Assembly (NCBI RefSeq): GCF_019602855.1
Contig: NZ_CP080766.1
Span: 1,426,001-1,490,000 of the forward strand
Source of the DNA: Cupriavidus pinatubonensis
GTDB taxonomy: Bacteria; Pseudomonadota; Gammaproteobacteria; Burkholderiales; Burkholderiaceae
Direction of reading: 5' to 3'
DNA: 64,000 nucleotides
Shown here: positions 1-64,000 of the stretch, in pieces
Position numbering within the stretch: position 1 is the first letter of the stretch
Layout: every line of letters begins with the position of its first letter
Notes under the pieces: generated by a model
Told to the model about the DNA's origin: nothing
The model's database searches: none
The model's input: only the letters and a program-made list of their open reading frames with translations
Program-made: the position numbers and the translations under genes

Positions 1-319
1 AACGCGCCTGCAGGATGTTGAGCAGCTTCTTGCGGCCGATACCGATAAAGCCGTGGCCGCCACTGCGCACGGCGCGTTCCTTGAAGTGGACCTCCACGTC
101 GTCCCAGCGGTTAAAGGCGTCACCGATGGTTTCCGCCGACACGGGGTCGGCTTCACGCAGGTTGCCCATGGTGGCGTCGGAAAACACCACGCCCCAGCCG
201 AAGGTGTCGTACGGGCGGTTGCGTTCCACCACCACGACGTCGTTGGCGGGATCCTGCAGTTTCATCAGCAGGCCGAAATACAGGCCGGCGGGACCACCGC
301 CGATACATACGATCTTCAT
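1..319 (-). CDS. FAD-dependent aromatic acyl-CoA hydroxylase, N-terminal part (runs off the window)
   Basis: Only the first 106 residues lie in the window; the gene continues leftward past position 1. The protein opens [20 protein letters not shown], a Rossmann FAD-binding fingerprint (GxGxxG near residues 7-12), followed by [20 protein letters not shown]. This pattern is typical of the salicylyl-CoA 5-hydroxylase / 2-aminobenzoyl-CoA monooxygenase group, in which a PHBH-like FAD domain is fused to an old-yellow-enzyme domain. The family is known to hydroxylate aromatic CoA thioesters. It is the last visible gene of a leftward set with a thioesterase and an indolepyruvate-type oxidoreductase, which fits aerobic CoA-dependent aromatic catabolism. 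The second domain cannot be checked, so the substrate is not decided. Confidence 0.75.
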
Positions 320-400
320 TGCAGCTTCCAGTCAAATGCTAGGGTCGGGATGCCTTGCCGGGCGCGGCGCGTACCACCCCTTGTTGGGTCTGTCGCGCCC

Positions 401-829
401 TCAGGCCGCGGCCGCCATGCGCGCTTCGATCGCCGCATGCAGGTCGTCAGGTACGGCAATGGACAAGTGCGTGTCGAGCGAGGTGACGACAATGGTCTGG
501 GTGACCGCCATCCTCAGGTCCCCGTCCTTGCCGGTGCAGCGCCAGGCCAGGGTGATCGACTTGGTGCCCAGGCGCATCACATCGAGCGACAGCGTGACGT
601 CGTCGCCCATGCGGCTGATGGCGCGGAAATCCGCTTCCAGGTGAACCGTCGGCATGCCGGTGCGGCGCTGCACGATCAGGCCCTTGAATCCTTCCGGCAG
701 CATGTCGTCGATCCATGCTTCCATCAGGTTGTTGAACATCACGAAGTACTGCGGGTAGAACACGATGCCGGCGGGATCGCACTCCGAGAAGCGGATGCGA
801 TGCTGGCGTTGAAAGACGGTCTTGCTCAT
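401..829 (-). CDS. Acyl-CoA thioesterase, 4-hydroxybenzoyl-CoA thioesterase (hot-dog) family
   Basis: A 142-residue protein starting MSKTVFQRQHRIRFSECDPA. The RIRFSECDPAGIVFYPQYF stretch (about residues 11-29) is the 4HBT hot-dog motif, with the catalytic-type Asp in ECDPAG. It probably hydrolyses an aryl-CoA thioester in the cytoplasm. It sits 81 bases upstream of the FAD hydroxylase and 22 bases downstream of the indolepyruvate oxidoreductase beta gene, all on the minus strand, so the three are probably cotranscribed. Reading frames upstream of this Met lack family similarity, so the start at 829 is preferred. The family is confident; the exact CoA substrate is inferred only from context. 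Confidence 0.85.
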   Translation of the reverse strand: MSKTVFQRQHRIRFSECDPAGIVFYPQYFVMFNNLMEAWIDDMLPEGFKGLIVQRRTGMPTVHLEADFRAISRMGDDVTLSLDVMRLGTKSITLAWRCTGKDGDLRMAVTQTIVVTSLDTHLSIAVPDDLHAAIEARMAAAA

Positions 830-851
830 GGCGGAGAATCCAGCGGTAAGT

Positions 852-2348
852 TCAGGCGAGCGCGTGTTGCGCGAGCAGCGCGTGCAGCTTCTTGCCGTGC
901 TCGTCGGCCAGCGCGGCTTCGCGCAGTTCGCGCAGCGTGGCCGGCGCCAGGTGCGCACCGGCGCGCACGACGGCGCCCATCAGCGTCTGGTAGTTGGTCA
1001 GGCCGCGCACATGGGTGTCGCTGTAGCCCTTGACCAGGCGCTGGCACTGCACGACTTCGAGCGCGAGCGCCGGGTTGATGCGTGCAGCGTCGAGCACCTG
1101 GCGCAGCCAGCCTTCGATGCGCTCGGTTTCAAGCGCGTAGCGCAGCGTGCTGCGGCGGATTCCGCGCAGGCGCGCGACGGTCCAGAGCATCAAATAGCCG
1201 CGCAGCGAGCTGGTCGTGACCACGCGGCCCGCCTTGGTGAAGCGGCGCACGAGGCGATGCACCCAATGCGGTTTGGCAAGCCAGCGACCGAGACCTGCGG
1301 GCAGCGTCTCGCAGATTTCTTCGAGACGCGGATGCATGAACTCGTTGATGGCCAGCAGCTGGTTGTCTGCGGCGCGCACTTCGCCACGCACCCGTTCGAA
1401 GCGCGTGCCGCGGATCTTGAGGTCGGCCACGCGGATGGTGTCTTCGTACGACATCCACAGCGCGAGGTGTCGCGCGGTCTCGCGCAGCAGCACGGTGTCA
1501 GCCTGCGGCATGGCGCGGCGCACGGCAGCCAGCCGGTCGAGGTACAGGCCGGCGTAGGCGACGTCCTGGTAGTCGATCATGCGGCGCACGCCTTCGATCA
1601 CGATCGGGTCGATCTCGGATGGCTGCTCCGCACGGACGCGGCCGAGGACCTTGGCCACCGCGGCATCCTTCGGCTGGGCAAGGGGCACGCCCTTCGGCGA
1701 CTCGGACGGGACGTCGCCGGATTCCGTCTTTGCGAACGCAGCGCCGAACGCCCGCAGGCTCGGCTTGACGCCGACACCGCCGCGCTCGATGGTGGCTTCG
1801 AACTGCGCGCGGCTGAACGGCAGGACGCCGGTGCCCGCAAGCGCTCCGAACAGCACCGCGCTGATCACGCTGCCATTGGCCTCGGCTTCCTGCGCCATGT
1901 CGAAGCGCACGTAGCGCTTGGACGCCTTGGTCGCGTGAGCAATCAGTTCGTGGCTGTCGACGCGGCCATCGCCCATCGCGGATTTCTCGGCGATCGAGTA
2001 GACACGGTGCGTCGACGACACCAGCGTGGTGCGGTCCGGCGTGACAAGCCCGCGTTGGACGGCGCGACCGGCTTCCATCAGTTCGGAAGCGAGCACCACG
2101 TCGACATCGCCCGGCGTCGGCATCAGTGCGAGCACCGGCGTGCGACCGGCACGCTCGGCGACTTCGCGCGGGAACAGCTCGACGTAGTAGATGGTGGCGC
2201 CGGTGCGCTGAGCCACGCCCGGCACCGAAGTGGTCTGGGCGATGTAGCCGTTGTGCTCGCCGAGGTCGACAATCCAGTCGGCCAGCACGCCGCCGCCTTC
2301 ACCGCCCATGGCGAGAATGGCGACCTTGATGGGTTTTGCGTTGATCAT
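852..2348 (-). CDS. iorB: Indolepyruvate oxidoreductase subunit beta family protein
   Basis: A 498-residue protein starting MINAKPIKVAILAMGGEGGG. The N-terminal ~200 residues are the gamma/beta-type domain of 2-oxoacid:ferredoxin oxidoreductases (GGEGGGVLADWIVDLGE near residues 15-31, then PGVAQRTGATIYYVE). The rest is a long C-terminal extension seen in proteobacterial IorB-like proteins but absent from the classical ~200-residue archaeal IorB. Together with the adjacent alpha subunit it would oxidatively decarboxylate an aryl-pyruvate to an aryl-acetyl-CoA. The stop-to-start gap to the alpha subunit gene is 17 bases, so the two are surely cotranscribed. An upstream in-frame Met at 2531 lies inside the alpha gene and adds low-complexity sequence, so I reject it. 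Confidence 0.85.
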   Translation of the reverse strand: MINAKPIKVAILAMGGEGGGVLADWIVDLGEHNGYIAQTTSVPGVAQRTGATIYYVELFPREVAERAGRTPVLALMPTPGDVDVVLASELMEAGRAVQRGLVTPDRTTLVSSTHRVYSIAEKSAMGDGRVDSHELIAHATKASKRYVRFDMAQEAEANGSVISAVLFGALAGTGVLPFSRAQFEATIERGGVGVKPSLRAFGAAFAKTESGDVPSESPKGVPLAQPKDAAVAKVLGRVRAEQPSEIDPIVIEGVRRMIDYQDVAYAGLYLDRLAAVRRAMPQADTVLLRETARHLALWMSYEDTIRVADLKIRGTRFERVRGEVRAADNQLLAINEFMHPRLEEICETLPAGLGRWLAKPHWVHRLVRRFTKAGRVVTTSSLRGYLMLWTVARLRGIRRSTLRYALETERIEGWLRQVLDAARINPALALEVVQCQRLVKGYSDTHVRGLTNYQTLMGAVVRAGAHLAPATLRELREAALADEHGKKLHALLAQHALA

Positions 2349-2365
2349 GTTCGGGCCTTCCAGGT

Positions 2366-4561
2366 TCAGAGTGCGTAGCGCGCGCGGCGGACAGCGTCGC
2401 GCTGCTGCAGGAAGCCGATGACGGCATCGCGCAGGCGCTGGCGCAGCTTGTCCCAGCGAGTCGGGTTGCTGACGATCTGCGCACGGTAGAACGACGGGCA
2501 CAGCACCGCGGCGTGCGAGACCTCGCCGCACAGGCCGCAGCCCACACAGCTGTCAAGCACGGACGCGACCGGGTCGGTGCGCAGCGCGTCAGGGTTCGGC
2601 TTGATCGAGAGCGACGGGCAGCCGGACAGGCGGATGCACGAGTGGTCGCCGGTGCAGGTATCCGAATCCACGCCGAAACGCTCGCGCACCACACGCTCGC
2701 CATTGGCGATGGCCTTGCGGACCTTCGGCTTTTCTCGGCGCTGCTTGTTGAGCATGCATTCGCTCTGCGCGATCAGCACCTTGGGGCCCTTGGTGCCAGT
2801 GGTCAGCGCTTCCTTGAGCGTTGCCTTCATCGACTTGAGGTCATAGGTGCGGCGGATCGTGCGGACCCACTTGACGCCTACTCCGCGCACCGCATCCTCG
2901 ATCGCATGGCCGGTGCTGCGCGTGTCGTTGTGCGCGGTGGACGACAGGATGTCCTGCCCGCCGGTCGCCGACGTGTAGCTGTTGTCGACGACGATGGTCA
3001 GGTTGTCGCTCTTGTTGAAGACCGCGTTGGCGATGCCGCTGGTCAGGCCGTTGTGCCAGAAGCCGCCATCGCCCATCACGGAAATCGCACGCTTGCCGGC
3101 CGGCGCGTTGAGCGCGGCTGCGCTGGCGCTGCCGAGACCGTAGCCCATGGTCGTGTTGCCAAGGTTGAACGGGGGCAGGATCGAGAACAAGTGGCAGCCG
3201 ATGTCGGCGCTCACGTGGTGTTCGCCGATCTCGCGCTCCACCAGCTTCATCGCGGTGAAGATCGGGCGTTCCGGACAGCCGGTGCAGAAGCCCGGCGGAC
3301 GCGCATGCACGCTTTCATCGACAATTGCCTTCGGCTCCAGCACTTCGGCGGCCACTGGGTCGGGCGTCGCCTGCACGAGCGGGATCACCTTGCGTACGGG
3401 TACGGGCTGGGGCAGCGGCTCGATCTTCTCGTACTGCTCCAGGAATGCGCGCAGGCCCTTCAGGACCGTGGCGGTGTTGTACTCGCCGGCCAGCGGCAGC
3501 ACATCCTTGCCGTGCAGCGCGGCAGTAGTGCCCGCCATGCGCAGGATGTTTGCCGCGTTCTGTTCGATGAAGTTTGGCTGGCCCTCTTCGAGCACGAGCA
3601 CGGCGCGCTTGTCGGCGCAGAAGCGCTCCCACTCGCTGTCGATCAGCGGGTATGCGACGTTCATGACGTACAACGGAATCTTCGATTCGCCGAACACGTC
3701 GGCCAGGCCGAGTTGCTCGAGCGCACGGATCAGCGTGTTGTAGCTGCCGCCCTGCACCGCAATACCGATGTCGGCAAAATTGTCGTCGTCACCGTCGAAG
3801 AACTCGTTGAGCCTGCGCGCTTCGATGAACTTCACGGCGGCGGGCCAGCGCTGCTTGATCTTTTCGTGTTCGTGCAGGAAGCTCGCCGGCGGCAGCACGA
3901 TGCGGCTGACGTCGCGCGTGGGGTTCTCGAGCGCGTCCTGGATCGAGAACCTGGAACGACGATTGTCGGATGCGACGAACTGGCCATGCACATGGCACGA
4001 ACGCACGCGCAGTTGCAGCATCACCGGCGTGTTGGACGCCTCGGACAGATCGAAGCCGTCCTTCACGGCCTGCACGATGCACGGCAGATTCGGGCGCGGA
4101 TCGAGCAGCCACATCTGCGACTTCATCGCGAACGCGTGGCTGCGCTCCTGCATGATCGACGAGCCCTCGCCGTAGTCTTCGCCGACGATGATCAAGGAGC
4201 CGCCGGTCACGCCACCCGAGGCCAGGTTGGCCAGCGCGTCGGACGCGACGTTTGTGCCAACCGTGGCCTTGAAGGTCACCGCGCCGCGCAGCGGGTAGTT
4301 CACCGATGCCGCCAGCGATGCGGCGGCCGTGGCTTCGCTCGCGCTGTTTTCAAAACGGATGCCGTTCTCGGCCAGGATGTCCTGCGCGTCGGCGAGCACG
4401 TCCATCAGGTGCGAAATGGGCGAGCCCTGGTAGCCGGCCACATAGGCCACGCCCGATTCCAGCAGTGCCTTGGTCACCGCCAGGATGCCCTCGCCGCTGA
4501 ACACTTCGCCAGCGCCGAGGCGCAGCTTCTTCACTTCTTCGACAAATGACCGCTCTGCCAT
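2366..4561 (-). CDS. iorA: Indolepyruvate ferredoxin oxidoreductase subunit alpha
   Basis: A 731-residue protein. Residues 20-60 carry the pyrimidine-binding domain pattern VAGYQGSPISHLMDVL. Residues 497-527 hold the thiamine diphosphate motif GDGGFWHNGLTSGIAN...VVDNSYTSATGGQ. CTGC lies near 426-429. The C-terminal region around 636-690 has Cys clusters (CTGDHSC, then CVGCGLCGE and LCP) expected for 4Fe-4S ferredoxin-type binding. The family converts aryl-pyruvates plus CoA to aryl-acetyl-CoA, passing electrons to ferredoxin. I take the Met at 4561 (MAERSFVEEVKK) because the 14 residues before it from the Met at 4603 look non-coding. A promoter-like sequence and an imperfect palindrome lie 60-90 bases upstream. 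It heads the leftward catabolic set. Confidence 0.9.
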   Translation of the reverse strand: MAERSFVEEVKKLRLGAGEVFSGEGILAVTKALLESGVAYVAGYQGSPISHLMDVLADAQDILAENGIRFENSASEATAAASLAASVNYPLRGAVTFKATVGTNVASDALANLASGGVTGGSLIIVGEDYGEGSSIMQERSHAFAMKSQMWLLDPRPNLPCIVQAVKDGFDLSEASNTPVMLQLRVRSCHVHGQFVASDNRRSRFSIQDALENPTRDVSRIVLPPASFLHEHEKIKQRWPAAVKFIEARRLNEFFDGDDDNFADIGIAVQGGSYNTLIRALEQLGLADVFGESKIPLYVMNVAYPLIDSEWERFCADKRAVLVLEEGQPNFIEQNAANILRMAGTTAALHGKDVLPLAGEYNTATVLKGLRAFLEQYEKIEPLPQPVPVRKVIPLVQATPDPVAAEVLEPKAIVDESVHARPPGFCTGCPERPIFTAMKLVEREIGEHHVSADIGCHLFSILPPFNLGNTTMGYGLGSASAAALNAPAGKRAISVMGDGGFWHNGLTSGIANAVFNKSDNLTIVVDNSYTSATGGQDILSSTAHNDTRSTGHAIEDAVRGVGVKWVRTIRRTYDLKSMKATLKEALTTGTKGPKVLIAQSECMLNKQRREKPKVRKAIANGERVVRERFGVDSDTCTGDHSCIRLSGCPSLSIKPNPDALRTDPVASVLDSCVGCGLCGEVSHAAVLCPSFYRAQIVSNPTRWDKLRQRLRDAVIGFLQQRDAVRRARYAL

Positions 4562-4620
4562 GGCCCTTCCTTTTGAGTCTTTCGGGGGAACCGCCCGGCG
4601 CACCGCGCCGCGTCTGGCTT

Positions 4621-4652
4621 CCTATAGTTTAGATTTGAATATATCCAAAATC
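4621..4652 (-). promoter_or_regulatory. Predicted promoter and palindromic operator upstream of iorA
   Basis: On the minus strand a -35-like TTGGAT (4643-4648) and a -10-like TATAGG (4621-4626) are 16 bases apart, in a markedly AT-rich patch. An imperfect 21-base palindrome (GATTT...AAATC, 4632-4652) overlaps the -35. MarR-type regulators usually bind this kind of site, and a MarR gene lies at 7287. The link to that regulator is inference. Confidence 0.45.
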
Positions 4653-4722
4653 ATAGATTAGGACGGACTGGGACGACAAGGATTTCGTGTTGGGCCTCGC
4701 GTTTACCCTAGGAAATGTGCCG

Positions 4723-5508
4723 TCAGATGGCGTCTGCCAAGAGGGCGAGCACGCGCAGCGGGCTACCGGAGCCGTTCTGGATCTTCAGCGGTGCGGCAAC
4801 GATCACGGCCCCTGTGGCGGGCAGCTGGTCCAGGTTCTTCAGGCACTGCAGGCCGTATTTGTTGGCGCCGTGCATCAGCGTGTGGCACGGGTACGGCACC
4901 GGCCATGCGTACGACTGGCCTGCGTCGGTGTTGATGGTCTCGACGCCGAAACCGTGGACGTCGCGCTCCCGGATCAGCCACTCGACCGCTTCCTGCGTCG
5001 GGCCCGGCGTGTGAGCACCGTCTTCGCGCAGGCCGAGGAATTCCTGCGGGTCGGTCTTCTTGCTCCAGTCCGTGCGCAGCAGGACCCAGGCGCCAGCGGG
5101 GATCTGGCCGTGCTTCGCTTCCCAGGCCTGCAGGTACGGAACCGTCAGCGTCCAGTCCGGGTCTTCGGCGACCGGGCCGCTGGCGTCGATCACGACTGCC
5201 GGAGCGATGAAGTGCTTCGCATCGATCGTATCGACCGAGTTCTGCGCGTGATCTTTGCCGCTGATCCAGTGCACAGGCGCGTCGAAGTGCGTGCCGGTGT
5301 GTTCGCCACAGGAGAAGTTGTTCCAGTACCAGCCGGGACCCTTCTCGTCATACTGGCTGATGCGTTCCATCTTGAACGCCCAGACCTGGCCGAACTCGGG
5401 TGGCAGGACGAGGGCCGGGAAGTCCGGCGACAGCGTTTGCGTCAGGTCGACGACTTTGACCGCACCGTTGGCCATCTCAGTGGCCAGTTGCATGAGGCTG
5501 TTGCTCAT
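4723..5508 (-). CDS. Cyclase family protein (kynurenine formamidase-like metal hydrolase)
   Basis: A 261-residue protein, MSNSLMQLATEMANGAVKVV... The KVVDLTQTLSPDFP opening and CGEHTGTHFDAPVHW (HxGTHxDxPxH, the metal-binding signature of the cyclase/KynB family) are clear. The family hydrolyses amide or ester bonds with a bound divalent metal; kynurenine formamidase and isatin hydrolase are members. It is at the downstream end of a leftward set with the flavin reductase and luciferase-like monooxygenase. With the indolepyruvate oxidoreductase nearby, an indole- or tryptophan-derived substrate is a reasonable guess, not shown by sequence. The upstream in-frame start at 5622 lies within the flavin reductase gene and is rejected. 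Confidence 0.85.
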   Translation of the reverse strand: MSNSLMQLATEMANGAVKVVDLTQTLSPDFPALVLPPEFGQVWAFKMERISQYDEKGPGWYWNNFSCGEHTGTHFDAPVHWISGKDHAQNSVDTIDAKHFIAPAVVIDASGPVAEDPDWTLTVPYLQAWEAKHGQIPAGAWVLLRTDWSKKTDPQEFLGLREDGAHTPGPTQEAVEWLIRERDVHGFGVETINTDAGQSYAWPVPYPCHTLMHGANKYGLQCLKNLDQLPATGAVIVAAPLKIQNGSGSPLRVLALLADAI

Positions 5509-5530
5509 GGATGTACTCCTCGTTCGTAGC

Positions 5531-6070
5531 TCAGTTGGCGTGTTGCGCCAGTCGCGTGTAGCGGCCTTGCCAGTACAGCAGCGGGGCTGGCGCTTCTTGC
5601 GCGACGCGGATCTCGCGGACACGGCCGATGATCAGGTAGTGGCCGTGGCGCTCCAGCAGTTCGTCGACTTCGCAGTCCATGGCCACAACTGCATCGGCCA
5701 GCACCGGTGCACCGTCGGCCAGCAGTTGCGTCCACGCATCGCTGCCGTAGCGCTCTATCCCGGCTTCACCACCGAAGCCCGTGAAGCGCTGCGCGATCGC
5801 CTGCTGCTCTTCCCGCAGCAGGTTCACGCCAAAGCGGCGCGTGCGCTGCAGCAGCTCCGCCGACGAACTCGTTGCCTTCATCGACGCCACCACCATCGGC
5901 GGCGTGGCCGAGAACGACGAGACCGACGTCGCCGTGAAGCCGCTGCGCTCGGACTCGTTCAGCGGATCGGCCACCGTCACCACGCTCACCGCGCCGGCGA
6001 AGCCGCGCATCGCCTGCTTGAACGATTGCTGCAGCGCCTCCAGCGCCGCCGGCATCTTGTCAGTTCCCAT
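5531..6070 (-). CDS. Flavin reductase family protein (FMN reductase component)
   Basis: A 179-residue protein with the flavin-reductase-like split-barrel pattern: FKQAMRGFAGAVSVVTV, then GFTATSVSSFSATPPMVVAS and FGVNLLREEQQAIA, and the C-terminal HGHYLIIGRVREIRV. Such proteins reduce FMN or FAD with NAD(P)H for a partner monooxygenase. The start overlaps the 3' end of the luciferase-like monooxygenase gene by 11 bases, implying translational coupling and a two-component monooxygenase. A Met four codons earlier (6082) is an equally possible start. Confidence 0.85.
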   Translation of the reverse strand: MGTDKMPAALEALQQSFKQAMRGFAGAVSVVTVADPLNESERSGFTATSVSSFSATPPMVVASMKATSSSAELLQRTRRFGVNLLREEQQAIAQRFTGFGGEAGIERYGSDAWTQLLADGAPVLADAVVAMDCEVDELLERHGHYLIIGRVREIRVAQEAPAPLLYWQGRYTRLAQHAN

Positions 6071-7175
6071 GCTTCGATCCACCGGGCTTGCGCAGCCCGC
6101 GTGCCTCCAGGATCGGCAGCACCGTGTCGCGGAAGTACGGGAACTCCTTCACGTAATCCACGAACGACAGCGTCGTGCCCTTGAAGCCGGCTTCGGCCAG
6201 TGCGCAGATGCCATCGGCCACTTGCTCCGGCGTGCCGACCAGCGGGAAGCCACCGTGGCCCGCTGCCATGCGGTCGCGGATCAGTGCCAGCAGGTCGTGC
6301 GGGAACGATTGGGCATTGGCGAACTGCAGCGCCACGAGGTTGTCCACCGCGGCCCAGTCCGCATTGTCCTGCGCGAAGTGGCGCAGGTAGTCGCGCGCTT
6401 CCTGCTCGGTCGGGCGGCACACCACGTGCGAGAACGTCAGCACGTTCACCGGCTTGTTCGCTGCCTTCGCCTTCTGCTTGAGTTCGGCCACTTCCACCTT
6501 CGAGCGCTCCAGGTCGATCGCCGGCGTGAACAGGAAGTTCGCGTTGTTGATCGCAAACTCGCGGCCTTCGCCCGAACCCGCAGCGTTCAGGATCGGCGGA
6601 CGCTCACCATTCCACGGCTTGGGCAGGCCGTAGATGCCCTTCAACTTGAAGTTCGCGCCGTCGTAGTTGAACGCGCCGTCGCGCTCCCAGATCTGCTTGA
6701 TCACGTCGAACCATTCGCCCGCAAACGCGTAGCGCTGGTCGTGGCTCACCGCCAGGTCCTGGCCCATCGCCTCGTACTCGGGGCGGTTCCAGCCCGCCAC
6801 GATGTTCAGGCCCGCGCGGCCCTGGCCAATCTGGTCCAGCGTCGCGATCTGCTTCGCGACCACCGCCGGGTGGTTGCACGCCGTGTGGATCGTCGCGAAC
6901 ACCGTCAGGTGCTTGGTCTGCGCCAGCAGCGCCGCCGCCCACGTCATCGTCTCGAGCACCGAGCCGTGGAAGTCCGTCTCGCCGCCGTAGCCGATCCAGC
7001 GCGCGATCGGCAGCATGAAATCGATTCCCGCCTCGTCCAGCATCTGCGCCAGCTTCGCGTTGTTCTCCCACGAGTTGTCCCAGCGCTCGCCGATCTTCGT
7101 CACCGACATCCCGCCCGAGCAGTTCGTCGCAAACGTCCCCAGGACAAAGTCCTTCGTGTTCAGAATTTTTCTCAT
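6060..7175 (-). CDS. LLM-class flavin-dependent monooxygenase
   Basis: A 371-residue protein of the bacterial luciferase-like fold: FVLGTFATNCSGGMSVTKIG, LPIARWIGYGG, LTVFATIHTACNHPAVVAKQ, GRAGLNIVAGWNRPEYEAMG and the C-terminal VGTPEQVADGICALAEAGF. These match the alkanesulfonate / RutA-like branch, which oxygenates substrates with reduced FMN supplied by a reductase. The Met at 7175 is preceded by GGAG at proper spacing; the longer start at 7211 has no such site. The overlapping flavin reductase is its expected partner. The substrate is unknown; the neighbourhood hints at a heteroaromatic compound. Confidence 0.88.
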   Translation of the reverse strand: MRKILNTKDFVLGTFATNCSGGMSVTKIGERWDNSWENNAKLAQMLDEAGIDFMLPIARWIGYGGETDFHGSVLETMTWAAALLAQTKHLTVFATIHTACNHPAVVAKQIATLDQIGQGRAGLNIVAGWNRPEYEAMGQDLAVSHDQRYAFAGEWFDVIKQIWERDGAFNYDGANFKLKGIYGLPKPWNGERPPILNAAGSGEGREFAINNANFLFTPAIDLERSKVEVAELKQKAKAANKPVNVLTFSHVVCRPTEQEARDYLRHFAQDNADWAAVDNLVALQFANAQSFPHDLLALIRDRMAAGHGGFPLVGTPEQVADGICALAEAGFKGTTLSFVDYVKEFPYFRDTVLPILEARGLRKPGGSKHGN

Positions 7176-7286
7176 GCGTGTCTCCGGCAAAGTAAAATTT
7201 GTAAATCGCACGCCGCTTATAGAAAAATGATGCGCGGCTTACATCGCTTGAAATTCAATGCGCCACATTCAGGCGCTTACCTGACA
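7176..7286. promoter_or_regulatory. Divergent intergenic region between the LLM monooxygenase and the MarR gene
   Basis: A 111-base AT-rich spacer between divergent genes, the usual place for MarR autoregulation. It contains AAAATTTGTAAATC around 7194-7207, which only partly resembles the palindrome upstream of iorA. No confident -35/-10 pair could be assigned. Confidence 0.35.
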
Positions 7287-7841
7287 ATGACCAAACCCGA
7301 GCAGGAATCCGAAAAATCCGAACGCGCCGCACGGCAGCACCGCTGGCATCTGGCCACGGATGATTTCGGCGTCGAGATCACCGATCTCGAATATGCCGTG
7401 ATGCGGGTTTATCAATCCTTCCTGCGCTGGCAATCCGAATGCCTGGCGGCCGTCACCGGCATTAACCTGAGCGGGCAGGAAAATACACTGCTGCACATTA
7501 TCCGGATGCACGATCGGCCAAAGACCATTCGCGATCTGGCGCAAATGACCAACCGCCAGGACATCCCGAATATCCAGTACGACCTGCGGAAACTGCTCAA
7601 AGCAGGGCTCATCGACAAATACGGTACTGCCCGTACCGGGATTTATTACGTCACGACCGAACAAGGTGTTCGCGTGTGCGAGGATTTCGCTAAGCTGCGC
7701 AGCGATATATTGCTGGAATCAGCCCGACCGGAATTTGATTCCAAACCGGACGCCGGCAATATCACGGCCCGCCTGGAACAGCTGGAAAAGGTCTACGAAA
7801 CCGCCACGCGCGAAATCACCACGTTTCACCGGCGCCGCTAA
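7287..7841 (+). CDS. MarR-family transcriptional regulator
   Basis: A 184-residue protein. An N-terminal charged stretch is followed by the MarR dimerisation helices (ITDLEYAVMRVYQSFLRWQS) and a winged helix: INLSGQENTLLHIIR, RDLAQMTNRQDIPNIQYDLRKLLKAGLI (recognition helix about residues 95-120), then TGIYYVTTEQGVRVCEDF as the wing and final helix. It is transcribed away from the catabolic genes, so it probably controls them in response to an aromatic ligand. Base composition is lower in GC than its neighbours. An alternative start at 7227 would add 20 residues; neither start has a strong ribosome site. Confidence 0.8.
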   Translation: MTKPEQESEKSERAARQHRWHLATDDFGVEITDLEYAVMRVYQSFLRWQSECLAAVTGINLSGQENTLLHIIRMHDRPKTIRDLAQMTNRQDIPNIQYDLRKLLKAGLIDKYGTARTGIYYVTTEQGVRVCEDFAKLRSDILLESARPEFDSKPDAGNITARLEQLEKVYETATREITTFHRRR

Positions 7842-8229
7842 CTGGTTATCGCTTGTACCGACATGAGGCTGACTCCTTGTTGCATGCGCTGTCTCACACA
7901 CATCAAATAAATTATTACATTGAATTTTTATTTGATTGAATCGTAGCGCATGCGGGCGACCATCGCCAAGGCTTTTGGGGTAGGGGAAAACACCAAGCCC
8001 CGCTGACCGCGAGCGGAGCCGGTCAGCCAAAGAGACGTTTACTGCGCCAGGTCGGCCGCGACCGCTTCGCCGAGGGCATGCGGCTGGCCGGAATACGGGT
8101 ATGCCGGCACGGCCCGCCTTGGGTAACATCACAACTTTTCTACATTGCATGCTGCAATGTGGACTGCAGACCTCCGCTGGCGCACGTTGCCGGCGCATCG
8201 GCGCCGACACCATGGCTGAGTTGAGATAC
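7842..8229. other. Non-coding stretch between the MarR gene and the feo operon
   Basis: No convincing gene. The first 100 bases are AT-rich with a run rich in AAATAAATTATTACATTG; the rest is of normal GC content. I see no strong hairpin with a T tract. Confidence 0.4.
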
Positions 8230-8248
8230 AATGAAAACGATTTTCATT
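8230..8248 (+). promoter_or_regulatory. Fur box upstream of feoA
   Basis: AATGAAAACGATTTTCATT is a 19-base palindrome with perfect 8-base arms around CGA and matches the classical Fur-box pattern. A TACAAT -10-like hexamer (8227-8232) overlaps its left edge, so Fur bound with Fe(II) would block RNA polymerase. It lies 62 bases upstream of feoA. Confidence 0.8.
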
Positions 8249-8309
8249 TACGTACCCTGGCGCGAGCTTGCTGTCCGTGCGGCTGCAGGTGCGCCTTCGG
8301 ACTGGAAGC

Positions 8310-8627
8310 ATGATGCGCTTGTCTGAACTTCCGCGGCGCACGCCCGCCGTTGTGCAATCGGTGGACGATGCCGCGCCGAACGACCCGGTTGCGCGCCGCT
8401 TGCGCGAACTGGGTTTCGTCCCTGGCGAGGCGGTACAGGTGATCGCCTTCGGCCCCTTCGGCATGGATCCGCTCGTGGCTCAGGTTGGCTTCACGCGCTT
8501 CGCGCTGCGCCGCTCGGAGGCCGCCCGCATCGGCGTTGAAGTCGTCAGCGCCACCGTTACCAGCATCGCGCCGGCCAGTGAATCCGCCGGCCAGCCTGAT
8601 ACCAGGGCGGCGCAACGCACCGCCTGA
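8310..8627 (+). CDS. feoA: Ferrous iron transport protein A
   Basis: A 105-residue cytoplasmic SH3-like protein: MMRLSELPRRTPAVVQSV..., ARRLRELGFVPGEAVQVIA, then ALRRSEAARIGVE. The family is usually 75-90 residues; here a short polar tail is added. FeoA assists the FeoB transporter. GGAAG lies just upstream of the tandem ATGs at 8310/8313. feoB follows after 14 bases, and the Fur box upstream indicates induction under iron limitation. Confidence 0.9.
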   Translation: MMRLSELPRRTPAVVQSVDDAAPNDPVARRLRELGFVPGEAVQVIAFGPFGMDPLVAQVGFTRFALRRSEAARIGVEVVSATVTSIAPASESAGQPDTRAAQRTA

Positions 8628-8641
8628 GTTCTCCCGCGAAT

Positions 8642-10495
8642 ATGTCTGCAGCTCCTTCTTCCTCCGCCTTGCGTATTGCGCTGGTGGGCAACCCCAACTG
8701 CGGCAAGACCGCGCTGTTCAACCGCCTGACTGGCAGCCGCCAGAAGGTGGCGAACTATGCCGGCGTGACGGTGGAGCGCAAGGAAGGCTTCTTCGTCTCG
8801 CCGGCCGGCCGGCAGATCCGCATCCTCGACCTCCCGGGCGCATACAGCCTGCACGCGGCGAGCCTGGACGAGGCCATCACGCGCGACATCTGCATGGGCA
8901 AGCGCCCCGGCGAGCCGAAGCCCGACCTGCTGGTCTCCGTGGTCGACGCCACCAACCTGCGCCTGCACCTGCGCTTCGTGCTGGAGTTGCGCCGCCTTGG
9001 ACTGCCGATGGTGGTGGTGCTCAATATGAGCGATGCGGCGGCCAAGCGCGGCATCCATATCGACCGCGACAAGCTTGCGTCGGCGCTCGGCGTGCCGGTC
9101 GTGCAGACCGTGGCGATCAAGCGCGAAGGCGCGGCGGCCTTGCTCAGCGTACTCGATGGCACCCTTCCTCCCGCGCCGCAGGCCTTGCCTCCGGCCGATG
9201 ACCTGGAAGTGCACGCAGAGGTCAACCGCCTGTTGAACACGGCGGTGACCATGCCTGCACGTACAGCCGCGCTGGATGACCGCCTCGATCGCATCGTGCT
9301 GCATCCGGTCCTGGGCCTTGTGCTGCTGGCCGTGCTGCTGTTCCTGATGTTCCAGGCGGTGTTCTCGTGGGCCGCGCCGCTGATGGATGGCATCGAGGCC
9401 GGCGTGCACTGGTTCGGTGAGATCGTCGGCACGCATATGCCCGACGGCATGCTGAAAAGCCTGCTTGTCGATGGCCTGATCGCGGGCCTGGGCAGCGTGG
9501 TGGTGTTCCTGCCGCAGATCCTGATCCTGTTCCTGTTCATCCTGACGCTCGAGGAATCGGGCTACCTGCCGCGCGCGGCGTTCCTGCTGGACCGGCTGAT
9601 GATGGGCGCCGGGCTGTCGGGGCGCTCGTTCATCCCGCTGCTGTCGAGCTTCGCATGCGCGATCCCGGGCATCATGGCCACGCGCACCATCCAGGATCCG
9701 CGCGACCGGCTCACCACGATCCTCGTCGCGCCGCTGATGACCTGCTCCGCGCGGCTGCCGGTCTATGCGCTGCTGATCGGCGCATTCATCCCGCAACGCA
9801 CGGTGATGGGCCTGTTCAATCTGCAGGGGCTGGTGCTGTTCGCGCTGTATGTGGCGGGCATCGTCAGCGCGCTGGCGGTGGCCTACGCGCTCAAGTATTT
9901 CCGCCGCGACCGCACCGACCATCCGCTGCTGATGGAGCTGCCGTCGTATCGCATCCCGAACCCGCGCGACGTGGCGCTGGGGCTGTGGGAGCGTGCCCGA
10001 ATCTTCCTGGCGCGCGTCGGCAAGGTGATCCTGGCGCTGACCGTGCTGCTGTGGTTCCTGGCCACCTTCCCGGCGCCGCCGGACGGCGCCACGGGGCCGG
10101 CGATCGACTACAGCTTCGCCGGCATGATCGGGCGGGCACTGGAGCATGTGTTCGCGCCGGTGGGTTTCAACTGGCAGATCTGCATTGCGCTGGTGCCGGG
10201 CCTGGCCGCGCGCGAAGTGGCCGTGGGTGCGCTGGCAACGGTTTACGCGCTGTCGGGCAGCGACGACGTGGTAGCCGCGCAGCTTGCCCCGATGATCGCG
10301 CAGCAATGGTCGCTCGCCACCGCGCTCGCACTGCTGGCCTGGTACGTGTTCGCGCCGCAGTGCATTTCCACGCTGGCGGTGATCCGCCGCGAGACCAACT
10401 CGTGGAAGGTGATGGCCGCTTCGGCGACCTATCTGGCGGGCCTGGGCTATCTGGCCGCGTTTATCACCTACCGCGTCGCCCTGATGTTCAGCTGA
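8642..10495 (+). CDS. feoB: Ferrous iron transporter FeoB
   Basis: A 617-residue inner-membrane protein. The N-terminal G domain has G1 GNPNCGKT (16-23), G3 DLPG (63-66) and G4 NMSD (128-131). The membrane domain carries the Gate motifs: LEESGYLPRAAFLLDRLM, GRSFIPLLSSFACAIPGIMATR and, near the C-terminus, GLAAREVAVGALATVYAL. It imports Fe(II). Compared with E. coli FeoB (about 770 residues) it is a shorter, compact form common in beta-proteobacteria. The gene is followed after 4 bases by a small Cys-rich membrane protein gene in the position where gamma-proteobacteria have feoC. Confidence 0.95.
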   Translation: MSAAPSSSALRIALVGNPNCGKTALFNRLTGSRQKVANYAGVTVERKEGFFVSPAGRQIRILDLPGAYSLHAASLDEAITRDICMGKRPGEPKPDLLVSVVDATNLRLHLRFVLELRRLGLPMVVVLNMSDAAAKRGIHIDRDKLASALGVPVVQTVAIKREGAAALLSVLDGTLPPAPQALPPADDLEVHAEVNRLLNTAVTMPARTAALDDRLDRIVLHPVLGLVLLAVLLFLMFQAVFSWAAPLMDGIEAGVHWFGEIVGTHMPDGMLKSLLVDGLIAGLGSVVVFLPQILILFLFILTLEESGYLPRAAFLLDRLMMGAGLSGRSFIPLLSSFACAIPGIMATRTIQDPRDRLTTILVAPLMTCSARLPVYALLIGAFIPQRTVMGLFNLQGLVLFALYVAGIVSALAVAYALKYFRRDRTDHPLLMELPSYRIPNPRDVALGLWERARIFLARVGKVILALTVLLWFLATFPAPPDGATGPAIDYSFAGMIGRALEHVFAPVGFNWQICIALVPGLAAREVAVGALATVYALSGSDDVVAAQLAPMIAQQWSLATALALLAWYVFAPQCISTLAVIRRETNSWKVMAASATYLAGLGYLAAFITYRVALMFS

Positions 10496-10499
10496 CGCC

Positions 10500-10814
10500 A
10501 TGAGCCTCTATCACGCCGTCGAAACCCTGCTGGTCCCGCTGATCGTGCTGGCATGCGCGGTGTCGGTGGCATCGCGCTACGCGCCGCGCACGCGCGAGCG
10601 TATCAAGGCCGGTCTGGCCGCGCGGCTTGGCGGCCAGGGAGCCATCGGCTGGCGCGCGCGCATGGTGCGCTGGCTGGCGCCCCAGGCCGCGGCGGGTTGC
10701 GCCAGCGGCTGCGACGACGGCGGCTGCAATACCTGCGCTTCCAATACCGCCACTGCTACGGGCACGCCGGGCCAACCTGCCGAACAGGTCATCCAACTGG
10801 TGCGCAAGCGCTGA
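10500..10814 (+). CDS. Small membrane protein with Cys-rich segment, in the feo operon
   Basis: A 104-residue protein. Residues about 8-26 form one hydrophobic helix (TLLVPLIVLACAVSVAS). A basic segment and then a Cys cluster follow, CASGCDDGGCNTCAS (about 68-82), with four Cys. It starts 4 bases after feoB, so it is translationally linked and probably acts with the transporter. It resembles DUF6587-type proteins found after feoB in Burkholderiaceae. The four Cys could bind iron or an Fe-S cluster as in FeoC, but it lacks a winged-helix pattern, so this is inference. Confidence 0.75.
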   Translation: MSLYHAVETLLVPLIVLACAVSVASRYAPRTRERIKAGLAARLGGQGAIGWRARMVRWLAPQAAAGCASGCDDGGCNTCASNTATATGTPGQPAEQVIQLVRKR

Positions 10815-10852
10815 TTTTCGCGCCCGGACACCCACTTTTCCCCTTCGAATTT

Positions 10853-10873
10853 GCACGCAGAAACGGGTACGCT
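10853..10873 (+). repeat. Dispersed intergenic repeat, copy 1
   Basis: Matches the core CGCAGAAnYGGGTACGCT exactly (centre CGCAGAAACGGGTACGCT). First of three copies after the feo operon. Confidence 0.75.
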
Positions 10874-10984
10874 CCGTGGCTTTGTCACGTCCGCAGCGGC
10901 CGTTCCATGCGACATGCGATGGCCAATTGGCCGCAATGCGGACGCTCGGGCAGTCGCGCTGAGGGCTTTCTCCCTTGCATTCAG

Positions 10985-11005
10985 GCACGCAGAAACGGGT
11001 ACGCT
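10985..11005 (+). repeat. Dispersed intergenic repeat, copy 2
   Basis: Identical over 21 bases to copy 1 and spaced 132 bases from it. The bases after the core continue TTGCC. Confidence 0.75.
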
Positions 11006-11109
11006 TTGCCTGTCTCGCAAGTAGCGACCCTTGCCTTTTGCCTCTCGGGACCAGCAAAAAACGCGCGTTGCGAAGCGTGGGGCCGCAAGGTGCGGATGGT
11101 CGCTGGCCG

Positions 11110-11130
11110 GCACGCAGAAATGGGTACGCT
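11110..11130 (+). repeat. Dispersed intergenic repeat, copy 3
   Basis: Differs from copies 1 and 2 only by one C to T change (CGCAGAAATGGGTACGCT); 125 bases from copy 2. The 421 bases from 10815 to 11235 hold only these copies and a terminator hairpin. Confidence 0.75.
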
Positions 11131-11180
11131 CGTCGTCCGCCCGCTGCGTTTCTGGCACCGTCACCGGCACCCCAAATGCA

Positions 11181-11205
11181 GAACGCCCTCCACAGGAGGG
11201 CGTTC
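11181..11205 (-). terminator. Hairpin terminator after the Ig-like lipoprotein gene
   Basis: Perfect 11-base stem GAACGCCCTCC / GGAGGGCGTTC with a 3-base loop, 30 bases after the stop of the leftward gene. The T tract is weak (CATTTGG). Confidence 0.7.
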
Positions 11206-11235
11206 GGTGCTGCGGGATTTTGTGGTTCGTGCTTG

Positions 11236-12579
11236 TTACTTGACCGTGCCCACCAGCTTCAGCGTCATCAGCTTGCCGTCGGCAACGTTGGTGCAGCTCA
11301 CCGTCAGCGTGAAGTCGCCGGCAGCCGTCCCCGTCACGAGTTGCTGGTTCGGGCCGACGCCGGAGCCGCCCAGCAGGACCGGCCCGGTCGAGGTCCAGTT
11401 CCAGCCCGTGCATGCGCTCGAAGGCGTGTCATTGCCGAAGTTCTTCAGGCCCACGGTCACCGGAATGGGGATACCGAGCATCGTCAGAACGAGCGGTTGC
11501 TGGACATCCGGCATCAGCGTCCACTCGGGGTTCTCCACCACGTTGAGGGTAGCGGTCGGCTTCGCTGCCAGCTTGGTGCTGGCAGCCGTCACCGTGAGCG
11601 TGCCCTGGGTCGGGCCGGCGCCCTTGGCAAGGCTGGTGCTGACGGTCACGTCGTGCGTACCTGCGGCTTCAGATGCCGACAGCGTCGGCGATGTCGCAAC
11701 GTACGTCCAGGCGCCGTCGAAGTCCGCGGTCACGTCCTGGTCGTCGTTGCGCAGCACGCGGGCGGTGAACTTGGCCGGATAGCTGCTGAGCACCTGCAGT
11801 GCGTTGACCGGGTCACCGTTCTGCGTCGTCACCACGCGGTACGTGGCGCTGCCGTTCTTCTGCACGGTGACGAAGATCACGCCGCCGAGCACGCGGCCAT
11901 CGGGCGCAGTGACCGACACCGACACATCGGCCGCGGCAGCTGCGGTGGTCGAACTGTTCGACGCCTTCAGCGAAGCGCTGTTCAGGCTCGCCGTGACCTG
12001 CACCGCGGAGCCGCTGCTGGACCAGGCCCAGCCGCTGCCATTGGCGGACACGTCGTTGCCGTTGTTGTCGACCAGCGATACCTTGACCGGGAGCGTCTGG
12101 CCGTCGGTCATCGACAATGAGGTGTTAGGCACCGACAGGCTGTAGGTCGTGGCCGATGCCGGCACCACAGTAATGGTCGCGGTCTGGGCAGGCAGTTGCA
12201 CGGTCGAATTGTCGGCGGCCTTGACGGTGGCCACGACTTGCACCTTGGTGGTACCGGTATTGACGCCGGTGACCACCGCATTGCCGACCGTGGCGGTGCT
12301 GCCGACAACGGACGCCACGGCGTTATCCATGGACGTCCAGGCAAAGCTTGTCGACGACGTGACATCGTTGCCGTTGCTGTCGACAGCCGCGGCACTGATC
12401 GTGATTGTGCGGCCAACGCCGACCTCGGCGGTGGTGATATTCAGTTTTGCTGCGTAGTTCACGGCCGTCGCCGCGGTCGGCGTCGAGCTGCCCGAGCCCC
12501 CTCCTCCGCCCCCGCACGCCGCCACGAGGAACGTCGCCGCCGCGCATACGAGCCCGCCAAGCCAAGACCTCGCCTTCAT
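11236..12579 (-). CDS. Secreted lipoprotein with bacterial Ig-like repeats
   Basis: A 447-residue protein. The signal peptide ends in a lipobox (FLVAAC, Cys about 21), followed by a Gly/Ser linker. The body reads as three to four beta-sandwich repeats of the BID_2 type, each with a DSNGNDVTSS / DNNGNDVSAN / RNDDQDVTAD-like turn and a TxTVTxV edge strand (about residues 40-135, 140-235, 240-345, 350-447). It is probably anchored to the outer membrane and exposed or periplasmic. Such repeats mediate adhesion or structural roles, but no function can be named. AGGGGG precedes the start. It is monocistronic, bounded by a terminator. Confidence 0.8.
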   Translation of the reverse strand: MKARSWLGGLVCAAATFLVAACGGGGGGSGSSTPTAATAVNYAAKLNITTAEVGVGRTITISAAAVDSNGNDVTSSTSFAWTSMDNAVASVVGSTATVGNAVVTGVNTGTTKVQVVATVKAADNSTVQLPAQTATITVVPASATTYSLSVPNTSLSMTDGQTLPVKVSLVDNNGNDVSANGSGWAWSSSGSAVQVTASLNSASLKASNSSTTAAAAADVSVSVTAPDGRVLGGVIFVTVQKNGSATYRVVTTQNGDPVNALQVLSSYPAKFTARVLRNDDQDVTADFDGAWTYVATSPTLSASEAAGTHDVTVSTSLAKGAGPTQGTLTVTAASTKLAAKPTATLNVVENPEWTLMPDVQQPLVLTMLGIPIPVTVGLKNFGNDTPSSACTGWNWTSTGPVLLGGSGVGPNQQLVTGTAAGDFTLTVSCTNVADGKLMTLKLVGTVK

Positions 12580-13235
12580 GATGGTTCCCCCTGAGTCATC
12601 TATTTTTTCCCGCGCTACCAGACTATGCGGAACGGCGGCGGGGCAGTACCGGCCAGACGGCTGAGCGCTAGCGCACATAGGCGGGGAATCTCATCCTTTG
12701 GCAGAGGCTGCGCCGGCCGCCGGCGTCCCTGGCACGGTCAACCACCGCCGGCAACAGGGGTATCCCATCCCTTTGGATCAGAGGGCAATCCCGCACGCGA
12801 TGGCCGGCGCAACAGGCCGGAAGCAGGGGGAACGGATGGGTAGGCACGCGAAGAAGCGGGAACGGGCGGTACGCCGGCCGCGCCATCAATGGGGCCACGG
12901 AAAAGAAAGCCGGTGTGCCCCGCCCCCACGGGGCACACCCGGAAAGACGTCCTTGGGGACGCCCACGACATGCCTGGGACCGGCCGCTACGGCTGACATG
13001 AAGCGGCCATGACGCAGAGGTTAAGGCCGCCCTTGGAGCCGCGCCACGAATAAATCCGCATATGTTTAGAAGGTGCCCTCGCGCGTTGCCGATGTCGTCT
13101 GCGCGCGCAAGGCGGTTGTGGTGTCATCGCGACGACCCTACACGCGATAGGGTTGGCCTTGTCCGCGGTCAATGTCGTGGCATAGCCGCTCGGCCAAACT
13201 GGCGGCGATTTACTACCAGACCAAAGCAAGAAACC
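12580..13235. other. Non-coding stretch with a GC hairpin, upstream of ompW
   Basis: No convincing gene in 656 bases. A strong hairpin lies at 12912-12939 (11-base stem GGTGTGCCCCG / CGGGGCACACC, 6-base loop) without a T tract. Two loosely similar segments (GGGGAATCTCATCC near 12684, GGGGTATCCCATCCC near 12757) may be degenerate repeats. Confidence 0.4.
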
Positions 13236-13886
13236 ATGAACAAGCTCTCTCTCCTGACCCGGGTCGCCTGTACTGCCATCGCCGCGTTTGCCATGTTCGG
13301 CGCCGTCTCCACGCCCGCCCTCGCCGCCGACGGCGAGACCCAGGGCAACTGGATGGTGCGCCTGCGCGCCACGTACCTCGACATGGCCGACAAGTCCGAT
13401 GCCATTCCCGCGCTGGGCGTGCCGTCGGATGCCATCACGGTCAACAACAAGTGGATTCCCGAGCTCGACGTCACCTACTTCTTCACGCGCAATATCGCCG
13501 CGGAACTGGTGCTGACCGTGCCGCAGAAGCAGGACGTCTACCTGAACGGCAACCGCATCGGCACCTTCAAGCACCTGCCACCCACGCTGCTCGTGCAGTA
13601 CCACTTCCTGCCCGAAGGCACGATTCGTCCGTACGTGGGCGCCGGCCTGAACTTCACGCGCATCTGGGGCGCCGACATCGCCAACAACACGCTGCAGCTC
13701 GACAACTGGAGCGTGGCACCGGCGCTGCAGATCGGCATGGATTACAAGCTGACCAAGAACTGGTTCCTGAACGCCGACATCAAGAAGGTCTGGCTCGGCA
13801 GCGACGTAAAGGCCGGCGGCGAGAAGATCTCGAAGGTCAATCTGGATCCGTGGCTGTTCAGCATGGGCGTGGGTTACCGGTTCTGA
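13236..13886 (+). CDS. ompW: OmpW-family outer-membrane beta-barrel protein
   Basis: A 216-residue protein with a clear signal peptide (cleavage near ALA-A at about 30). The mature part starts GNWMVRLRATYLDMADKSD and shows the OmpW pattern of eight strands, with PELDVTYFFTRNIAAELVLT, GTFKHLPPTLLVQYHF, RPYVGAGLNFTRIW, LNADIKKVWL and a C-terminal ...FSMGVGYRF ending in Phe, the usual BAM signal. OmpW proteins form narrow hydrophobic channels linked to uptake of small hydrophobic molecules. It appears monocistronic, with a terminator just downstream. Confidence 0.92.
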   Translation: MNKLSLLTRVACTAIAAFAMFGAVSTPALAADGETQGNWMVRLRATYLDMADKSDAIPALGVPSDAITVNNKWIPELDVTYFFTRNIAAELVLTVPQKQDVYLNGNRIGTFKHLPPTLLVQYHFLPEGTIRPYVGAGLNFTRIWGADIANNTLQLDNWSVAPALQIGMDYKLTKNWFLNADIKKVWLGSDVKAGGEKISKVNLDPWLFSMGVGYRF

Positions 13887-13913
13887 TCGGGCTCGTCCGA
13901 GTCTGCGTGAAAC

Positions 13914-13948
13914 GAAAAAAGCCAGCGCATGAGGCGCTGGCCTTTTTC
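13914..13948. terminator. Bidirectional terminator between ompW and amn
   Basis: A6, then the perfect 8-base stem GCCAGCGC / GCGCTGGC with a 5-base loop, then CTTTTTC. The A and T tracts on both sides let it serve the convergent ompW and amn genes. Confidence 0.85.
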
Positions 13949-13987
13949 ATTGCGAAGCCGCTGTCCGTACAGTGCGGCGGGAATCGT

Positions 13988-15466
13988 TCAGCGGAATGCC
14001 GGCTCGTCGAAACTACGCAGCTTGCGCGAATGCAGTTGCTCAACACCGTTCTCGCGCAGGATGCGCACCGCTTCGAGACCGATGGTCATGTGCTGGCTGA
14101 CGCGCTGGCGATAGAACGCATTAGCCATGCCGCGCAGCTTGAGTTCGCCGTGCAGCGGCTTGTCCGAGACGCACAGCAGCGTGCCATACGGCACGCGCAG
14201 GCGGAAACCATTGGCCGCCACGGTCGCGCTTTCCATGTCGATGGCAATCGCTCGCGACTGGTTGAAGCGCGCGTACAGTGCCTTGGATTTCAGCTCCCAG
14301 TTGCGGTCGTCCGTGGAGACCACCGTGCCCGTGCGCATGCGCGTCTTCATCTCGCCGCCGGACAGGCCAGTCACACGTGCCACCGCTTCCTGCAGCGCCA
14401 CCTGGATTTCCGCGATCGGCGGCACCGGGACCCACGGCGGCAGGTCGTGGTCGAGCACGTGGTCGTCGCGCACATAGGCGTGGGCGAGCACGTAGTCGCC
14501 AAGCTGCTGCGAGCGCCGCAAGCCGCCGCAATGGCCGATCATGAGCCAGCAGTGCGGGCGCAGCACGGCCAGGTGGTCGGTCATGGTCTTGGCATTGGAC
14601 GGACCCACGCCGATGTTCACCAGCGTCACGCCGAGCTTGTCCTCGCGCACGAGGTGGTAAGCCGGCATCTGCGGCAGCGCGCGGGGACGCACGGCGTCGT
14701 CGGGCTCGGCGCCGCCAAGCTGCTGGATGACGTCGCCGGGCTCGACGAAGCGCGTGTAGCCGCTGCCATCGCTGCTGGCCATCAGCGATCGGCCGAGCGC
14801 GATGAATTCATCGACGTAACGCTGGTAGTTCGTGAACAGCACGAAACGCTGGAAATGCTGAGGCGCGGTGCCGGTGTAGTGATACAGGCGCTGCAGCGCG
14901 AGGTCCACGCGCTCGGCGGGGAACAGCGACAGGGGCCACGCCTCGCCGGGCACCGGTTCGTAGGTGCCGTTGGCAATGGAGTCGTCGATGCGGCTCAACT
15001 CCGGCAGCACGAAGGATACTTCGAGTTCGCGCGCCTGGGTATAGCTGATGTCGGTCGTCGAGGCCTCGATCACGAACGGCAGCGGGATCGGCCGGCGGCT
15101 GAGGCCCACCACCACGGGCACGCGGTGATAGCGCATCAGCCGTTCGATCTGGTCGCGGTAGTAATCGGCGAGCAGGTCGGGACGCGTCACCGTGGTGCCA
15201 TAGACGCCCGGATAAGCCACCGTGCCCCATGATGGCCGGCTGTCGGTCACCATGGTTTCGATGTTCACGGAAATGCCCAGGTACGGGTAGCACGCATGCG
15301 CCGCCGAAGGCAGCGGCTTGCCGCTGGCGAACGCGTCAAAGCGCGCGCGCACGGCGCTGACCGAAGCGTTGTAGATCTCCTTGATGCGCGCCAGCGCAGC
15401 GTCGGCATCGGAGAATTCGGCCAACTGATCGGCCGGGTGGGCAGAAGAGAAGATCGGGGCGTTCAT
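13988..15466 (-). CDS. amn: AMP nucleosidase
   Basis: A 492-residue protein close in length to E. coli Amn (484). It has an N-terminal domain (PYLGISVNIETMVTDSRPSWG, near 60-80) and a C-terminal nucleoside phosphorylase-like domain with VNIGVGPSNAKTMTDHLAVL, WLMIGHCGGLRRSQ, DYVLAHAYVRDDHVLD and AIDMESATVAANGFRLRVPYGTLLCVSDKPLHGELK. The enzyme cleaves AMP to adenine and ribose 5-phosphate and controls adenylate levels. The start at 15466 (MNAPIF) fits relatives; tandem Mets at 15478 are an alternative, and neither has a clear ribosome site. Confidence 0.93.
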   Translation of the reverse strand: MNAPIFSSAHPADQLAEFSDADAALARIKEIYNASVSAVRARFDAFASGKPLPSAAHACYPYLGISVNIETMVTDSRPSWGTVAYPGVYGTTVTRPDLLADYYRDQIERLMRYHRVPVVVGLSRRPIPLPFVIEASTTDISYTQARELEVSFVLPELSRIDDSIANGTYEPVPGEAWPLSLFPAERVDLALQRLYHYTGTAPQHFQRFVLFTNYQRYVDEFIALGRSLMASSDGSGYTRFVEPGDVIQQLGGAEPDDAVRPRALPQMPAYHLVREDKLGVTLVNIGVGPSNAKTMTDHLAVLRPHCWLMIGHCGGLRRSQQLGDYVLAHAYVRDDHVLDHDLPPWVPVPPIAEIQVALQEAVARVTGLSGGEMKTRMRTGTVVSTDDRNWELKSKALYARFNQSRAIAIDMESATVAANGFRLRVPYGTLLCVSDKPLHGELKLRGMANAFYRQRVSQHMTIGLEAVRILRENGVEQLHSRKLRSFDEPAFR

Positions 15467-15673
15467 GAAAGCCATCATACCGCGCTGCAGCGCGAGAGGC
15501 AGCGGTTGATGCGCCGGCACTGCGTACGTGCGGCGGCAAATTGACGTGTCTGCCCCCGCTCGCTACACTCCGCCAATTGCGCGGCCGGGCTTCCCGTGCC
15601 GTACTCGACTCGCGGCACCCCCCGGCAGTGGGGCGGCGAGGGGTTGTACATGCTTTTGCTAGGGGAGCCGCCG

Positions 15674-16063
15674 ATGGAAATCCGTAATGTGTTGCCTGGA
15701 GACATCGAGGCCGCCAGGCAACTACTGATCGCCAACGGCTGGAACAACCGCGTAGGCAGCGCCGAACGCTTCGCTCGCCTGGTTGCCAATTCGCAGCGCG
15801 TGGTCGTGGCAGTGGATAAGGGTGAAGTCATCGGCTTTGCGCGCGCGCTGTGCGACGACGTTTCCGATGGCTTCCTGTCGATGATCGTGGTGGCGCCCAA
15901 CTACCGCCGTCAGGGCATCGGCCGGGCGCTGGTGCGCCAGGTCATGGGCAACGATCCCGACATCATCTGGGTACTGCGCGCGGCGCGCTCGTCCGAAGCG
16001 GCATTCTTCGGCCAGCTCGGCTTCACGCCGTCGATGGTGGCCATGGAGCGCCGCCGGCCCTGA
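15674..16063 (+). CDS. GNAT-family N-acetyltransferase
   Basis: A 129-residue single-domain GNAT. Motif A is SMIVVAPNYRRQGIGRALVRQVM (about residues 73-95), with the acetyl-CoA pyrophosphate loop RRQGIG; motif B is AARSSEAAFFGQLGF. AGGGGAG is well placed before the Met at 15674, so the longer frame from 15596 is not used. The substrate cannot be predicted. Confidence 0.85.
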   Translation: MEIRNVLPGDIEAARQLLIANGWNNRVGSAERFARLVANSQRVVVAVDKGEVIGFARALCDDVSDGFLSMIVVAPNYRRQGIGRALVRQVMGNDPDIIWVLRAARSSEAAFFGQLGFTPSMVAMERRRP

Positions 16064-16096
16064 GCCTGCGGCTCACGCGCTAAAGCTCCTCTCCCT

Positions 16097-16864
16097 CTAC
16101 TGCGCGCCCATTTTCCTGCGCATTTCCTCCACGCTTCCGATCTGCCGGAACAGCGGCCCGCCAGGCGCGAATTTATCCGCACTGGCCAGCGGCCCTACCA
16201 CGACCGGTTCAAACCCCGCATCACGCACAAGCTGCTCCGCCACGCGCAACGCGGCCGCGTCGTCGCCGGCAATCGGCACGGCCACACGATCGCCCTCGCG
16301 ATGGTGTTCCTTTGCGAAGTTCGCCGCCCCCATGAAGTTGAATGCGCGCACCACGCGCGCGCCGGCCAGGTATTTGCCCGTGGTAATGCCAATGCCGTTG
16401 CGCTGCGCCTCGTCGGCAATGGCACCGTCGCGCTGCGCAATCGCATTGGTCGCATCCAGCACGATCTTGCCTTTCCACGCGCCCGCGTTCTGCTCGCTCA
16501 GTTGCGGCAGCGCGTTGTAGGGCGTGGCGAGGAACAGCACGTCCGAGAACGCGATGGCGTCGGCCACCGTTCCCGCGCGCGCCAGCGGGCCGAGTTCGCC
16601 GACCAGTCTTTTCAGCGACTCGGGATGCCGCGAGGAAAACAGTACCGGATGGCCCGATTTCACCCAGAGGCCACCGATGGTCCCGCCGATCCGGCCCGAT
16701 CCGACCACGCCGATCTTCACCGGCTGGCCGTTGCCACGACTGCCGGCGCCACCGTCCTGCGCGCATGCGCCAAGGCCCGGCACGGCCAGCGCCAGCATGG
16801 CAATGGCGCCGGCACCAAGCAGGCGGCGGCGGCCGGGGTCGACGGCGGGTTCGGTGATCGGCAT
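16097..16864 (-). CDS. Exported NAD(P)-binding (F420-dependent reductase-like) protein
   Basis: A 255-residue protein. The N-terminus has a twin-arginine-like signal (DPGRRRLLGAGAIAMLALAV) ending in a lipobox-like GLGAC at about 33, so export as a Tat lipoprotein is plausible. The mature part has the Rossmann fingerprint IGVVGSGRIGGTIGGLWV (about 50-67) and the NADP-oxidoreductase coenzyme-F420-dependent fold with LFLATPYNALPQLSE and RAFNFMGAANFA. AGGAG precedes the start. An exported dinucleotide-binding protein is unusual, because free NAD(P) is not normally present outside the cytoplasm. The protein could carry tightly bound cofactor through Tat. Confidence 0.75.
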   Translation of the reverse strand: MPITEPAVDPGRRRLLGAGAIAMLALAVPGLGACAQDGGAGSRGNGQPVKIGVVGSGRIGGTIGGLWVKSGHPVLFSSRHPESLKRLVGELGPLARAGTVADAIAFSDVLFLATPYNALPQLSEQNAGAWKGKIVLDATNAIAQRDGAIADEAQRNGIGITTGKYLAGARVVRAFNFMGAANFAKEHHREGDRVAVPIAGDDAAALRVAEQLVRDAGFEPVVVGPLASADKFAPGGPLFRQIGSVEEMRRKMGAQ

Positions 16865-17088
16865 GGGCGGCTCCTGCTGGTTCGGGATTCGGGAGATTTC
16901 GAAGTAGGCAACGCCGGGCGCAACCCCGGGGCCACTTGAAAACTCTAGGCAAAAATGGCGCATAGTGGCGGACAGGCCGCCGCTGCAACTTGGCAGTACC
17001 GGACCGCTGGACTAGATTAGGTAGCATTTGCGCCACTCGAAGTCATCCGCGACCGTGCCTGCGCGACGCAGCGCAACAAGGGGACCCC

Positions 17089-19401
17089 ATGGCCCGACGC
17101 CGTTGCCGCACCCGTCCGCTGCGGGTGGTGCCGTGCCTGAGCGCGCTGGCACTGTCCGCGCCCGGGTCCGCGGCGGCGCAGCAGGCTACCGGCGAAGCGG
17201 CCGCTGACCAGGTCCGCAACCTGCAGGAGGTCACAGTCGTCGCACCCACCCCGTTACCGGGCTTCACCATCGAGCGACAGGCCTTTGCCGGCAATGCGCA
17301 AACCGCCACCGACGGCGACCTCGAGCGCGTGAAGGCGCCCAACCTGACAAGCTTTCTGGCGGAGACCATGACTGGCGTAGTGGTCAACGACGCGCAGGGC
17401 AACCCGTTCGCGCAGGACCTGCTCTATCGCGGCTACCGGCTGTCGCCCACGCTGGGGTCGGCGCAGGGCCTTTCGCTATACTTGGACGGCGTACGCCAGA
17501 ACGCCGCGCTGGGCGACGTGATCCAGTGGGCAGCCATCCCCGAAGCTGCGCTCAGCACCATCACGCTGGTGCCAGGCAGCAACCCGCTCTACGGGCTCAA
17601 TACGCTGGGCGGCGCGCTCGCGCTCCAGACCAAGTCCGGCGAAACCCATCCGGGTGTGGAAGCCGACCTGAGCATCGGCAGCTACGGGCGCGCGCGCCTG
17701 GACGTCAGCGCCGGCAAGGCGCTGGGCGACGGCTGGCACGCCTACATGGCAGGCACGGGATGGCGCGAGGACGGCTGGCGCGACCGCTCGGACAGCGACC
17801 TGGGCAACCTGTTCTTCAAGCTGGGCCGCTCGACCAGCGGTACGCAATGGAACGTGAGCGTACTGGGCAGCAGCAGCCGGCTGTCCGGCAATGGCCTGAC
17901 ACCGGACAGCCTCTACGCCGCCGATCGCCGCGCGATCTACACCGCGCCCGACGAGACGCGGTCGCGCTCGCTGCAGGTCGTGCTCAACGGTGCGCACCAG
18001 TTCAACGCGCAGGACCAGCTTCAGCTCACGCTGTACCTGCGGCAGACCCGCACGCACGCCAACAGCGGCGACATCAGCGATGCCTACCTCGACACCGTGC
18101 TCGATTGCCAGGGCCAGGCCGGGAGCGGCGATTGCGAGGCCGACGATGCGCCGCCCAACGCCGTGCTCAACAGCGCCACGGTGCGGGAAACGGGCTATGG
18201 GGCCTCGGCGCAGTGGTCGCATGATGGCGATACCCACCGTTTTGCGTTCGGTGCGGCGCTCGACCTGAACCGCTCGCACTATACGCAGACCACGCAGCAG
18301 GCCAGCTTCGACAGCGCCCGCAATGCCGTGGCCGATGCCGGCGCGCCGGTAGTGACCCAAGCCGCGCTGGACGGCCGCGACAGCACGGTCGGGCTGTTTG
18401 CCACCGACACCATGCGCCTGCTGGAAGGCACCTTCCTGACGCTGGCGGCGCGGTGGAACCAGGGCCGTCGCCACACGCTGCTCAATCTCCCTACGCAGTC
18501 CGACGAGAGCTTCACCTACTCGAAGCTAAACCCTTCCGTTGGCCTCACGCACCGGTTGCTGGACCGGCTGGTGGTGTTCGGCTCGGCGTCGCAGGGCACG
18601 CGCATGCCGACGGCCATCGAGCTCGGCTGTGCCGATCCCGCCAACGCGTGCCAGCTTCCCACCGGATTGCAAGCGGACCCATTTCTGCGCCAGGTCGTCA
18701 CCCGCACGCTGGAATTTGGCGGACGCTGGCAGCCCGCCGATGCCACCGAGGTCACGCTGGCGCTGTACCGCAGCGACAACCGCGACGACATCGTGTTCCA
18801 GCGCTCTCCGGTCAGCCCGCTCGGGTACTTCTCCAACTTCCCCAAGACCCGCAACGAAGGCGTGGAACTGGGGCTGCGCCAACGTCTTGGCCGCCTGACA
18901 CTGCGCGCGGGCTACAGCTACACGCGCGCGACTTACCAGGCGCAGGGCGAGCTGCAGACGCCGTTTGCGGCGCCCGTGGCGGTACAGCCCGGCACGCGCA
19001 TGGCCGGGATCCCGCTGCACAGCTTCAGGCTCGGCGCCGACTGGCGCGCCACAGCGGCGCTCAGTGTCGGCGGCGACCTGCTGGTGTCGTCGTCGCGCCC
19101 GGTCGCCGGCAACGAGGACGGCGCGCTGAGCGCGCAGAACCCGGCGCTGTCCGATACCGGCGGCTACCTGCTGCTGAACCTGCGCGCGAGCTGGCAGTTC
19201 TCGCCGCGCTGGCAGGTCTATGGCCGCATCGACAATGTGTTCGACCGGCGCTACGCCACCTATGGCCAGGCCGGCTATAACCTGTTCGCAGGCGGATCGC
19301 TGCTGCAGCCGGGCGCGGCAGTGCCGGTGGAGCGCTTTGTCGCGCCCGGTGCGCCGCGCCTGTTCCTGGTCGGCGTGCGCTACGAATGGGACGGCCGCTG
19401 A
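17089..19401 (+). CDS. TonB-dependent outer-membrane receptor
   Basis: A 770-residue protein with a signal peptide (cleavage near AAAQ about 32). The plug domain (about 40-180) contains LQEVTVVAPT and LYLDGVRQNAALGDVIQWAAIPEAALSTITLVPGSNPLYGLNTLGGALALQTKSG. The barrel follows, with late motifs NEGVELGLRQRLG, LLLNLRASWQF and YGRIDNVFDRRYATYGQAGYN. It energises uptake of a bound chelate across the outer membrane. AAGGGGA lies before the start. It leads into the PQQ-dehydrogenase gene group, which suggests a cargo such as a metal chelate or cofactor needed by that enzyme. That link is inference; a ferric siderophore cannot be excluded. Confidence 0.9.
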   Translation: MARRRCRTRPLRVVPCLSALALSAPGSAAAQQATGEAAADQVRNLQEVTVVAPTPLPGFTIERQAFAGNAQTATDGDLERVKAPNLTSFLAETMTGVVVNDAQGNPFAQDLLYRGYRLSPTLGSAQGLSLYLDGVRQNAALGDVIQWAAIPEAALSTITLVPGSNPLYGLNTLGGALALQTKSGETHPGVEADLSIGSYGRARLDVSAGKALGDGWHAYMAGTGWREDGWRDRSDSDLGNLFFKLGRSTSGTQWNVSVLGSSSRLSGNGLTPDSLYAADRRAIYTAPDETRSRSLQVVLNGAHQFNAQDQLQLTLYLRQTRTHANSGDISDAYLDTVLDCQGQAGSGDCEADDAPPNAVLNSATVRETGYGASAQWSHDGDTHRFAFGAALDLNRSHYTQTTQQASFDSARNAVADAGAPVVTQAALDGRDSTVGLFATDTMRLLEGTFLTLAARWNQGRRHTLLNLPTQSDESFTYSKLNPSVGLTHRLLDRLVVFGSASQGTRMPTAIELGCADPANACQLPTGLQADPFLRQVVTRTLEFGGRWQPADATEVTLALYRSDNRDDIVFQRSPVSPLGYFSNFPKTRNEGVELGLRQRLGRLTLRAGYSYTRATYQAQGELQTPFAAPVAVQPGTRMAGIPLHSFRLGADWRATAALSVGGDLLVSSSRPVAGNEDGALSAQNPALSDTGGYLLLNLRASWQFSPRWQVYGRIDNVFDRRYATYGQAGYNLFAGGSLLQPGAAVPVERFVAPGAPRLFLVGVRYEWDGR

Positions 19402-19435
19402 CCGACGTTGCCCGATTCACGTGAAAGGAACCGCC

Positions 19436-20500
19436 ATGACATTGCCATCGACATCCTTGCGCGCAGCCACCGTGCTGGCGCTTGCCTCGGTGCTGGCCGG
19501 AACCGGCCAGGCCGGCGCGGCACAGGCTTATATCTCCACCGAGAGCGGCGGCATCGCCGTGATCGACCTGGAGCGCATGGAGCGCCTGCCCGGGCTGAGC
19601 ACCGCCGGCAAGGGCCCGCGCGGACTCGCCCTCACCACGGATGGCAAGTTCCTGCTGGCGGCGAACAAAGAAACGGGCGATATGTCGGTGATCGACGTGG
19701 CGGCCGGCAAGGAAGTGAGACGCGTGCCGATCGGCCAGAACCCGGAATTCGTGCGCGTCGCCGGCGACCAGGCGTTCGTCACGTTCGAGCCCGGCGAGCG
19801 GCCCGGGCCGCCGGGAAAGCAGGCCGCGTCGGCAAAGGACGCCGGCAAGGACGTCGACAAGCCACTGCCGGCTGAAATCGCCGTGGTCGACCTCAAGAGC
19901 TGGCGCGTGGTGCGTACTGTCCGCAGCGGCCTGGAAACCGAGGGCATCGAGTTCTCGCGCGATGGTCGGCTGATGCTGGTCACCAACGAGGGCGACGATA
20001 CGGTCACCGTCTACGACAAGGCCAGCGGCCGGCAATTGCAGCAGCTGCACATGCCCGCGGGATCGCGTCCGCGGGGCATCCGCGCAAGCCCCGACGGCAG
20101 CCGCTATGTGGTGACGCTGGAATCGGCCAATGCGTTCGCGGTCCTGGCCGCAGACGACTACCGGGTGCTGCGTACCGTACCCACGCGCACGGGGCCGTAC
20201 GGCGTCACATTCGATCGCAGCGGCGGGCGCCTGTTCGTGGCGGCGTCTCGCGCGGATACGCTGCAGGTCTTCGACGGCCAGAGCTATGCGCCAGTGGCCG
20301 ATATTGCCGTAGGCAAGCGCTGCTGGCATTTCGCCTTCACGCCCGACGATGCGCGCCTGCTGGTGGCGTGCGGGCGTTCCAACGCGGTACAGGTGTTCGA
20401 CGCACGCACTTACCAGCCCGTGCAGCAGATCGACGGTTTGCCGCTTGCGTGGGGCATCGTGACCTGGCCGAAGAGCATCGGCACGATCGACGCGCCCTGA
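19436..20500 (+). CDS. PQQ-dependent-catabolism-associated beta-propeller (YVTN-type) protein
   Basis: A 354-residue periplasmic protein with a signal peptide (QAGAAQA near 30). It has about seven propeller blades with the YVTN pattern: GGIAVIDLERM, GPRGLALTTDGKFLLAANKETGDMSVIDVAAGK, TEGIEFSRDGRLMLVTNEGDDTVTVYD, RPRGIRASPDGSRYVVTLE and TPDDARLLVACGRSNAVQVFD. This type is repeatedly found beside PQQ alcohol dehydrogenases and their cytochromes. AAAGGAA precedes the start, 34 bases after the TonB receptor, so the two are probably cotranscribed. Its biochemical role is not established. Confidence 0.85.
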   Translation: MTLPSTSLRAATVLALASVLAGTGQAGAAQAYISTESGGIAVIDLERMERLPGLSTAGKGPRGLALTTDGKFLLAANKETGDMSVIDVAAGKEVRRVPIGQNPEFVRVAGDQAFVTFEPGERPGPPGKQAASAKDAGKDVDKPLPAEIAVVDLKSWRVVRTVRSGLETEGIEFSRDGRLMLVTNEGDDTVTVYDKASGRQLQQLHMPAGSRPRGIRASPDGSRYVVTLESANAFAVLAADDYRVLRTVPTRTGPYGVTFDRSGGRLFVAASRADTLQVFDGQSYAPVADIAVGKRCWHFAFTPDDARLLVACGRSNAVQVFDARTYQPVQQIDGLPLAWGIVTWPKSIGTIDAP

Positions 20501-20510
20501 TCGCCGAGGA

Positions 20511-21179
20511 CTACTGGCGCGCGGCCATCATCGCCGCAACGGCCTTTGCGCCGGCCTGCTCGGCGATCTGCCGCGCGGTCAGCCCGCGATCATCGCGCAG
20601 CGACGCATCGGCGCCACGCGACAGCAGCAGTTGCACCACATCGCCCTTGTCATAGCCGGCGGCCCACATCAGCGCCGTCAGGCCATGCTGGTAGCGCGCA
20701 TTGACGTCGACACCGGCATCGAGCAACTGCTTCACGATGGCCGCCTGGCCCTGGCCCGCTGCGTAGACCATCGCGGTCTTGCCGATCCGGTCAGTCGCGT
20801 TGAGGTCTGCATGGCGGGCCAGCAGCATCGTGCTGATGTCCGGGTAGCCGCCGAACGCGGCGGCCATCAGCGGCGTGACGCCCTGCAGGTTGGGCTGGCT
20901 GACGTTGGCGCCGTGGTCGACGAGCGTGCGCGCCATGCCGGTCAGGCCGCGCTTGGACGCCGTGATCAGGGCCGTGTCGCCGATGCGGTTGCGCGAATCG
21001 ACGGCGGCGCCCTGTTCGAGCGCGCCACGTACGCCGGCCTCGTCGCCAGCGCGCGCCGAAGCGAGCAGACGGGCGTTGAGGCTGACGTCATCGTCGGCCA
21101 GCACGGGCGCTGACTGCAGGCACAGCACGCCCAGCATCGTCAGTCCCAATATGGAAACGCTCTGCAGTACGCGGTTCAT
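20511..21179 (-). CDS. Secreted ankyrin-repeat protein
   Basis: A 222-residue protein with a signal peptide (cleavage near VLA-D at about 29) and five ankyrin repeats. Each has the G-x-T-ALI/PLM helix start: IGDTALITASKRG, QGVTPLMAAAFGG, IGKTAMVYAAGQG, HGLTALMWAAGYD and RGLTARQIAEQAG. Periplasmic ankyrin proteins act as binding scaffolds. AAGGAG precedes the start. It faces the beta-propeller gene (10 bases between stops) and is divergent from the PQQ dehydrogenase, so it may share regulation with the latter. Confidence 0.88.
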   Translation of the reverse strand: MNRVLQSVSILGLTMLGVLCLQSAPVLADDDVSLNARLLASARAGDEAGVRGALEQGAAVDSRNRIGDTALITASKRGLTGMARTLVDHGANVSQPNLQGVTPLMAAAFGGYPDISTMLLARHADLNATDRIGKTAMVYAAGQGQAAIVKQLLDAGVDVNARYQHGLTALMWAAGYDKGDVVQLLLSRGADASLRDDRGLTARQIAEQAGAKAVAAMMAARQ

Positions 21180-21320
21180 CTGCGGCTCCTTCCGCTTCGG
21201 GCCGGTGTCGTTGCCGTTAGTGTGGTGTGCGCAAAGCACAAATTCAAGCCACACGCGAAATGCTGCAATGCACGCGGATCGCGCGTCCGGAAACGCACCG
21301 CACAACCGGGTGCGTACTGG

Positions 21321-21348
21321 TTGTCTTGTGCACATTCTTGCCTATACT
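21321..21348 (+). promoter_or_regulatory. Predicted sigma-70 promoter for the PQQ dehydrogenase
   Basis: TTGTCT (21321-21326) and TATACT (21343-21348) are 16 bases apart in the 302-base divergent spacer (21180-21481). Transcription would begin near 21355, leaving a leader of about 127 bases. I see nothing else definite in the spacer. Confidence 0.45.
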
Positions 21349-21481
21349 GCCCTCACCTCGGGCCACATCGACGCGCGGCCGGGCCAGTCTGTGCGCCGCG
21401 CCGATGCCGGCCCGCGCGCCGCGATCCGGCGCACGAGGCTGGCGCCACCGGGGCTACAAGATTCGAAGAAAAGGAGCGACC

Positions 21482-23212
21482 ATGCTCTCTGTCCCTCGCC
21501 TCTCCCGGCAAGCCCTTCCCCTGCTGCTCCTGGCCCTGTTTGCGTCCGCCGCGTACGGCGCCGACGAGATCCAGGGCGGCGCGACCACCGCTGGTGCGCC
21601 GATGTCCAGTGCGCTGCGTCCTGTCACGCAGGCGCAACTCGACGGGGCGCTCACGAACAGCAATGACTGGCTGCATTCGAACGGGTCGTACGGCCAGACG
21701 CGCTATTACGCGGGCACCCAGATCAACACGAAGAACGTCGCCAAGCTTCGGCCCGCGTTCGTGTTCCAGACCGCGGTGATGGAGTCGATGGAAACCGCGC
21801 CGATCGTCGTCAACGGCGTGATGTTCCTCACGACCTCGTACAACCACGTCTACGCGGTGGACGCGGTGACCGGCAAGGAGTTCTGGCACTACAAGCACAA
21901 GATGGGCCCGGTCACGACCTTCTGCTGCGGCCCGAACAACCGCGGCGTGGCCATTAGCGGCGACCGTCTCTACATGGGAACGCTCGACGCGAAGCTGGTT
22001 TCGCTCGATGCGAAGACGGGCAAGCTGCTGTGGGAAACGCAGATTGCCGATCCTGAACTGGGCTATTCGGAAACCATGGCGCCGGTCGTGGTCGACGACA
22101 AGATCCTGATCGGCACGAATGGCGGCGAATACGGCATCCGCGGCTTCGTCAAGGCCTTCAGCGCCAACGACGGCAAGCTGCTGTGGACCTTCTATACGAT
22201 CCCCGACAAGGGCCATGAAGGTGTCTGGGCCACCAAGGACGCCACCGGCCGCGACATGAAGCGCAATATCGCCGCGGAAAAGAAGATGCTTTCCGACAAG
22301 GGCGGCGACTTCTACAAGACGCTCGGCGGCGGCGTGTGGATGGCCCCGGCCGTTGACCGCGCCAACAAGCTGGTGATCTTCGTGGTCGGCAACCCGTCGC
22401 CGGACCTGTATGGCGCGATTCGCCCGGGCGACAACCTGTACACCGACTCGATGGTCGCGGTCGATCTCAACACCGGCGCGTACAAGTGGCATTCGCAATA
22501 TATCGCCCATGACGTCTGGGACCTGGACGCCGTGAGCCCGCCGATCCTGGTCGACGTGCGCGATGAAAAGGGCAACATGATTCCCGGCGTGATCCATGGC
22601 GGCAAGACCGGGCACGTCTACGTGCATGACCGCCGCGACGGGCGCCTGATCCGCTTCTCGGACGCGATGATCCCGCAGGAAAACATGTGGACGCTGCCAA
22701 CCGCGCAAGGCGCACGCATGCTGCCCGGCGCCAACGGCGGCGTGGAATGGTCACCGATGGCGTTCAACCCGAAGCTGCGCCTGGTCTATGCCGCCAACCT
22801 GCACCAGCCGATGACGTACCAGGTGGAAGACGCACCGTACCCGGGCGGCAAGCTTTGGCTCGGCGGCGCGTTCAAGACGATCCCGAGCGAGCAGCAGTGG
22901 GGCAAGCTGTCGGCGGTCAATATCGACACCGGCAAGGTAAAGTGGGACTTCAAGACCGAGCAGCCGCTCATTGGCGGCGTGCTGGCGACCGCTGGCGGGC
23001 TGGTGTTCAACGGGGAAGGCAATGGCTGGTTCCGCGCCTTTGACGCAGCCACCGGCAAGAAGCTGTGGGAATTCCAGTGCGGCGCGGGCGTCAACGCGCC
23101 GGCGGTGTCCTACATGGTCGGCGGCAAGCAGTACATCGCCGTGGCAGCGGGCGGCAATACGCAGCTCGACTTCAAGCGCGGTAACAGCGTGTTCGTCTTT
23201 GCCGTGCAATAA
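21482..23212 (+). CDS. PQQ-dependent alcohol-type dehydrogenase, predicted lanthanide type
   Basis: A 576-residue periplasmic protein with a signal peptide (AAYGAD, about 26) and an eight-bladed propeller with W-motifs ([46 protein letters not shown]). Active-site features are the vicinal disulfide pair C148-C149, the metal-ligand Glu in GGEYGIRG (about 216), the Asn in VVGNPSP (about 304), the catalytic Asp in VWDLD (347), and a second Asp at 349. That extra Asp at +2 is the ligand associated with rare-earth rather than calcium enzymes (XoxF, PedH). It would oxidise an alcohol or aldehyde, passing electrons to the cytochrome encoded 22 bases downstream. The AAGGAG ribosome site is good. The substrate is unknown. 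Confidence 0.9.
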
Positions 23213-23234
23213 CGCGATCATCGAGGGAGGCACC

Positions 23235-23837
23235 ATGGCAGGCGTCAGCCCGGTTCCAGCGCGGCGCCTGCCCGCGCTGATGCTGTTGCTATCCCTCTGC
23301 GGCGTGGCCGGCCAGGCCATCGCCGATGCCGCGGCCGGACAGGCCAAGGCGCAGGTGTGCGTGGCCTGCCACGGGCCGCAGGGCAACTCGACCAATCCGG
23401 CCTATCCGGAACTGGCGGGCCAGACCGCGCGCTATCTTTACCTGCAGCTGCGCGATTTCAAGGAAGGCCGCCGCAGCGACCCGGCCATGTCGCCAATGGC
23501 CGCACCGCTATCGCGCGAAGACATGCAGGACCTGGCCGATTACTTCGCCGCGCAGAAGCCGATACCGTCCACCTACAAGGTCGAGGCCGCACGCGTCGAA
23601 GCGGGGCGCAAGAAGTCCGAGGAAATCCTGTGCACGATGTGCCACCTTGGCGGCTTCTCGGGCCAGAACGAGATCCCGCGCGTGGCGGGACAGCAGTACG
23701 CCTATATCGTGAAGCAGCTCGAAGACTTCCGGGCCAAGCGCCGCACCAACGATGCGGGCAACATGACCAGCGTCTCGCGCAACCTGAGCGACGAGGATAT
23801 CCGCAACCTGGCGAGCTACATCACGAACCTTAACTAG
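23235..23837 (+). CDS. Di-haem cytochrome c (c4-like)
   Basis: A 200-residue periplasmic protein with a signal peptide (AIADAAAG, about 31-34). Two haem c attachment sites are seen: C42VACH46 and C133TMCH137. Each half has the c-type pattern GQ...YLYLQLRDFKEGRR / QQYAYIVKQLEDFRAKRR and conserved Met candidates (SPM, NMT). The duplicated layout is that of cytochrome c4, an electron shuttle to terminal oxidases. Directly after the PQQ dehydrogenase and preceded by GGGAGG, it is the likely electron acceptor of that enzyme. Confidence 0.92.
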   Translation: MAGVSPVPARRLPALMLLLSLCGVAGQAIADAAAGQAKAQVCVACHGPQGNSTNPAYPELAGQTARYLYLQLRDFKEGRRSDPAMSPMAAPLSREDMQDLADYFAAQKPIPSTYKVEAARVEAGRKKSEEILCTMCHLGGFSGQNEIPRVAGQQYAYIVKQLEDFRAKRRTNDAGNMTSVSRNLSDEDIRNLASYITNLN

Positions 23838-23848
23838 CGTCCTGGTCT

Positions 23849-25219
23849 TTACGCCGGTTCAGCCTCGCTGTCGGCAATCTGATACTTGCGCATCTTCTCC
23901 CACAGCACCTTGCGGCTAATGCCCAGGCTGGCAGCCGTATCCTGACGGCGCCAGCCGTTGGCGTCGAGCGCGGCCAGGATACGGCGGCGCTCATCCGCGT
24001 CGTTGCGCCAGTCGGCATGGCGGTCGCTGCCATCGAACGCGCCCGGGTGCAGCATGCTGAAAAGCGGGCGGATTCGCTCAGGGTCCCAGTCTCCGGCTTG
24101 CCGGACGGCAATGCCCATGCGCTCGGCCAGGTTCCGAAGCTCGCGCACATTACCGGCAAAGTAAGCCGTGCCGACGGCGCCCTTGATCCAGTCCGGCATC
24201 GGCGGCAGGGCGTCCAGCGCCGCCGCCCCCATCATGTGCCGCAGGAAGGCGGTCAGCAGCGCCACCTTGTCGGCCATGCCGCGCTCTTCCAGGCTCGGAA
24301 TACGCATCTCGATCACCGCCAGGCGGAAGAACAGGTCAGCGCGAAAACGCCCCTGCCGTACCGCATCGCGCAGATCCTTGTTGGTCGCGGCAACCAGGCG
24401 GAAATCGAGCTTTACGTTCATGGTCGAGCCCAGCCGTGTCACCACGTTCTCTTCGAGCACGCGCAGCAGCTTGACCTGCTGGAACAAGGGCAGGTCGCCG
24501 ATCTCGTCCAGGAACAGCGTGCCGCCGTTGGCCTGTTCGAAGAAGCCGCGGTGCGCGAACGATGCGCCGGTGAACGCGCCCTTGGCGTGGCCGAAGAATT
24601 GTGACTCGAACAACCCGTCCGGTATCGCGCCGCAGTTCACGGGCACGAACGGGCCCTTGCCATATGTCTTGTTGCGCTCGTGGAACAGTTGCGCAATGCG
24701 CTCTTTGCCGGCCCCGGTCTCGCCGTACAGCAGCACATTGCTGCCGAAGTCCGCGAACGTATCCACCTGCGACAGCAGTCGCTGCATGGCGGGCGAACCT
24801 GCTACCAGTTCGGCGTGCCGGTCGCCGTGGTCGTCTGTCGCCATCATCTGCGGCAACAGCTTGCCGATCTGGTTGCGCAGGTCGGCGCCGGTAAAGTCAT
24901 CGGGCAGGATGTGGGCGTATTCGGGCGGGAAGCGTCCGGGATCCGACTCGCGACCCGGTGCGGCGACCCAGATCACCGGCATGCCATGCGCGGCTTCCCA
25001 GTCCAGCGCGGTGAAGCGTGCCGCGCCGATCACCGAGACGCTGATCACCGCCAGGCACGGTCTGGTGCGGGCTCCTTCGGGCAGGGCTTCCAGCGCCCCC
25101 GCGCGGATCACTTCCACACCGAGCGGCGTCAGGAAACGCGTCACGCGGTCGGCAATCTCGTACTTGCCTTCCCAGACGTAGACTTCGAGGTTTTCGTAGG
25201 CCCAGCGGTCGGTTTTCAT
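23849..25219 (-). CDS. Sigma-54-dependent transcriptional activator of the tad locus
   Basis: A 456-residue protein. The N-terminal ~130 residues look like a degenerate receiver-type domain without an obvious phospho-acceptor pattern. The AAA+ domain follows: Walker A GETGAGKE, the sigma-54 contact motif GAFTGA, Walker [14 protein letters not shown] and the sensor [11 protein letters not shown] Fis-type helix-turn-helix closes the protein ([36 protein letters not shown]). It ends 12 bases from the cytochrome stop (convergent) and starts 38 bases after TadG, in line with the pilus genes. It probably activates a sigma-54 promoter of the pilus or another surface locus. Confidence 0.9.
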
Positions 25220-25257
25220 TCGATTCCTGCCATCAGGCGAGAGGTCGCGATCATGGC

Positions 25258-26949
25258 TCAGTACACCAGTTCGGCGTTGTTGCAGTCGATGTTGTGCAGC
25301 CAGAGGTCGGCGGTGCCCAGTTGCAGGCCAAGGCTGCCCAGCAGTGGTACGAGCGCGCTGTCGAGTGCGGTGCCGAGCAGTGCCAGTATCGGTGCAAGGA
25401 AGCTCAGGTCGATCGCTACCGGCAAGCCAAGCAGCGAGGTGGCCTGCAGATTCAATGCCGCCGCGTTAGCGAGTACACCACCAACGGGGTCGCCACTGCT
25501 TACCTGCACATGTCCGCCAGGCGCCATCGTGACATCCGTACCTGCGCCGGCCACCTGCTGCGGGTTGTCATGTGCCCATACATTGAGCAGCCCCAGGCCG
25601 ATCACACTGACCGAACCGATGTTGACCGCCGAGCTGGCGCATCCCGTACCCGCCGCATTGGCAAGACACGCCTTCACCAGCGATGGGGCGACGTGCAGCG
25701 TGGCACGCCGGTCCGCCGGCCCCGCCGCGCACTGCAGGCTGGTGAGCGACGCGTCCGCGCGTGCCGCTTCGACATAGAGCGGCACGTTGAGATTGACGAC
25801 GCCCGTGTTGACACTCGCCGACAACGCCAGCCCCACCTGCGCCGTATGCGCCGCGGTCTGCCAGGTGACCGGGCTGTCGCTGAGCTTGCGCGCCGGCCCC
25901 ACTGCCATCACGGGCGGCTGGATGATGCGCAGCCGCGCGCTGAGCCCGCCAAGCCCCGCCGGCAGGGTGCCGGTGACGGGCACCGTAACAGCCGAGTTGC
26001 CATTGGCGAGCTGGGCGCCCGCCAGCAACAGGTTCGCCACGTTCAGCCCGACCTCGGCCGCCGAGGACGCCGCGGGAGCCAGCACGCCGAGGTCGATTAG
26101 CTGCCCTAGCGTCATGCTGGCCGACGCGCCGCTCGCGCCGAGCTGGGTTGGGGGGCTGCCGAGCGCCGTGCTCAGCAGCGCGTCCTTGCCCGCGGCGCCG
26201 AGCACCAGCGCGTCAAACTGCTGCAGTGTCAGCCGTGTATTCAGCAGCTCGGAAACCGTGCCTACGCCGAGTTTGAGCCGCAACTGGTCCAGCGTCACAT
26301 TGGCATCGACGAGCCCCTGCCAGTCAACCGCCGAGAAATTGACGGAATTCCCGAGCAGCAGACCCAGCAGGCTGTTGGCCGAGCTGAAGCTCGCGAGACC
26401 GCTGCCCAGCGAGAACGCCGCGACCGGCGGGCTACCGCTGGCAATGGCTTCGGCGTGCAGCTGGCGCGACTGCCCGCCCGGCAACACGAACAGGATCGGC
26501 ACTGTCTGCGTGGCCTGCACGCGCACGGCATTTGGCGACAGCTTCGTGGCGTCGTATGCGGCATTGAAATGCCGCGCCGTATCGCTACCGCTGTTGTAAA
26601 CCGGGTCCCACACGCCAAGGCAGGCCGTCATGGCGTCGGCGCTGCCGGCCGCCGCGTTGGCGCAGCCCATGGCGATGCCGGACGGATAGCCATTCTGGCT
26701 GCCAATGGTCTGCACGGTGCCGAGCACGCCGGCACTCTGTAGCGCGGCGCTGGTGGCCAGCTTGAGTTGCTGCGCACCGGACAGCGCGGACAGGTCCACC
26801 ATGTTCTGCAGCTGGCGTTGGCGCATGAACACATGCCCCACATCGATGGACAGCAGCGCCACGAATGCCACCGTGGCGGTGAGGATCACCGCCACGGTAC
26901 TGACGGCCCCGCGCTCGCGCGCCGTGGTGTGGTCTCTGCCTGTTGTCAT
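25258..26949 (-). CDS. tadG: TadG-like pilus assembly / pseudopilin-associated protein
   Basis: A 563-residue protein. The N-terminus [50 protein letters not shown] is the Flp-operon TadG pattern: a single transmembrane helix with the AV..D dimerisation/ancestor sequence, then a large secreted beta-rich domain. The start overlaps the upstream DUF3613 gene by 4 bases (ATGA). TadG is thought to anchor or stabilise the pilus at the envelope. It is the last structural gene of the leftward pilus operon. Confidence 0.85.
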
Positions 26950-27296
26950 CGGCCGATCGGCTGGCCGGCGGAGCCAGAGCGAACCGTGCTGGCATTGGCC
27001 TGGCCGGTGTAAAACTCCGGCAGGGCAAAGCGGAAGCTGTCCAGATAGCGTTCATAGCCCAGCGCCGCCTGCTCGCCCGTCATGGGCACCAGCGCGCCAG
27101 CCTGCGTACCCTCGCGCTGGATGGCAAGGATGGCGCGGGTGTTGGCGCCGACTTCGCTCGCCGCGGGCTGGCCGGTTGCCTCAGCAGACATGCCCGGGCG
27201 GGCGGCTGATTGCGTCGCGCCGACGTCCTGCGCCAGCGCTGGCGCGGCAAGCAGCGCTGCGGCCGCAGCCAGGCCCGACAGTTGTGTGCGGAACAT
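26946..27296 (-). CDS. DUF3613-type periplasmic protein in the tad locus
   Basis: A 116-residue protein with a signal peptide (LAQDVGATQ, cleavage after about 20). The C-terminal half ...RAILAIQREGTQAGALVPMTGEQAALGYERYLDSFRFALPEFY matches the DUF3613 family found in beta-proteobacterial tad loci. The start codon overlaps the tadD stop (ATAATG), and its own stop overlaps tadG, so it belongs to the operon. Its function is unknown. Confidence 0.8.
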   Translation of the reverse strand: MFRTQLSGLAAAAALLAAPALAQDVGATQSAARPGMSAEATGQPAASEVGANTRAILAIQREGTQAGALVPMTGEQAALGYERYLDSFRFALPEFYTGQANASTVRSGSAGQPIGR

Positions 27297-28159
27297 TATG
27301 GGGTGGCTCCTTCCTGTGTGGCTACGGCGGCCCTGGAAATCGAGGCGACGGCCGTTGCCGTGGCAGCTTGGGCGTTCGCGGCCGGTGCGCGCGCCGCGGG
27401 GCGGGGCGGGTTGCGGTCGTGCGCCGCAGCCGCGCGGGCCACGCGGTCGGCTTCCTTGCGGATGGCGCTGCGCGTGGATTCCGGCAGCGCCGCGCGCTGC
27501 ATGATGGCCGTCGCCTGGGCCCGCTTGCCGTCGGCCATCAGCCAGACCGCGGCATTGCTGATGGCGCGCGGATTGCGACCATCGAGTTCGAGCGCCTGCA
27601 TGACGGGCACCCGCGCTTCCTGCAGCGCCCCCGCGCGCATCAGCGCGTAGCCGAGGTCGCCGGCGATCTGCGGATTGACCGGGTCGAGCGTGGCCGCTTC
27701 GCGCAAGTCGACGATCGCGCGCGGGAAATCGCCCTGGCGTGCCGCAATCAGGCCAAGGCCATGATGCGCATGCGCAGCCTGCGCGCCTTGGGCGGTCCTG
27801 ATCAGTTGCCGGTACGCATCGGCCGCGGCGGCGTCCTGCCCGGTCTCGCGCAGTGCATCGGCGCGCATGACGAGCATTTCCGGATCGTTGCCAAAGCGCT
27901 GCCGGTAGACGTCGATATGCGCGAGCGATGCAAAATAAAGCCCCTCCTCCTGCATCTTGCGGATCAGCCCGAGATAGACGGCCTGGTCGTTGTACTCGGC
28001 ACGCGCGGTCTTGTCGCGCAGCTTGGCGAGCTCGACCTGTACTTCGGCCTGCTGGTTCATCATCGCGGCACCGTTGTCGTTCGCCGCGCACGCCGCCAAC
28101 ATGAACGGCATGCACAGCATCACGGCCCGGCGGAACGCGGGCACGCCTGCTTGCGTCAT
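27296..28159 (-). CDS. tadD: TadD, TPR lipoprotein of pilus assembly
   Basis: A 287-residue lipoprotein (lipobox MLAAC, about Cys 25) with tetratricopeptide repeats in the middle: LYFASLAHIDVYRQRFGNDPEM, ALRETGQDAAAADAYRQLI, GLIAARQGDFPRAIVDLREA, ALMRAGALQEARVPVMQALEL. A low-complexity Ala/Pro/Arg tail follows from about 240. TadD is the pilotin-like factor of the Flp secretin. The start overlaps tadC by 4 bases. Confidence 0.88.
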   Translation of the reverse strand: MTQAGVPAFRRAVMLCMPFMLAACAANDNGAAMMNQQAEVQVELAKLRDKTARAEYNDQAVYLGLIRKMQEEGLYFASLAHIDVYRQRFGNDPEMLVMRADALRETGQDAAAADAYRQLIRTAQGAQAAHAHHGLGLIAARQGDFPRAIVDLREAATLDPVNPQIAGDLGYALMRAGALQEARVPVMQALELDGRNPRAISNAAVWLMADGKRAQATAIMQRAALPESTRSAIRKEADRVARAAAAHDRNPPRPAARAPAANAQAATATAVASISRAAVATQEGATP

Positions 28160-29190
28160 TTCGCTCCTCCCATATGTGCGAGCATGCGGATCACGCCCAG
28201 AAAGCCCGGGCCCGCGGTAATGATCAGCAGCACGGGAAGCATGCTGACCACCATGACCGCAGTCATCTTCACGGTCAGCCGCCCGATCTCGTCCTTCATG
28301 CGCGACTTGCGTGCTTCCTGCATGCGCTGGCCGAACAGGCGCAGCGGCTCCTGCACCGCGCCGCCGTGCCGGTCCACCTGCGTGAGCAGCGTGATCAGGC
28401 TCTTCAGGTTCTCGCTGTCGAACAGGCGGCCGATGCGCAACAGCGTCTGCTCGCGCGAGCGGCCCGAAGCAAACTGCTGGTTGGAAAGCGCAAGCTCGGG
28501 GCCCAGCACGCGCAGCATGCCGCCGAATTCGGACACGATGATCTGCAGGCTCTGGTCGATGGAAAGGCCCACGCCCTGCAGCAGCCGCAGCATGTCGATC
28601 ACGATCGGCAGTTCGTCTTCGACGCTGCGCAGCCGCGCCTGCGCCCGGCGCCTCAGGTAGTGCTTGGGCGCCAGGTACGAGACGGCGAACGTGGCGAAGC
28701 CCCACGCCAGGCTCGCCGCCAGCCCCTGGCCGACATGCCAGGCCACCGCGCAGAGCGCCAGAAGCACCGGCACGTTAAGCCGCAGCGCGCCGAAGATGGC
28801 GCGGGCGCGCAGGCCATGCCAACCGCATTGTTCGAGCAGCAAGATTTCCTCGGCGGTGACCACGGCGCGGCCAAGCGGCGAATCGAGCCAGCGCAGCCAG
28901 TGCGCGTCGACGCGCCCGCCCAGCCGCGCACCGATCTGCGCGGCCGAGCCGGCCGGCGCGGAGGGGGTGCCCGGTGCCGCAACCCGCGTGGCGGCAGGCA
29001 CCGCGCCGTCGCCGCTCGCGGGCGTCGCAGCGGCCGGCTTCGCGGCGCCGGCCTGGCGCACCAGCGCGGCATCGAGCGTGCGCGCGGCGAGCCGGCGCTG
29101 GCGCCATTCCCGCAGCAATGGCAGCGCCAGCACCGCGACGCCGCATGCGGCGGCCAGCAGGCTGAGCGAAATGAGCGTGGCGCTGTCCAT
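28156..29190 (-). CDS. tadC: TadC, inner-membrane platform protein
   Basis: A 344-residue protein with an N-terminal membrane helix, a linker rich in Ala/Pro (about 45-85), and the GspF-type core: SVEDELPIVIDMLRLLQGVGLSIDQSLQIIV ... FGGMLRVLGPELALSNQQFASG ... LITLLTQVDRHGGAVQEPLRLFGQRMQEARKSRMKDEIGRL. Two C-terminal membrane helices follow. It forms the pilus motor platform with TadB. The Ala/Pro linker is longer than in many relatives. AGGAG precedes the start. Confidence 0.9.
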   Translation of the reverse strand: MDSATLISLSLLAAACGVAVLALPLLREWRQRRLAARTLDAALVRQAGAAKPAAATPASGDGAVPAATRVAAPGTPSAPAGSAAQIGARLGGRVDAHWLRWLDSPLGRAVVTAEEILLLEQCGWHGLRARAIFGALRLNVPVLLALCAVAWHVGQGLAASLAWGFATFAVSYLAPKHYLRRRAQARLRSVEDELPIVIDMLRLLQGVGLSIDQSLQIIVSEFGGMLRVLGPELALSNQQFASGRSREQTLLRIGRLFDSENLKSLITLLTQVDRHGGAVQEPLRLFGQRMQEARKSRMKDEIGRLTVKMTAVMVVSMLPVLLIITAGPGFLGVIRMLAHMGGAK

Positions 29191-29198
29191 GGCGGCTC

Positions 29199-30125
29199 CT
29201 AGATCGACTTGGCCAGCCGGTACAGCATGAACGCACCGGCGATCTCCAGCGCAAGCGCGGTCAGCAGCATGGTCTTTCCGGTCGGGTCCCGCCACATCAT
29301 CAGCACGTAGCCCGCGTTCAGCACGAACAGCCCCCCGCCCACCACCAGCGGCAACAGACCCAGAATCCACGCGGACAGGCGGGTTTCCGCCGACAACGCC
29401 ATCAGCTCGCGCTGGGCCTGCTCGCGGTCGCGCATGAAGGCCGCGGTGCGCTCCATCATCACATCGGCCCGTCCGCCATAGCGCACCGACAACCGCAGCA
29501 CGGAGGCCAGCAACACCAGCTCCTGGAGGTGATAGATGCGGCCCATCTGCAGCACCGCCTGATCGAGTTCCTTGCCCGCACGCTGCAAATGCACCGCCTG
29601 CACCAGGCACTGGCGCAGCGGCGCATCGGTGTTCGCGATGGAATTCTGGAACGCCGCCGGCACGCTGCTGCCAATGGTCATCAGGCGCACCACGCCATCG
29701 AGAAATCCAGGCAGTTGCAGCAGCATCTTCTGGCGGATGCGCCGCACCCGGTTCCACAGCACGAACGCGCTCACCGCGACGCAGACCACCGCCATGGCCG
29801 CGGCGCCAAGCACGCCCCCTGACGCGAGTGCCGCCAGCGTGAGCAGCACGCAAGGCCCGCCCCACTTCACGTAAGTGCGCCGGTTCGGTACCAGGTCGGC
29901 GCGGCGCAGGAAGTCCTCCCAGCGGCGCTTGAGGTCCCTGGCCGGCTGTTGCAGCTGGGGATCCTGCCCCGCCGCGTAGCGCAGCCGGACCTGCTCCGTC
30001 TGCGCGCGCACGAAGGCATCGGCCTGCTCCTTGCGGGCGCGCGCCTGCGCGTTGGCCAGCAGCAGCAACCCCAGGCTGGTGACACCCAGGGCCATGGCCG
30101 CAAGCAGCAGCGTGGCGCTAGACAT
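29199..30125 (-). CDS. tadB: TadB, inner-membrane platform protein
   Basis: A 308-residue GspF-type protein with an N-terminal helix, a cytoplasmic segment, a pair of helices (PCVLLTLAALASGGVLGAAA), the core KMLLQLPGFLDGVVRLMTIGSSVPAAFQNSI ... GRADVMMERTAAFMRDREQAQRELMALSAETRLSAW, and C-terminal helices. The start overlaps the cpaF stop by 8 bases; a Met four codons earlier (30137) is possible. Works with TadC and the ATPase in pilus extrusion. Confidence 0.9.
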   Translation of the reverse strand: MSSATLLLAAMALGVTSLGLLLLANAQARARKEQADAFVRAQTEQVRLRYAAGQDPQLQQPARDLKRRWEDFLRRADLVPNRRTYVKWGGPCVLLTLAALASGGVLGAAAMAVVCVAVSAFVLWNRVRRIRQKMLLQLPGFLDGVVRLMTIGSSVPAAFQNSIANTDAPLRQCLVQAVHLQRAGKELDQAVLQMGRIYHLQELVLLASVLRLSVRYGGRADVMMERTAAFMRDREQAQRELMALSAETRLSAWILGLLPLVVGGGLFVLNAGYVLMMWRDPTGKTMLLTALALEIAGAFMLYRLAKSI

Positions 30126-31440
30126 CGAAGCGGTCATCCATCATGAAGCCGCCGCCCGGCGGCCGCATGCGCGCGAGCTTTGGCGAATGCGGCAGGATGC
30201 CAAGAGACAGCCAGCGGTCGGTCTCGGTGCCGTCCGGTCCGGTGAACGGTTCGTGGCGGTAAAGCTCCTGTGTCGAGACGATGTTGTCGCCGAGCCCCGT
30301 GACCTCGGTGATCGAGATAATGCGGCGCTTGCCGTTGGACAGGCGCCCGATCTGGACGATGAAGTCGATGGCGTTGGCAATCTGCCGGCGCAGGCTCTGC
30401 TCGCTGCCCTGGAAGCCGGCAAAGCCGGCGAGCATCTCGAGGCGGTAGAGGCATTCGCGCGGGCTGCTGGCGTGGATCGTGCCCATCGAGCCATCGTGGC
30501 CGGTGCTCATGGCCTGCAGCATCTCGAGCACTTCGCCACCGCGCACTTCGCCGACGATGATGCGGTCGGGACGCATGCGCAAACTGTTGCGCAGCAAGTC
30601 GCGGATCGTCACCACGCCGGTGCCCTCGAAGCCGCCGGGCCGGCTTTCCAGCCGCACCACGTGCGGATGGTTCAGCGCGAGTTCGGCCGTATCCTCGATG
30701 GTGATCACGCGCTCGCCCGCAGGCACGAACGTGGCCAGTGCATTGAGCAGGGAAGTCTTGCCGGAACTGGTGCCGCCGCTGACCAGGATGTTGCAGCGGG
30801 CCTTGACCGCGGCCTCCAGCAACTCCGAAATCTCCGGGCTCATGGTACCCAGGTTCTGCAGGTCCGCGGGCGTCAGCGGGTCCTTGCGGAACTTGCGGAT
30901 CGACACCACCGGGCCTTCCAGCGCGAGCGGCGGCACGATGACATTGATGCGCCCGCCGTCGGGCAAGCGCGCGTCGACCATGGGCGAAGACTCGTCCAGC
31001 CGCCGCCCGATCGGCGCCAGGATGCGGCGCACGATCCGCAGCAGGTGGCCGCCGTCGGCAAACCGCACCGGGATGCGCTCAAGCACGCCGTGCCGGGACA
31101 CGTACACATCCCGGTGCCCGTTGACCAGGATGTCCTCGACCGCAGGGTCGTTGAGCAGGTCTTCGATGGGCCCGAAGCCCGCCAGCTCCTTGGTCAGCGC
31201 CTCGGCGATCTGCCGTAGTTCCGCCTCGTTGATCGGAATGCGCCGCAGGCGCGTAAAGCTCTCTAGCTCCAGGTCGACGAAGCGCTGGATCGCGGTGCGC
31301 GACCAGCGGCCGAACTCCGCGCCCAGTTCCTCGATACGAGTGAGCAAGTGTTCGTGCGCCGCTTCCTTGATGTTGTGAAATTCCTGCGAGACGGGGAACG
31401 GTGCGGGGGCGTTGTCCGAGAATTCGATCGCTTGCGTCAT
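30118..31440 (-). CDS. cpaF: CpaF/TadA, pilus secretion ATPase
   Basis: A 440-residue GspE-type ATPase. It has the N-terminal helical domain, LLNDPAVEDILVNGHRDVYV, the Walker A NILVSGGTSSGKTSLLNALA (about 235-254), the Asp box VITIEDTAELAL, Walker B RPDRIIVGEVRGGE and the His box GHDGSMGTIHASSP. It powers Flp pilus assembly from the inner-membrane cytoplasmic face. AGGAAACTG precedes the Met at 31440; a longer frame to 31491 adds Cys-rich residues unlikely to be translated. Confidence 0.95.
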   Translation of the reverse strand: MTQAIEFSDNAPAPFPVSQEFHNIKEAAHEHLLTRIEELGAEFGRWSRTAIQRFVDLELESFTRLRRIPINEAELRQIAEALTKELAGFGPIEDLLNDPAVEDILVNGHRDVYVSRHGVLERIPVRFADGGHLLRIVRRILAPIGRRLDESSPMVDARLPDGGRINVIVPPLALEGPVVSIRKFRKDPLTPADLQNLGTMSPEISELLEAAVKARCNILVSGGTSSGKTSLLNALATFVPAGERVITIEDTAELALNHPHVVRLESRPGGFEGTGVVTIRDLLRNSLRMRPDRIIVGEVRGGEVLEMLQAMSTGHDGSMGTIHASSPRECLYRLEMLAGFAGFQGSEQSLRRQIANAIDFIVQIGRLSNGKRRIISITEVTGLGDNIVSTQELYRHEPFTGPDGTETDRWLSLGILPHSPKLARMRPPGGGFMMDDRFDV

Positions 31441-31441
31441 G

Positions 31442-32713
31442 TCAGTTTCCTGGCAGTGCCGCGCGCATTGCACGCAACGCACGCAATGCATGGGGCAGCT
31501 TGTTCTTCACGCGGGTCAGCCGACTGCGCTGCACGGGCCTCACGGTGGCGTAGCCAGCGGCGGCCAGCAGATCAGCCAGCGCATGGACGTAGGGGTCTTG
31601 CGGCGAGTCATCGGCGAGTACAGCGGCGCGATTGACCGACTGCACCAGCGCTTCGCGGCGATCGGGGAGCGTGCTGACGGTAGACAGGCCCACGCGCCTG
31701 CGGATCATTTCAGCATCCAGCCCCAGGCGCATGTCGAAGCGGGAAACGAGCAGGTGCAAGTCTTCCCGCCCGATTTCGCGCGATTTCAACTCGTGCAGCA
31801 GTTCTGCAGCGGAAACGATCGCGCCCACGCTTTGCTCCGCGACCAGCATCACCGTGTCCGCCGCCTTGACGATTTGCGCGGTGAACTCGATGTTCGTGAA
31901 GCCGCCCAGGTCGATGATCTGCAGGTCGAAGTACGCGCGCAGGCGGTCCAGCAGCGCGGTCGCTTCCGAATAGGAAATGTCGCGCAGTTCGGCCAGCGAT
32001 GGCGGCAGGGGCAGCACGCACGCCCCGTTGGCATGCCGGGACAGCGCCGTCTGCACGAATACCTGGTCGAAGCGGCGCTGGTTACGCACGGCCTCCACAA
32101 AGTGGAATCCCGGACTCAGGTTGAGATACAGCGCCCCGTCACGCGCCGGGAGGCCAAGATCGAGCAGCAGCACCTCGGCGCGCCCATCGGCGTGGGCGCC
32201 CGCGCGGACCTCTTGCTGGTTGCGCACGAGCTGACGGCGCGCCGTGGCCGCCAGGTTGACGGCGAGCGTGGTGACGCCGACACCGGGGCGCGCGCCCAGC
32301 AGCGCGATGATCTTGCCCTGGCGTGTGCCTTCCGCACGGCACACCTGTTCGCGCGGCACCATCAGCCGCCGCACCACGGCCATCGCGTCGGCCGGCGTGT
32401 CGCGCAGATCGATGAAGTCCCTGACGCCCATGCGCAACGCGGCCAGCATCATGCCGGGCTCGTCGGCGTCGCCGACGGCCACCAGGGGCAAGCCGGGAAA
32501 GACCTGTGCGAGCTGCTCCCCCAATCGCGCCGAAGCCGCCGCGAGCGCGGGGCAGAAATGCAGGAACACCAGCCCGGGGCGCAGTTCGCCGACGCGCTGG
32601 AGGAACGCCTCCTGGGAGCGGCTTTCAGCCTGCAACGTGCCAGCGCCACCCAGCACGTTGCCAAGCCATTCGCGTACGTCGTCCCGGGTTGCATGCAACA
32701 GGAATTGGTCCAT
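31442..32713 (-). CDS. cpaE: CpaE/TadZ, pilus localisation ATPase
   Basis: A 423-residue protein: an N-terminal receiver-like domain, then a ParA/MinD-type domain with the deviant Walker A GARPGVGVTTLAVNLAA. The VGVTT form, lacking the usual GKT/S lysine at the end, is typical of CpaE. VLLLDLGLPARDG forms the Walker B-like region. It places the pilus machine in the cell. It ends one base before cpaF begins. Confidence 0.9.
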   Translation of the reverse strand: MDQFLLHATRDDVREWLGNVLGGAGTLQAESRSQEAFLQRVGELRPGLVFLHFCPALAAASARLGEQLAQVFPGLPLVAVGDADEPGMMLAALRMGVRDFIDLRDTPADAMAVVRRLMVPREQVCRAEGTRQGKIIALLGARPGVGVTTLAVNLAATARRQLVRNQQEVRAGAHADGRAEVLLLDLGLPARDGALYLNLSPGFHFVEAVRNQRRFDQVFVQTALSRHANGACVLPLPPSLAELRDISYSEATALLDRLRAYFDLQIIDLGGFTNIEFTAQIVKAADTVMLVAEQSVGAIVSAAELLHELKSREIGREDLHLLVSRFDMRLGLDAEMIRRRVGLSTVSTLPDRREALVQSVNRAAVLADDSPQDPYVHALADLLAAAGYATVRPVQRSRLTRVKNKLPHALRALRAMRAALPGN

Positions 32714-32761
32714 GATTCCGTCTCTTTCATGTCCGACATAACCTTCCAGGAACCGGGCCGG

Positions 32762-34129
32762 CTAGCGCGAGAACCCCGGCAGCGACGGATCCACGTACTC
32801 GCCCGCCACGAATTTGCCCCATACCGCCGGGTCGGCGCTGGTGCGGCCGTCGCCGCCGATCGCAGCGACTGCCGGCGCCGCCCGGGCCAGCGGCTTCACC
32901 AGCCGTGGGGTGACCACGATCATCAGTTCTCTGTCTTCCTGGTGGAAGTTCAGGTTCTTGAAGAACGGTCCGATGACAGGCAGGTCGCCCAGGAAGGGCA
33001 CCTTGTTCACATTGCTGACGGTATTGCGGCTGACCAGCCCGCCGATCACGAAACTCTCGCCGTCGCCCAGCTCGATCGTGGTATCGGCACGCCGCGTGAC
33101 AATGGCCGGCACGATGGCACCGTTGATGGCAATGCCACGCGACGGATCGAGGTCGCTTGCCTCTGGCGCCACCTTGAGCGCAATGCGCTGGTCCGACAGA
33201 ACCGTGGGTGACACCGTCAGCCCGATGCCGAACGGCTTGAACTGGATGGTGGTCGTGCCGAGGGCCTGCGGCACCGGGATGGGGATCTCGCCGCCGGACA
33301 GGAAGCTTGCGCTCTGGCCGGACAGCGCCACCAGGCTCGGCTCGGCCAGCACGCGCGCGAGGCCATTGGCTTCAAGCAGGCTGATGTTGGCGAAGAAGCC
33401 GTGCGACAGGGAGGCCGCGACCAGGTTGAAGGCATTGCTGATCGGCGTCGTGATGTCCGCGCTGAAACTGCCGTTGGCACCGCCCGTACCGGGCGTAAAG
33501 GTGAACTTGCTAAGCGTTGACGGCGAGAACGAGCCGAAGGCAAAGCCGGAATTGTTGCGAAAGAAGTTGATGCCGACTTCCTTGAGCACGGTCTTGCTGA
33601 TTTCGACGACTTTCACGTCGACCTGGACCGTGTTGCTGACCGGCACGGTGGAGCGGTCCACCACTACCCCGCCCTTGCCGGATCCCACGCGCGCCGCCGT
33701 CTGTGCGCGGGCCGCGGCGTAGGCGTCACGCGACTGGCCGGTAATGGTGGCGCCGACGGCCGAATACGCGATATTCGCACCGCCGGTGTCCGGGGTGATG
33801 GCATCCACCTGCACCGTGTACGTCTGCTGCGCAGCGCCCCTTGGCCAGATCATCAGATCGGTGACGCCCGGCTGTTTGGCCACGACTAACACACCTGGCG
33901 GCCCGCTGCGCTGCTTGATAAGCAGCGCGTCGGCGACGGCCGGATTGCCGACCGCGACGCGCTCGATCGGCTGCGCGGGGCGGATCTCCTTCTGCGCGCC
34001 GGCCATCAACCGCAGCGTAGACGGCGCCGGCGCGGCCTCTTGCGCTGTGGCGCGCGGGATCGCTGTCACTAGCATGGCCGTGGCAAGCATGGCTGCAAGC
34101 AGCGTCTTCATCATGGCATCGCGAATCAT
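32762..34129 (-). CDS. cpaC: CpaC/RcpA, pilus secretin
   Basis: A 455-residue outer-membrane secretin. It has a signal peptide (TAIPRATAQEA), the N0 domain (VAVGNPAVADALLI...VLVVAKQPGVTDLMIW), a central BON-like part, and the secretin core: EVGINFFRNNSG, VLAEPSLVALSGQSASFLSGGEIPIPV, FKPFGIGLTVSPTVL, GESFVIGGLVSR and KVPFLGDLPVIGPFFKN..ELMIVVTPRLV. Starts at 34171, 34129 and 34114 are all possible; I used 34129, giving a plain signal peptide. It lies downstream of cpaB in the operon. Confidence 0.92.
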   Translation of the reverse strand: MIRDAMMKTLLAAMLATAMLVTAIPRATAQEAAPAPSTLRLMAGAQKEIRPAQPIERVAVGNPAVADALLIKQRSGPPGVLVVAKQPGVTDLMIWPRGAAQQTYTVQVDAITPDTGGANIAYSAVGATITGQSRDAYAAARAQTAARVGSGKGGVVVDRSTVPVSNTVQVDVKVVEISKTVLKEVGINFFRNNSGFAFGSFSPSTLSKFTFTPGTGGANGSFSADITTPISNAFNLVAASLSHGFFANISLLEANGLARVLAEPSLVALSGQSASFLSGGEIPIPVPQALGTTTIQFKPFGIGLTVSPTVLSDQRIALKVAPEASDLDPSRGIAINGAIVPAIVTRRADTTIELGDGESFVIGGLVSRNTVSNVNKVPFLGDLPVIGPFFKNLNFHQEDRELMIVVTPRLVKPLARAAPAVAAIGGDGRTSADPAVWGKFVAGEYVDPSLPGFSR

Positions 34130-34181
34130 GGAGTCAGGGAGCAGGATGGCGCCTACGCTTCGACGGATCATGAGCGTCTCG

Positions 34182-35138
34182 CTATTCGATCTCGCGCTTG
34201 CCTGCGCGAATCACTTCCACACCCGCAAGCTGCCGTTCCGGCCGGCCCTGTCCCGCTACAGGCGCCACACTCTGCGGCCTGACTTGCGGTGCCGCCGTGT
34301 TCGGCGCACGTGCCGATGGTGTGCTGCCAGCCGCCATGCCCGCCAGCATCACGCCGGCCACTGCCTTGTCGGCTGCGGCGCTTGGTGCGTCGGCCGGCAC
34401 GCCAGCGCGCACGGCCAGCGCTGGCGGAGGCTCGGAGAACATGCCGTCGCTGGGAATGAGTTCATCGTGCGGATTGCGCAGCGCCATCAGCAGGCGGCCG
34501 GAGTGCTGAGCCATGGCCAGCTTGCTGACCTGTTCCAACGGTACGGACAGCACGGCGGTCTTGGCGCCTTCGCGGCGCGTCATCATCTGTTCAGGCTGCT
34601 GCTTTTGCGGTTCGTTGACTGCGCCGCTGCCGTAGGCAAGCACGCGCAGCCTGGGCAGCAGCATGCGGGCCTGGCTGGCGCCGATCTCTTGGCTGTCGCG
34701 CCGCAGGACCAGAAATACGTCGACATAGTCCCCCGGCTGTACCTGGTTGCCGACGCCAATCACTTCGTCCACGGCGATCGCCACCGCGCGCTCGCCTTCG
34801 GGGATCTGCGCGGCCAGTCCCGCGAGCAGCTGGCTTTCGAGAACCGGGACGTTCGCGCCGATATTGACCAGCGGCACCTGTCCTGCCACGCGTGTCACCT
34901 CGGCATAGGCGCCCGTGGGCTCGATCGGCAGCATTTCGACCTTCAGCGCGTCGGCAGGCAGGGGCTTGCCCGCTTCCACCGCACGCGCCGTCACGACCAC
35001 CGGATGCGGAACCGCCGCCGCAGCCCGGGACACCGGTGGGGGTTCTGGCTGGCGTCCCACCTGCCAGGCCAGCAGCGCGAGCAGCAGCGCCACGCTGAGC
35101 AGGGCAATGGCGACAATCCGTATCTGCTTACTGGTCAT
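34182..35138 (-). CDS. cpaB: CpaB/RcpC, pilus assembly protein
   Basis: A 318-residue protein: an N-terminal membrane anchor (IRIVAIALLSVALLLALLAW), an SAF domain (PVVVTARAVEAGKPLPADALKVEMLP, about 45-70), then VNIGANVPVLESQLLAG and the RcpC domain VAIAVDEVIGVGNQVQPGDYVDVFLVL. A long Ala/Pro tail follows. RcpC associates with the secretin in the periplasm. Confidence 0.9.
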   Translation of the reverse strand: MTSKQIRIVAIALLSVALLLALLAWQVGRQPEPPPVSRAAAAVPHPVVVTARAVEAGKPLPADALKVEMLPIEPTGAYAEVTRVAGQVPLVNIGANVPVLESQLLAGLAAQIPEGERAVAIAVDEVIGVGNQVQPGDYVDVFLVLRRDSQEIGASQARMLLPRLRVLAYGSGAVNEPQKQQPEQMMTRREGAKTAVLSVPLEQVSKLAMAQHSGRLLMALRNPHDELIPSDGMFSEPPPALAVRAGVPADAPSAAADKAVAGVMLAGMAAGSTPSARAPNTAAPQVRPQSVAPVAGQGRPERQLAGVEVIRAGKREIE

Positions 35139-35236
35139 GGTCGGCTTCTCCCGGCTGATGGGCTGACGATCGATGCGCGGACGTCAAGACGCGAATACCT
35201 TGGATAGCTCGGCACATGCGGCGGATGCGAGCCTGT

Positions 35237-35701
35237 TCACGTATCCGGGGAAAGCTGGACCATGGCCGAACCGGACAGCGTGGCCGGCACCGGCACCATC
35301 GGCACGGACGGAAGGATGCGGGTTGTCGGCAGGTTCAGGGTGACCCGCACGCAGACGTTGCCGGAGGCCGACGCGCAGGTAACGGCCTGGGCCACACCGG
35401 TCTGGGCGACAAGCGCGGCAAGGGAGGTGGGCAAGGTGGACAGCGCGGTTGCCGCAGCGGCATTGACTCGCAATGCCTGCGTGGCGGCAGCGTTGTCCGC
35501 CGACGCGCCGCTGGGGTAGCGCAACGCGGCACGCGCGCCCTCTTCGGCAGCCAGGGTCAGCACTTGCTGCAATGCCAGGACCATGCCGTAGTAGACAATG
35601 CCGATCACGATCGCGACCAGCGCCGGCGCCACGATGGCGAATTCCAGCGCCGCAATCCCTTCACAGCGCCGCCGCCACAAGATTTCATCCTGCGCACGCA
35701 T
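35237..35701 (-). CDS. tadE: TadE-like pseudopilin
   Basis: A 154-residue protein with the TadE start pattern RRRCEGIAALEFAIVAPALVAIVIGIVYYGMVLALQQ: a cleavage-type G followed by xxAxEFA and a long hydrophobic helix. TadE proteins are prepilin-like minor subunits cut by the TadV peptidase encoded 66 bases upstream. The C-terminal half is Ala/Thr-rich. Confidence 0.85.
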   Translation of the reverse strand: MRAQDEILWRRRCEGIAALEFAIVAPALVAIVIGIVYYGMVLALQQVLTLAAEEGARAALRYPSGASADNAAATQALRVNAAAATALSTLPTSLAALVAQTGVAQAVTCASASGNVCVRVTLNLPTTRILPSVPMVPVPATLSGSAMVQLSPDT

Positions 35702-35767
35702 GCTTCACCCGGTCCTGTTCATGTGGGCGCCGACCGGCGGCGCCATCTCGCTGCAAGGACAGGCAAC

Positions 35768-36268
35768 TCATGCACGCGTGCCCATCCATACCAGCATGCC
35801 TGCGGCAAGGTAGGCGGCATATGGAATGCCGCGCACCTTGCTGAACTGCCGACTGCTTTGCGAGGCTGGCCTGATCGCGGTGTGCACCCGCAGCGCAGCC
35901 GGCATGCGCTGCCGAAGCGCCGACAGCGGACGCGAATCCAAGGCATACGCCAGCACCGCATGCACCAGTCCGAGCAGGCTGCCGACAACCCATACCGTGA
36001 CCAACCCTTGCGGGCCCGTGAAGAGCCCTGCCACGGCCAGGAACTTGACATCGCCCGCCGCCATGCGCCCGAGGGCGTAGACGGGTAGCGTGACAGCCGC
36101 GCCAAGCCCTGCGCCGAGCAACCGTGCAGAGATCGCCGGCTCCGGCGCGTTGCCAGTCAGCAATGCCAGGCTGAGAGCCACCAGCACCGCCGCCAGCAAG
36201 GCGTTCGGAACACGTCGATATGCCAGGTCGGTCCAGAGGGTCGCCGCGCAAAACAGCACGGCGATCAT
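35768..36268 (-). CDS. tadV: A24-family prepilin peptidase
   Basis: A 166-residue polytopic membrane protein. The two catalytic Asp sites are in TLWTDLAYRRVPN (Asp about 14) and GRMAAGDVKFLAVAG (the GDVK Asp, about 74). It processes Flp and TadE. It lies 12 bases downstream of flp. The length is typical for the small TadV type without a methylase domain. Confidence 0.92.
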   Translation of the reverse strand: MIAVLFCAATLWTDLAYRRVPNALLAAVLVALSLALLTGNAPEPAISARLLGAGLGAAVTLPVYALGRMAAGDVKFLAVAGLFTGPQGLVTVWVVGSLLGLVHAVLAYALDSRPLSALRQRMPAALRVHTAIRPASQSSRQFSKVRGIPYAAYLAAGMLVWMGTRA

Positions 36269-36280
36269 GGCCGGTTCAGG

Positions 36281-36481
36281 TCAGGGGGTTGGTGTGCCGC
36301 CGGTGCCCGGCAGCCATGCCGCCACGCGCGTGGCCAGGTTGGAGAAACCGTTCTTCAAATTATCGCCAAGCGTGCCGGCCGAAGCCGCAATGGCGAGGGC
36401 AATGAGGCCGGCGATCAGGCCGTACTCGATGGCGCTTGCGCCACGGTCGTCCCTGATAAAGCGTGTCAGCATTTTTTTCAT
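36281..36481 (-). CDS. flp: Flp-family type IVb pilin
   Basis: A 66-residue prepilin: MKKMLTRFIRDDRGASAIEYGLIAGLIALAIAASAG. The peptidase site is the conserved G-A-S-A-I-E-Y-G-L pattern with Glu at +5, then a hydrophobic helix and a short C-terminal tail ending GTGGTPTP. This is the major pilus subunit and first gene of the tad operon. A plausible -10 (TATAAG, reverse complement of 36592-36597) lies about 110 bases upstream. Confidence 0.95.
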   Translation of the reverse strand: MKKMLTRFIRDDRGASAIEYGLIAGLIALAIAASAGTLGDNLKNGFSNLATRVAAWLPGTGGTPTP

Positions 36482-36722
36482 GATCTCGATTCCCCAGTGA
36501 TCCTGTTTCCGTTGATCACGCTGTCCCGTTCGATATCGCGGCGCTCTGCGGCCCCGCTCCTTTGTGGTGTCGTCACGCTGACTGCACTTTCCTTATAGGG
36601 CACCAAATGTATCAACAATACCCCACGTTCGGGTGGTGTGCTCCCCCATCCGGGCTAGTACATGCGTTTGAAACGCAGATAGGGTTCCGAGCTTTCCCAG
36701 GTTGTCAAAGAGCGTTTGCCAC

Positions 36723-36738
36723 GGCCGGCGCGCCGGCC
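36723..36738. repeat. Perfect 16-base palindrome GGCCGGCGCGCCGGCC
   Basis: Self-complementary without loop, in the spacer upstream of flp. Its role is unknown. Confidence 0.55.
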
Positions 36739-36742
36739 TGCA

Positions 36743-36780
36743 GCCTGGCATTGCGGCGGATTGGGGCAGCAATGCCAGGC
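36743..36780 (-). terminator. 12-base inverted repeat, possible terminator of the 36853-38010 gene
   Basis: GCCTGGCATTGC and GCAATGCCAGGC, perfect over 12 bases with a 14-base loop, start 73 bases after the stop of the leftward lipoprotein gene. No T tract follows directly. Confidence 0.45.
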
Positions 36781-36852
36781 GGTGTAAAAGGATGCGCCAC
36801 GACGGGGTAGTGACGACGGCGCACCGTGAAAGCCGAAGGAGGGATGAGACAT

Positions 36853-38010
36853 TCAGCGGGGGAGTCCCCGCGCGGGCGGCGTGCCCTTGCCATCCTCTCC
36901 TGTTGTGTATTTGGTACCGGCGGAAGCCAGGCCCGCCACTGGTCCCAACACCGGTGCCAGGAGGCCGGCACTGTTGGCGCCGTGCTGCGCAGGCGTGCCA
37001 GCCACGGCGGCGACGAGTGTGAGGCCGACCAGCAGATTCGGGGCGCATTCATTGCCACCCGGGCCGCCATACTTTCCGCCACCGCTGGCTAGCGGCAGCG
37101 TGTTCAGGAGGCCGCCGAGCGGATTGCCACCGCCTGAAGGAGTGCCATGCACCAGCCCGCCGGCAACGGCCACCGTCCTGCCGGTTTCGGTGACTGCGCC
37201 GCTGAGGCCGGACACCGCCGGGGCAGGGCTGTTGGCCAGCAGTCCGGCTCCGCCCGCGACGTTGTGGCCGGCCCTGAACAGCAAGCCGTCCACCGGCATC
37301 CCCAGGCCGGTCGCCCCGCCCACGGTCTGCGTGGTGTCGGTCAGCCTGGTCGTCAACGGCACGATTGCCTTGCTCGAGGCTTCGGTAAGCTGCGCGACCG
37401 GGCCTGCGGAAAGCGCCTCGCCCAGCTTGACGCCGCCATACGACACGGCCATGCCGACCTTCTGGACAGCGCCTCCAACCGGCGCCGTCACGGGTTCAAG
37501 CGGTGAAAGCCGGTCCGTGCCGACGCCGCTGATCAGTTGGCCGGCACTCGTCACGGTGTCTCCTGCCTCCTGCACGACGTTGCCGGTGCTGGTCACGGTG
37601 ACGCCGACAGGGTTATAAACCGAGCCCATCTTGCCCAGGCCGTCGTGAGCGGCGGCGCCCAGGGCACCGATGGTCTCGCCGGCATTGATGACCACGCCGC
37701 CGGCGCCATAGCGCGCTTGCGCCGGCAGAAGCGGAATCGGCGCATCCTGAATCTGTTTGCCGATATCGCTGACGGCATTGCCGGCGGCCATGACGGTGTG
37801 GCCCGTGCTTTCGATCACCTTCGCAGCCGGTGTGCTGTCGGACGCCGACGCCGGCGGCTGCTGCGGCGGCGGATTGGCCCCGTCACCCTTGGGGCCGAGC
37901 CCCGAATCACCGCCACCACCCGATGCGCAACCGGCCAGCAAAGCGAGTGCCGAGATGCAGATGCCTGCCAGAGATGCCAGAGGACGCTGGACCCGATTGT
38001 TGTTGTTCAT
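36853..38010 (-). CDS. Repeat-rich lipoprotein, paralogue of the 38665 gene
   Basis: A 385-residue lipoprotein (lipobox LLAGC, Cys 28) with a Gly/Pro linker. The core of repeats has Gly and hydrophobic residues at regular spacing: VMAAGNAVSDIGKQIQDAPIP, GVVINAGETIGALGAAAHDGLG, NPVGVTVTSTGNVVQEAGDTV, LISGVGTDRLSPLEPVTAPVGG. The same blocks in the same order occur in the 38665 protein (for example QLSPL.., NPVG, VPLTTxL). A C-terminal membrane-like helix is added (NLLVGLTLVAAVAG). The two genes diverge from a shared control region. Function unknown; probable outer-membrane or surface lipoprotein. Confidence 0.75.
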   Translation of the reverse strand: MNNNNRVQRPLASLAGICISALALLAGCASGGGGDSGLGPKGDGANPPPQQPPASASDSTPAAKVIESTGHTVMAAGNAVSDIGKQIQDAPIPLLPAQARYGAGGVVINAGETIGALGAAAHDGLGKMGSVYNPVGVTVTSTGNVVQEAGDTVTSAGQLISGVGTDRLSPLEPVTAPVGGAVQKVGMAVSYGGVKLGEALSAGPVAQLTEASSKAIVPLTTRLTDTTQTVGGATGLGMPVDGLLFRAGHNVAGGAGLLANSPAPAVSGLSGAVTETGRTVAVAGGLVHGTPSGGGNPLGGLLNTLPLASGGGKYGGPGGNECAPNLLVGLTLVAAVAGTPAQHGANSAGLLAPVLGPVAGLASAGTKYTTGEDGKGTPPARGLPR

Positions 38011-38286
38011 TGTGCTTCTCCCGTTGTCATAGCCACGTCCGTGGCCGCGGTAAACCTCCGCGAATCGTTATGTCACCCCGTCAGCACGGGCGGCCTTGTT
38101 GCTGCCAGGGCGTCGCCGCTGTCGGAGATGGAATGGCAAGCCGCGTGCCAGCCCGGCGAGCCAGACCCGGGCGACGTGTCGTCACGCTTGCCTCGCCGCC
38201 TGCAAACCCTTTGCTGTCACCGCTTTGCGGCCAGTGGCGGGGTCCGTCCGCGTGGCAGTGGGGCGCAGTCCGCCGCGGGTTCGCCC

Positions 38287-38309
38287 GTGTTACGTGCTAC
38301 GTAACGTGT
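38287..38309 (+). promoter_or_regulatory. Putative operator, copy A
   Basis: A 23-base element containing the palindrome ACGTTACGTAACGT-like core (CTACGTAACGTGT at the right end). It matches copy B, read on the other strand, at 20 of 23 positions. Confidence 0.55.
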
Positions 38310-38415
38310 TCCTTCCCCGTTGGAACATCGGCGGCTTCGCGCGGGGGGTCCACGCATGGCTGGCGGCGGCCGGCACGGGACTTGTTCCGGCGCGCCTTGT
38401 TCCCATCCCGCCGAC

Positions 38416-38438
38416 ACACGTTACGTAACGCGTAACGC
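38416..38438 (-). promoter_or_regulatory. Putative operator, copy B (inverted)
   Basis: The minus-strand 23-mer begins GCGTTACGCG and ends TACGTAACGTGT. It is in inverted orientation to copy A, 106 bases away. Confidence 0.55.
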
Positions 38439-38664
38439 GACGGAACCTGCGCTGCGCGAATACGAGGCCTGCGCGAGACGCCGCGCCCTCACCCGCAAAG
38501 GCAAGCCCTGCAAGGCCGTTGCGGACCCTTTCCCTACCTTGCGGGGGGATGTCCGTCTGCCAGCGCACACACTGGCACGCCCATTGCGCCATACACGCTG
38601 CCGACGCACGCAGCAGACATAGGCGGGCCGGCCAGGCGACTTAACGACGGGACAAAGGAACATC

Positions 38665-40038
38665 ATGCGTACACAACAACTTGCCATCGCAACTCTGGTC
38701 ACCACCCTGCTGGCCCTTGGCGGTTGCGCCAGCGGCAGCGGATCCACTTCCATGGGAACGGCCGGAACCAAAGCAGGCGCGGGTGGCAGCGGGGACATTG
38801 GCGCAACGGGCAGTGACGGCGCAGTGGGCACGAAGAGCGCATCAGGTGGTGACGGCGGCAATTCCGATCCCGGCGGCGGCAACACAGGCAACAACGACGG
38901 CGGCACGCAGACGCCGGCTTCGCTGACCCCCACCTCCGAGATCATCAGCAAAGGAAGCACGATCGTGACGGCGGCCGGCGGCGCCGTCAGCGACCTTGGC
39001 CAGCAGATCGGTGACGCCGGCGTGCCGCTGCTGCCGTCGCAGACCCAGGGCGGCCTGGGTGGTGCGGTCGCGTCAGCGGGCGATGCCATCAGCGCACTCG
39101 GTACGGGCCTGCAGTCTGGCCTTGGCAATATCCCGAATACCTCCAATCCTGTGGGCACCACGCTGGCCAGTACCGGCGTGGTGGTGACAGATCTCGGCAA
39201 TGCCGTGGGCAGCACCGGCAGCGCGGTCAGCGGCCTCGGCACCGGACAGTTGTCGCCGCTCTCGCCACTGACGTCGACGCTGGGTTCCGTCGTGACGCAG
39301 CTCGGCGGCACCGTCAGCAACGGCGGCAGCACGCTGAGCACCGCACTATCTGCCAGCCCCGTGGAGCAGCTGACCTCGGGCACAAGCAAGCTCATCGTGC
39401 CGCTCACCACGCAACTGACCAGCAGTACCCAATCGCTTGGCGCAGCCACCAGTTTCGGAGCGCCGACCACGAGCCTGCTCGCCACAGTGGGCGGTGCACT
39501 GGCTACCGCCGGCACCGCGCTGACGCAAACCAATACGCCCGTGGTCGCGGGGCTGGGCGGCGCCGTCACGGGCACCGGCAATACTGTCGCGGCACTCGGG
39601 GGCGCGGTAAACGGTCCGTCTGCCAGCAGCCCGCTCGGTACGCTCAGCCCTGCCGTTGGCGCAGTACTCGGCCCGGTCGCGTCGCTGGGCAGCGCAGCCG
39701 GCGCGGGCAGCACCTCATCGCCGCTGGCGCCCGTGACGGGCCTGGTGAGCAGCCTGTCCGGCGGACTGGCCGCGGCTGGCACCGGCGGCGCCACGGCACC
39801 GGCGCTGGCGCCCGTGACCAGCGTTGTCAATGGCGTGGCCAACACGGTCTCCACCGTCGCCTCGGCCGCCGGCACTGCCACCCCTTCGGGCGGCACCAGC
39901 GCGCTGGCACCGGTCACGGGGATCGTCTCTGGCCTCGCCGGCGGCTCCGCCACCAAGACACCCGTCACGGGCGCCGTCGCACCGGTCACCGGACTGGTCG
40001 GCGGCCTGCTCGGCGGGCTGACCGGCACGCGAAAGTAA
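38665..40038 (+). CDS. Repeat-rich lipoprotein upstream of a TpsB transporter
   Basis: A 457-residue lipoprotein (lipobox ALGGC, Cys 21). The Gly/Ser-rich collagen-like N-terminal segment (about 22-80) precedes degenerate repeats with a Gly about every seven residues: GGAVSDLGQQIGDAG, AVASAGDAISALGTGL, GVVVTDLGNAVGSTGSAVSGLGTGQLSPL. The C-terminal part has APVTGLVSSLSGGL, APVTSVVNGV, APVTGIVSGLAGG, APVTGLVGGLLGG, four clear copies of an APVTxxVxxLxGG unit. It is paralogous to the 36853 gene. The next gene on the same strand, 124 bases on, is a two-partner-secretion transporter, so this protein may be its passenger; that is inference. Confidence 0.78.
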   Translation: MRTQQLAIATLVTTLLALGGCASGSGSTSMGTAGTKAGAGGSGDIGATGSDGAVGTKSASGGDGGNSDPGGGNTGNNDGGTQTPASLTPTSEIISKGSTIVTAAGGAVSDLGQQIGDAGVPLLPSQTQGGLGGAVASAGDAISALGTGLQSGLGNIPNTSNPVGTTLASTGVVVTDLGNAVGSTGSAVSGLGTGQLSPLSPLTSTLGSVVTQLGGTVSNGGSTLSTALSASPVEQLTSGTSKLIVPLTTQLTSSTQSLGAATSFGAPTTSLLATVGGALATAGTALTQTNTPVVAGLGGAVTGTGNTVAALGGAVNGPSASSPLGTLSPAVGAVLGPVASLGSAAGAGSTSSPLAPVTGLVSSLSGGLAAAGTGGATAPALAPVTSVVNGVANTVSTVASAAGTATPSGGTSALAPVTGIVSGLAGGSATKTPVTGAVAPVTGLVGGLLGGLTGTRK

Positions 40039-40162
40039 GCCAGCTTTCCACAGCCTGCGCGGCGGCCACGAAGCTGTCTGACAGGCGCCGGGGTAGCGGC
40101 AACCCCGGTGCCAGTGGCCTGCCCGCCTATAGCCGCAATGTCTTGTTGACAGGGGTATTGCC

Positions 40163-41830
40163 ATGCATGCACGTCATCGTGTCGCCGCGCTGCTGGTCGG
40201 CGTCGGCGCGCTCCATTCCAGCCTCGTCCTTGCCGATCCGCGCAGCCCGGTCCAGGGCGATCCGACGGTAACGCTTCCCAAGATTGCGCCGGCTCGCCCG
40301 GAAAGCAGTGTCACGATTGAAGTCGCGCGGCCGGACGCGGCGCTGCAGAACCTGCTCAACGCGCGCCTGACGCCGAAGCACTTCCAGATCGAGGGCGTGA
40401 GGACGCTGCCCTTTGCGGACATCGCGGCCCGGTTTGCCCCGCTGGCAAACCAGGAGATCACGATTGCCCAACTGCTGGAAGCCGCCAATGCTGTGACGAA
40501 GATGTACGAGGCGCAGGGCTATCCGCTTTCCTTCGCCTTTGTGCCCGCGCAGAGCTTTGAAAACGGCAATGTGCTGATCACCGTGGTGGAAGGCTATGTC
40601 GCCAAGGTCACGGTGAATGGCAGTGCCGGCCCCGCCGAAAAGCGGTTGCGCGACATCGCCGGCATGCTCGCGAAAGACCGTCCGCTGCGCCGTGAAACCT
40701 TCGAGCGCTACGTGAACGTCCTGTCGCAGCAACCCGGCATGCAGGTTGCCGCGACGGTACAACCGCCCAGCACCACCGATGGCGCCTGCGAGATGGTGCT
40801 GGACGTCAAGCGCAAGCCGTTCGCCTTTGGCACCGCCATCGACTACCTTTCGCCAGGACTACGTGCGATCGCGACGGCGACGACCAACAGCCTGACGCCA
40901 CTGGGCGAGCAAGTCTCCGTTTCGGCCTTGTTTCCCAAGGGCCGCGACAACGAGGAGTACTACGCCGCTTCCTACGCGCAGCCGATCGGCACCGAAGGCA
41001 TGCTCGCCAGGCTGACCGCTTCGCACTATCGCGGTGTCCCGCAGAACGCCACGCTGGGACCGCTCGGTTTCGATCCGCGCTACGTCAACGACACCAAGCG
41101 CATTGGCGGCCAGCTCAGTTATCCCTTGCTGCTGTCCAACGCGCACGCACTCACGCTCACGGGTGGGGTCTACGGCGCCGATCAGTTCGAACGCTATACC
41201 CATGCCGCCACCGGCACGGCGGTCACGCTAGGCACCAATGTGCGCGTGGCAACCGCTGAGCTGACCTACGTGCAGCGGCGCGAAGGTCAGACACAAAATG
41301 CGCTGCTGGGCCTGTACAAGGGCGTCGATGCACTCGGGGCCAGCCGCCGGAACAATGCGAACGACCTAGACTTCTGGCGTACGCGCCTGCTCGTCTCGCA
41401 ATCCAATGACCTGCCGTTCGGCTTTGGCACCAGCCTCTCGGCCGCCGGCCAGTACAGTGCCAACCGGCTCGCATCGGGCGAGCAGATCAGCTTCGGCGGC
41501 CGCTTCTTCGGGCTCGGTTACCCGGCGGGCGAAGTGGCGGGCGACAAAGGGTGGGGGGCTTCCGCAGAGCTGAACCACCTGTTCAAGCCGGATGTGGAGT
41601 ACCTGCGCACCGTGCAACCCTACCTCTGGGTCGACGTGGCGCGCGTCTACTCCAACAGCGTGAGCCTGTCGCATCGCAAACTGTCGTCGGTAGCGATAGG
41701 CGTGCGGCTGTCCGACAGGAAGTACTACACGCTCGACGTGTCGGTCGCGCAGCCTGTTGGCGACAAGCCCACCAATGCCACGCACCGGTCGCCCCGGATC
41801 AACATGACCTATTCCTACCAGTTCGACTGA
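40163..41830 (+). CDS. ShlB/FhaC/HecB-type TpsB outer-membrane transporter
   Basis: A 555-residue protein with a signal peptide (VLADPRS, about 25). POTRA region: FQIEGVRTLPFADIAARFAPLANQEITIAQLLEAANAVTKMYEAQGYPLSFAFVP, then GNVLITVVEGYVAKVTVNG. A 16-stranded barrel follows with the family pattern GFGTSLSAAGQYSANRLASGEQISFGGRFFGLGYPAGEVAGDKGWGASAEL (the GRGY-like loop seen here as GLGYPAGE). It ends MTYSYQFD. TpsB proteins secrete a TpsA partner; no TpsA with an FHA-type domain is in the window. The adjacent repeat lipoprotein is the only candidate. Confidence 0.88.
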   Translation: MHARHRVAALLVGVGALHSSLVLADPRSPVQGDPTVTLPKIAPARPESSVTIEVARPDAALQNLLNARLTPKHFQIEGVRTLPFADIAARFAPLANQEITIAQLLEAANAVTKMYEAQGYPLSFAFVPAQSFENGNVLITVVEGYVAKVTVNGSAGPAEKRLRDIAGMLAKDRPLRRETFERYVNVLSQQPGMQVAATVQPPSTTDGACEMVLDVKRKPFAFGTAIDYLSPGLRAIATATTNSLTPLGEQVSVSALFPKGRDNEEYYAASYAQPIGTEGMLARLTASHYRGVPQNATLGPLGFDPRYVNDTKRIGGQLSYPLLLSNAHALTLTGGVYGADQFERYTHAATGTAVTLGTNVRVATAELTYVQRREGQTQNALLGLYKGVDALGASRRNNANDLDFWRTRLLVSQSNDLPFGFGTSLSAAGQYSANRLASGEQISFGGRFFGLGYPAGEVAGDKGWGASAELNHLFKPDVEYLRTVQPYLWVDVARVYSNSVSLSHRKLSSVAIGVRLSDRKYYTLDVSVAQPVGDKPTNATHRSPRINMTYSYQFD

Positions 41831-41831
41831 A

Positions 41832-41848
41832 TCGGGCTTCAGGCCCGA
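41832..41848 (+). terminator. Short hairpin between convergent genes
   Basis: TCGGGC / GCCCGA with a 5-base loop, directly after the TpsB stop; no T tract. Weak candidate terminator. Confidence 0.35.
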
Positions 41849-41879
41849 CTCGACGCTACCGTTGCGCCCTGCGGCACAG

Positions 41880-42908
41880 TTAGTGCCGCGGCGTCGTTGC
41901 GACATCCTCGCGGACCGGCCCATATTCCACCGGTACCCACTCATATCCGGCCGTCTCCCGCCGCACGTGTCCAATACCCGGGAACGGCAGGTGCGCACCG
42001 CCCACCCACAACCTGCCCTTCGCCGCATCGGCAAAGATCCGGCTGCGCGTGATTGCCGCGGCATGGCTGTCGACATCGAATTCCATCGACACCGACGGGC
42101 GGCGGAATTGCACGGCATGGTTGTGGACGATATCCCCCCACAACAACAGGCTGGCCTTGCCCGAGGTGAACAGGTAGCCGGTGTGGCCCGGCGTGTGGCC
42201 ATAGGCTGCCACGGCACGAACACCGGGTACGGGCTCCGCGCCGGTGGCCGCATCGAAGGTTCGGAAGCGGTTGGCGGCCTGGTACGGCGCCACGGCATCG
42301 CGCGCCATGCCGAACAACGCCTGGCTGTCTTTAGGGGCGGCGGCGGCATTGGCCTCGCCGAGCCAGTAGTTGGCGTCTGCCTTGTCGACGTAAACCGTAG
42401 CGTTGGGGAACACCGCCTGGCCGTTGGAGACGAGTCCGCATGCATGATCGCCGTGCAGGTGCGTGAGCAGCACGGTATCGACCTGTGCCGGCTCGTAGCC
42501 CGCCGCGCGCAGGTTGTTGACGACCTGGCCCAGCGTCGGGCCGAAGCAGCTTGCCGTGCCGGCATCGACGAGCACGAGGTTGCTGCCGGTGTTGACCAGA
42601 TACGCGTTGACGGCGGTCTGCATGCCTGGCGTCGAGGCCACGAACATGCGCGCGAGCAGGCGCTGCACTTCACGGGCGCTCGTGTACTTGAAGAGCTTTG
42701 GGTCGAGGTCGATGTAGCCGTCGTACAGCGCTGTTACCTCGAACTGGCCCACCATCATGCGGTAGAAACCGGGCGCCTGGGTCCTGACCTGCGCAGGTGG
42801 TGCGGCGTGCGCGATGGGCACCGCGTCCGGCATTACCATGCCGGCGAGGGCGGCCGCAGCCATCATGGAGCCGGCAAGTCGAGAGGTCAAAGCATTCGGC
42901 AGCTTCAT
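41880..42908 (-). CDS. Secreted metallo-beta-lactamase-fold hydrolase
   Basis: A 342-residue protein with a signal peptide (IAHAAPPAQ). The zinc site motif THLHGDHACGL (HxHxDH) is near 148-157, with later ligands in GHTPGHTGY and WGDIVHNHAV, the Asp and His of the MBL fold. It resembles AidC / methyl-parathion-hydrolase-type periplasmic MBL enzymes, which include lactonases. Substrate not predictable. AGGAACG precedes the start. It faces the TpsB gene. Confidence 0.88.
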   Translation of the reverse strand: MKLPNALTSRLAGSMMAAAALAGMVMPDAVPIAHAAPPAQVRTQAPGFYRMMVGQFEVTALYDGYIDLDPKLFKYTSAREVQRLLARMFVASTPGMQTAVNAYLVNTGSNLVLVDAGTASCFGPTLGQVVNNLRAAGYEPAQVDTVLLTHLHGDHACGLVSNGQAVFPNATVYVDKADANYWLGEANAAAAPKDSQALFGMARDAVAPYQAANRFRTFDAATGAEPVPGVRAVAAYGHTPGHTGYLFTSGKASLLLWGDIVHNHAVQFRRPSVSMEFDVDSHAAAITRSRIFADAAKGRLWVGGAHLPFPGIGHVRRETAGYEWVPVEYGPVREDVATTPRH

Positions 42909-43046
42909 GTCACGTTCCTGTTTTTCGATTCGCGTTCTGGACGCAAGCGGCTGGAATGACCGGTCTGGCGCAGAAGCGCAGCGTGTCAGTCGGGCAAACG
43001 CGTATCTTAAGGTGCGACAAGGGCTAGCGGTAAGCGCGAAGGCAAA

Positions 43047-43066
43047 AGCGTACCTACTTCTGCGTA
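43047..43066 (-). repeat. Dispersed intergenic repeat, copy 4 (diverged)
   Basis: On the minus strand reads TACGCAGAAGTAGGTACGCT. It begins right after the terminator of the Bug-protein gene. Confidence 0.65.
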
Positions 43067-43068
43067 AG

Positions 43069-43091
43069 AAAAACGGGGCCGTCGGCCCCGT
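43069..43091 (-). terminator. Rho-independent terminator of the Bug-family gene
   Basis: Minus strand: ACGGGGCC - 3-base loop - GGCCCCGT followed by TTTTT. It lies 23 bases after the stop codon. Confidence 0.9.
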
Positions 43092-43114
43092 TGCAAGCGC
43101 GATTGCGGCTTAGC

Positions 43115-44083
43115 CTATTCAGGCTGGATATTCGCGGCCTTGATGATGCGGCCCCATTTGGCCGATTCCTGCTGCTGGAAGCGCGCGAGTTCAGCGGGCG
43201 TGCTCGTAAACACTTCGGTGCCCGTACCTTGATAGAAACTTGCAGCGGTGTCGCTGCGCGCAGCCTTCACCAGCATGGCGTTGAGCTTGTTAACTACCGC
43301 GGGCGGCGTACCGGCCGGTGCGTATGCCGCGAACCAATAGCTCATCTCATAGCCTTTTACGCCCGCCTCGTCGATGGTCGGCACGTCCGGCGCCAGCGGC
43401 GAACGAGTCTTGCCGGACACGCCCAGCGCGCGCAGCTTGCCGCTCTTGACCTGCGGCAGGCCGGTCGCGGTATCGGTGATCATCATCTGGATCTGGTTGC
43501 CAAGCAGGTCGGTCACGGCCAGCGGGTTGCTCTTGTAGGGGACGTGCAGCAGTTCGACATGCGCCATCTGCTGGAACAGCTCGCCCGCGATGCGCGACGA
43601 CGAGCTGCCGCTGCCGAAGCTCAGCTTGCCCGGCTGTTTCTTTGCCAGCGCGATGAACTCGCCCACCGTCTTCGCCGGCACCTGCGGGTTCACGACCATG
43701 ATCTGGCCCCCGCGGCCGAGCGCGGTAACGGGCGTGTAGTCCTTGACCGGGTCGTACGGCAGCTTGCGGAACAGGTGCTCGTTGGCGGCGTGCGTGGTGT
43801 TGGTGGTAATGAGCACGGTGTAGCCGTCGGGGCTGGCCTTGGCGACGTCGCTGGCGGCAATGAAGCCGTTGGCGCCGGGCTTGTTGTCGACCACGACGGT
43901 CACCTTACTGTCCACGGTCACCGCTTGCCCGACTGCGCGCGCGAGCTGGTCGGTGGCGCTGCCGGCCGCAAACGGCACGACGAAACGGATCGGCTTGTCG
44001 GGGTACTCTGCCAGCGCCTGGGCCGCAGGCAGCGCGGTCAGGGCGAGTACGGCGGCGGTCAGGATCCTGTGGATTCCAGGCAT
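43115..44083 (-). CDS. Bug-family (tripartite tricarboxylate transporter) substrate-binding protein
   Basis: A 322-residue periplasmic protein with a signal peptide (ALAEYPDKP, about 26). Typical motifs: YPDKPIRFVVPFAAGSATDQLARAVGQA, VVVDNKPGANGFIAASDVAKA, PDGYTVLITTNTTHAAN, DPVKDYTPVTAL, KLSFGSGSSSSRIAGELF and VPYKSNPLAVTDLLGNQI. It binds a carboxylate ligand; the family is greatly expanded in Burkholderiales and often lacks an adjacent transporter, as here. It precedes the AtuA-type gene pair on the same strand and is probably part of that set. Confidence 0.92.
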   Translation of the reverse strand: MPGIHRILTAAVLALTALPAAQALAEYPDKPIRFVVPFAAGSATDQLARAVGQAVTVDSKVTVVVDNKPGANGFIAASDVAKASPDGYTVLITTNTTHAANEHLFRKLPYDPVKDYTPVTALGRGGQIMVVNPQVPAKTVGEFIALAKKQPGKLSFGSGSSSSRIAGELFQQMAHVELLHVPYKSNPLAVTDLLGNQIQMMITDTATGLPQVKSGKLRALGVSGKTRSPLAPDVPTIDEAGVKGYEMSYWFAAYAPAGTPPAVVNKLNAMLVKAARSDTAASFYQGTGTEVFTSTPAELARFQQQESAKWGRIIKAANIQPE

Positions 44084-44144
44084 GGATGTCTCCGGTTGAG
44101 GGGTCTTTTTGATGGTGGAAGCGGGTGAAGGGGCAATCGTGTGC

Positions 44145-44489
44145 TTACGCGCCCGCCGCGACCAGGCGCGGCGGCAATGGGATCGGCAACTGCAGCACGC
44201 GGAACGACAGCGCCTTGCCGTGTGCGTCGAGATTCAGCGCGTCGTTGACGCCGCCATCGAGCACGCCGTCGATCACGAAGTTCATCGCATGCAGCGACGG
44301 CACCAGATAGCGCGTGACGGCAGTCGGCTGGCGGTCGCGGAACTGCGCGCGCACGGCGTCTTCGGTCACATGCTCGACGAGATGCGCAAAGTCGCGCGCG
44401 TCGTAGGCGATCACGCTGATGTTGGAACGGTTGCCCTTGTCGCCGGTGCGGCCATGGGCGAACTGGTAGAGCATTGCGGTGGCGGTCAT
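44145..44489 (-). CDS. Small AtuA C-terminal-domain-like protein
   Basis: A 114-residue protein: LYQFAHGRTGDKGNRSNISVIAYDARDFAHLVEHVTEDAVRAQF, then RYLVPSLHAMNFVIDGVLDGG and an acidic/basic tail. It matches the region that forms the C-terminal domain of full-length AtuA proteins. It is encoded 13 bases after the large AtuA-like gene, so the AtuA protein is split into two chains here. The pair is presumably a complex in isoprenoid-type or other acyl catabolism; the role is not established. Confidence 0.8.
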   Translation of the reverse strand: MTATAMLYQFAHGRTGDKGNRSNISVIAYDARDFAHLVEHVTEDAVRAQFRDRQPTAVTRYLVPSLHAMNFVIDGVLDGGVNDALNLDAHGKALSFRVLQLPIPLPPRLVAAGA

Positions 44490-44502
44490 GTCGGGGCTCC
44501 GC

Positions 44503-45864
44503 TCAGTCGATAAAGGTGTGGTCCGGCGTCACCGCATCACGCGGAACCAGGCAGGACATGGCGTTGAGGCGCGCGCGCTGCGCGGTGCGTATGCCACCGC
44601 CGCCCGCAGGCCCGCAGGTATACAGCGCGTTGACTTCGCGCAGCAGGGCCTGGGCGACTGTCGGATCTTCATGCGACAGCGCTGCGCGCAGGCGCACGTC
44701 TTCCGCTGCGGCTTCGTGCTGGCCCGGCTGCGCAAGCATCCGGCCCGCATCGTCGGCGAGCACACTGAGCACACCGATCAGGTCGAAGCGGATCGGTACG
44801 TCGTGTCCAAGCAGCGCCATGCGCTTGCGCACGATATCCGCCGCCAGGCGCGCGCGCGCCGCGGCATTCGGGCCGGCGTAGGAGATCTCGCCTTCCGCCA
44901 TCCAGCCGCCATGGAAGAAGAGGTTGGCCTTGAGCTGTTCCGGCCGCGCATGGCCGCGCACGTTGCGCACCGCCACGCGGTCTGGGCCGACTTGTGCAAC
45001 GGTGACCTCGCTGATGTCGGCCACGACATCGGGCGTTAGGTACGCGGCGGGATCATGGACCTCGTACAGCAGCTGCTCCTTGACCGTGCGCAGGTCGACA
45101 CAGCCGCCCGTGCCTGCCGCCTTGAAGATTTCGATCGCGCCGGTCTCGTCGAGCTGCGCGATCGGAAAGCCGACTGCATGGACATCCGGCACGTCCTTCA
45201 TGCCGGGATCGGCGAAGTAGCCGCCGGTGACCTGCGCGCCGCACTCGAGCAGATGCCCGGCCATCGTTGCCGCAGCCAGGCGGTCCCAGTCCTGCCAGGA
45301 CCAGCCGAAATGCGCCATGGCCGGACCCACGGCGAGCGCGGGATCGGCGACACGGCCACAGACCACGACCTGTGCGCCGGCCTGCAGGGCATCGGCAATG
45401 CCACGCGCGCCGATGTAGGCGTTGGCGCAGACGAAGCGCGCTTCGGGAAACGCGGGCCCGACGATGTTGCGCAACAGTGTGCGGCCGGTGTCATGCGAGA
45501 GGTCATCGCCCTCTACCACGGCCACACGCGGTGCCGGCAGTCCCAGTTGCTGCGCAAGCTCCCGCACACGGGCTGCCGCGCCCCGCGGGTTGGCGGCGCC
45601 GAAGTTGCCGATGATCGGAATGCCGTTGGCCAGGCAGAGGCCCAGCACGGGCGTCAGCAGCGCATCGAGGAGCGGTTCATAGCCGGCCGCCGGGTCGTTG
45701 CGCCGGGCCAGCTGCGCGAGTGCCAGCGTGCGCTCGGCCAGAGTCTCGAAGATCAGCGCGGCCGGCCCGCCTGCGGCGACCAGGGTGCGCACGACGGGTA
45801 GTGCGGCATCGGTGCGGTCGCCGGAGAAGCCAGCGCCGGAGCCGATGAGCAAGGGAGCGGTCAT
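44503..45864 (-). CDS. AtuA-family (DUF1446) acyclic terpene utilisation-type protein
   Basis: A 453-residue protein. It has IGSGAGFSGDRTDAALPVV at the start, then CLANGIPIIGNFGAANPRGAA, FVCANAYIGARGIADALQAGAQVVVCGRVADPALAVGPAMAHFGW and GHLLECGAQVTGGYFADPG, the characteristic DUF1446 signature. AtuA is linked to citronellol/geraniol degradation in Pseudomonas, but many relatives sit in other catabolic loci, so the terpene role here is uncertain. It is divergent from a LysR gene and followed by the small partner and the Bug protein. Confidence 0.85.
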   Translation of the reverse strand: MTAPLLIGSGAGFSGDRTDAALPVVRTLVAAGGPAALIFETLAERTLALAQLARRNDPAAGYEPLLDALLTPVLGLCLANGIPIIGNFGAANPRGAAARVRELAQQLGLPAPRVAVVEGDDLSHDTGRTLLRNIVGPAFPEARFVCANAYIGARGIADALQAGAQVVVCGRVADPALAVGPAMAHFGWSWQDWDRLAAATMAGHLLECGAQVTGGYFADPGMKDVPDVHAVGFPIAQLDETGAIEIFKAAGTGGCVDLRTVKEQLLYEVHDPAAYLTPDVVADISEVTVAQVGPDRVAVRNVRGHARPEQLKANLFFHGGWMAEGEISYAGPNAAARARLAADIVRKRMALLGHDVPIRFDLIGVLSVLADDAGRMLAQPGQHEAAAEDVRLRAALSHEDPTVAQALLREVNALYTCGPAGGGGIRTAQRARLNAMSCLVPRDAVTPDHTFID

Positions 45865-45981
45865 GGTGTCTTGGGGCGGGTTGGTCGATGTTCCAGCTCA
45901 TTCTAGGCCGGCATCAGTCAGCCAAAAAATGGATTATTTGGATTAATCTAGCGACTTCCCCGATGAATCTGCCAGGCGGCC
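45865..45981. promoter_or_regulatory. Divergent promoter region, LysR and AtuA genes
   Basis: AT-rich 117-base spacer with GGATTATTTGGATTAATC around 45931-45948, of the T-N11-A kind seen in LysR targets. The site is suggestive only. Confidence 0.4.
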
Positions 45982-46875
45982 ATGAACCTTTCCGTCAAAC
46001 ACCTGCGCGCCTTCGTGGCGCTTGCCACTCACCGCAACTTCACGCGCGCGGCGCGGGCGTGCCATCTGTCGCAGTCGGCATTCAGCGCGCTGGTCCAGAC
46101 CCTTGAGGAACAGGCCGGCAGCCGCCTGTTCGAACGCACCACGCGGCACGTGGAACTGAGCGCCGATGGCATGCGATTCGAGGAAACCGCGCGGCGCCTG
46201 CTGGGAGATTTCGAGGCCGCCTTCGAGGACCTGCGGGCGCACGCGGAGCGCCGCAAGGGACGCGTCAGCATCGCTGCACTGCCTTCGATCGCGGGCGGCG
46301 ACCTGCCGCCGCTGCTGGCGGCATTCCGGCAGCGTTATCCGGGGATTGCGCTGGAGTTGTTCGACCAGCTCGCCGATGGCTGCATCGACCTGGTACGGCG
46401 TGGGCGCGCCGACTTTGCGCTGGCGCCTGCGCCCGTGCAGGACGATGACCTGCGTGTCGAGCCCTTGGTGCATGACACCTTCCATCTGGTCTGCCCGACC
46501 ACGCACGTGCTTGCGCGCAAGCGCCGCATCACGCCGCAGATGCTCGCGGGACAGCCGTTCATCCACCTGTCGCGGACCAGCAGCGTGCGCCAGCATCTGG
46601 ACGCCGCGCTGCATCCGCTCAAGCTCAGCAGCGTGATGGAAGTCGAGCACCTGGCCACGGTCGCCGCACTCGTGCAGGCAGGCCTGGGCGTGAGCGTGGT
46701 GCCGTCGCTGGCGCTGTTCCAGTTCCAGCGCGACGGTCTGGCGGTCCGGCCGCTGCAGATGCCGTCGCTGGTCCGGGACATCTGCCTGGTGCGGCTACGC
46801 GACCGTGGCGACTCGGCCGCGGCGGCGGCGATGATCGATTGCCTCCATGTCCACTACGGCCGGCGGCGCACTTGA
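45982..46875 (+). CDS. LysR-family transcriptional regulator
   Basis: A 297-residue protein. N-terminal helix-turn-helix: HLRAFVALATHRNFTRAARACHLSQSAFSALVQTLEEQAGSRLFERTTR (about 7-56). The effector domain follows from about 92 (GRVSIAALPSIAGGDLPPLLAAFRQRYPGIALELFDQL). Being divergent from the AtuA-type genes, it probably regulates them. Its stop is 2 bases before a copy of the dispersed repeat. Confidence 0.92.
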   Translation: MNLSVKHLRAFVALATHRNFTRAARACHLSQSAFSALVQTLEEQAGSRLFERTTRHVELSADGMRFEETARRLLGDFEAAFEDLRAHAERRKGRVSIAALPSIAGGDLPPLLAAFRQRYPGIALELFDQLADGCIDLVRRGRADFALAPAPVQDDDLRVEPLVHDTFHLVCPTTHVLARKRRITPQMLAGQPFIHLSRTSSVRQHLDAALHPLKLSSVMEVEHLATVAALVQAGLGVSVVPSLALFQFQRDGLAVRPLQMPSLVRDICLVRLRDRGDSAAAAAMIDCLHVHYGRRRT

Positions 46876-46877
46876 GG

Positions 46878-46898
46878 GTACGCAGAATTGGGTACGCT
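46878..46898 (+). repeat. Dispersed intergenic repeat, copy 5
   Basis: CGCAGAATTGGGTACGCT core with GTA before it, directly after the LysR stop. Confidence 0.72.
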
Positions 46899-46960
46899 TT
46901 GTGTGGATTGGCACCGCTTCCACGCCTTGTCCGGGGCGGCATTGATGGCAGGGCGAAGCA

Positions 46961-46981
46961 CCACGCAGAAATGGGTACGCC
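46961..46981 (+). repeat. Dispersed intergenic repeat, copy 6
   Basis: CGCAGAAATGGGTACGC core, 83 bases from copy 5, in the space between two convergent genes. Confidence 0.72.
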
Positions 46982-47003
46982 CTGCCGGCTGGCGCTGTGC
47001 CGG

Positions 47004-48140
47004 TCAGCGGATCAGCTTGCCTGTGGACGAGACGATCGACATCTCGACAAACGACGACCCGGTGTGGCGGCTCGGGCTGTAACTGATCAGAATGCCCCCC
47101 ATGTCGTAGTCGCGCAGGTTCTCCAGCGCCGTGACCAGGCGCTCGCGGGTCAGGTCCGGCCCCGCGCGGCGCAGGCCTTCCACGAGCACCTTGGCGGACA
47201 TGAAGCCTTCCATGCCGGCGTTGGTCAGCGTCACGCCCTGCTGCCGCGCCAGGCTGCGGTATTCGCTGGCCAGCGTCATCTGGCTCGAGTTCGTACCGGG
47301 AACGATCTGCGTGATGATGAGCCCGCGCGCATCATCGCCAAGTTCCTTGATGAACGAGTCGGCCGCGTTGTTCGACAGCGTGACGAACTGCGCCTGGCTG
47401 CCCGCCTTGCGCATGTCGCGAATCACGCGCGCCGCTTCCGAACCCGAACCGATGACCAGTACCGCCTGCGGGTCGGTCTTGTTCACGGTCGCGACCTGCT
47501 GCGTGATATCTCCCATCGGCCGTGCAAAGCTGGCCGCCGCGGCCGGCTGGGCGCCGCGCGCCTGCAAGGCGGCGGTGAAGCCCTCGTATACGTCCTTGCC
47601 GAAGCCGTCGTTCGCGTAGACGATGGCGATGCGGGTCATGCCCGAAGTCGACAGATGGTTGACGGCGCGCGCGACTTCATCCTGATATTTGGCGCGCACA
47701 TTGAACACGTAGCGGTTGACCGGGCGGTGCAGCGTGATCGCGCCTGTCAGCGGTGCCACCAGCGGTACCTTCTCCGCCGTGATGATCGGCAGGATGCTTT
47801 CGTTCTGCGGCGTGCCGCGCACCATGAACAGCGCGAAAACCTTCTCGTCGTCGATCAGCTTGCGCACGTTGTCCGGCGTGCGTTTTGCGTCAAACCCGTC
47901 GTCGAGCGTCACCAGTTCGATGCGGCGGCCCGCGACGCCACCGTTGGCGTTGACCGCGCGCAGGTACACCTGTGCGCCTTCGATCTGTTCCCTGACCGAT
48001 CCTGCCACCGGGCCGGACACGCCGGCCGATTGCCCGATGCGGATCACGGTCTTGCTGACGCCCGGCTCCGCCAATGCCGCAGGCGCGGCGATCCCAAGCG
48101 TGGCGGCCAGCATGCCGCACGCAAACCATGTTGCCTTCAT
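47004..48140 (-). CDS. ABC-type branched-chain amino acid / amide substrate-binding protein
   Basis: A 378-residue type I periplasmic binding protein with a signal peptide (AALAEPG). Motifs: VIRIGQSAGVSGPVAGSVREQIEGAQVYLRAVNANGGVAGRRIELVTLDDGFDAKRTPDNVRKLID, then MVRGTPQNESILPII, RIAIVYANDGFGKDVYEGF, AVLVIGSGSEAARVIRDMR and AGMEGFMSAKVLVEGLR. No permease or ATPase genes are adjacent, so it is an orphan binding protein. Ligand unknown. Confidence 0.9.
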   Translation of the reverse strand: MKATWFACGMLAATLGIAAPAALAEPGVSKTVIRIGQSAGVSGPVAGSVREQIEGAQVYLRAVNANGGVAGRRIELVTLDDGFDAKRTPDNVRKLIDDEKVFALFMVRGTPQNESILPIITAEKVPLVAPLTGAITLHRPVNRYVFNVRAKYQDEVARAVNHLSTSGMTRIAIVYANDGFGKDVYEGFTAALQARGAQPAAAASFARPMGDITQQVATVNKTDPQAVLVIGSGSEAARVIRDMRKAGSQAQFVTLSNNAADSFIKELGDDARGLIITQIVPGTNSSQMTLASEYRSLARQQGVTLTNAGMEGFMSAKVLVEGLRRAGPDLTRERLVTALENLRDYDMGGILISYSPSRHTGSSFVEMSIVSSTGKLIR

Positions 48141-48342
48141 TGTCCTGACCCCTCCGCCCTAGTGGCGTGCTGTAGTTGTAGCGTGGCTGCCGACTGCGCC
48201 ATGCATGCGTTCATGCGACAGCGCCAATGCGACGTTTCGCAAATTACCCGAAGCACGGTACAGGAGCAAACAGCGGATGGGGAGGGTGTTGCTGCGACAT
48301 CACACCGGAACCGGATGCCGGCACCGGTGTGAGTGAGGGACG

Positions 48343-48363
48343 CGCGCGCCGCTCAGGCGCGCG
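48343..48363 (-). terminator. GC-rich hairpin after the small membrane protein gene
   Basis: CGCGCGCC / GGCGCGCG with a 5-base loop, 25 bases after the stop of the leftward gene; no T tract. Confidence 0.45.
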
Positions 48364-48387
48364 GCAAAGCAAACGGCGTAGCGCGCT

Positions 48388-48900
48388 TCAGGGGAACGCC
48401 GGCACGGCCGGATCCAAGCCCGCAAACGCGGCTTCCGGATGGGCCTTCTGCAGCATCATTTCGATTTCCTCGACACGTCCGCGCGGCACATCGACCATCA
48501 GCAGGATCTTGCCGGCTTCGATGTCCTTCTCGAACGCGCGCAGGCGGCTGTTGGGCGCCGAACTGCCGATCATGCTCGAAGCCCACGCACCAAATACGGC
48601 GCCGAGCACGGCCAGCACGCCGACCAGGCCCCACTGCGGGGTGTCGCTGACGATCGGGAACATGGCCACTACCGCGCCGGCCACCACGCCCACGCCGCCA
48701 CCGACCATCAGGCCCATTTCAGCGGCATGGATGATATCGGACGTCTGGAACAGGTTGGCTTCGTGCAGGCCCGTCATATCAGAACCGTCGCGCGCCACGA
48801 AATGGATATGACTGTTCTCCACACGGGCCAGCAGGAGGTCGTCCATGGTGCGTCGGGCACTGACCAGATCGGGCAATAACCAGAAGATGCGTTTGCGCAT
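48388..48900 (-). CDS. Membrane protein with a glycine-rich double helix, DUF1269-like
   Basis: A 170-residue protein. A soluble N-terminal half (RKRIFWLLPDLVSARRTMDDLLLARVENSHIHFVARDG) is followed by two Gly-rich transmembrane helices (GLMVGGGVGVVAGAVVAMFPI, WGLVGVLAVLGAVFGAWASSMIG, about 64-110) and a soluble C-terminal part with GKILLMVDVPRGRVEEIEMMLQKAHPEA. This layout is like DUF1269-type inner-membrane proteins. It lies downstream of the outer-membrane barrel gene on the same strand after 166 bases and may or may not belong to that operon. Confidence 0.7.
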   Translation of the reverse strand: MRKRIFWLLPDLVSARRTMDDLLLARVENSHIHFVARDGSDMTGLHEANLFQTSDIIHAAEMGLMVGGGVGVVAGAVVAMFPIVSDTPQWGLVGVLAVLGAVFGAWASSMIGSSAPNSRLRAFEKDIEAGKILLMVDVPRGRVEEIEMMLQKAHPEAAFAGLDPAVPAFP

Positions 48901-49066
48901 GTCTGTCTCCTCTATCAGGCCGTCCCGTAAGTGGGGATACCGTCTGTGGGACGGGGGTTATTTCTTTGTACGCCGTTCATGCAGCGAGTGCAAGACAGCT
49001 TTCCCACTGGCCTGCCGATGTGACGCGCGCGTTGGTCACGCGCGTCACACACGCCGGAGTTGCGCT

Positions 49067-50503
49067 TCAGAATGTGATCGGCAGACGCACATTGACCTGC
49101 AGGTCGGGCGTATCGCGCGTGAGACCGGCACCCACCGACAGGTTCAGCGTGTAGCGGTTGTTGAAGCGATACGAGTAACCCACCAGCAGCGTGCCCTGCG
49201 TCACGCGCACCGAGCCCGGCACCGTCTGCCCGTTCTGCTTGGTCGGCCAGATGATGGCCTGGTCGTAGCCAATCGAGAACGACGCATGCTCGTTGAGCGC
49301 AAGGCCCATGCCGAAGCTGAACTCGAAGATGTCCCCCGGGGCGATCTTGCCCAGGTCCTCCTTCTCGCCATTGAGCACGGTGCGGCTGACGTTGTCACGA
49401 GCAAAGTTGTGCAGATAGCTGAAGGTGCCGAAGAAAACTGCCGGGTCGGTCGGCAGCAGCCACGTAATGCCGGGTTGCAGGGCCTGGAAGCCCGTACCGG
49501 TGGGCAAGCCCAGTGGCAGGCCGGTACCCGTTGCATTGCCGACGCAGCGCGTCACGCAGTCGGTCACAACTTCGAACGGATCCTTGCCGGTGTTGGATTT
49601 GTATCGCAACCAGCCGATGAAGTACGGCATCTTTTCTGTGCCGTAGTTGAGCTGGTACCGCAGCGTGGCTTCCACATCCCCAATGCCGCTGCCGCTGGCG
49701 TTGAACACGTTGTCGACTGCCGTGCCCGTGAATATCTCGCGGCTGACGGTAGAACCCGAGCTGTGCACGTATGGCACCTTGGCTTCGATCTCCAGGCGCT
49801 TGGTGATGCCGTAGCGCAGCGCGACTGAAGCGAGGTACGTGGTCGTCTTGACCTCGCGCACGTCGACCAGGCCGATCAGGATGGCAGGAATCACCGTGTA
49901 CCCAACCAGCGCAACACGGTTGTTGGACGAATAGCCGTACTGGAAGCCGGGCTCGACCACGAGCTTGCCCTCGCCGGTCAGCACGCCAGGCTGGTCGGTA
50001 ATCGGCGCGATTTCTGGTGGACGAGTGTCGCGTTCGGGCGGGCGGCCAACGGGTTCGTCGGCGGCCACTGTTTGCTGGTCGGTCGATTCACCCTGCTGTG
50101 GCTGTCCCGACTGAGGCTGGGCCACCATTTGCGGCGGCTGCTGCGGATTTGCCACGGCGTTTGGCACGCCTTGCGTGGCACTGGAGGCCGCCGCCGCCGC
50201 GGCCGCGTTGGTAGCGTTGTCCGAGGGCGTCACGCCTGGACCGGCCCCGCCGCGCTTTCTCGCCAGGACATCGTTGCCGATGACACTGCGCAATTCCTTG
50301 ATGACGGCCTCCTGCTCGGCCAGCGCCCGCTTCATCGCTTCCAGTTGGCCCTGCTGATCGGCCAACTGGCTTTGCAGGGCTTCCATCCCCGTGGCAGGCG
50401 ATGGCCCGGAGTCCGGGGAAGTCTGTGCGTTCGCCAGCCCCCCAAGCAATAGCAACGTCGAGCATCCGGCGTTCCGGATGCCCTGCATCGACCGCTTCTT
50501 CAT
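49067..50503 (-). CDS. Outer-membrane barrel with N-terminal coiled coil, FapF-like candidate
   Basis: A 478-residue protein with a signal peptide (GLANAQTSP, about 27). Residues 40-77 form a heptad-like coiled coil (ALQSQLADQQGQLEAMKRALAEQEAVIKELR). A RKRGG (82-86) and a long Gln/Pro/Ala-rich linker (about 87-175) follow. The C-terminal ~300 residues are a beta-barrel of the porin/'transporter' type (GEGKLVVEPGFQYGYSSNNRVALVG ... YSYRFNNRYTLNLSVGAGLTRDTPDL... ITF, ending Phe). A coiled coil followed by a barrel is the plan of FapF, the amyloid export channel of Pseudomonas. GGGGGAGG precedes the start. The upstream genes encode secreted proteins and a C39 peptidase, supporting an export-channel role; this is inference from architecture. 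Confidence 0.8.
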   Translation of the reverse strand: MKKRSMQGIRNAGCSTLLLLGGLANAQTSPDSGPSPATGMEALQSQLADQQGQLEAMKRALAEQEAVIKELRSVIGNDVLARKRGGAGPGVTPSDNATNAAAAAAASSATQGVPNAVANPQQPPQMVAQPQSGQPQQGESTDQQTVAADEPVGRPPERDTRPPEIAPITDQPGVLTGEGKLVVEPGFQYGYSSNNRVALVGYTVIPAILIGLVDVREVKTTTYLASVALRYGITKRLEIEAKVPYVHSSGSTVSREIFTGTAVDNVFNASGSGIGDVEATLRYQLNYGTEKMPYFIGWLRYKSNTGKDPFEVVTDCVTRCVGNATGTGLPLGLPTGTGFQALQPGITWLLPTDPAVFFGTFSYLHNFARDNVSRTVLNGEKEDLGKIAPGDIFEFSFGMGLALNEHASFSIGYDQAIIWPTKQNGQTVPGSVRVTQGTLLVGYSYRFNNRYTLNLSVGAGLTRDTPDLQVNVRLPITF

Positions 50504-50581
50504 TTCGTCTACCCTCCCCCGGGACGGCGGACTGATTATCCAGGAGTCCGCTACCTGTACTGCGCTATGCCTTCGCTACGA

Positions 50582-51505
50582 CTACCTCATGCTGGCGGCC
50601 CGCATCAACGCGCTGTTCAGCGCTGTGTTGGCCAACTGTGACCGGAATGCCTGGAGTGTATTCACGCTGGCGTCGATTGTCATCAGGCTCCGGATGCTCT
50701 GGTTGTTCAAAGAGTTCTGGATCACGGTTGCCGGCGAGCCTGCCAGCGCCCCTATGTTCGCCACATTGCCCGCGCCATTCTGGATAATGGTCAGGGCCCC
50801 ATTGGTAATGACCTGACCGGTCCCGGTGGCAATGGTCGTTATCGGCGCGCCCGTCGTTGCGGAGCTTGCGCCCGCACTGCCTGCCGCCGTGCTCGAGGCT
50901 CCTGCCGCGCTCGCCGTCGTCGCGGCGCCAGTGCCACCGCTGCTGCCGGCATTGCTGGCACTACCGCCCTGCGATCCGGCCGTGGAACCCGCCGTGGCGG
51001 GATTGCCGGCTAACGCACTGTTGACAGTTGCCTGGGTCGCGCTCACGATCGACGGCCCAAGCGTGGAGGCCAGCCGGGCGGCCTGGTCAGTCGTAATCCT
51101 TCCCACATCGGGAATATTAAGGGTGGTCGCCACAACCAGGGCACCGTTGATATACACGGCGCGTTCGATTCCGAACGAAACTTGCAGGCCGCCGGCATCG
51201 AAACCGCCCCGCATTTCTTCCAGGCGCTCATGGGCGACGGGCTTCCAACCCGCCATGTCGCCACGAGCAGCCGAAGGCGCCAAACCCGCCAAAGCAGGGC
51301 TTTCCACCGGCGTATCTTCGGTAGCCAGCACAGCCTGCGCCGGCAATACGCCTGCATCAAATACATCCGGCAAGGATTGTTCAGCCGCATGCACGGTACC
51401 CGTACATGCCATGCCGGCCCCGACCAGCAACATGGCAGTGGCCTGCCCTGCCATGCCGGATCGCCGCACGGTCAGGCCAGTGAATGAATCAGGTTGTTGG
51501 AGCAT
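50582..51505 (-). CDS. Secreted protein with RGG-type leader motif and 'IQN' repeats (FapE-like candidate)
   Basis: A 307-residue protein. The N-terminus has a long signal-like segment (ATAMLLVGAGMACTGTVHA, ends near 40). At 94-101, LEEMRGG carries L(-7), M(-4), G(-2), G(-1), the shape of a double-glycine C39 processing site, followed by FDAGGLQVSFGIERAVYINGALVVATTLN. A Gly/Ala/Ser low-complexity segment (about 170-218) leads to a conserved-looking C-terminal part: GALTIIQNGAGNVANI..ATVIQNSLNNQSIRSLMTIDASVN. IQN also occurs in the small neighbour protein. GAGGAA overlaps the C39 peptidase stop. Likely an exported amyloid-related accessory; no named family is certain. Confidence 0.72.
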   Translation of the reverse strand: MLQQPDSFTGLTVRRSGMAGQATAMLLVGAGMACTGTVHAAEQSLPDVFDAGVLPAQAVLATEDTPVESPALAGLAPSAARGDMAGWKPVAHERLEEMRGGFDAGGLQVSFGIERAVYINGALVVATTLNIPDVGRITTDQAARLASTLGPSIVSATQATVNSALAGNPATAGSTAGSQGGSASNAGSSGGTGAATTASAAGASSTAAGSAGASSATTGAPITTIATGTGQVITNGALTIIQNGAGNVANIGALAGSPATVIQNSLNNQSIRSLMTIDASVNTLQAFRSQLANTALNSALMRAASMR

Positions 51506-51515
51506 GATGTGTTCC

Positions 51516-52214
51516 TCAGAAATCGCCAGCGCCATGCTTTGGCATGACGGTGAAGAACAAGCTGTCCCGGCTAACTCCCATCCAGTAAGGACCCATCGGC
51601 GCGACACGCCAGTCAGCCGCAAGGTTGAACCGCGCCCGCTCGGTGCGGTTATGGATGACGAAAAGCAACTGGCTCTCCCAGATGCTTTCAAAATGCTCTC
51701 GGGAAATGGATCGCGTGCCGCGCGCAGGATCTCCGATCAGCACGCGGTCCCCCTTGACCCCTTTGACAACCACGAAATGGTGGTAGCCCCCTTCTGAGAT
51801 CAGCACGATCGCGGGAATCTGTGTTTCTTCGAGCTTGGACAGCGGCAACTCATAGCCATCCGCCAGGAAGCCCCGCGACTCCAGAAAGCGCTTCATGTCC
51901 AGCAAGGAAAAGCCCTCTTGCCGAATCTTGTTCTGATCGCCGTTGACGAACATGTTGGCAAATGCCAACTCTTCGCTCACGGGATCGCCGTATTGGTAGG
52001 TCAGCAGGGTCGCCACAGCGGCCGACCCGCAACTGAAATCGTATTGCTGCCGGACCGTCGTCTTGAACCTTGCCTCGCGCAGGCTGGTTACCGGCACGTT
52101 GTAGGCTTCGCCAACCGGCCCGTATAGCGTCATCCGGTCTGCCATCGCGGGCGACATCCCGCCCAAGGCCAGCAGAAACGGTATGGTCCCCAGCACCCGT
52201 CGGAAGATCGTCAT
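51516..52214 (-). CDS. Periplasmic C39-family cysteine peptidase (FapD-like)
   Basis: A 232-residue protein with a signal peptide (LALGGMSPAMADRM). The C39 catalytic Cys is in QQYDFSCGSAAVATLL (Cys 62, with a Gln before it for the oxyanion hole). The His is in GGYHHFVVVKGVKG (145/146) and the Asp in LIGDPARG (162). No ABC or membrane domain is present, unlike bacteriocin exporters, so it works as a free periplasmic protease like FapD. The start overlaps the upstream stop by one base (TGATG); GTG at 52217 is an alternative start. The two neighbours with a double-glycine-like motif are plausible substrates. Confidence 0.85.
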   Translation of the reverse strand: MTIFRRVLGTIPFLLALGGMSPAMADRMTLYGPVGEAYNVPVTSLREARFKTTVRQQYDFSCGSAAVATLLTYQYGDPVSEELAFANMFVNGDQNKIRQEGFSLLDMKRFLESRGFLADGYELPLSKLEETQIPAIVLISEGGYHHFVVVKGVKGDRVLIGDPARGTRSISREHFESIWESQLLFVIHNRTERARFNLAADWRVAPMGPYWMGVSRDSLFFTVMPKHGAGDF

Positions 52215-52663
52215 CACTTGAACTGGACGTTGATGATGGTCGCGTTCTGGATCAGCACGCTATTGCCGCTGTTCTGGATAGCGGTCGGCAAGCCTGCCGC
52301 ATTGGCAAATGCGCCGTCGGAGATGAGATTGGTGCCGGTGATCGGGTTGACCACGGCGTTGTCGGCAACCGTGCCGTGCAGCCGCATGTCGTTCACAACC
52401 ACTTCGGTGCCGCCGCGCACGCCATCAAGTTTGTCGCTCGCGACTGCCGCTACCGCCGAGCCGAACGGATTGCGTTGGCCGCTTGCACTCAAGTCCGTCT
52501 TTGCGACGGCCTCGGAGCCCATACCACTTCCAATTGCGCCTGCCCCGCTGGCCTGCGTGGCCGCGGAGGCAGCGTCCGCCACAGGATCCGCCTGGGCTTG
52601 AGCGAAGGGCCAAGCCAGAAGTGCAGTCGTCAGAACGGTGACTGCGGAGCGAATCGGTCGCAT
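52214..52663 (-). CDS. Small secreted protein with RGG motif and C-terminal 'IQN' motifs
   Basis: A 149-residue protein with a signal peptide (FAQAQADP, about 26). At 79-85, LDGVRGG has L(-7), V(-4), G(-2), G(-1), the same shape as in the 50582 protein, followed by TEVVVNDMRLHGTVADNAVVNPITGTNLISDGAFANAAGLP. The C-terminus ends AIQNSGNSVLIQNATIINVQFK, with two IQN units. It could be a fibre nucleator or chaperone. It is translationally coupled to the C39 peptidase gene. AAGGAG precedes the start. No family name is certain. Confidence 0.7.
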   Translation of the reverse strand: MRPIRSAVTVLTTALLAWPFAQAQADPVADAASAATQASGAGAIGSGMGSEAVAKTDLSASGQRNPFGSAVAAVASDKLDGVRGGTEVVVNDMRLHGTVADNAVVNPITGTNLISDGAFANAAGLPTAIQNSGNSVLIQNATIINVQFK

Positions 52664-52857
52664 GGTGCGTCTCCTTGTTGCTCGCTGTGGTCCGGCCCCA
52701 TCCGGCCGGTAGCGGCGATACTCCCAGGCTGACAAGCCAGGGGACTGGCATCATTCCGGAACCTTCCCCGGCGATACCAGCTCCTGGCCGCGTGAAGCTT
52801 TCCATCGGTGTGCCCGGCCTGCCAAGATCACAGCCGGCCGGGCGTTCCACTCAGACT

Positions 52858-54345
52858 TCAGTGGCCGACATTCAGGTTAGCCTGCACGTTGACGCTGTGC
52901 TGCACCAGGGACGCCGCACCGTTGTTCTGCGTGGCGATCATGATGCCGGCCGCAGTCTGACCAACGCTGGTCATGACGTTGGACATGGCGAACGAACCTG
53001 CGCTGACGGCGTTATAGCCGCCAGAGCCGCCGGCGCCGCCGACTGCACCGTTGCCGACGCCGCCAGTACCACCGGCACCTGCGCCGCCAGCACCGCCTGC
53101 GCCGCCTGCAGCGCCCACCGCACCGTTACCGGCCGTGGAGCTACCGTTGCTGGCAGAACTCGTCGCGCTGCCGTTCGTCGCAGAACCGCCTGCGCCACCG
53201 GTACCGCCAACGCTGGCCTGCGTGCCGCCTGCGCCGCCCGTGCCCGTGGTCGCGCCCGTCGTCGCCGTCGCGGTCGCCGTGCCACCAGCACCGCCAGCGC
53301 CGCCCGTGCCGCTGCCGGCACCGCCGGTCGCTGCACCAGCCGTCGAGGTTCCGGCGCCGCCGGCACCACCACCAGCCGTGGCTGCACCGCCCGTGCCCGA
53401 GCCAGCACCAGCCGTACCGCTGGCCGTCGCCGCACCGCCCGCGCCGCCTGCGCCAGCGCTATCGTTACCAGCGCCATTCGCCGAGGTGGCTCCGCCAGCC
53501 GAACCTGCCAGGCCGCCGAATCCAGCGCTCGCGCCAAGGGCGCTGCCGCCACGGCTGAAGGCCCCACCACCACCGCCACCAGCACCAAGCGAAGCGCTCA
53601 GAGCACCGCCGCCACGGCCAGACGCGTCACCACCGCTACCACCGCGGGTGCCCGCTGCGCTGAGCGCGCCGCCGCCCGTAGCCCGGCCGTTGCCGCCGTC
53701 GCCTGCCCAACCCACTGCACGGCCGCCATTGCCGCCATCACCAGCCTGCGCGCCGTAGTTGGTCGCGCTGCCGTTGGTGGCGCTGCCGTTGGTCGCCGTA
53801 CCGCCTGCGCCGCCTGCACCGCCCGCGCCGCCTGCGCCGCCGACCGCGCCGCTGCCATTACCACCCGTACCGCCATAGCCATTGCCACCAGTGCCGCCCG
53901 ACGCCTGGGCGTTACCGCTGTTGGAGGCGTAGTTGCCAACAGGCGCAATGCTGTTGCTGGTCACATAGCCGTTCAGCTTGCTGACCGCCACCGCCTTGCT
54001 GTGATTGAACGAGTTGGTCAGGTTGGCGACCGCGGTGCCGCCATTGGCTGCTGCAGCGTTGCCATATCCGCCCAATTCTTGATCAGCGCGGGTGATGGTC
54101 CGGGTCGACGTCCTTGTGGAGGTGCTCGTCCGGGTCGATGTCCTGGTGTCAGTGGCAGTGTTGCCGCTGACATTGAGCGAGCGTGAATTCTCATTCGCCT
54201 GGGCCCCCCCGCCGCCCTGCGTCGAGGTGGCGGTGGCAGTCTGCGTGTTGGTCGTGCCACTATCGTCGTTGTTGTTTGTCGGATTTGCCCATGCCGGCCC
54301 TGCGAACGCGAGGGCGACGGCAGACGCAAGAAGTGTCTTTTTCAT
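52858..54345 (-). CDS. Secreted Gly/Ala-rich fibre-like protein (FapC-like candidate)
   Basis: A 495-residue protein without Cys. It has a signal peptide (1-21), a Thr/Ser/Arg-rich stretch with TRTSTSTRTSTRT (68-82), and a 'folded-looking' part (LGGYGNAAAANGGTAVANLTNSFNHSKAVAVSKLNGYVTSNSIAPVG, about 91-137). From about 149 to 443 there is a Gly/Ala/Ser/Thr-rich repetitive region with many GGAGGAGG and TNGSA-type units. A C-terminal domain (about 444-495) is rich in Asn/Gln/Val: VGQTAAG...ATQNNGAASL, VQHSVNVQANLNV. The last part resembles the repeat motifs of FapB/FapC amyloid. GGGAGC precedes the start. It is first in the operon and presumably the major exported fibre. Confidence 0.75.
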   Translation of the reverse strand: MKKTLLASAVALAFAGPAWANPTNNNDDSGTTNTQTATATSTQGGGGAQANENSRSLNVSGNTATDTRTSTRTSTSTRTSTRTITRADQELGGYGNAAAANGGTAVANLTNSFNHSKAVAVSKLNGYVTSNSIAPVGNYASNSGNAQASGGTGGNGYGGTGGNGSGAVGGAGGAGGAGGAGGTATNGSATNGSATNYGAQAGDGGNGGRAVGWAGDGGNGRATGGGALSAAGTRGGSGGDASGRGGGALSASLGAGGGGGGAFSRGGSALGASAGFGGLAGSAGGATSANGAGNDSAGAGGAGGAATASGTAGAGSGTGGAATAGGGAGGAGTSTAGAATGGAGSGTGGAGGAGGTATATATTGATTGTGGAGGTQASVGGTGGAGGSATNGSATSSASNGSSTAGNGAVGAAGGAGGAGGAGAGGTGGVGNGAVGGAGGSGGYNAVSAGSFAMSNVMTSVGQTAAGIMIATQNNGAASLVQHSVNVQANLNVGH

Positions 54346-54455
54346 ACGATGCTCCCAGGAGAATTTCACACAGCGGCTCAGCCTCCGCCCAACGCTCTGC
54401 GAAACGATGGCTGGAGGTTCAGGTCCGGCACCGTGCCAAACCAGACCCCCTCTGC

Positions 54456-54470
54456 GCATAATCGGTGCCA
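54456..54470 (-). promoter_or_regulatory. Predicted sigma-54 (-24/-12) promoter for the amyloid-like operon
   Basis: The minus strand reads TGGCACCGATTATGC. TGGCAC is a perfect -24 element, GC falls exactly 12 bases after GG, and TGC matches the -12. It lies about 110 bases upstream of the first gene. Confidence 0.6.
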
Positions 54471-54590
54471 GCTTCGTCACCCCAAACCGCGACCCCTTGC
54501 GGCATAAGGGCTTGGCAGACATTTCCCGGGAACTTTCGAATGCCGGGGGCAATCTCACCCCACCCTCGTCGCAGTGCATCACAAGCGACA

Positions 54591-54608
54591 TGTCACACCG
54601 CTGTGACA
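54591..54608. promoter_or_regulatory. Perfect palindrome, candidate enhancer (UAS)
   Basis: TGTCACACCGCTGTGACA has 7-base arms around CCGC. It is centred about 130 bases upstream of the predicted -24 element, a usual distance for sigma-54 enhancer sites. Confidence 0.55.
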
Positions 54609-55018
54609 GGGACTTCGGCCTTCCTGCTGAGGGCCGTTACGCAGTAGTCAGGAACCCTTTAATTTTCAGTGGTTTAGCGCGTGGCTCGGGGAACCCTCGA
54701 TGCGACTGGGTGCGTATCGACACTGAAACAGGGTGCCCGCCGACGCACAGGCCGCTGGAATCCTTTCGGACCCGCCGGGCGGCAGAATCGCCTCGCGGTC
54801 GCATGCCGCGAACCCCGCCTGGCAGCGGCGCCGGCCAGACATGGGGCCTCCCATGGCTGTCCGGGGAGCCACCACTCCGGGCTAGATGCATCGCTGCAAC
54901 AGATCGATGCCCGGCAGCATGCCGAAAGCGGCTCATCGCACGGTCCCGCTAGGACTTATGTCTGATCTACAGTACATTAGAGGCATTACAGACTTGTCAT
55001 GTCTCCCCAAGCGAAACC

Positions 55019-55801
55019 ATGAGCGAAGCCGTCGTTCCCCTGTATCACCAGATTTACGTGGTACTGCGCCAGCAGATCGTCGAGGGCCGCTTTGGCCAGG
55101 GACCCCTGCCGGGCGAAATTGATCTCGCCAAACAGTTCCACGCATCCCGCGTGACCATGCGGCGCGTGTTCGACCGGCTGGTCCAGGAAGGGCTCGTGCG
55201 CCGTCACCGCGGGCTGGGGACCTTCGTCAACCCGCACCCGGTCAAGGCCGCGGCTTCAGCCGAAGAGCGCAGCGCCAGCCTGCTCGACAACATCATCGAC
55301 ATGGGCCAGAAGACGGCCGTGAAGGTGATCTCCATCGATGAGGTCCACGCCACGCCGGAAGTGGCTGAGGCGCTCGATCTCTCGCCCGGCGATCCCGTGG
55401 TGAAGATCGTGCGTGTGCGCCACTACCGGAACCGGCCGCTGTCCCATATCACGGTCTATCTTCCCGCCGAACTAGGCCGGCCGATCACGCGCAAGTCGCT
55501 CGAGGAACAGCCGGTGCTGCGCCTGCTGGAAAGCGGCGGTGTGCGACTCGGCCGCGCCAGCCAGACGCTGTCCGCGCGCCTGGCCGACGTGGTGGTCGCT
55601 CCGCTGCTCGACGTGCCGGTCGGCGGCGCCCTGCTCGCGGTGCGCCGCGTGGTCAAGGACAGCGACGGGCGCCCGGTCCAGTTCCTGCTCGGCCAGTACC
55701 GGCCGGACCGCTACGAGTACCGCATGGAGCTCTCTCCCGCCGGCGTCGACAGTGCCAACGTCTGGGTGGAGAACGAAACCCGCCCCGGCCTGCGCGATTG
55801 A
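55019..55801 (+). CDS. GntR-family (HutC-type) transcriptional regulator
   Basis: A 260-residue protein. The GntR winged helix (about 8-75) is seen in PLYHQIYVVLRQQIVEGRFGQGPLPGEIDLAKQFHASRVTMRRVFDRLVQEGLVRRHRGLGTFV. The UTRA effector domain follows, with VVKIVRVRHYRNRPLSHITVYLPAELG and VVKDSDGRPVQFLLGQYRPDRYEYRMEL. It precedes the Bug protein and dehydratase genes on the same strand and probably controls them. Confidence 0.92.
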   Translation: MSEAVVPLYHQIYVVLRQQIVEGRFGQGPLPGEIDLAKQFHASRVTMRRVFDRLVQEGLVRRHRGLGTFVNPHPVKAAASAEERSASLLDNIIDMGQKTAVKVISIDEVHATPEVAEALDLSPGDPVVKIVRVRHYRNRPLSHITVYLPAELGRPITRKSLEEQPVLRLLESGGVRLGRASQTLSARLADVVVAPLLDVPVGGALLAVRRVVKDSDGRPVQFLLGQYRPDRYEYRMELSPAGVDSANVWVENETRPGLRD

Positions 55802-55920
55802 ACTGACCCGGCCGGCGCAGGGCGCCCAACAGCCCTGCGTGCCCAACGGGATCGCTCCATGCCGCGCGATCCCCGGCGATACTTCGCATTCGTGATCACT
55901 TCCCGCCAGGAGTTGCTGTC

Positions 55921-56934
55921 ATGCCGTTGTTTCGTCCACGCTCGCCGCTCCGGCCACGCGCGCTGAGCGCCGGGCTGCGCAATGCTGCCCGCGCCTGCGT
56001 GCTGGCTTGGTGTGCGGTGCCGCTCGCCGTGCACGCTCAGATCGCGGGCGGCAAGGCTGTCCGCATTCTCGTGGGCGCCCCGGCCGGTGGCACCACCGAC
56101 ACGCTGGCCCGCACCATCGCGCAGGAAATGTCCCAGCAACTGGGGCAGCCCGTGGTGGTGGAGAACCGGCCCGGCGCAGGCGGCAACATCGCCGCCGATC
56201 TGGTCGCCAAGAGCGCGCCCGACGGGGCCACGCTGCTGATGAGCTTCACCAGCCATACCATCAACGCCACGCTCTACAAGAAGCTGCCGTTCGATCCGGT
56301 GCACGACTTCACGCCGGTCACGCTGGTGGCAACCGTGCCCAGCGTGCTGGTGGCAAACCCGCGGTTACCCGCCAACAACGTGCCGGAACTGCTCCGCCTG
56401 GCCCGCGCGCAACCCGGCAAGCTGAACTTCGCCATCGGCTCGGTCGGTTCGTCGGTGCACCTGGCCGGCGACATGTTCAAGATGATGACTCACACCTACA
56501 TCGTGAACATTCCGTACAAGGGCACTGCGCCGGCCATCACCGACCTGCTCGCCGGGCAATGCGACCTGATGTTCGCGAGCACGCTCAATGTCCTGCCGCA
56601 TGTGCGGGCCGGCAAGCTCAAGGTACTGGGCGTGACCAGCCCCGCGCCGCTGCCGCAGTTTCCGGGCGCGGCGCCGATCGGCGCCACCGTCAAAGGCTTC
56701 GAGTCGAGCGCGTGGTTTGGCCTGTTCGGGCCGGCCGGGCTTCCGGCCGAAGTGACGCAGGCCCTCTACCAGGCCGCCCGCAAGGGGCTGGAAGCACCGG
56801 CCGTGCGCAAACGCCTGGAAGCCGATGGCGCACAGCCGCTCGGCACCTCGCCGGAATCGTTCGCCGCGTTCGTGCGGCAGGACGTCAAGCGCTGGGCCGA
56901 GGTCGTGAAATATTCAGGCGCCACGCCAGAATGA
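55921..56934 (+). CDS. Bug-family (tripartite tricarboxylate transporter) substrate-binding protein
   Basis: A 337-residue periplasmic protein with a signal peptide (AVHAQIAG, about 40). Motifs: VRILVGAPAGGTTDTLARTIAQEMSQQLGQPVVVENRPGAGGNIAADLVAKSAPDGATLL, KKLPFDPVHDFTPVTLVA, KLNFAIGSVGSSVHLAGDMF and NIPYKGTAPAITDLLAGQCDLMFAS. It overlaps the dehydratase large-subunit gene by 4 bases (ATGA), so ligand and dehydratase substrate are likely linked, for example a branched dicarboxylate. Ligand not proven. Confidence 0.93.
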   Translation: MPLFRPRSPLRPRALSAGLRNAARACVLAWCAVPLAVHAQIAGGKAVRILVGAPAGGTTDTLARTIAQEMSQQLGQPVVVENRPGAGGNIAADLVAKSAPDGATLLMSFTSHTINATLYKKLPFDPVHDFTPVTLVATVPSVLVANPRLPANNVPELLRLARAQPGKLNFAIGSVGSSVHLAGDMFKMMTHTYIVNIPYKGTAPAITDLLAGQCDLMFASTLNVLPHVRAGKLKVLGVTSPAPLPQFPGAAPIGATVKGFESSAWFGLFGPAGLPAEVTQALYQAARKGLEAPAVRKRLEADGAQPLGTSPESFAAFVRQDVKRWAEVVKYSGATPE

Positions 56935-58235
56935 ACGTCGCCGCAGCATCCGGGCACATCCCTCCCGCCACGCTGGCCCAGAAGCTGGTGGCGCGAGCCG
57001 CCGGGCTCGCGCACGCCGAGCCCGGTTCACTCGCGATGTGCCGCGTCGACCTGGCGATGTCGCACGACTCCAGCGGACCGCGCCGCGTCGCGCCGTTGCT
57101 GGAGGCGCTCGGCACGACCGTGTGGGATCCGTCGCGCTACGTGGTCGTGACCGACCATTTCGTGCCGGCCTCCGATCCCGCTGCTGAAGCCATCCTGCAC
57201 TTCACGCGCGACTGGACGCGCAGCAGCGGCGCGCATCTGATCGACGGAGAAGGCATCTGCCACGTGGTACTACCCGAGCACGGCCACGTGCTGCCCGGCC
57301 GCCTGATCGTGGGCGGCGACAGCCACAGCCCGACCGGTGGCGCGTTCGGCGCGTATATGTTCGGCGTGGGCGCCACGGAGATGGCCGGCGTGCTCGCCAC
57401 GGGCGAAATCTGGCTGCGCGTGCCGCAGACCATCCGGCTGCAGTGGGACGGCGCGCTGGCGCCCGGTGTCTGCGCCAAGGACATGATGCTGTTCCTGTGC
57501 GCGAAGCTGGGACTGGGCGGCGGCCGCTACGAGGCGATCGAGTATGCCGGCAGCGCCGTGGCCGCGCTGCCCATGCAGGAACGCATGACGCTGGCCAATA
57601 TGAGCGCGGAGCTCGGCGCGCAGACCGGGCTGGTCGCGCCCGATGTCGTCACCCTGGACTGGCTTGCCGCTGCTGGCGTACCGGCGCAAACGCTGGCGGA
57701 AATTGACCTCGCACACTGGCGCAGCGATACCGATGCGCCACTGCTGGCGAATCATGTCTTCGATGCCGCCGCACTGACACCGCAGGTGGCCGCTCCCCAT
57801 TCGCCCGCCAACAGCGCGCCGGTGGATCAGGCCGCCGGCGAATCCGTGCAGATCGCCTACCTTGGCGCCTGCACCGGCGCCAAGCTCGAGGACCTGCGCA
57901 TGGCCGCCAGCGTGCTGCGCGGACGCCGCGTGGCGCCAGGCGTCAGCCTGCAGGTAGCACCCGCTTCCGCGCGCGACCAGCAGCAGGCGCAGCGCGAAGG
58001 CACGCTGGCCGTACTGGCCGACGCGGGCGCCGACCTGCTGCCCAATGCCTGCGGAGCCTGCGCCGGCTATGGCGCGGCACGCTTTCCCGCCGGCAGCCGG
58101 GCGATTGCCTCGACCGCGCGCAACTTCTCCGGGCGCATGGGCGATGCCGGCAGCGCGGTGTGGCTCGCGTCCCCGCTGACTGTAGCGGCCAGCGCCGTGA
58201 CCGGACGCATCACCGACCCACGTACCCTGCTCTGA
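56931..58235 (+). CDS. Aconitase/3-isopropylmalate-dehydratase-family large subunit
   Basis: A 434-residue protein. Family signatures: VDLAMSHDSSGP, DGEGICHVVLPEHG, IVGGDSHSPTGGAFGAYMFGVGATEMAGVLATGE (near 120-155), and the Fe-S cysteines in GACTGAKLEDLRMAA and NACGACAGYGAARFPAG. The first Cys set is the usual single Cys plus the later CxxC. Housekeeping LeuC is longer, about 470 residues. The context (GntR, Bug protein) suggests a catabolic dehydratase, such as one acting on 2,3-dimethylmalate or a similar dicarboxylate, rather than leucine synthesis. Confidence 0.85.
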   Translation: MNVAAASGHIPPATLAQKLVARAAGLAHAEPGSLAMCRVDLAMSHDSSGPRRVAPLLEALGTTVWDPSRYVVVTDHFVPASDPAAEAILHFTRDWTRSSGAHLIDGEGICHVVLPEHGHVLPGRLIVGGDSHSPTGGAFGAYMFGVGATEMAGVLATGEIWLRVPQTIRLQWDGALAPGVCAKDMMLFLCAKLGLGGGRYEAIEYAGSAVAALPMQERMTLANMSAELGAQTGLVAPDVVTLDWLAAAGVPAQTLAEIDLAHWRSDTDAPLLANHVFDAAALTPQVAAPHSPANSAPVDQAAGESVQIAYLGACTGAKLEDLRMAASVLRGRRVAPGVSLQVAPASARDQQQAQREGTLAVLADAGADLLPNACGACAGYGAARFPAGSRAIASTARNFSGRMGDAGSAVWLASPLTVAASAVTGRITDPRTLL

Positions 58236-58255
58236 AGCCGTATTTCCATTTCCGC

Positions 58256-58762
58256 ATGACCGAGCCTTCCGTTCCCGCGTCTGCCGGCCGCATCTGGCGC
58301 TTTGGCGACAACATCGACACCGACGCCATGGCACCCGCGGTATGGATGAAGGCCGCCCCAGAAGTCCTTGCCGCGCATTGCCTCAAAAGCCTGCGCCCCG
58401 AGTTCCCGGACCAGATGCAGCCAGGTGACGTGGTGGTAGCAGGCGCCAACTTCGGCATCGGCTCTTCGCGCGAGCAGGCGCCGCAGGCGCTGCGCCAGCT
58501 GAGGGTGCGCGCCGTGGTGGCGCCCTCGTTCGGCGGGCTGTTCTACCGCAACGCCATCAACCTCGGCCTGCCGGTGCTGGTATGCCCCGACACCAGCCGC
58601 CTGGCGGATGGCATGCTTGCGACGCTGGATCTGGACCGTGCCGTGCTGCAGCTCAGCGACGGAACAACCGTGGCGTGCGAACCCGTACCGGCATTCCTGC
58701 GCGAGATCCTGCAGGCAGGCGGCTTGATTCCCCACCTGAAGGCGAAGCTGGCAAGCCGTTGA
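58256..58762 (+). CDS. Aconitase/3-isopropylmalate-dehydratase-family small subunit
   Basis: A 168-residue protein. IWRFGDNIDTDAMAPAVWM and VVVAGANFGIGSSREQAPQALRQLRVRAVVAPSFGGLFYRNAINLGLPVLV are the swivel-domain motifs (GIGSSREQAP). It lies 20 bases after the large subunit. Together they form the dehydratase heterodimer. Confidence 0.92.
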   Translation: MTEPSVPASAGRIWRFGDNIDTDAMAPAVWMKAAPEVLAAHCLKSLRPEFPDQMQPGDVVVAGANFGIGSSREQAPQALRQLRVRAVVAPSFGGLFYRNAINLGLPVLVCPDTSRLADGMLATLDLDRAVLQLSDGTTVACEPVPAFLREILQAGGLIPHLKAKLASR

Positions 58763-58777
58763 CGGGTTAGCCGGCGC

Positions 58778-59467
58778 TTACACCGCCCACATTGCCGCCT
58801 CGCGCAGCAATGCCAGCGCCTCGTCGTCGCTGGTCTGGGTGAAATCCAGATAGAAGGCGCCCACGGCGCCGAAGTTCGCCGGCGTGTTCAGGCAGATGAC
58901 CCGGTCCGCGGCGGGCTCCAGGCTGGCCAGCCCGTCGGCCGAGCCCACGGGCACGGCGGCGATCACCTCGGCCGCACCGGCCATGCGTACGCCTTCGAGC
59001 GCGGCGCGCATCGTGGCACCCGTTGCCACGCCATCATCGACGACGATCACCGTACGGCCGGCCAGGCGCGGCAGCGGTGCGCCGCCACGGTACCGCTGCT
59101 GGCGCCGCACGATCTCGTCGAGCTGGCGTCCGCGCTCGGCGTCGAAGCTTCCGCTTTCCACGGCGCGGTGCACCCATGGATCGTCGTTGATCACGGTATG
59201 CGGATCGCGGCCCGCGTCGCCCTCCACCACCGCGCCGAGCGCCAGTTCCGGGTAGCCGGGCGCGCCGATCTTGCGCACGAGCAGCACGTCGAGCCGCGCA
59301 CCAATCGCGCGTGCGACTTCATACGCCACCGGCACGCCGCCGCGCGGCAGTGCCAGCACCAGCGCCGGAGTGCCCTCGCGTGGCTGGCCGACACCGAGTT
59401 CGGCCAGGTGGCGCCCCAGGTACTGCCCGGCCTCACGTCGGTCGGCAAAGCACGGCGGCATGGACAT
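58778..59467 (-). CDS. Phosphoribosyltransferase-fold protein
   Basis: A 229-residue protein. The PRPP loop is VIVVDDGVATGATMRAAL (about 140-157) and an upstream ALPRGGVPVAYEVARAIGA is typical of the ComF/Pup-like stand-alone PRTases, with LDVLLVRKIGAPGYPELALGAV. Such proteins are often of unknown substrate and occur beside hydrolases. It ends 15 bases after the dehydratase stop (convergent). Confidence 0.85.
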   Translation of the reverse strand: MSMPPCFADRREAGQYLGRHLAELGVGQPREGTPALVLALPRGGVPVAYEVARAIGARLDVLLVRKIGAPGYPELALGAVVEGDAGRDPHTVINDDPWVHRAVESGSFDAERGRQLDEIVRRQQRYRGGAPLPRLAGRTVIVVDDGVATGATMRAALEGVRMAGAAEVIAAVPVGSADGLASLEPAADRVICLNTPANFGAVGAFYLDFTQTSDDEALALLREAAMWAV

Positions 59468-59719
59468 GGCGCGCTCCTGCAGGATGGTCGGCGTGTCGGC
59501 ACATGGAGTGGGTTCGGAGACCCCTCAGCCACTATAGTCTGTCGCCGGCGCTCCGCGCTGCTGGCTTCGGCCGGTCACGCATTGGTCGCAATGTGGCAAC
59601 AGTGTGTTGCAGTGGGGGAGGCTGATCGCGGGTGCAAGGCCCGTTAGCATGTCTCTCAGGCGGCAACACCGCCCGTGTGATGAACCGGCCTCAGCGGCCG
59701 CACCAACCGTGAACCTGAC

Positions 59720-59884
59720 ATGACTTCGCAACGCCCCGCCAGCAACGAACAAGACGTCTCCCGCCAAGATCACGAACTGGACATTCCGTTCGGGTCGCTG
59801 GACGCCGCCGCCATGGTTGAACTGCCGTATACCTTCCGCCAGGCCGGCACCTGCACGCAGTACTTCCGCGAATTCTTCAGCTGA
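59720..59884 (+). CDS. Small protein of 54 residues, unknown
   Basis: An uninterrupted short frame, MTSQRPASNEQDVSRQDHEL..., ending with ...QAGTCTQYFREFFS. The first half is polar and acidic; the second half has an amphipathic TFRQAGTC and an aromatic tail. It overlaps the convergent LysR gene end by 8 bases. The 5' leader (59659-59700) can fold two small hairpins, GGCGG/CCGCC and CGGCC/GGCCG. There is no strong ribosome site, so translation is uncertain. Confidence 0.45.
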   Translation: MTSQRPASNEQDVSRQDHELDIPFGSLDAAAMVELPYTFRQAGTCTQYFREFFS

Positions 59885-60779
59885 GCGATTCCCCGCTTGA
59901 TCCATGGGTGCCGTTAGCGCCCATGGCCTGGTCACACAGCGCGATCAGGCGCCCCATCATGTCGCGCGCGGCGGCAGACGGCTCGGGCTGGGCATGTAGT
60001 GTCAGTTCGATGGCTGGCACTGCGCCGAGCCATGGTTCGTCATCGAGCAGCCGGTGTGCCGCCGAAGCCAGCCGGCGCGGCAGCAGGCTGATGCCAAGGC
60101 CGTCGGCCACCGCTGAGCTGATGCTGGCGAGGCTCGCACTGACGAAGCCGATGCGCCAGCGGCGTCCGCTCGCATCGAGCGCATGCGTCATCTCGCCGCG
60201 GTAGAGGCCACCGCTCGGGAATGCCACCAATGGCACCGGATCGCGCGCCAAGGCTGGACGCGTGCGGCTGTCTATCCACGCCAGCGGCTCGGGCCAGCAC
60301 GCCACGCCGGCGGCATGGCCCACGCGCTGCTTGACCAGCGCCAGGTCCAGTTCGCTATCCTGGAAACGTTGCCAAAGGTCATGGCTCAACCCGCTGGTCA
60401 CTTCCAACCGGATACCGGGCCAAGTATCGGCAAACCCGGCCAGCACCGCCGTCAGTGGCTGCGCCGCAAAATCCTCGGGCACCCCCACCCGGATCTCGCC
60501 CTGGCCTGAAGTCTGGCGCACCTGTTCCACCGCCTCGGCCATCAGCTGCTGCAAGCGCCGCGCGTAGCCGAGCAGCCGCTCGCCCTCGGGCGTGGTGGTG
60601 ACGTAGCGGCCGCCCCGGTCGAGCAGTTCGCAGCCAAGCTGTTCTTCCAGCCGCCGCACTTGCTGGCTCACCGTCGATTGGGTCAGGTGCACGCGCTGCG
60701 CCGCGCGCGTAAAGCTGCCGCTTTCCGCAACGGCGACAAAGCTCTGGAGCAACGCAGGATCGAGGCGGGCGTCATGCAC
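59877..60779 (-). CDS. LysR-family transcriptional regulator
   Basis: A 300-residue protein. Helix-turn-helix: LLQSFVAVAESGSFTRAAQRVHLTQSTVSQQVRRLEEQLGCELLDR (about 10-56). The effector-binding part follows from about 94 (GEIRVGVPEDFAAQPLTAVLAGFADTWPGIRLEVTSG). It is divergent from the nucleoside-deaminase and transporter genes and probably controls them. Confidence 0.93.
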   Translation of the reverse strand: MHDARLDPALLQSFVAVAESGSFTRAAQRVHLTQSTVSQQVRRLEEQLGCELLDRGGRYVTTTPEGERLLGYARRLQQLMAEAVEQVRQTSGQGEIRVGVPEDFAAQPLTAVLAGFADTWPGIRLEVTSGLSHDLWQRFQDSELDLALVKQRVGHAAGVACWPEPLAWIDSRTRPALARDPVPLVAFPSGGLYRGEMTHALDASGRRWRIGFVSASLASISSAVADGLGISLLPRRLASAAHRLLDDEPWLGAVPAIELTLHAQPEPSAAARDMMGRLIALCDQAMGANGTHGSSGESLS

Positions 60780-60939
60780 GGCGGTCAGGTATTTGGTTTT
60801 CCACTACTGACGATTTCATCATTTAATTTCCCAATTGCAAAGGCCGGGCGTAGATTGGCGACTGTCCCTGTCACGCCTATTGCCGCATGGTACGTGCGCT
60901 GCACGCCATACGGTGAGCCGGCGCTTACTTAGCTACGCT
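60780..60939. promoter_or_regulatory. Divergent promoter region, LysR and deaminase genes
   Basis: 160 bases with an AT-rich core near 60797-60840 (ATTTCATCATTTAATTTCC), where LysR and RNA polymerase presumably act. No exact sites assigned. Confidence 0.4.
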
Positions 60940-61398
60940 ATGGCAACCCACGAACATCTGATGCGCGAGGCGGTCGAACTCGCCGTGACCAATCTGCGCC
61001 GCGGCGGCCGGCCTTTCGGCGCGGTACTGGCCATCGACGGCGAAGCCGTGGCCACCGGCGTGAATGACATCGTCCACAGCCACGACCCCACCACGCATGC
61101 CGAGATGGAGGCCGTGCGTGCGGCCGCCCGCAAGCTGGGCCGGCCCGACCTCAGCGGCAGCGTGGTCTACGCCAGCGGCCATCCGTGCCCGATGTGCCTG
61201 GCGGCGATGACCATGGCCGGCGTGCAGGCGGTGTACTACGCCTTCGACAACAACGACGCCGCACCCTATGGGCTGTCGAGCGAAGCCGCCTACCAGGCGC
61301 TGCGCCTGCCGCTGATACCGCCGCCGCTGCCACTGCAGCGCGTGCCGGTCGATATCTCCGCCGCGCAGCTCTACGGCACGCGCCAGCCCCGTGGCTGA
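60940..61398 (+). CDS. Nucleoside / guanine deaminase family protein
   Basis: A 152-residue cytidine-deaminase-fold enzyme. The zinc motif is HAEMEAVRAAARKLG (HAE, about 50-52) with ASGHPCPMCLAAM (PCxxC, about 79-88). The N-terminal HLMREAVELAVTNLRRGGRPFGAVL is characteristic. It could be a guanine deaminase or another purine/pyrimidine deaminase. The gene overlaps the transporter gene by 8 bases, suggesting that the deaminated substrate is transported. Confidence 0.88.
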   Translation: MATHEHLMREAVELAVTNLRRGGRPFGAVLAIDGEAVATGVNDIVHSHDPTTHAEMEAVRAAARKLGRPDLSGSVVYASGHPCPMCLAAMTMAGVQAVYYAFDNNDAAPYGLSSEAAYQALRLPLIPPPLPLQRVPVDISAAQLYGTRQPRG

Positions 61399-62629
61399 GC
61401 GCATGGCAGTCGGCGCGCATGACGCGGATCGGGCGCCGGCACGCTGGCTGGTCCTGGCCGCGGTCGTGGCGATTGGCCTGAACCTGCGTCCGTTCCTGAC
61501 GGCGGTTGGTCCGCTTGCCGCCACCATCCGCGCGGGCACAGGACTGGACTACGAAGGCATGGCGTGGCTCACGCTGCTGCCGATGCTGCTGATGGGCCTC
61601 GGTGCTTTTGCCGCGCCGGCCATCCGCCAGCGGCTTGGCGCGCGCCGGGCGGTACTGGGCGCGCTGGCCATGCTTGGCGCAGGATCGGCCTTGCGCGCGC
61701 TGGCGACGGACGGCGCCTTGCTGGTGGCGACCGCGGCCGTGTGCGGCCTTGGCGTTGCCGTGGTGCAGGCAGCCTGCCCGGGCCTCATCAAGCAGGAATT
61801 CCCGCGGCGCGTCGCACCGGTCATGGGCCTGTATTCGGCCGCGCTAATGGGCGGCGGCGCGCTTGGCGCGCAGATCGCACCGGTCATCGCCAACCTGTCC
61901 GGCTCATGGCAGCAGGGCCTGGCCTGGTGGGCGCTGCCGGTCATGGCAGCGCTGGGCCTCGCATGGCGGGCGTTGCCGGCGCCGGCCGGCCCGGCACCGG
62001 CCACACGTGCCACGCACCGGCCCGCAAGGCAGCTTCTGCGCCGGCGCCGGACGTGGATGCTGATGGTGTGTTTCGGCGTGATGAACGGCGGCTATGCCTC
62101 GCTCGTTGCGTGGCTGGCGCCGTTCTACCAACAGCACGGCTGGAGCGTCGCACGCAGCGGCAGCCTGGTAGCCGTGATGGCGATCGCCCAGGCGGCGGCC
62201 GCCCTGCTGTTGCCCACCCTGGCAGCGGCCCGCCAGGATCGCCGCGCATGGATGGCGGCCGCGCTCGTCATGCAGGCCGCGGGCTTTGCCGGCCTGGCCC
62301 TGTGGCCGGAATGGTCGCCGTATGCCTGGGCTGCGATCGGCGGTGCCGGGCTCGGCGGCTGCTTTGCGCTGTACCTGGTGGTGGCGCTGGACCATCTGCC
62401 CGATCCGGAAAGCGCCGGCGCACTGGGCGCATTGATGCAGGGTGGTGGCTTCCTGCTGGCGTCACTGGCGCCGTGGATCACGGCCGCGCTGCATTCGCGC
62501 ACCGGCGATTTCATGGCGGGCTGGTGGTTCCACCTTGGCTGCGTCGCGTTCGTGGCCGCGCTCACGCTGCGCCTGAACCCGGCGCGCTATGCCGTGTCGA
62601 TGACGGGCGCCCCGTCGATGGCCCGATAG
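61391..62629 (+). CDS. MFS transporter, CynX/NimT family
   Basis: A 412-residue, 12-helix transporter. LNLRPFLTAVGPLAATIRAGTGLDYEGMAWLTLLPMLLMGLGAFAAP (about 30-77) is the CynX family start. RRVAPVMGLYSAALMGGGALGAQIAPVIANL and GYASLVAWLAPFYQQHGWSVARSGSLVAVMAIAQA come later. The start is GTG at 61391, overlapping the deaminase gene, or ATG at 61403. Family members move cyanate-like or nitroimidazole compounds; the substrate here is unknown. Confidence 0.87.
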   Translation: MAERMAVGAHDADRAPARWLVLAAVVAIGLNLRPFLTAVGPLAATIRAGTGLDYEGMAWLTLLPMLLMGLGAFAAPAIRQRLGARRAVLGALAMLGAGSALRALATDGALLVATAAVCGLGVAVVQAACPGLIKQEFPRRVAPVMGLYSAALMGGGALGAQIAPVIANLSGSWQQGLAWWALPVMAALGLAWRALPAPAGPAPATRATHRPARQLLRRRRTWMLMVCFGVMNGGYASLVAWLAPFYQQHGWSVARSGSLVAVMAIAQAAAALLLPTLAAARQDRRAWMAAALVMQAAGFAGLALWPEWSPYAWAAIGGAGLGGCFALYLVVALDHLPDPESAGALGALMQGGGFLLASLAPWITAALHSRTGDFMAGWWFHLGCVAFVAALTLRLNPARYAVSMTGAPSMAR

Positions 62630-62672
62630 GTCCTGCACGGCAGGAACTGCATCGCACTGGCCGGGCTCCACG

Positions 62673-62816
62673 TCAGCGCGGCGTAGCGCGCTCGATGATT
62701 GCGCTGACGTCGGCGGAATCGGGGTCGGCGGCCACCGGCAGCGCAAACAGCGCGCCCGCCGCGGGCGTCAGGCCCTGCACGATACGAAGGGCGATCAGGA
62801 TAAGCATGACCGGCAT
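62673..62816 (-). CDS. Small membrane protein of 47 residues
   Basis: MPVMLILIALRIVQGLTPAA... has one hydrophobic N-terminal helix followed by a short acidic segment ending ADVSAIIERATPR. AGGGAGG is ideally placed before the start, which supports it as a real gene although it is short. No homologue recognised. Confidence 0.5.
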   Translation of the reverse strand: MPVMLILIALRIVQGLTPAAGALFALPVAADPDSADVSAIIERATPR

Positions 62817-63302
62817 GGCGCCTCCCTGCATGGTTGCCCGGGAATGCCGCAAGCAGCGCAAGCTTCGTGCCACAGCCCCGACGCCTTGCGGGCCATATGC
62901 GGCATCGAGGCGGCACCAGTCCGGCACCGGCGCCGGGAAAGTGTTGCCCCATCCCGAGGCAGGAATGCCCCAAGCGTACCCAATTCTGCGTACTGCGGTA
63001 CAGCCCCATGCGTCATGTCGTGGGCGGCCGGGCGAGTGCGCCACCCCAAAATCCTTTGCGAGATCTATTTCCGATGTAACGCCACATTACCTTTCGCGGA
63101 CGAAAACGGGCCGCTTCTGCCGGCCCGGCGCGCAGCCCGCGAACCCTTGTGCGGCAAGGGCTTGATGGCAACGGAGTGAAGCCGCGCAGGACTCGGAGCC
63201 TCGCATGCGTCATGTGAGACAGCCTTACAAGTGCAACCACTCAGCGCGGGGCCGCGTCGCTACATTGAAGCCGTGTTCAACGCGAACCGTCCGGAGCCTC
63301 AC
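62817..63302. other. Non-coding stretch with a dispersed repeat
   Basis: 486 bases with no gene supported. One inverted copy of the dispersed repeat lies at 62973-62993. No other structure stands out. Confidence 0.4.
62973..62993 (-). repeat. Dispersed intergenic repeat, copy 7 (inverted)
   Basis: Minus strand: GTACGCAGAATTGGGTACGC plus a terminal T. Its 20-base core matches copy 5 exactly, though the two are 16 kb apart. Confidence 0.74.
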
Positions 63303-63428
63303 ATGAAACGCGCCCTCTGCCTGGCCGTGCTGCTGTCCACCACCGCAGCGCTGCTTTCCGCCTGCATCGTGGTACCGCCTCGCGGCGGGCCGCCGCCCCG
63401 CTACCACTACTACCACGACCGCTACTGA
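63303..63428 (+). CDS. Small lipoprotein, 41 residues
   Basis: MKRALCLAVLLSTTAALLSACIVVPPRGGPPPRYH... A lipobox (LLSAC, Cys 21) is followed by a short Pro/Arg/Tyr-rich segment ending HYYHDRY. It lies 38 bases before the YXWGXW protein gene with the same style of residues. Probably a cell-envelope lipoprotein. No known function. Confidence 0.65.
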   Translation: MKRALCLAVLLSTTAALLSACIVVPPRGGPPPRYHYYHDRY

Positions 63429-63466
63429 TACCGCCGGGCCGTCCACCAGACACCAGGAGAACCAAT

Positions 63467-63784
63467 ATGAAACGCCAGATCCTTCTCGCCGCAGCCGTTC
63501 TCGCCGCCGGAGGTACCTTCGGCCTGCTCAGCCCCGCACAGGCCCACGATGGCCCGCCCGCCTACAGCTATGGCCACCCGCCGCCCGCGCCGCGCTACGA
63601 GCCGCGCCCGCCGGCACGTCCGGGCCAGGCGTGGGTGCCGGGCCACTGGGTCGCAAGTGGCAGCCGCTACGACTGGCGCGGCGGCTATTGGCAGGCACAG
63701 CGCGCAGGATACCGCTACGTCCCCGACCGGTGGGTGCAGAGCCCTCGCGGCTGGGTCATGCGCCCAGGACACTGGGTGCGCTGA
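63467..63784 (+). CDS. YXWGXW repeat protein (periplasmic)
   Basis: A 105-residue protein with a signal peptide (LLSPAQAHDG) and a Tyr/Trp/Pro-rich mature part: WVPGHWVASGSRYDWRGGYWQAQRAGYRYVPDRWVQSPRGWVMRPGHWVR, with YDWRGGYW and VPDRWV units. It matches the YXWGXW repeat family found in proteobacterial envelopes. The role is unknown. A hairpin follows the stop. Confidence 0.85.
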   Translation: MKRQILLAAAVLAAGGTFGLLSPAQAHDGPPAYSYGHPPPAPRYEPRPPARPGQAWVPGHWVASGSRYDWRGGYWQAQRAGYRYVPDRWVQSPRGWVMRPGHWVR

Positions 63785-63810
63785 CCGAACGCCAGGTTGG
63801 TGGCAAGACC

Positions 63811-63840
63811 CCGGAGCAGCAGTGCCGCACGCTGCTCCGG
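63811..63840 (+). terminator. Hairpin terminator candidate
   Basis: CCGGAGCAGC / GCTGCTCCGG, a perfect 10-base stem with a 10-base loop, 26 bases after the stop of the YXWGXW gene. No T tract. The final 160 bases of the window hold no gene I can support. Confidence 0.5.
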
Positions 63841-64000
63841 CCTCATCCCGAGAGGGGAATCCCCCCTCCTCCAGAAGCACTAGATCGCGTGTCCGCGCAA
63901 GCGCTTCAAGCGCCGCTGATATCGAGAAACATTGTCATCGGATGACGTTTCATAATTGCGCCATTGAATGAATCGGGATTTTCTTTTACCCCCCGAAGGG

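Follow-up and report, generated by a model that had tools for sequence, protein, structure and literature searches.

Five leftward open reading frames (ORFs) lie in a row at positions 49067-54345 of the window, the 64,000-nucleotide stretch of Cupriavidus pinatubonensis DNA analysed here, and probably form a Fap-type secretion operon with a different cargo, making a surface fibre. All on the minus strand, they encode a secreted Gly/Ala-rich cargo (glyR, 495 aa, 52858..54345), a small secreted protein occupying the place of FapB/FapC (sm, 149 aa, 52214..52663), a FapD-like C39 cysteine peptidase (232 aa, 51516..52214), a probable FapE homologue (E, 307 aa, 50582..51505) and a FapF-like outer-membrane exporter with a coil-like N-terminal part, a linker and a barrel (478 aa, 49067..50503). 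The five-gene arrangement proposed in an earlier, sequence-only reading is thus present as ORFs. The starts adopted are 54345, 52663, 52214, 51505 and 50503; our in-house gene caller, whose start choices are heuristic, favoured a later one for the barrel protein (50386), and 50503 was retained because the N-terminus there is signal-like. ORF and gene calling revealed no sixth operon gene at the window locus.

We found 529 related loci, and the lineage is present in four beta/gamma families; Cupriavidus necator strains A5-1 and UYPR2.512 are among those with the operon. The gene counts that follow rest on the best 80 of these 529, all chosen via C39, and take all ORFs, since the gene caller overlooked many genes in GC-rich loci. 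Gene E was present in 80/80 loci, sm in 79/80, the barrel gene in 77/80 and the Gly-rich gene, with its C-terminal module, in 73/80; each of the seven loci lacking the latter is cut off by a contig edge that lies no more than 500 bases ahead of sm or of C39. Because the neighbours recur in the best 80 of 529 related loci, the arrangement is not due to chance: the five genes are real and constitute a conserved operon.

The peptidase matched Pfam PF03412 (E 7.6e-24), with catalytic residues Cys62/His146/Asp162; among relatives the Cys is found in 87/87, the His in 86/87 and the Asp in 86/87. Its N-terminus is signal-like by eye. NCBIfam searches matched it to FapD (2.4e-42, 145 of 330 bits, far under the cut-off) and the barrel protein to FapF (3.2e-41, 142 of 700 bits, also far under the cut-off); canonical FapF proteins of Cupriavidus likewise fall below that threshold (345-362 of 700). 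Profile-profile comparison with hhalign gave 100% for both C39-FapD and F-FapF, column-shuffled controls remaining at or below 3%. By these profile searches against the Fap families, C39 and the barrel protein are homologous to FapD and FapF. Residues 165-477 of the latter match the solved FapF barrel (PDB 5o67, E 1.6e-28), which supports the barrel half of the coiled coil plus barrel seen in the sequence-only reading; the Leu/Gln/Glu-rich stretch ahead of it is coiled-coil-like by reading alone. PMC6173800 draws a comparison between FapF and the COG4313 hydrophobic-uptake channels, one of which imports polychlorophenols in C. necator according to PMC9581022, and one might consider a phenol- or lipid-type uptake porin whose neighbours are unrelated to it. 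Barrel and C39 genes nevertheless share the same fetched locus in 77/80 cases and FapF is the best PDB sequence match of the barrel; the evidence points away from such a porin, or from a phenol or lipid pathway, and we regard this reading as extremely improbable.

Comparison of E with FapE gave 94% (hhalign) over 34 columns around a double-glycine leader, and only 9.5% for the C-terminal halves; a single FapE profile search matched in only 4/80 related loci. E is therefore described here as a probable diverged FapE as regards its N-terminal region. It carries the IQN motifs previously noted in a secreted protein. Its AlphaFold model has a mean pLDDT of 64 and a pTM of 0.43, and Foldseek returned no match against the PDB at E <=0.001.

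The double-glycine leader L-x-x-x-R-G-G occurs in sm (LDGVRGG, residues 79-85, 52409..52429, minus strand) and in E (LEEMRGG, residues 95-101, 51203..51223, minus strand), where it is expected to be the site of C39 cleavage. L..xRGG was found in 83/86 sm proteins (shuffled 1.2%) and 87/87 E proteins (shuffled 2.6%). The members were picked by their BLAST likeness to proteins of the window, and the conservation of motifs among them is therefore not independent of that choice. A further candidate site, LARKRGG (residues 80-86, 50246..50266, minus strand), lies between the coil-like part and the barrel; the pattern L..xRG[GAST] ahead of the barrel domain is seen in only 48/84 relatives (shuffled 4%), and 7 of the 36 misses (7/84 barrel rows) have an assigned start inside the barrel. 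No RGG leader was found in glyR (0/78). Canonical FapE proteins carry a kindred pattern, [LM]..x[RHT]G[RK][YF], in 16/16 cases, and by this criterion retain a degenerate form of the leader; a looser leader pattern is found in 15/16, but with a shuffled rate of 19%. In canonical FapF the linker motif appears in only 4/15 (shuffled 13%).

These positions bear on the question of what FapD cleaves. The FapD cysteine is required for FapC secretion and the FapE N-terminus was absent in MS (PMC5557850). A 2017 paper calls the target of FapD unclear, a 2023 docking paper presents FapC as the protein modified by FapD (PMC10638192) and in a 2025 review FapE and FapF are the proteins that FapD 'is thought to process'. 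The leaders in sm, in the E homologue and, in 48/84 relatives, in the barrel linker make this question testable; that of E sits at the place matching FapE, and the exact peptides are now named for testing. Double-glycine leaders beside a C39 peptidase are also what a bacteriocin- or microcin-like system would have, with sm and E as precursors of a short secreted peptide. Yet the C39 protein stands alone at 232 aa, transporter domains being absent in the Pfam search, sm and E have signal-like N-termini (in-house score), the exporter is FapF-like and the operon has no sixth gene, all of which makes this most unlikely.

The cargo departs most from Fap. GlyR (Gly 29.9%, Ala 20.6%, as its earlier description as Gly/Ala-rich implied) consists of a signal-like N-terminus, a conserved N-terminal module (residues 97-146, 53908..54057, from an alignment of 18 selected relatives), a Gly-rich linker (53008..53907, 43% Gly) and a C-terminal module, QN.G..LVQ.SVNVQAN (residues 447-495, 52861..53007), all on the minus strand. 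Gly positions in the linker show a three-residue periodicity (Z from 3.4 to 5.0 for 5/7 proteins tested and 1.9 for the remaining two). The C-terminal module resembles the end of sm (..AIQNSGNSVLIQNATIINVQFK; hhalign 87%). In divergent relatives it is retained without the linker, with Gly at 6-10% in 5/6 cargo proteins, and the Gly-rich linker is therefore not the core feature.

None of the canonical cargo profiles identified these proteins clearly. The FapC profile matched in 0/80 related loci and the FapB profile in 2/80 (E about 0.007); in canonical loci FapB and FapC were found in 15/15, the same loci from which the profiles were built. The FapA profile, made from 4 rows and finding 11/15 canonical loci, matched in 0/80. 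FapA is often missing from known Fap systems. Profile-profile comparison of the glyR C-terminus gave no match to any Fap profile, FapC included, and the glyR module alone reached 0.7% against Fap repeats with divergent members; a direct homology of this terminus to FapC or FapB was dropped, and the earlier proposal of glyR as the FapC counterpart is not supported by these comparisons. For sm, comparison of the C-terminus with FapB gave 21% before divergent members were joined; afterwards it gave 80% against FapB and 68% against pooled Fap repeats (77 rows, 66 distinct). The end of sm and the pooled profiles gave 54-80% against FapB or pooled repeats (shuffled <=5.5%), while the pooled divergent profile, built from the tails of 6 cargo proteins and 4 sm proteins, gave 1.5% against whole FapC. 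As 35 profile pairs were run (26 + 9), lone E-values near 1e-5 are not decisive. We conclude that glyR and sm have one C-terminal module in common, perhaps a remote Fap repeat, and that the Q/N-rich cargo ends weakly resemble Fap repeats. The AlphaFold model of sm is disordered (pLDDT < 70 for 120/149 residues).

The same export route could serve a non-amyloid product, a reading which overlaps with the one we prefer: the linker, in a polyglycine-II or disordered state, would make up an elastic coat or an adhesin that the C-module holds in place. The 43% Gly with its period of three and the absence of FapC matches in all 80 loci would fit; the divergent relatives that have the C-module without a Gly-rich linker and the weak Fap-repeat likeness of the Q/N-rich ends (sm 68-80%, glyR 0.7%) speak against it. 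We hold this to be possible, though rather unlikely.

Regulation points back to Fap. A sigma-54 (-24/-12) promoter-like site, TGGCACCGATTATGCG (54455..54470, minus strand), lies 109 nt from the glyR ATG. The pattern occurs within 200 nt upstream in 49/73 loci, compared with 0.0055 expected per 200 nt; a Cupriavidus locus taken singly scores unremarkably against shuffles (3-30%). A palindrome, GACATGTC (54587..54594, no strand assigned), is a possible activator site found in 8/9 aligned Cupriavidus rows. RpoN and BrfA drive fap (PMC9207406), and a BrfA-like activator with VpsR, Sigma54_activat and HTH_8 domains adjoins the operon in other genera. In Cupriavidus, including the window's genome, it lies about 70 kb away (candidate at G000:C1:1548893-1550311) and occurs in the same 38/40 genomes as the operon barrel; canonical FapF is found in 4 of those 38. 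We infer that this activator controls the operon. In the window's genome the canonical fap is a relic and the activator intact. A short fapC-like ORF beside the activator was considered as extra cargo and rejected, being a relic without Fap repeats in four genomes inspected; among 37 matching genomes, 11 have in-frame stops and 4 are those with canonical Fap. As a regulator within the window, an ORF near 23.8-25.2 kb that resembles sigma-54 activators was also rejected in favour of the candidate above, with only 38% identity to the fap-type activator.

In the Fap-type secretion that we favour, RpoN and a c-di-GMP-type, BrfA-like activator would turn the operon on, and Sec would carry all five proteins into the periplasm. 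The barrel protein would become a coiled-coil-tethered outer-membrane pore, like FapF. The periplasmic peptidase would cleave sm and E after L-x-x-x-R-G-G and, in many members, probably the barrel linker too, which might prime or open the pore. Then sm and E would initiate assembly at the surface, and the exported Gly-rich protein would join the fibre via the C-terminal module it has in common with sm. Sec export, trimer formation, cleavage, secretion, fibre and amyloid formation and activator control are each what we infer.

Is this simply Fap with fast-evolving subunits? Strong divergence of Fap subunits is documented in PMC3792158, and homologous D, E and F proteins with promoter and activator of the same kind would suit an ordinary Fap. 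Both systems coexist, however, in 4/40 Cupriavidus genomes, and the FapB/FapC profiles that find 15/15 canonical loci, their source, do not find this lineage. The C39 tree (quick method; 24 of the best 80 loci, the window and six others) likewise separates 16 FapD (one group, support 92, not starred), 4 Fil (a separate starred clade) and 29 core members of this lineage (97*), with no placement inside the Fap group by this method. The tree puts the lineage outside both Fap and Fil, and an ordinary Fap seems improbable to us. The locus is better described, as first proposed, as divergent and Fap-type, with D and F clear homologues, E a probable one, and Fap-like regulation.

A bolder version, which we put forward tentatively and believe somewhat less than its negation, is a third C39-gated outer-membrane secretion branch parallel to Fap and Fil, with one leader code and a new Gly-rich fibre replacing canonical Fap. 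One peptidase would read L-x-x-x-R-G-G in two cargo-side proteins, and often in the pore too, cleavage thereby coupling cargo maturation with pore opening; the fibre would have displaced canonical Fap across most of Cupriavidus, and the c-di-GMP-type activator of Fap would have passed to the new system.

Surveys demanding several Fap profiles may miss this probable beta/gammaproteobacterial fibre system, present in 38/40 genomes of Cupriavidus, a genus used in biotechnology. Searches of an open-access library gave no paper on this Fap-like variant; a match there for Cupriavidus and amyloid, PMC9581022, treats COG4313 and FapF generally.

With Pseudomonas Fap (fapABCDEF) the operon has in common FapD-, FapE- and FapF-like proteins, whose order agrees, a secreted repeat-like cargo and, by sequence only, a sigma-54 promoter with a BrfA-type activator. 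The parallel with fapC-D-E-F drawn earlier holds for the kinds and order of D, E and F; where that series has C, this operon has two cargo genes, the large one followed by the small one. The operon differs from Fap in having no FapA, FapB or FapC at the profile level, bar two marginal FapB matches, a Gly-rich cargo that has both an N-terminal and a C-terminal module, a small protein bearing its own RGG leader, and Gly-Gly in E where canonical proteins have Gly-Arg/Lys; it forms a separate group in the C39 tree and stands side by side with canonical Fap in 4/40 Cupriavidus genomes. With Fil (filA-F), a putative pilus system per NCBIfam known from Acinetobacter, it has in common a C39 peptidase and a FapF-like barrel, whose genes are adjacent in the four Fil-type loci fetched; the matches to FilB (128 of 475 bits) and FilC (31 of 630 bits) are below the cut-offs and the operon falls outside the Fil clade, Fil having other cargo and accessory genes as read by eye. 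Curli (CsgA/B/G) is comparable in that its cargo, made of amyloid repeats, leaves by a pore in the outer membrane; no Csg family was among the Pfam and NCBIfam matches of the operon proteins, and the operon has a C39 peptidase and a FapF-like barrel instead.

The interval 49067-54345, described from the sequence alone as a row of five leftward genes, is indeed filled by five minus-strand genes in this 7.5 Mb genome (4 contigs): glyR (54345-52858, 495 aa), encoding the Gly/Ala-rich cargo; sm (52663-52214, 149 aa), a small secreted protein; C39 (52214-51516, 232 aa), a FapD-like peptidase; E (51505-50582, 307 aa), a probable FapE homologue; and F (50503-49067, 478 aa), a FapF-like barrel. sm and C39 overlap by 1 base; gaps of 10 and 78 bases separate C39 from E and E from F, and one of 194 lies between glyR and sm. 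Directly downstream of the operon (48388-48900, minus strand) lies a gene for a small protein with, by eye, a hydrophobic middle, whose DUF matches are weak and all under cut-off.

The nearest NCBIfam family of C39 is FapD (2.4e-42, 145 bits, cut-off 330), followed by FilB of the putative Fil pilus system (3.4e-37). That of F is FapF (3.2e-41, 142 bits, cut-off 700), and F residues 165-477 match the FapF structure 5o67 (phmmer against PDB, E 1.6e-28). FapD and FapF profiles are also described as matching larger families (Dueholm 2013, PMC3792158), and a 2018 review reports fapD next to fapF in five more phyla (PMC6173800). No match to glyR, sm or E was found in Pfam or NCBIfam at E <= 1. Profile-profile comparison, with column-shuffled controls at <= 3%, gave 100% for C39-FapD, 100% for F-FapF (4.9e-63) and 94% for E-FapE (1.3e-7), the last over 34 columns around the leader and an SFGI motif; the C-terminal parts of E and FapE alone gave 9.5%. 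Within the operon, sm-E reached 97% and the glyR C-module against the sm C-terminus 87%. The sm-FapB comparison gave 21% at first; using only the last 45 residues of sm and adding divergent members, it rose to 80%, and pooled Fap repeats gave 68%. The value for the glyR C-module stayed at 0.7%, so that common descent of the cargo module and the Fap repeats is possible but not established.

With one genome scanned for each species, 529 stretches with C39 relatives were found, and the best 80 were examined. They belong to Cupriavidus, Burkholderia, Paraburkholderia, Pararobbsia, Polaromonas, Rhodoferax, Duganella, Pseudoduganella, Pseudoxanthomonas, Lysobacter and Luteimonas, plus less precisely named records. 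Every one of these best 80 loci has E, and 79 have sm, 77 F and 73 glyR; all seven loci lacking glyR are cut off by a contig edge less than 500 bases before sm or C39. A check of gene order in relatives, suggested by the sequence-only reading, upheld the arrangement glyR-sm-C39-E-F on one strand in 50 of the 80. F is inverted downstream in 11 and divergent upstream in another 11, and the remaining 8 miss at least one gene. In an even draw across the phylum, the sm profile matched 14 of 398 genomes. Side observations include two cargo-C-module ORFs per locus in seven Paraburkholderia loci (L092, L093, L094, L098, L100, L103, L110) and, in a single Cupriavidus assembly (L105), a C39 gene split between two ORFs, an error or a broken gene.

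Canonical Fap profiles were built from 15 canonical loci (FapA from 4 rows); on these source loci they recovered FapA in 11 and FapB, FapC, FapD, FapE and FapF in 15 each. Among the best 80 of the 529 loci, they matched FapD in 80, FapF in 77, FapE in 4 and FapB in 2 (E ~0.007), and neither FapA nor FapC in any. Conversely, the sm and glyR-module profiles found no match among the 15 canonical loci, and the E profile matched one (L181, E 0.0024). The likeness to Pseudomonas fapC-D-E-F initially drawn for the components holds for FapD and FapF and probably, in part, for FapE; for FapC, no profile match was found in the best 80 loci.

In a C39 tree of 55 rows, 16 FapD (support 92), 4 Fil (100*) and the core of the window-operon lineage (29 rows, 97*) group apart. 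Four divergent loci (L186, L187, L189, L190) join below this core (95*) on long branches, and no single branch of the free tree therefore separates the 31 named members from the rest; a single clade for them was not rejected (p-AU 0.26). L186, L187 and L189 share the same plan, and their cargo, at 6-10% Gly, is not Gly-rich; the L190 cargo is Gly-rich (29%). In L187, cargo-sm-C39-E is tandemly duplicated and the cargo is Asn/Asp/Ser-rich.

Two conserved modules, an N-module and a C-module, flank the 300-residue linker of glyR (43% Gly); the N-module is preceded by a signal-like N-terminus and a Ser/Thr/Asn stretch. A Gly period of three was seen in glyR-type proteins (Z 3.4-5.0 in 5 of 7, 1.9 in two); it would suit polyglycine-II and disorder alike. 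AlphaFold predicts sm to be disordered, and the more confident parts of E (residues 109-167 and 223-305) had no match in a PDB comparison. Beyond the observed homologies, leader motif, promoter pattern and co-occurrence, we propose that all five proteins would pass the inner membrane by Sec, that C39 would cut sm and E and, in many members, probably the linker of F, and that the cargo would be exported to form a surface fibre, possibly amyloid. F very probably secretes the lineage's cargo; that this cargo forms a cross-beta fibre is only slightly favoured. No paper on glyR-type cargo or on this lineage was found in searches of the open-access literature.

A sigma-54 promoter-like site, TGGCACCGATTATGCG (54455-54470, minus strand), lies 109 nt before the glyR ATG. 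A like site occurs 120-132 nt upstream (first base to start codon) in 23 of 24 loci (L064-L082, L084-L087, L101), the exception being L064, at 71 by the start chosen here. Single-locus scores in these 24 are unremarkable against shuffles (3-30%), and it is recurrence across loci that suggests a promoter: in 49 of 73 loci the 200 nt preceding glyR contain TGGCAY-N5-WTGC, where the pattern's rate in the fetched loci predicts 0.0055 per 200 nt. The P. fluorescens PF07 fap operon has an RpoN -24/-12 promoter and requires BrfA, encoded directly downstream in reverse orientation (PMC9207406), and BrfA is described as a c-di-GMP-sensing enhancer-binding protein (PMC13101488). The BrfA/VpsR-type sigma-54 activator has VpsR, Sigma54_activat and Fis-type HTH domains. 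A similar gene lies inside 33 of the fetched regions, namely those of 15 of the best 80 loci (of 529), 13 of the 15 canonical Fap loci and another five lineage members. Another sigma-54 activator-like ORF in the window (~23849-25219, minus strand), 38% identical to the Fap-type activator, is probably unrelated.

In the window's own genome the activator lies ~70 kb from the operon, intact, with 87% identity to the one adjoining canonical fap in G221. Beside it are a fapC-like relic of 129 aa that lacks Fap repeats and a FapA match that is weak (33 residues, E 5.6e-4); the whole stretch (L227:6894-8816 = G000:C1:1548893-1550815) likely represents the remains of a canonical fap locus. The relic query matched 37 of 40 Cupriavidus genomes, 4 of them canonical, with in-frame stops in 11. 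An F-type barrel is present in 38 of the 40 (119-144 bits), accompanied by canonical FapF in 4 (G200, G219, G221, G613; 345-362 bits); G210 (54% complete) and G222 have neither. The glyR C-module gave a single match in each of 37, the extra miss being G611, whose F begins at base 780 of its contig. One genome has a second F-type barrel away from the operon (G205:C31:74608-75681). An intact activator occurs in 38 of the 40, the identical set to the barrel carriers, and 34 genomes therefore keep it without canonical FapF. This co-occurrence and the promoter type suggest that the distant activator may control the operon. By eye, FapA-like and FapF-end-like fragments with a second activator adjoin the lineage operon at L190:11382-13345, where canonical fap may likewise have decayed.

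Double-glycine leaders have hydrophobic residues at -7 and -4 and Gly-Gly at -2 and -1. The motif L-x-x-x-R-G-G, found in 83 of 86 sm and 87 of 87 E (shuffled sequences, 1.2 and 2.6%), fits this rule in its spacing; position -4 is occupied by Met or Leu in 69 of 87 E and by His in 16 of 83 sm. E and sm would probably be cut at RGG. Before the F barrel, L..xRG[GAST] occurs in 48 of 84 (shuffled 4%), 27 with true RGG; of the 36 misses, 7 come from start choice and the others from a Pseudoxanthomonas-type group (L.xARARG) and members with divergent F. All 16 canonical FapE contain the related [LM]-x-x-x-[RHT]-G-[RK]-[YF], 14 of them having Glu at -8, and a looser pattern was present in the first 140 residues of 15 of 16 (shuffles 19%). 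Canonical FapF scored 4 of 15 (shuffled 13%), and RG[RKG] occurred in FapB in 0 of 16 and FapC in 1 of 16; in classic Fap the motif therefore speaks for FapE only. In the account of Rouse et al. (PMC5557850), the active cysteine of FapD is required and its target is called unclear, FapE is the one protein with no peptides from its first ~70 residues, and GG/GA motifs precede the FapF barrel. Numbered from the starts chosen here, 12 of 16 FapE have the end of the motif at residue 40-68, which would be somewhat before that limit. A 2023 docking paper treats FapC as the FapD substrate (PMC10638192), and according to a 2025 review FapE and FapF are thought to be the substrates (PMC12822426). The leader sequences agree with FapE and FapF in that role, and add sm.
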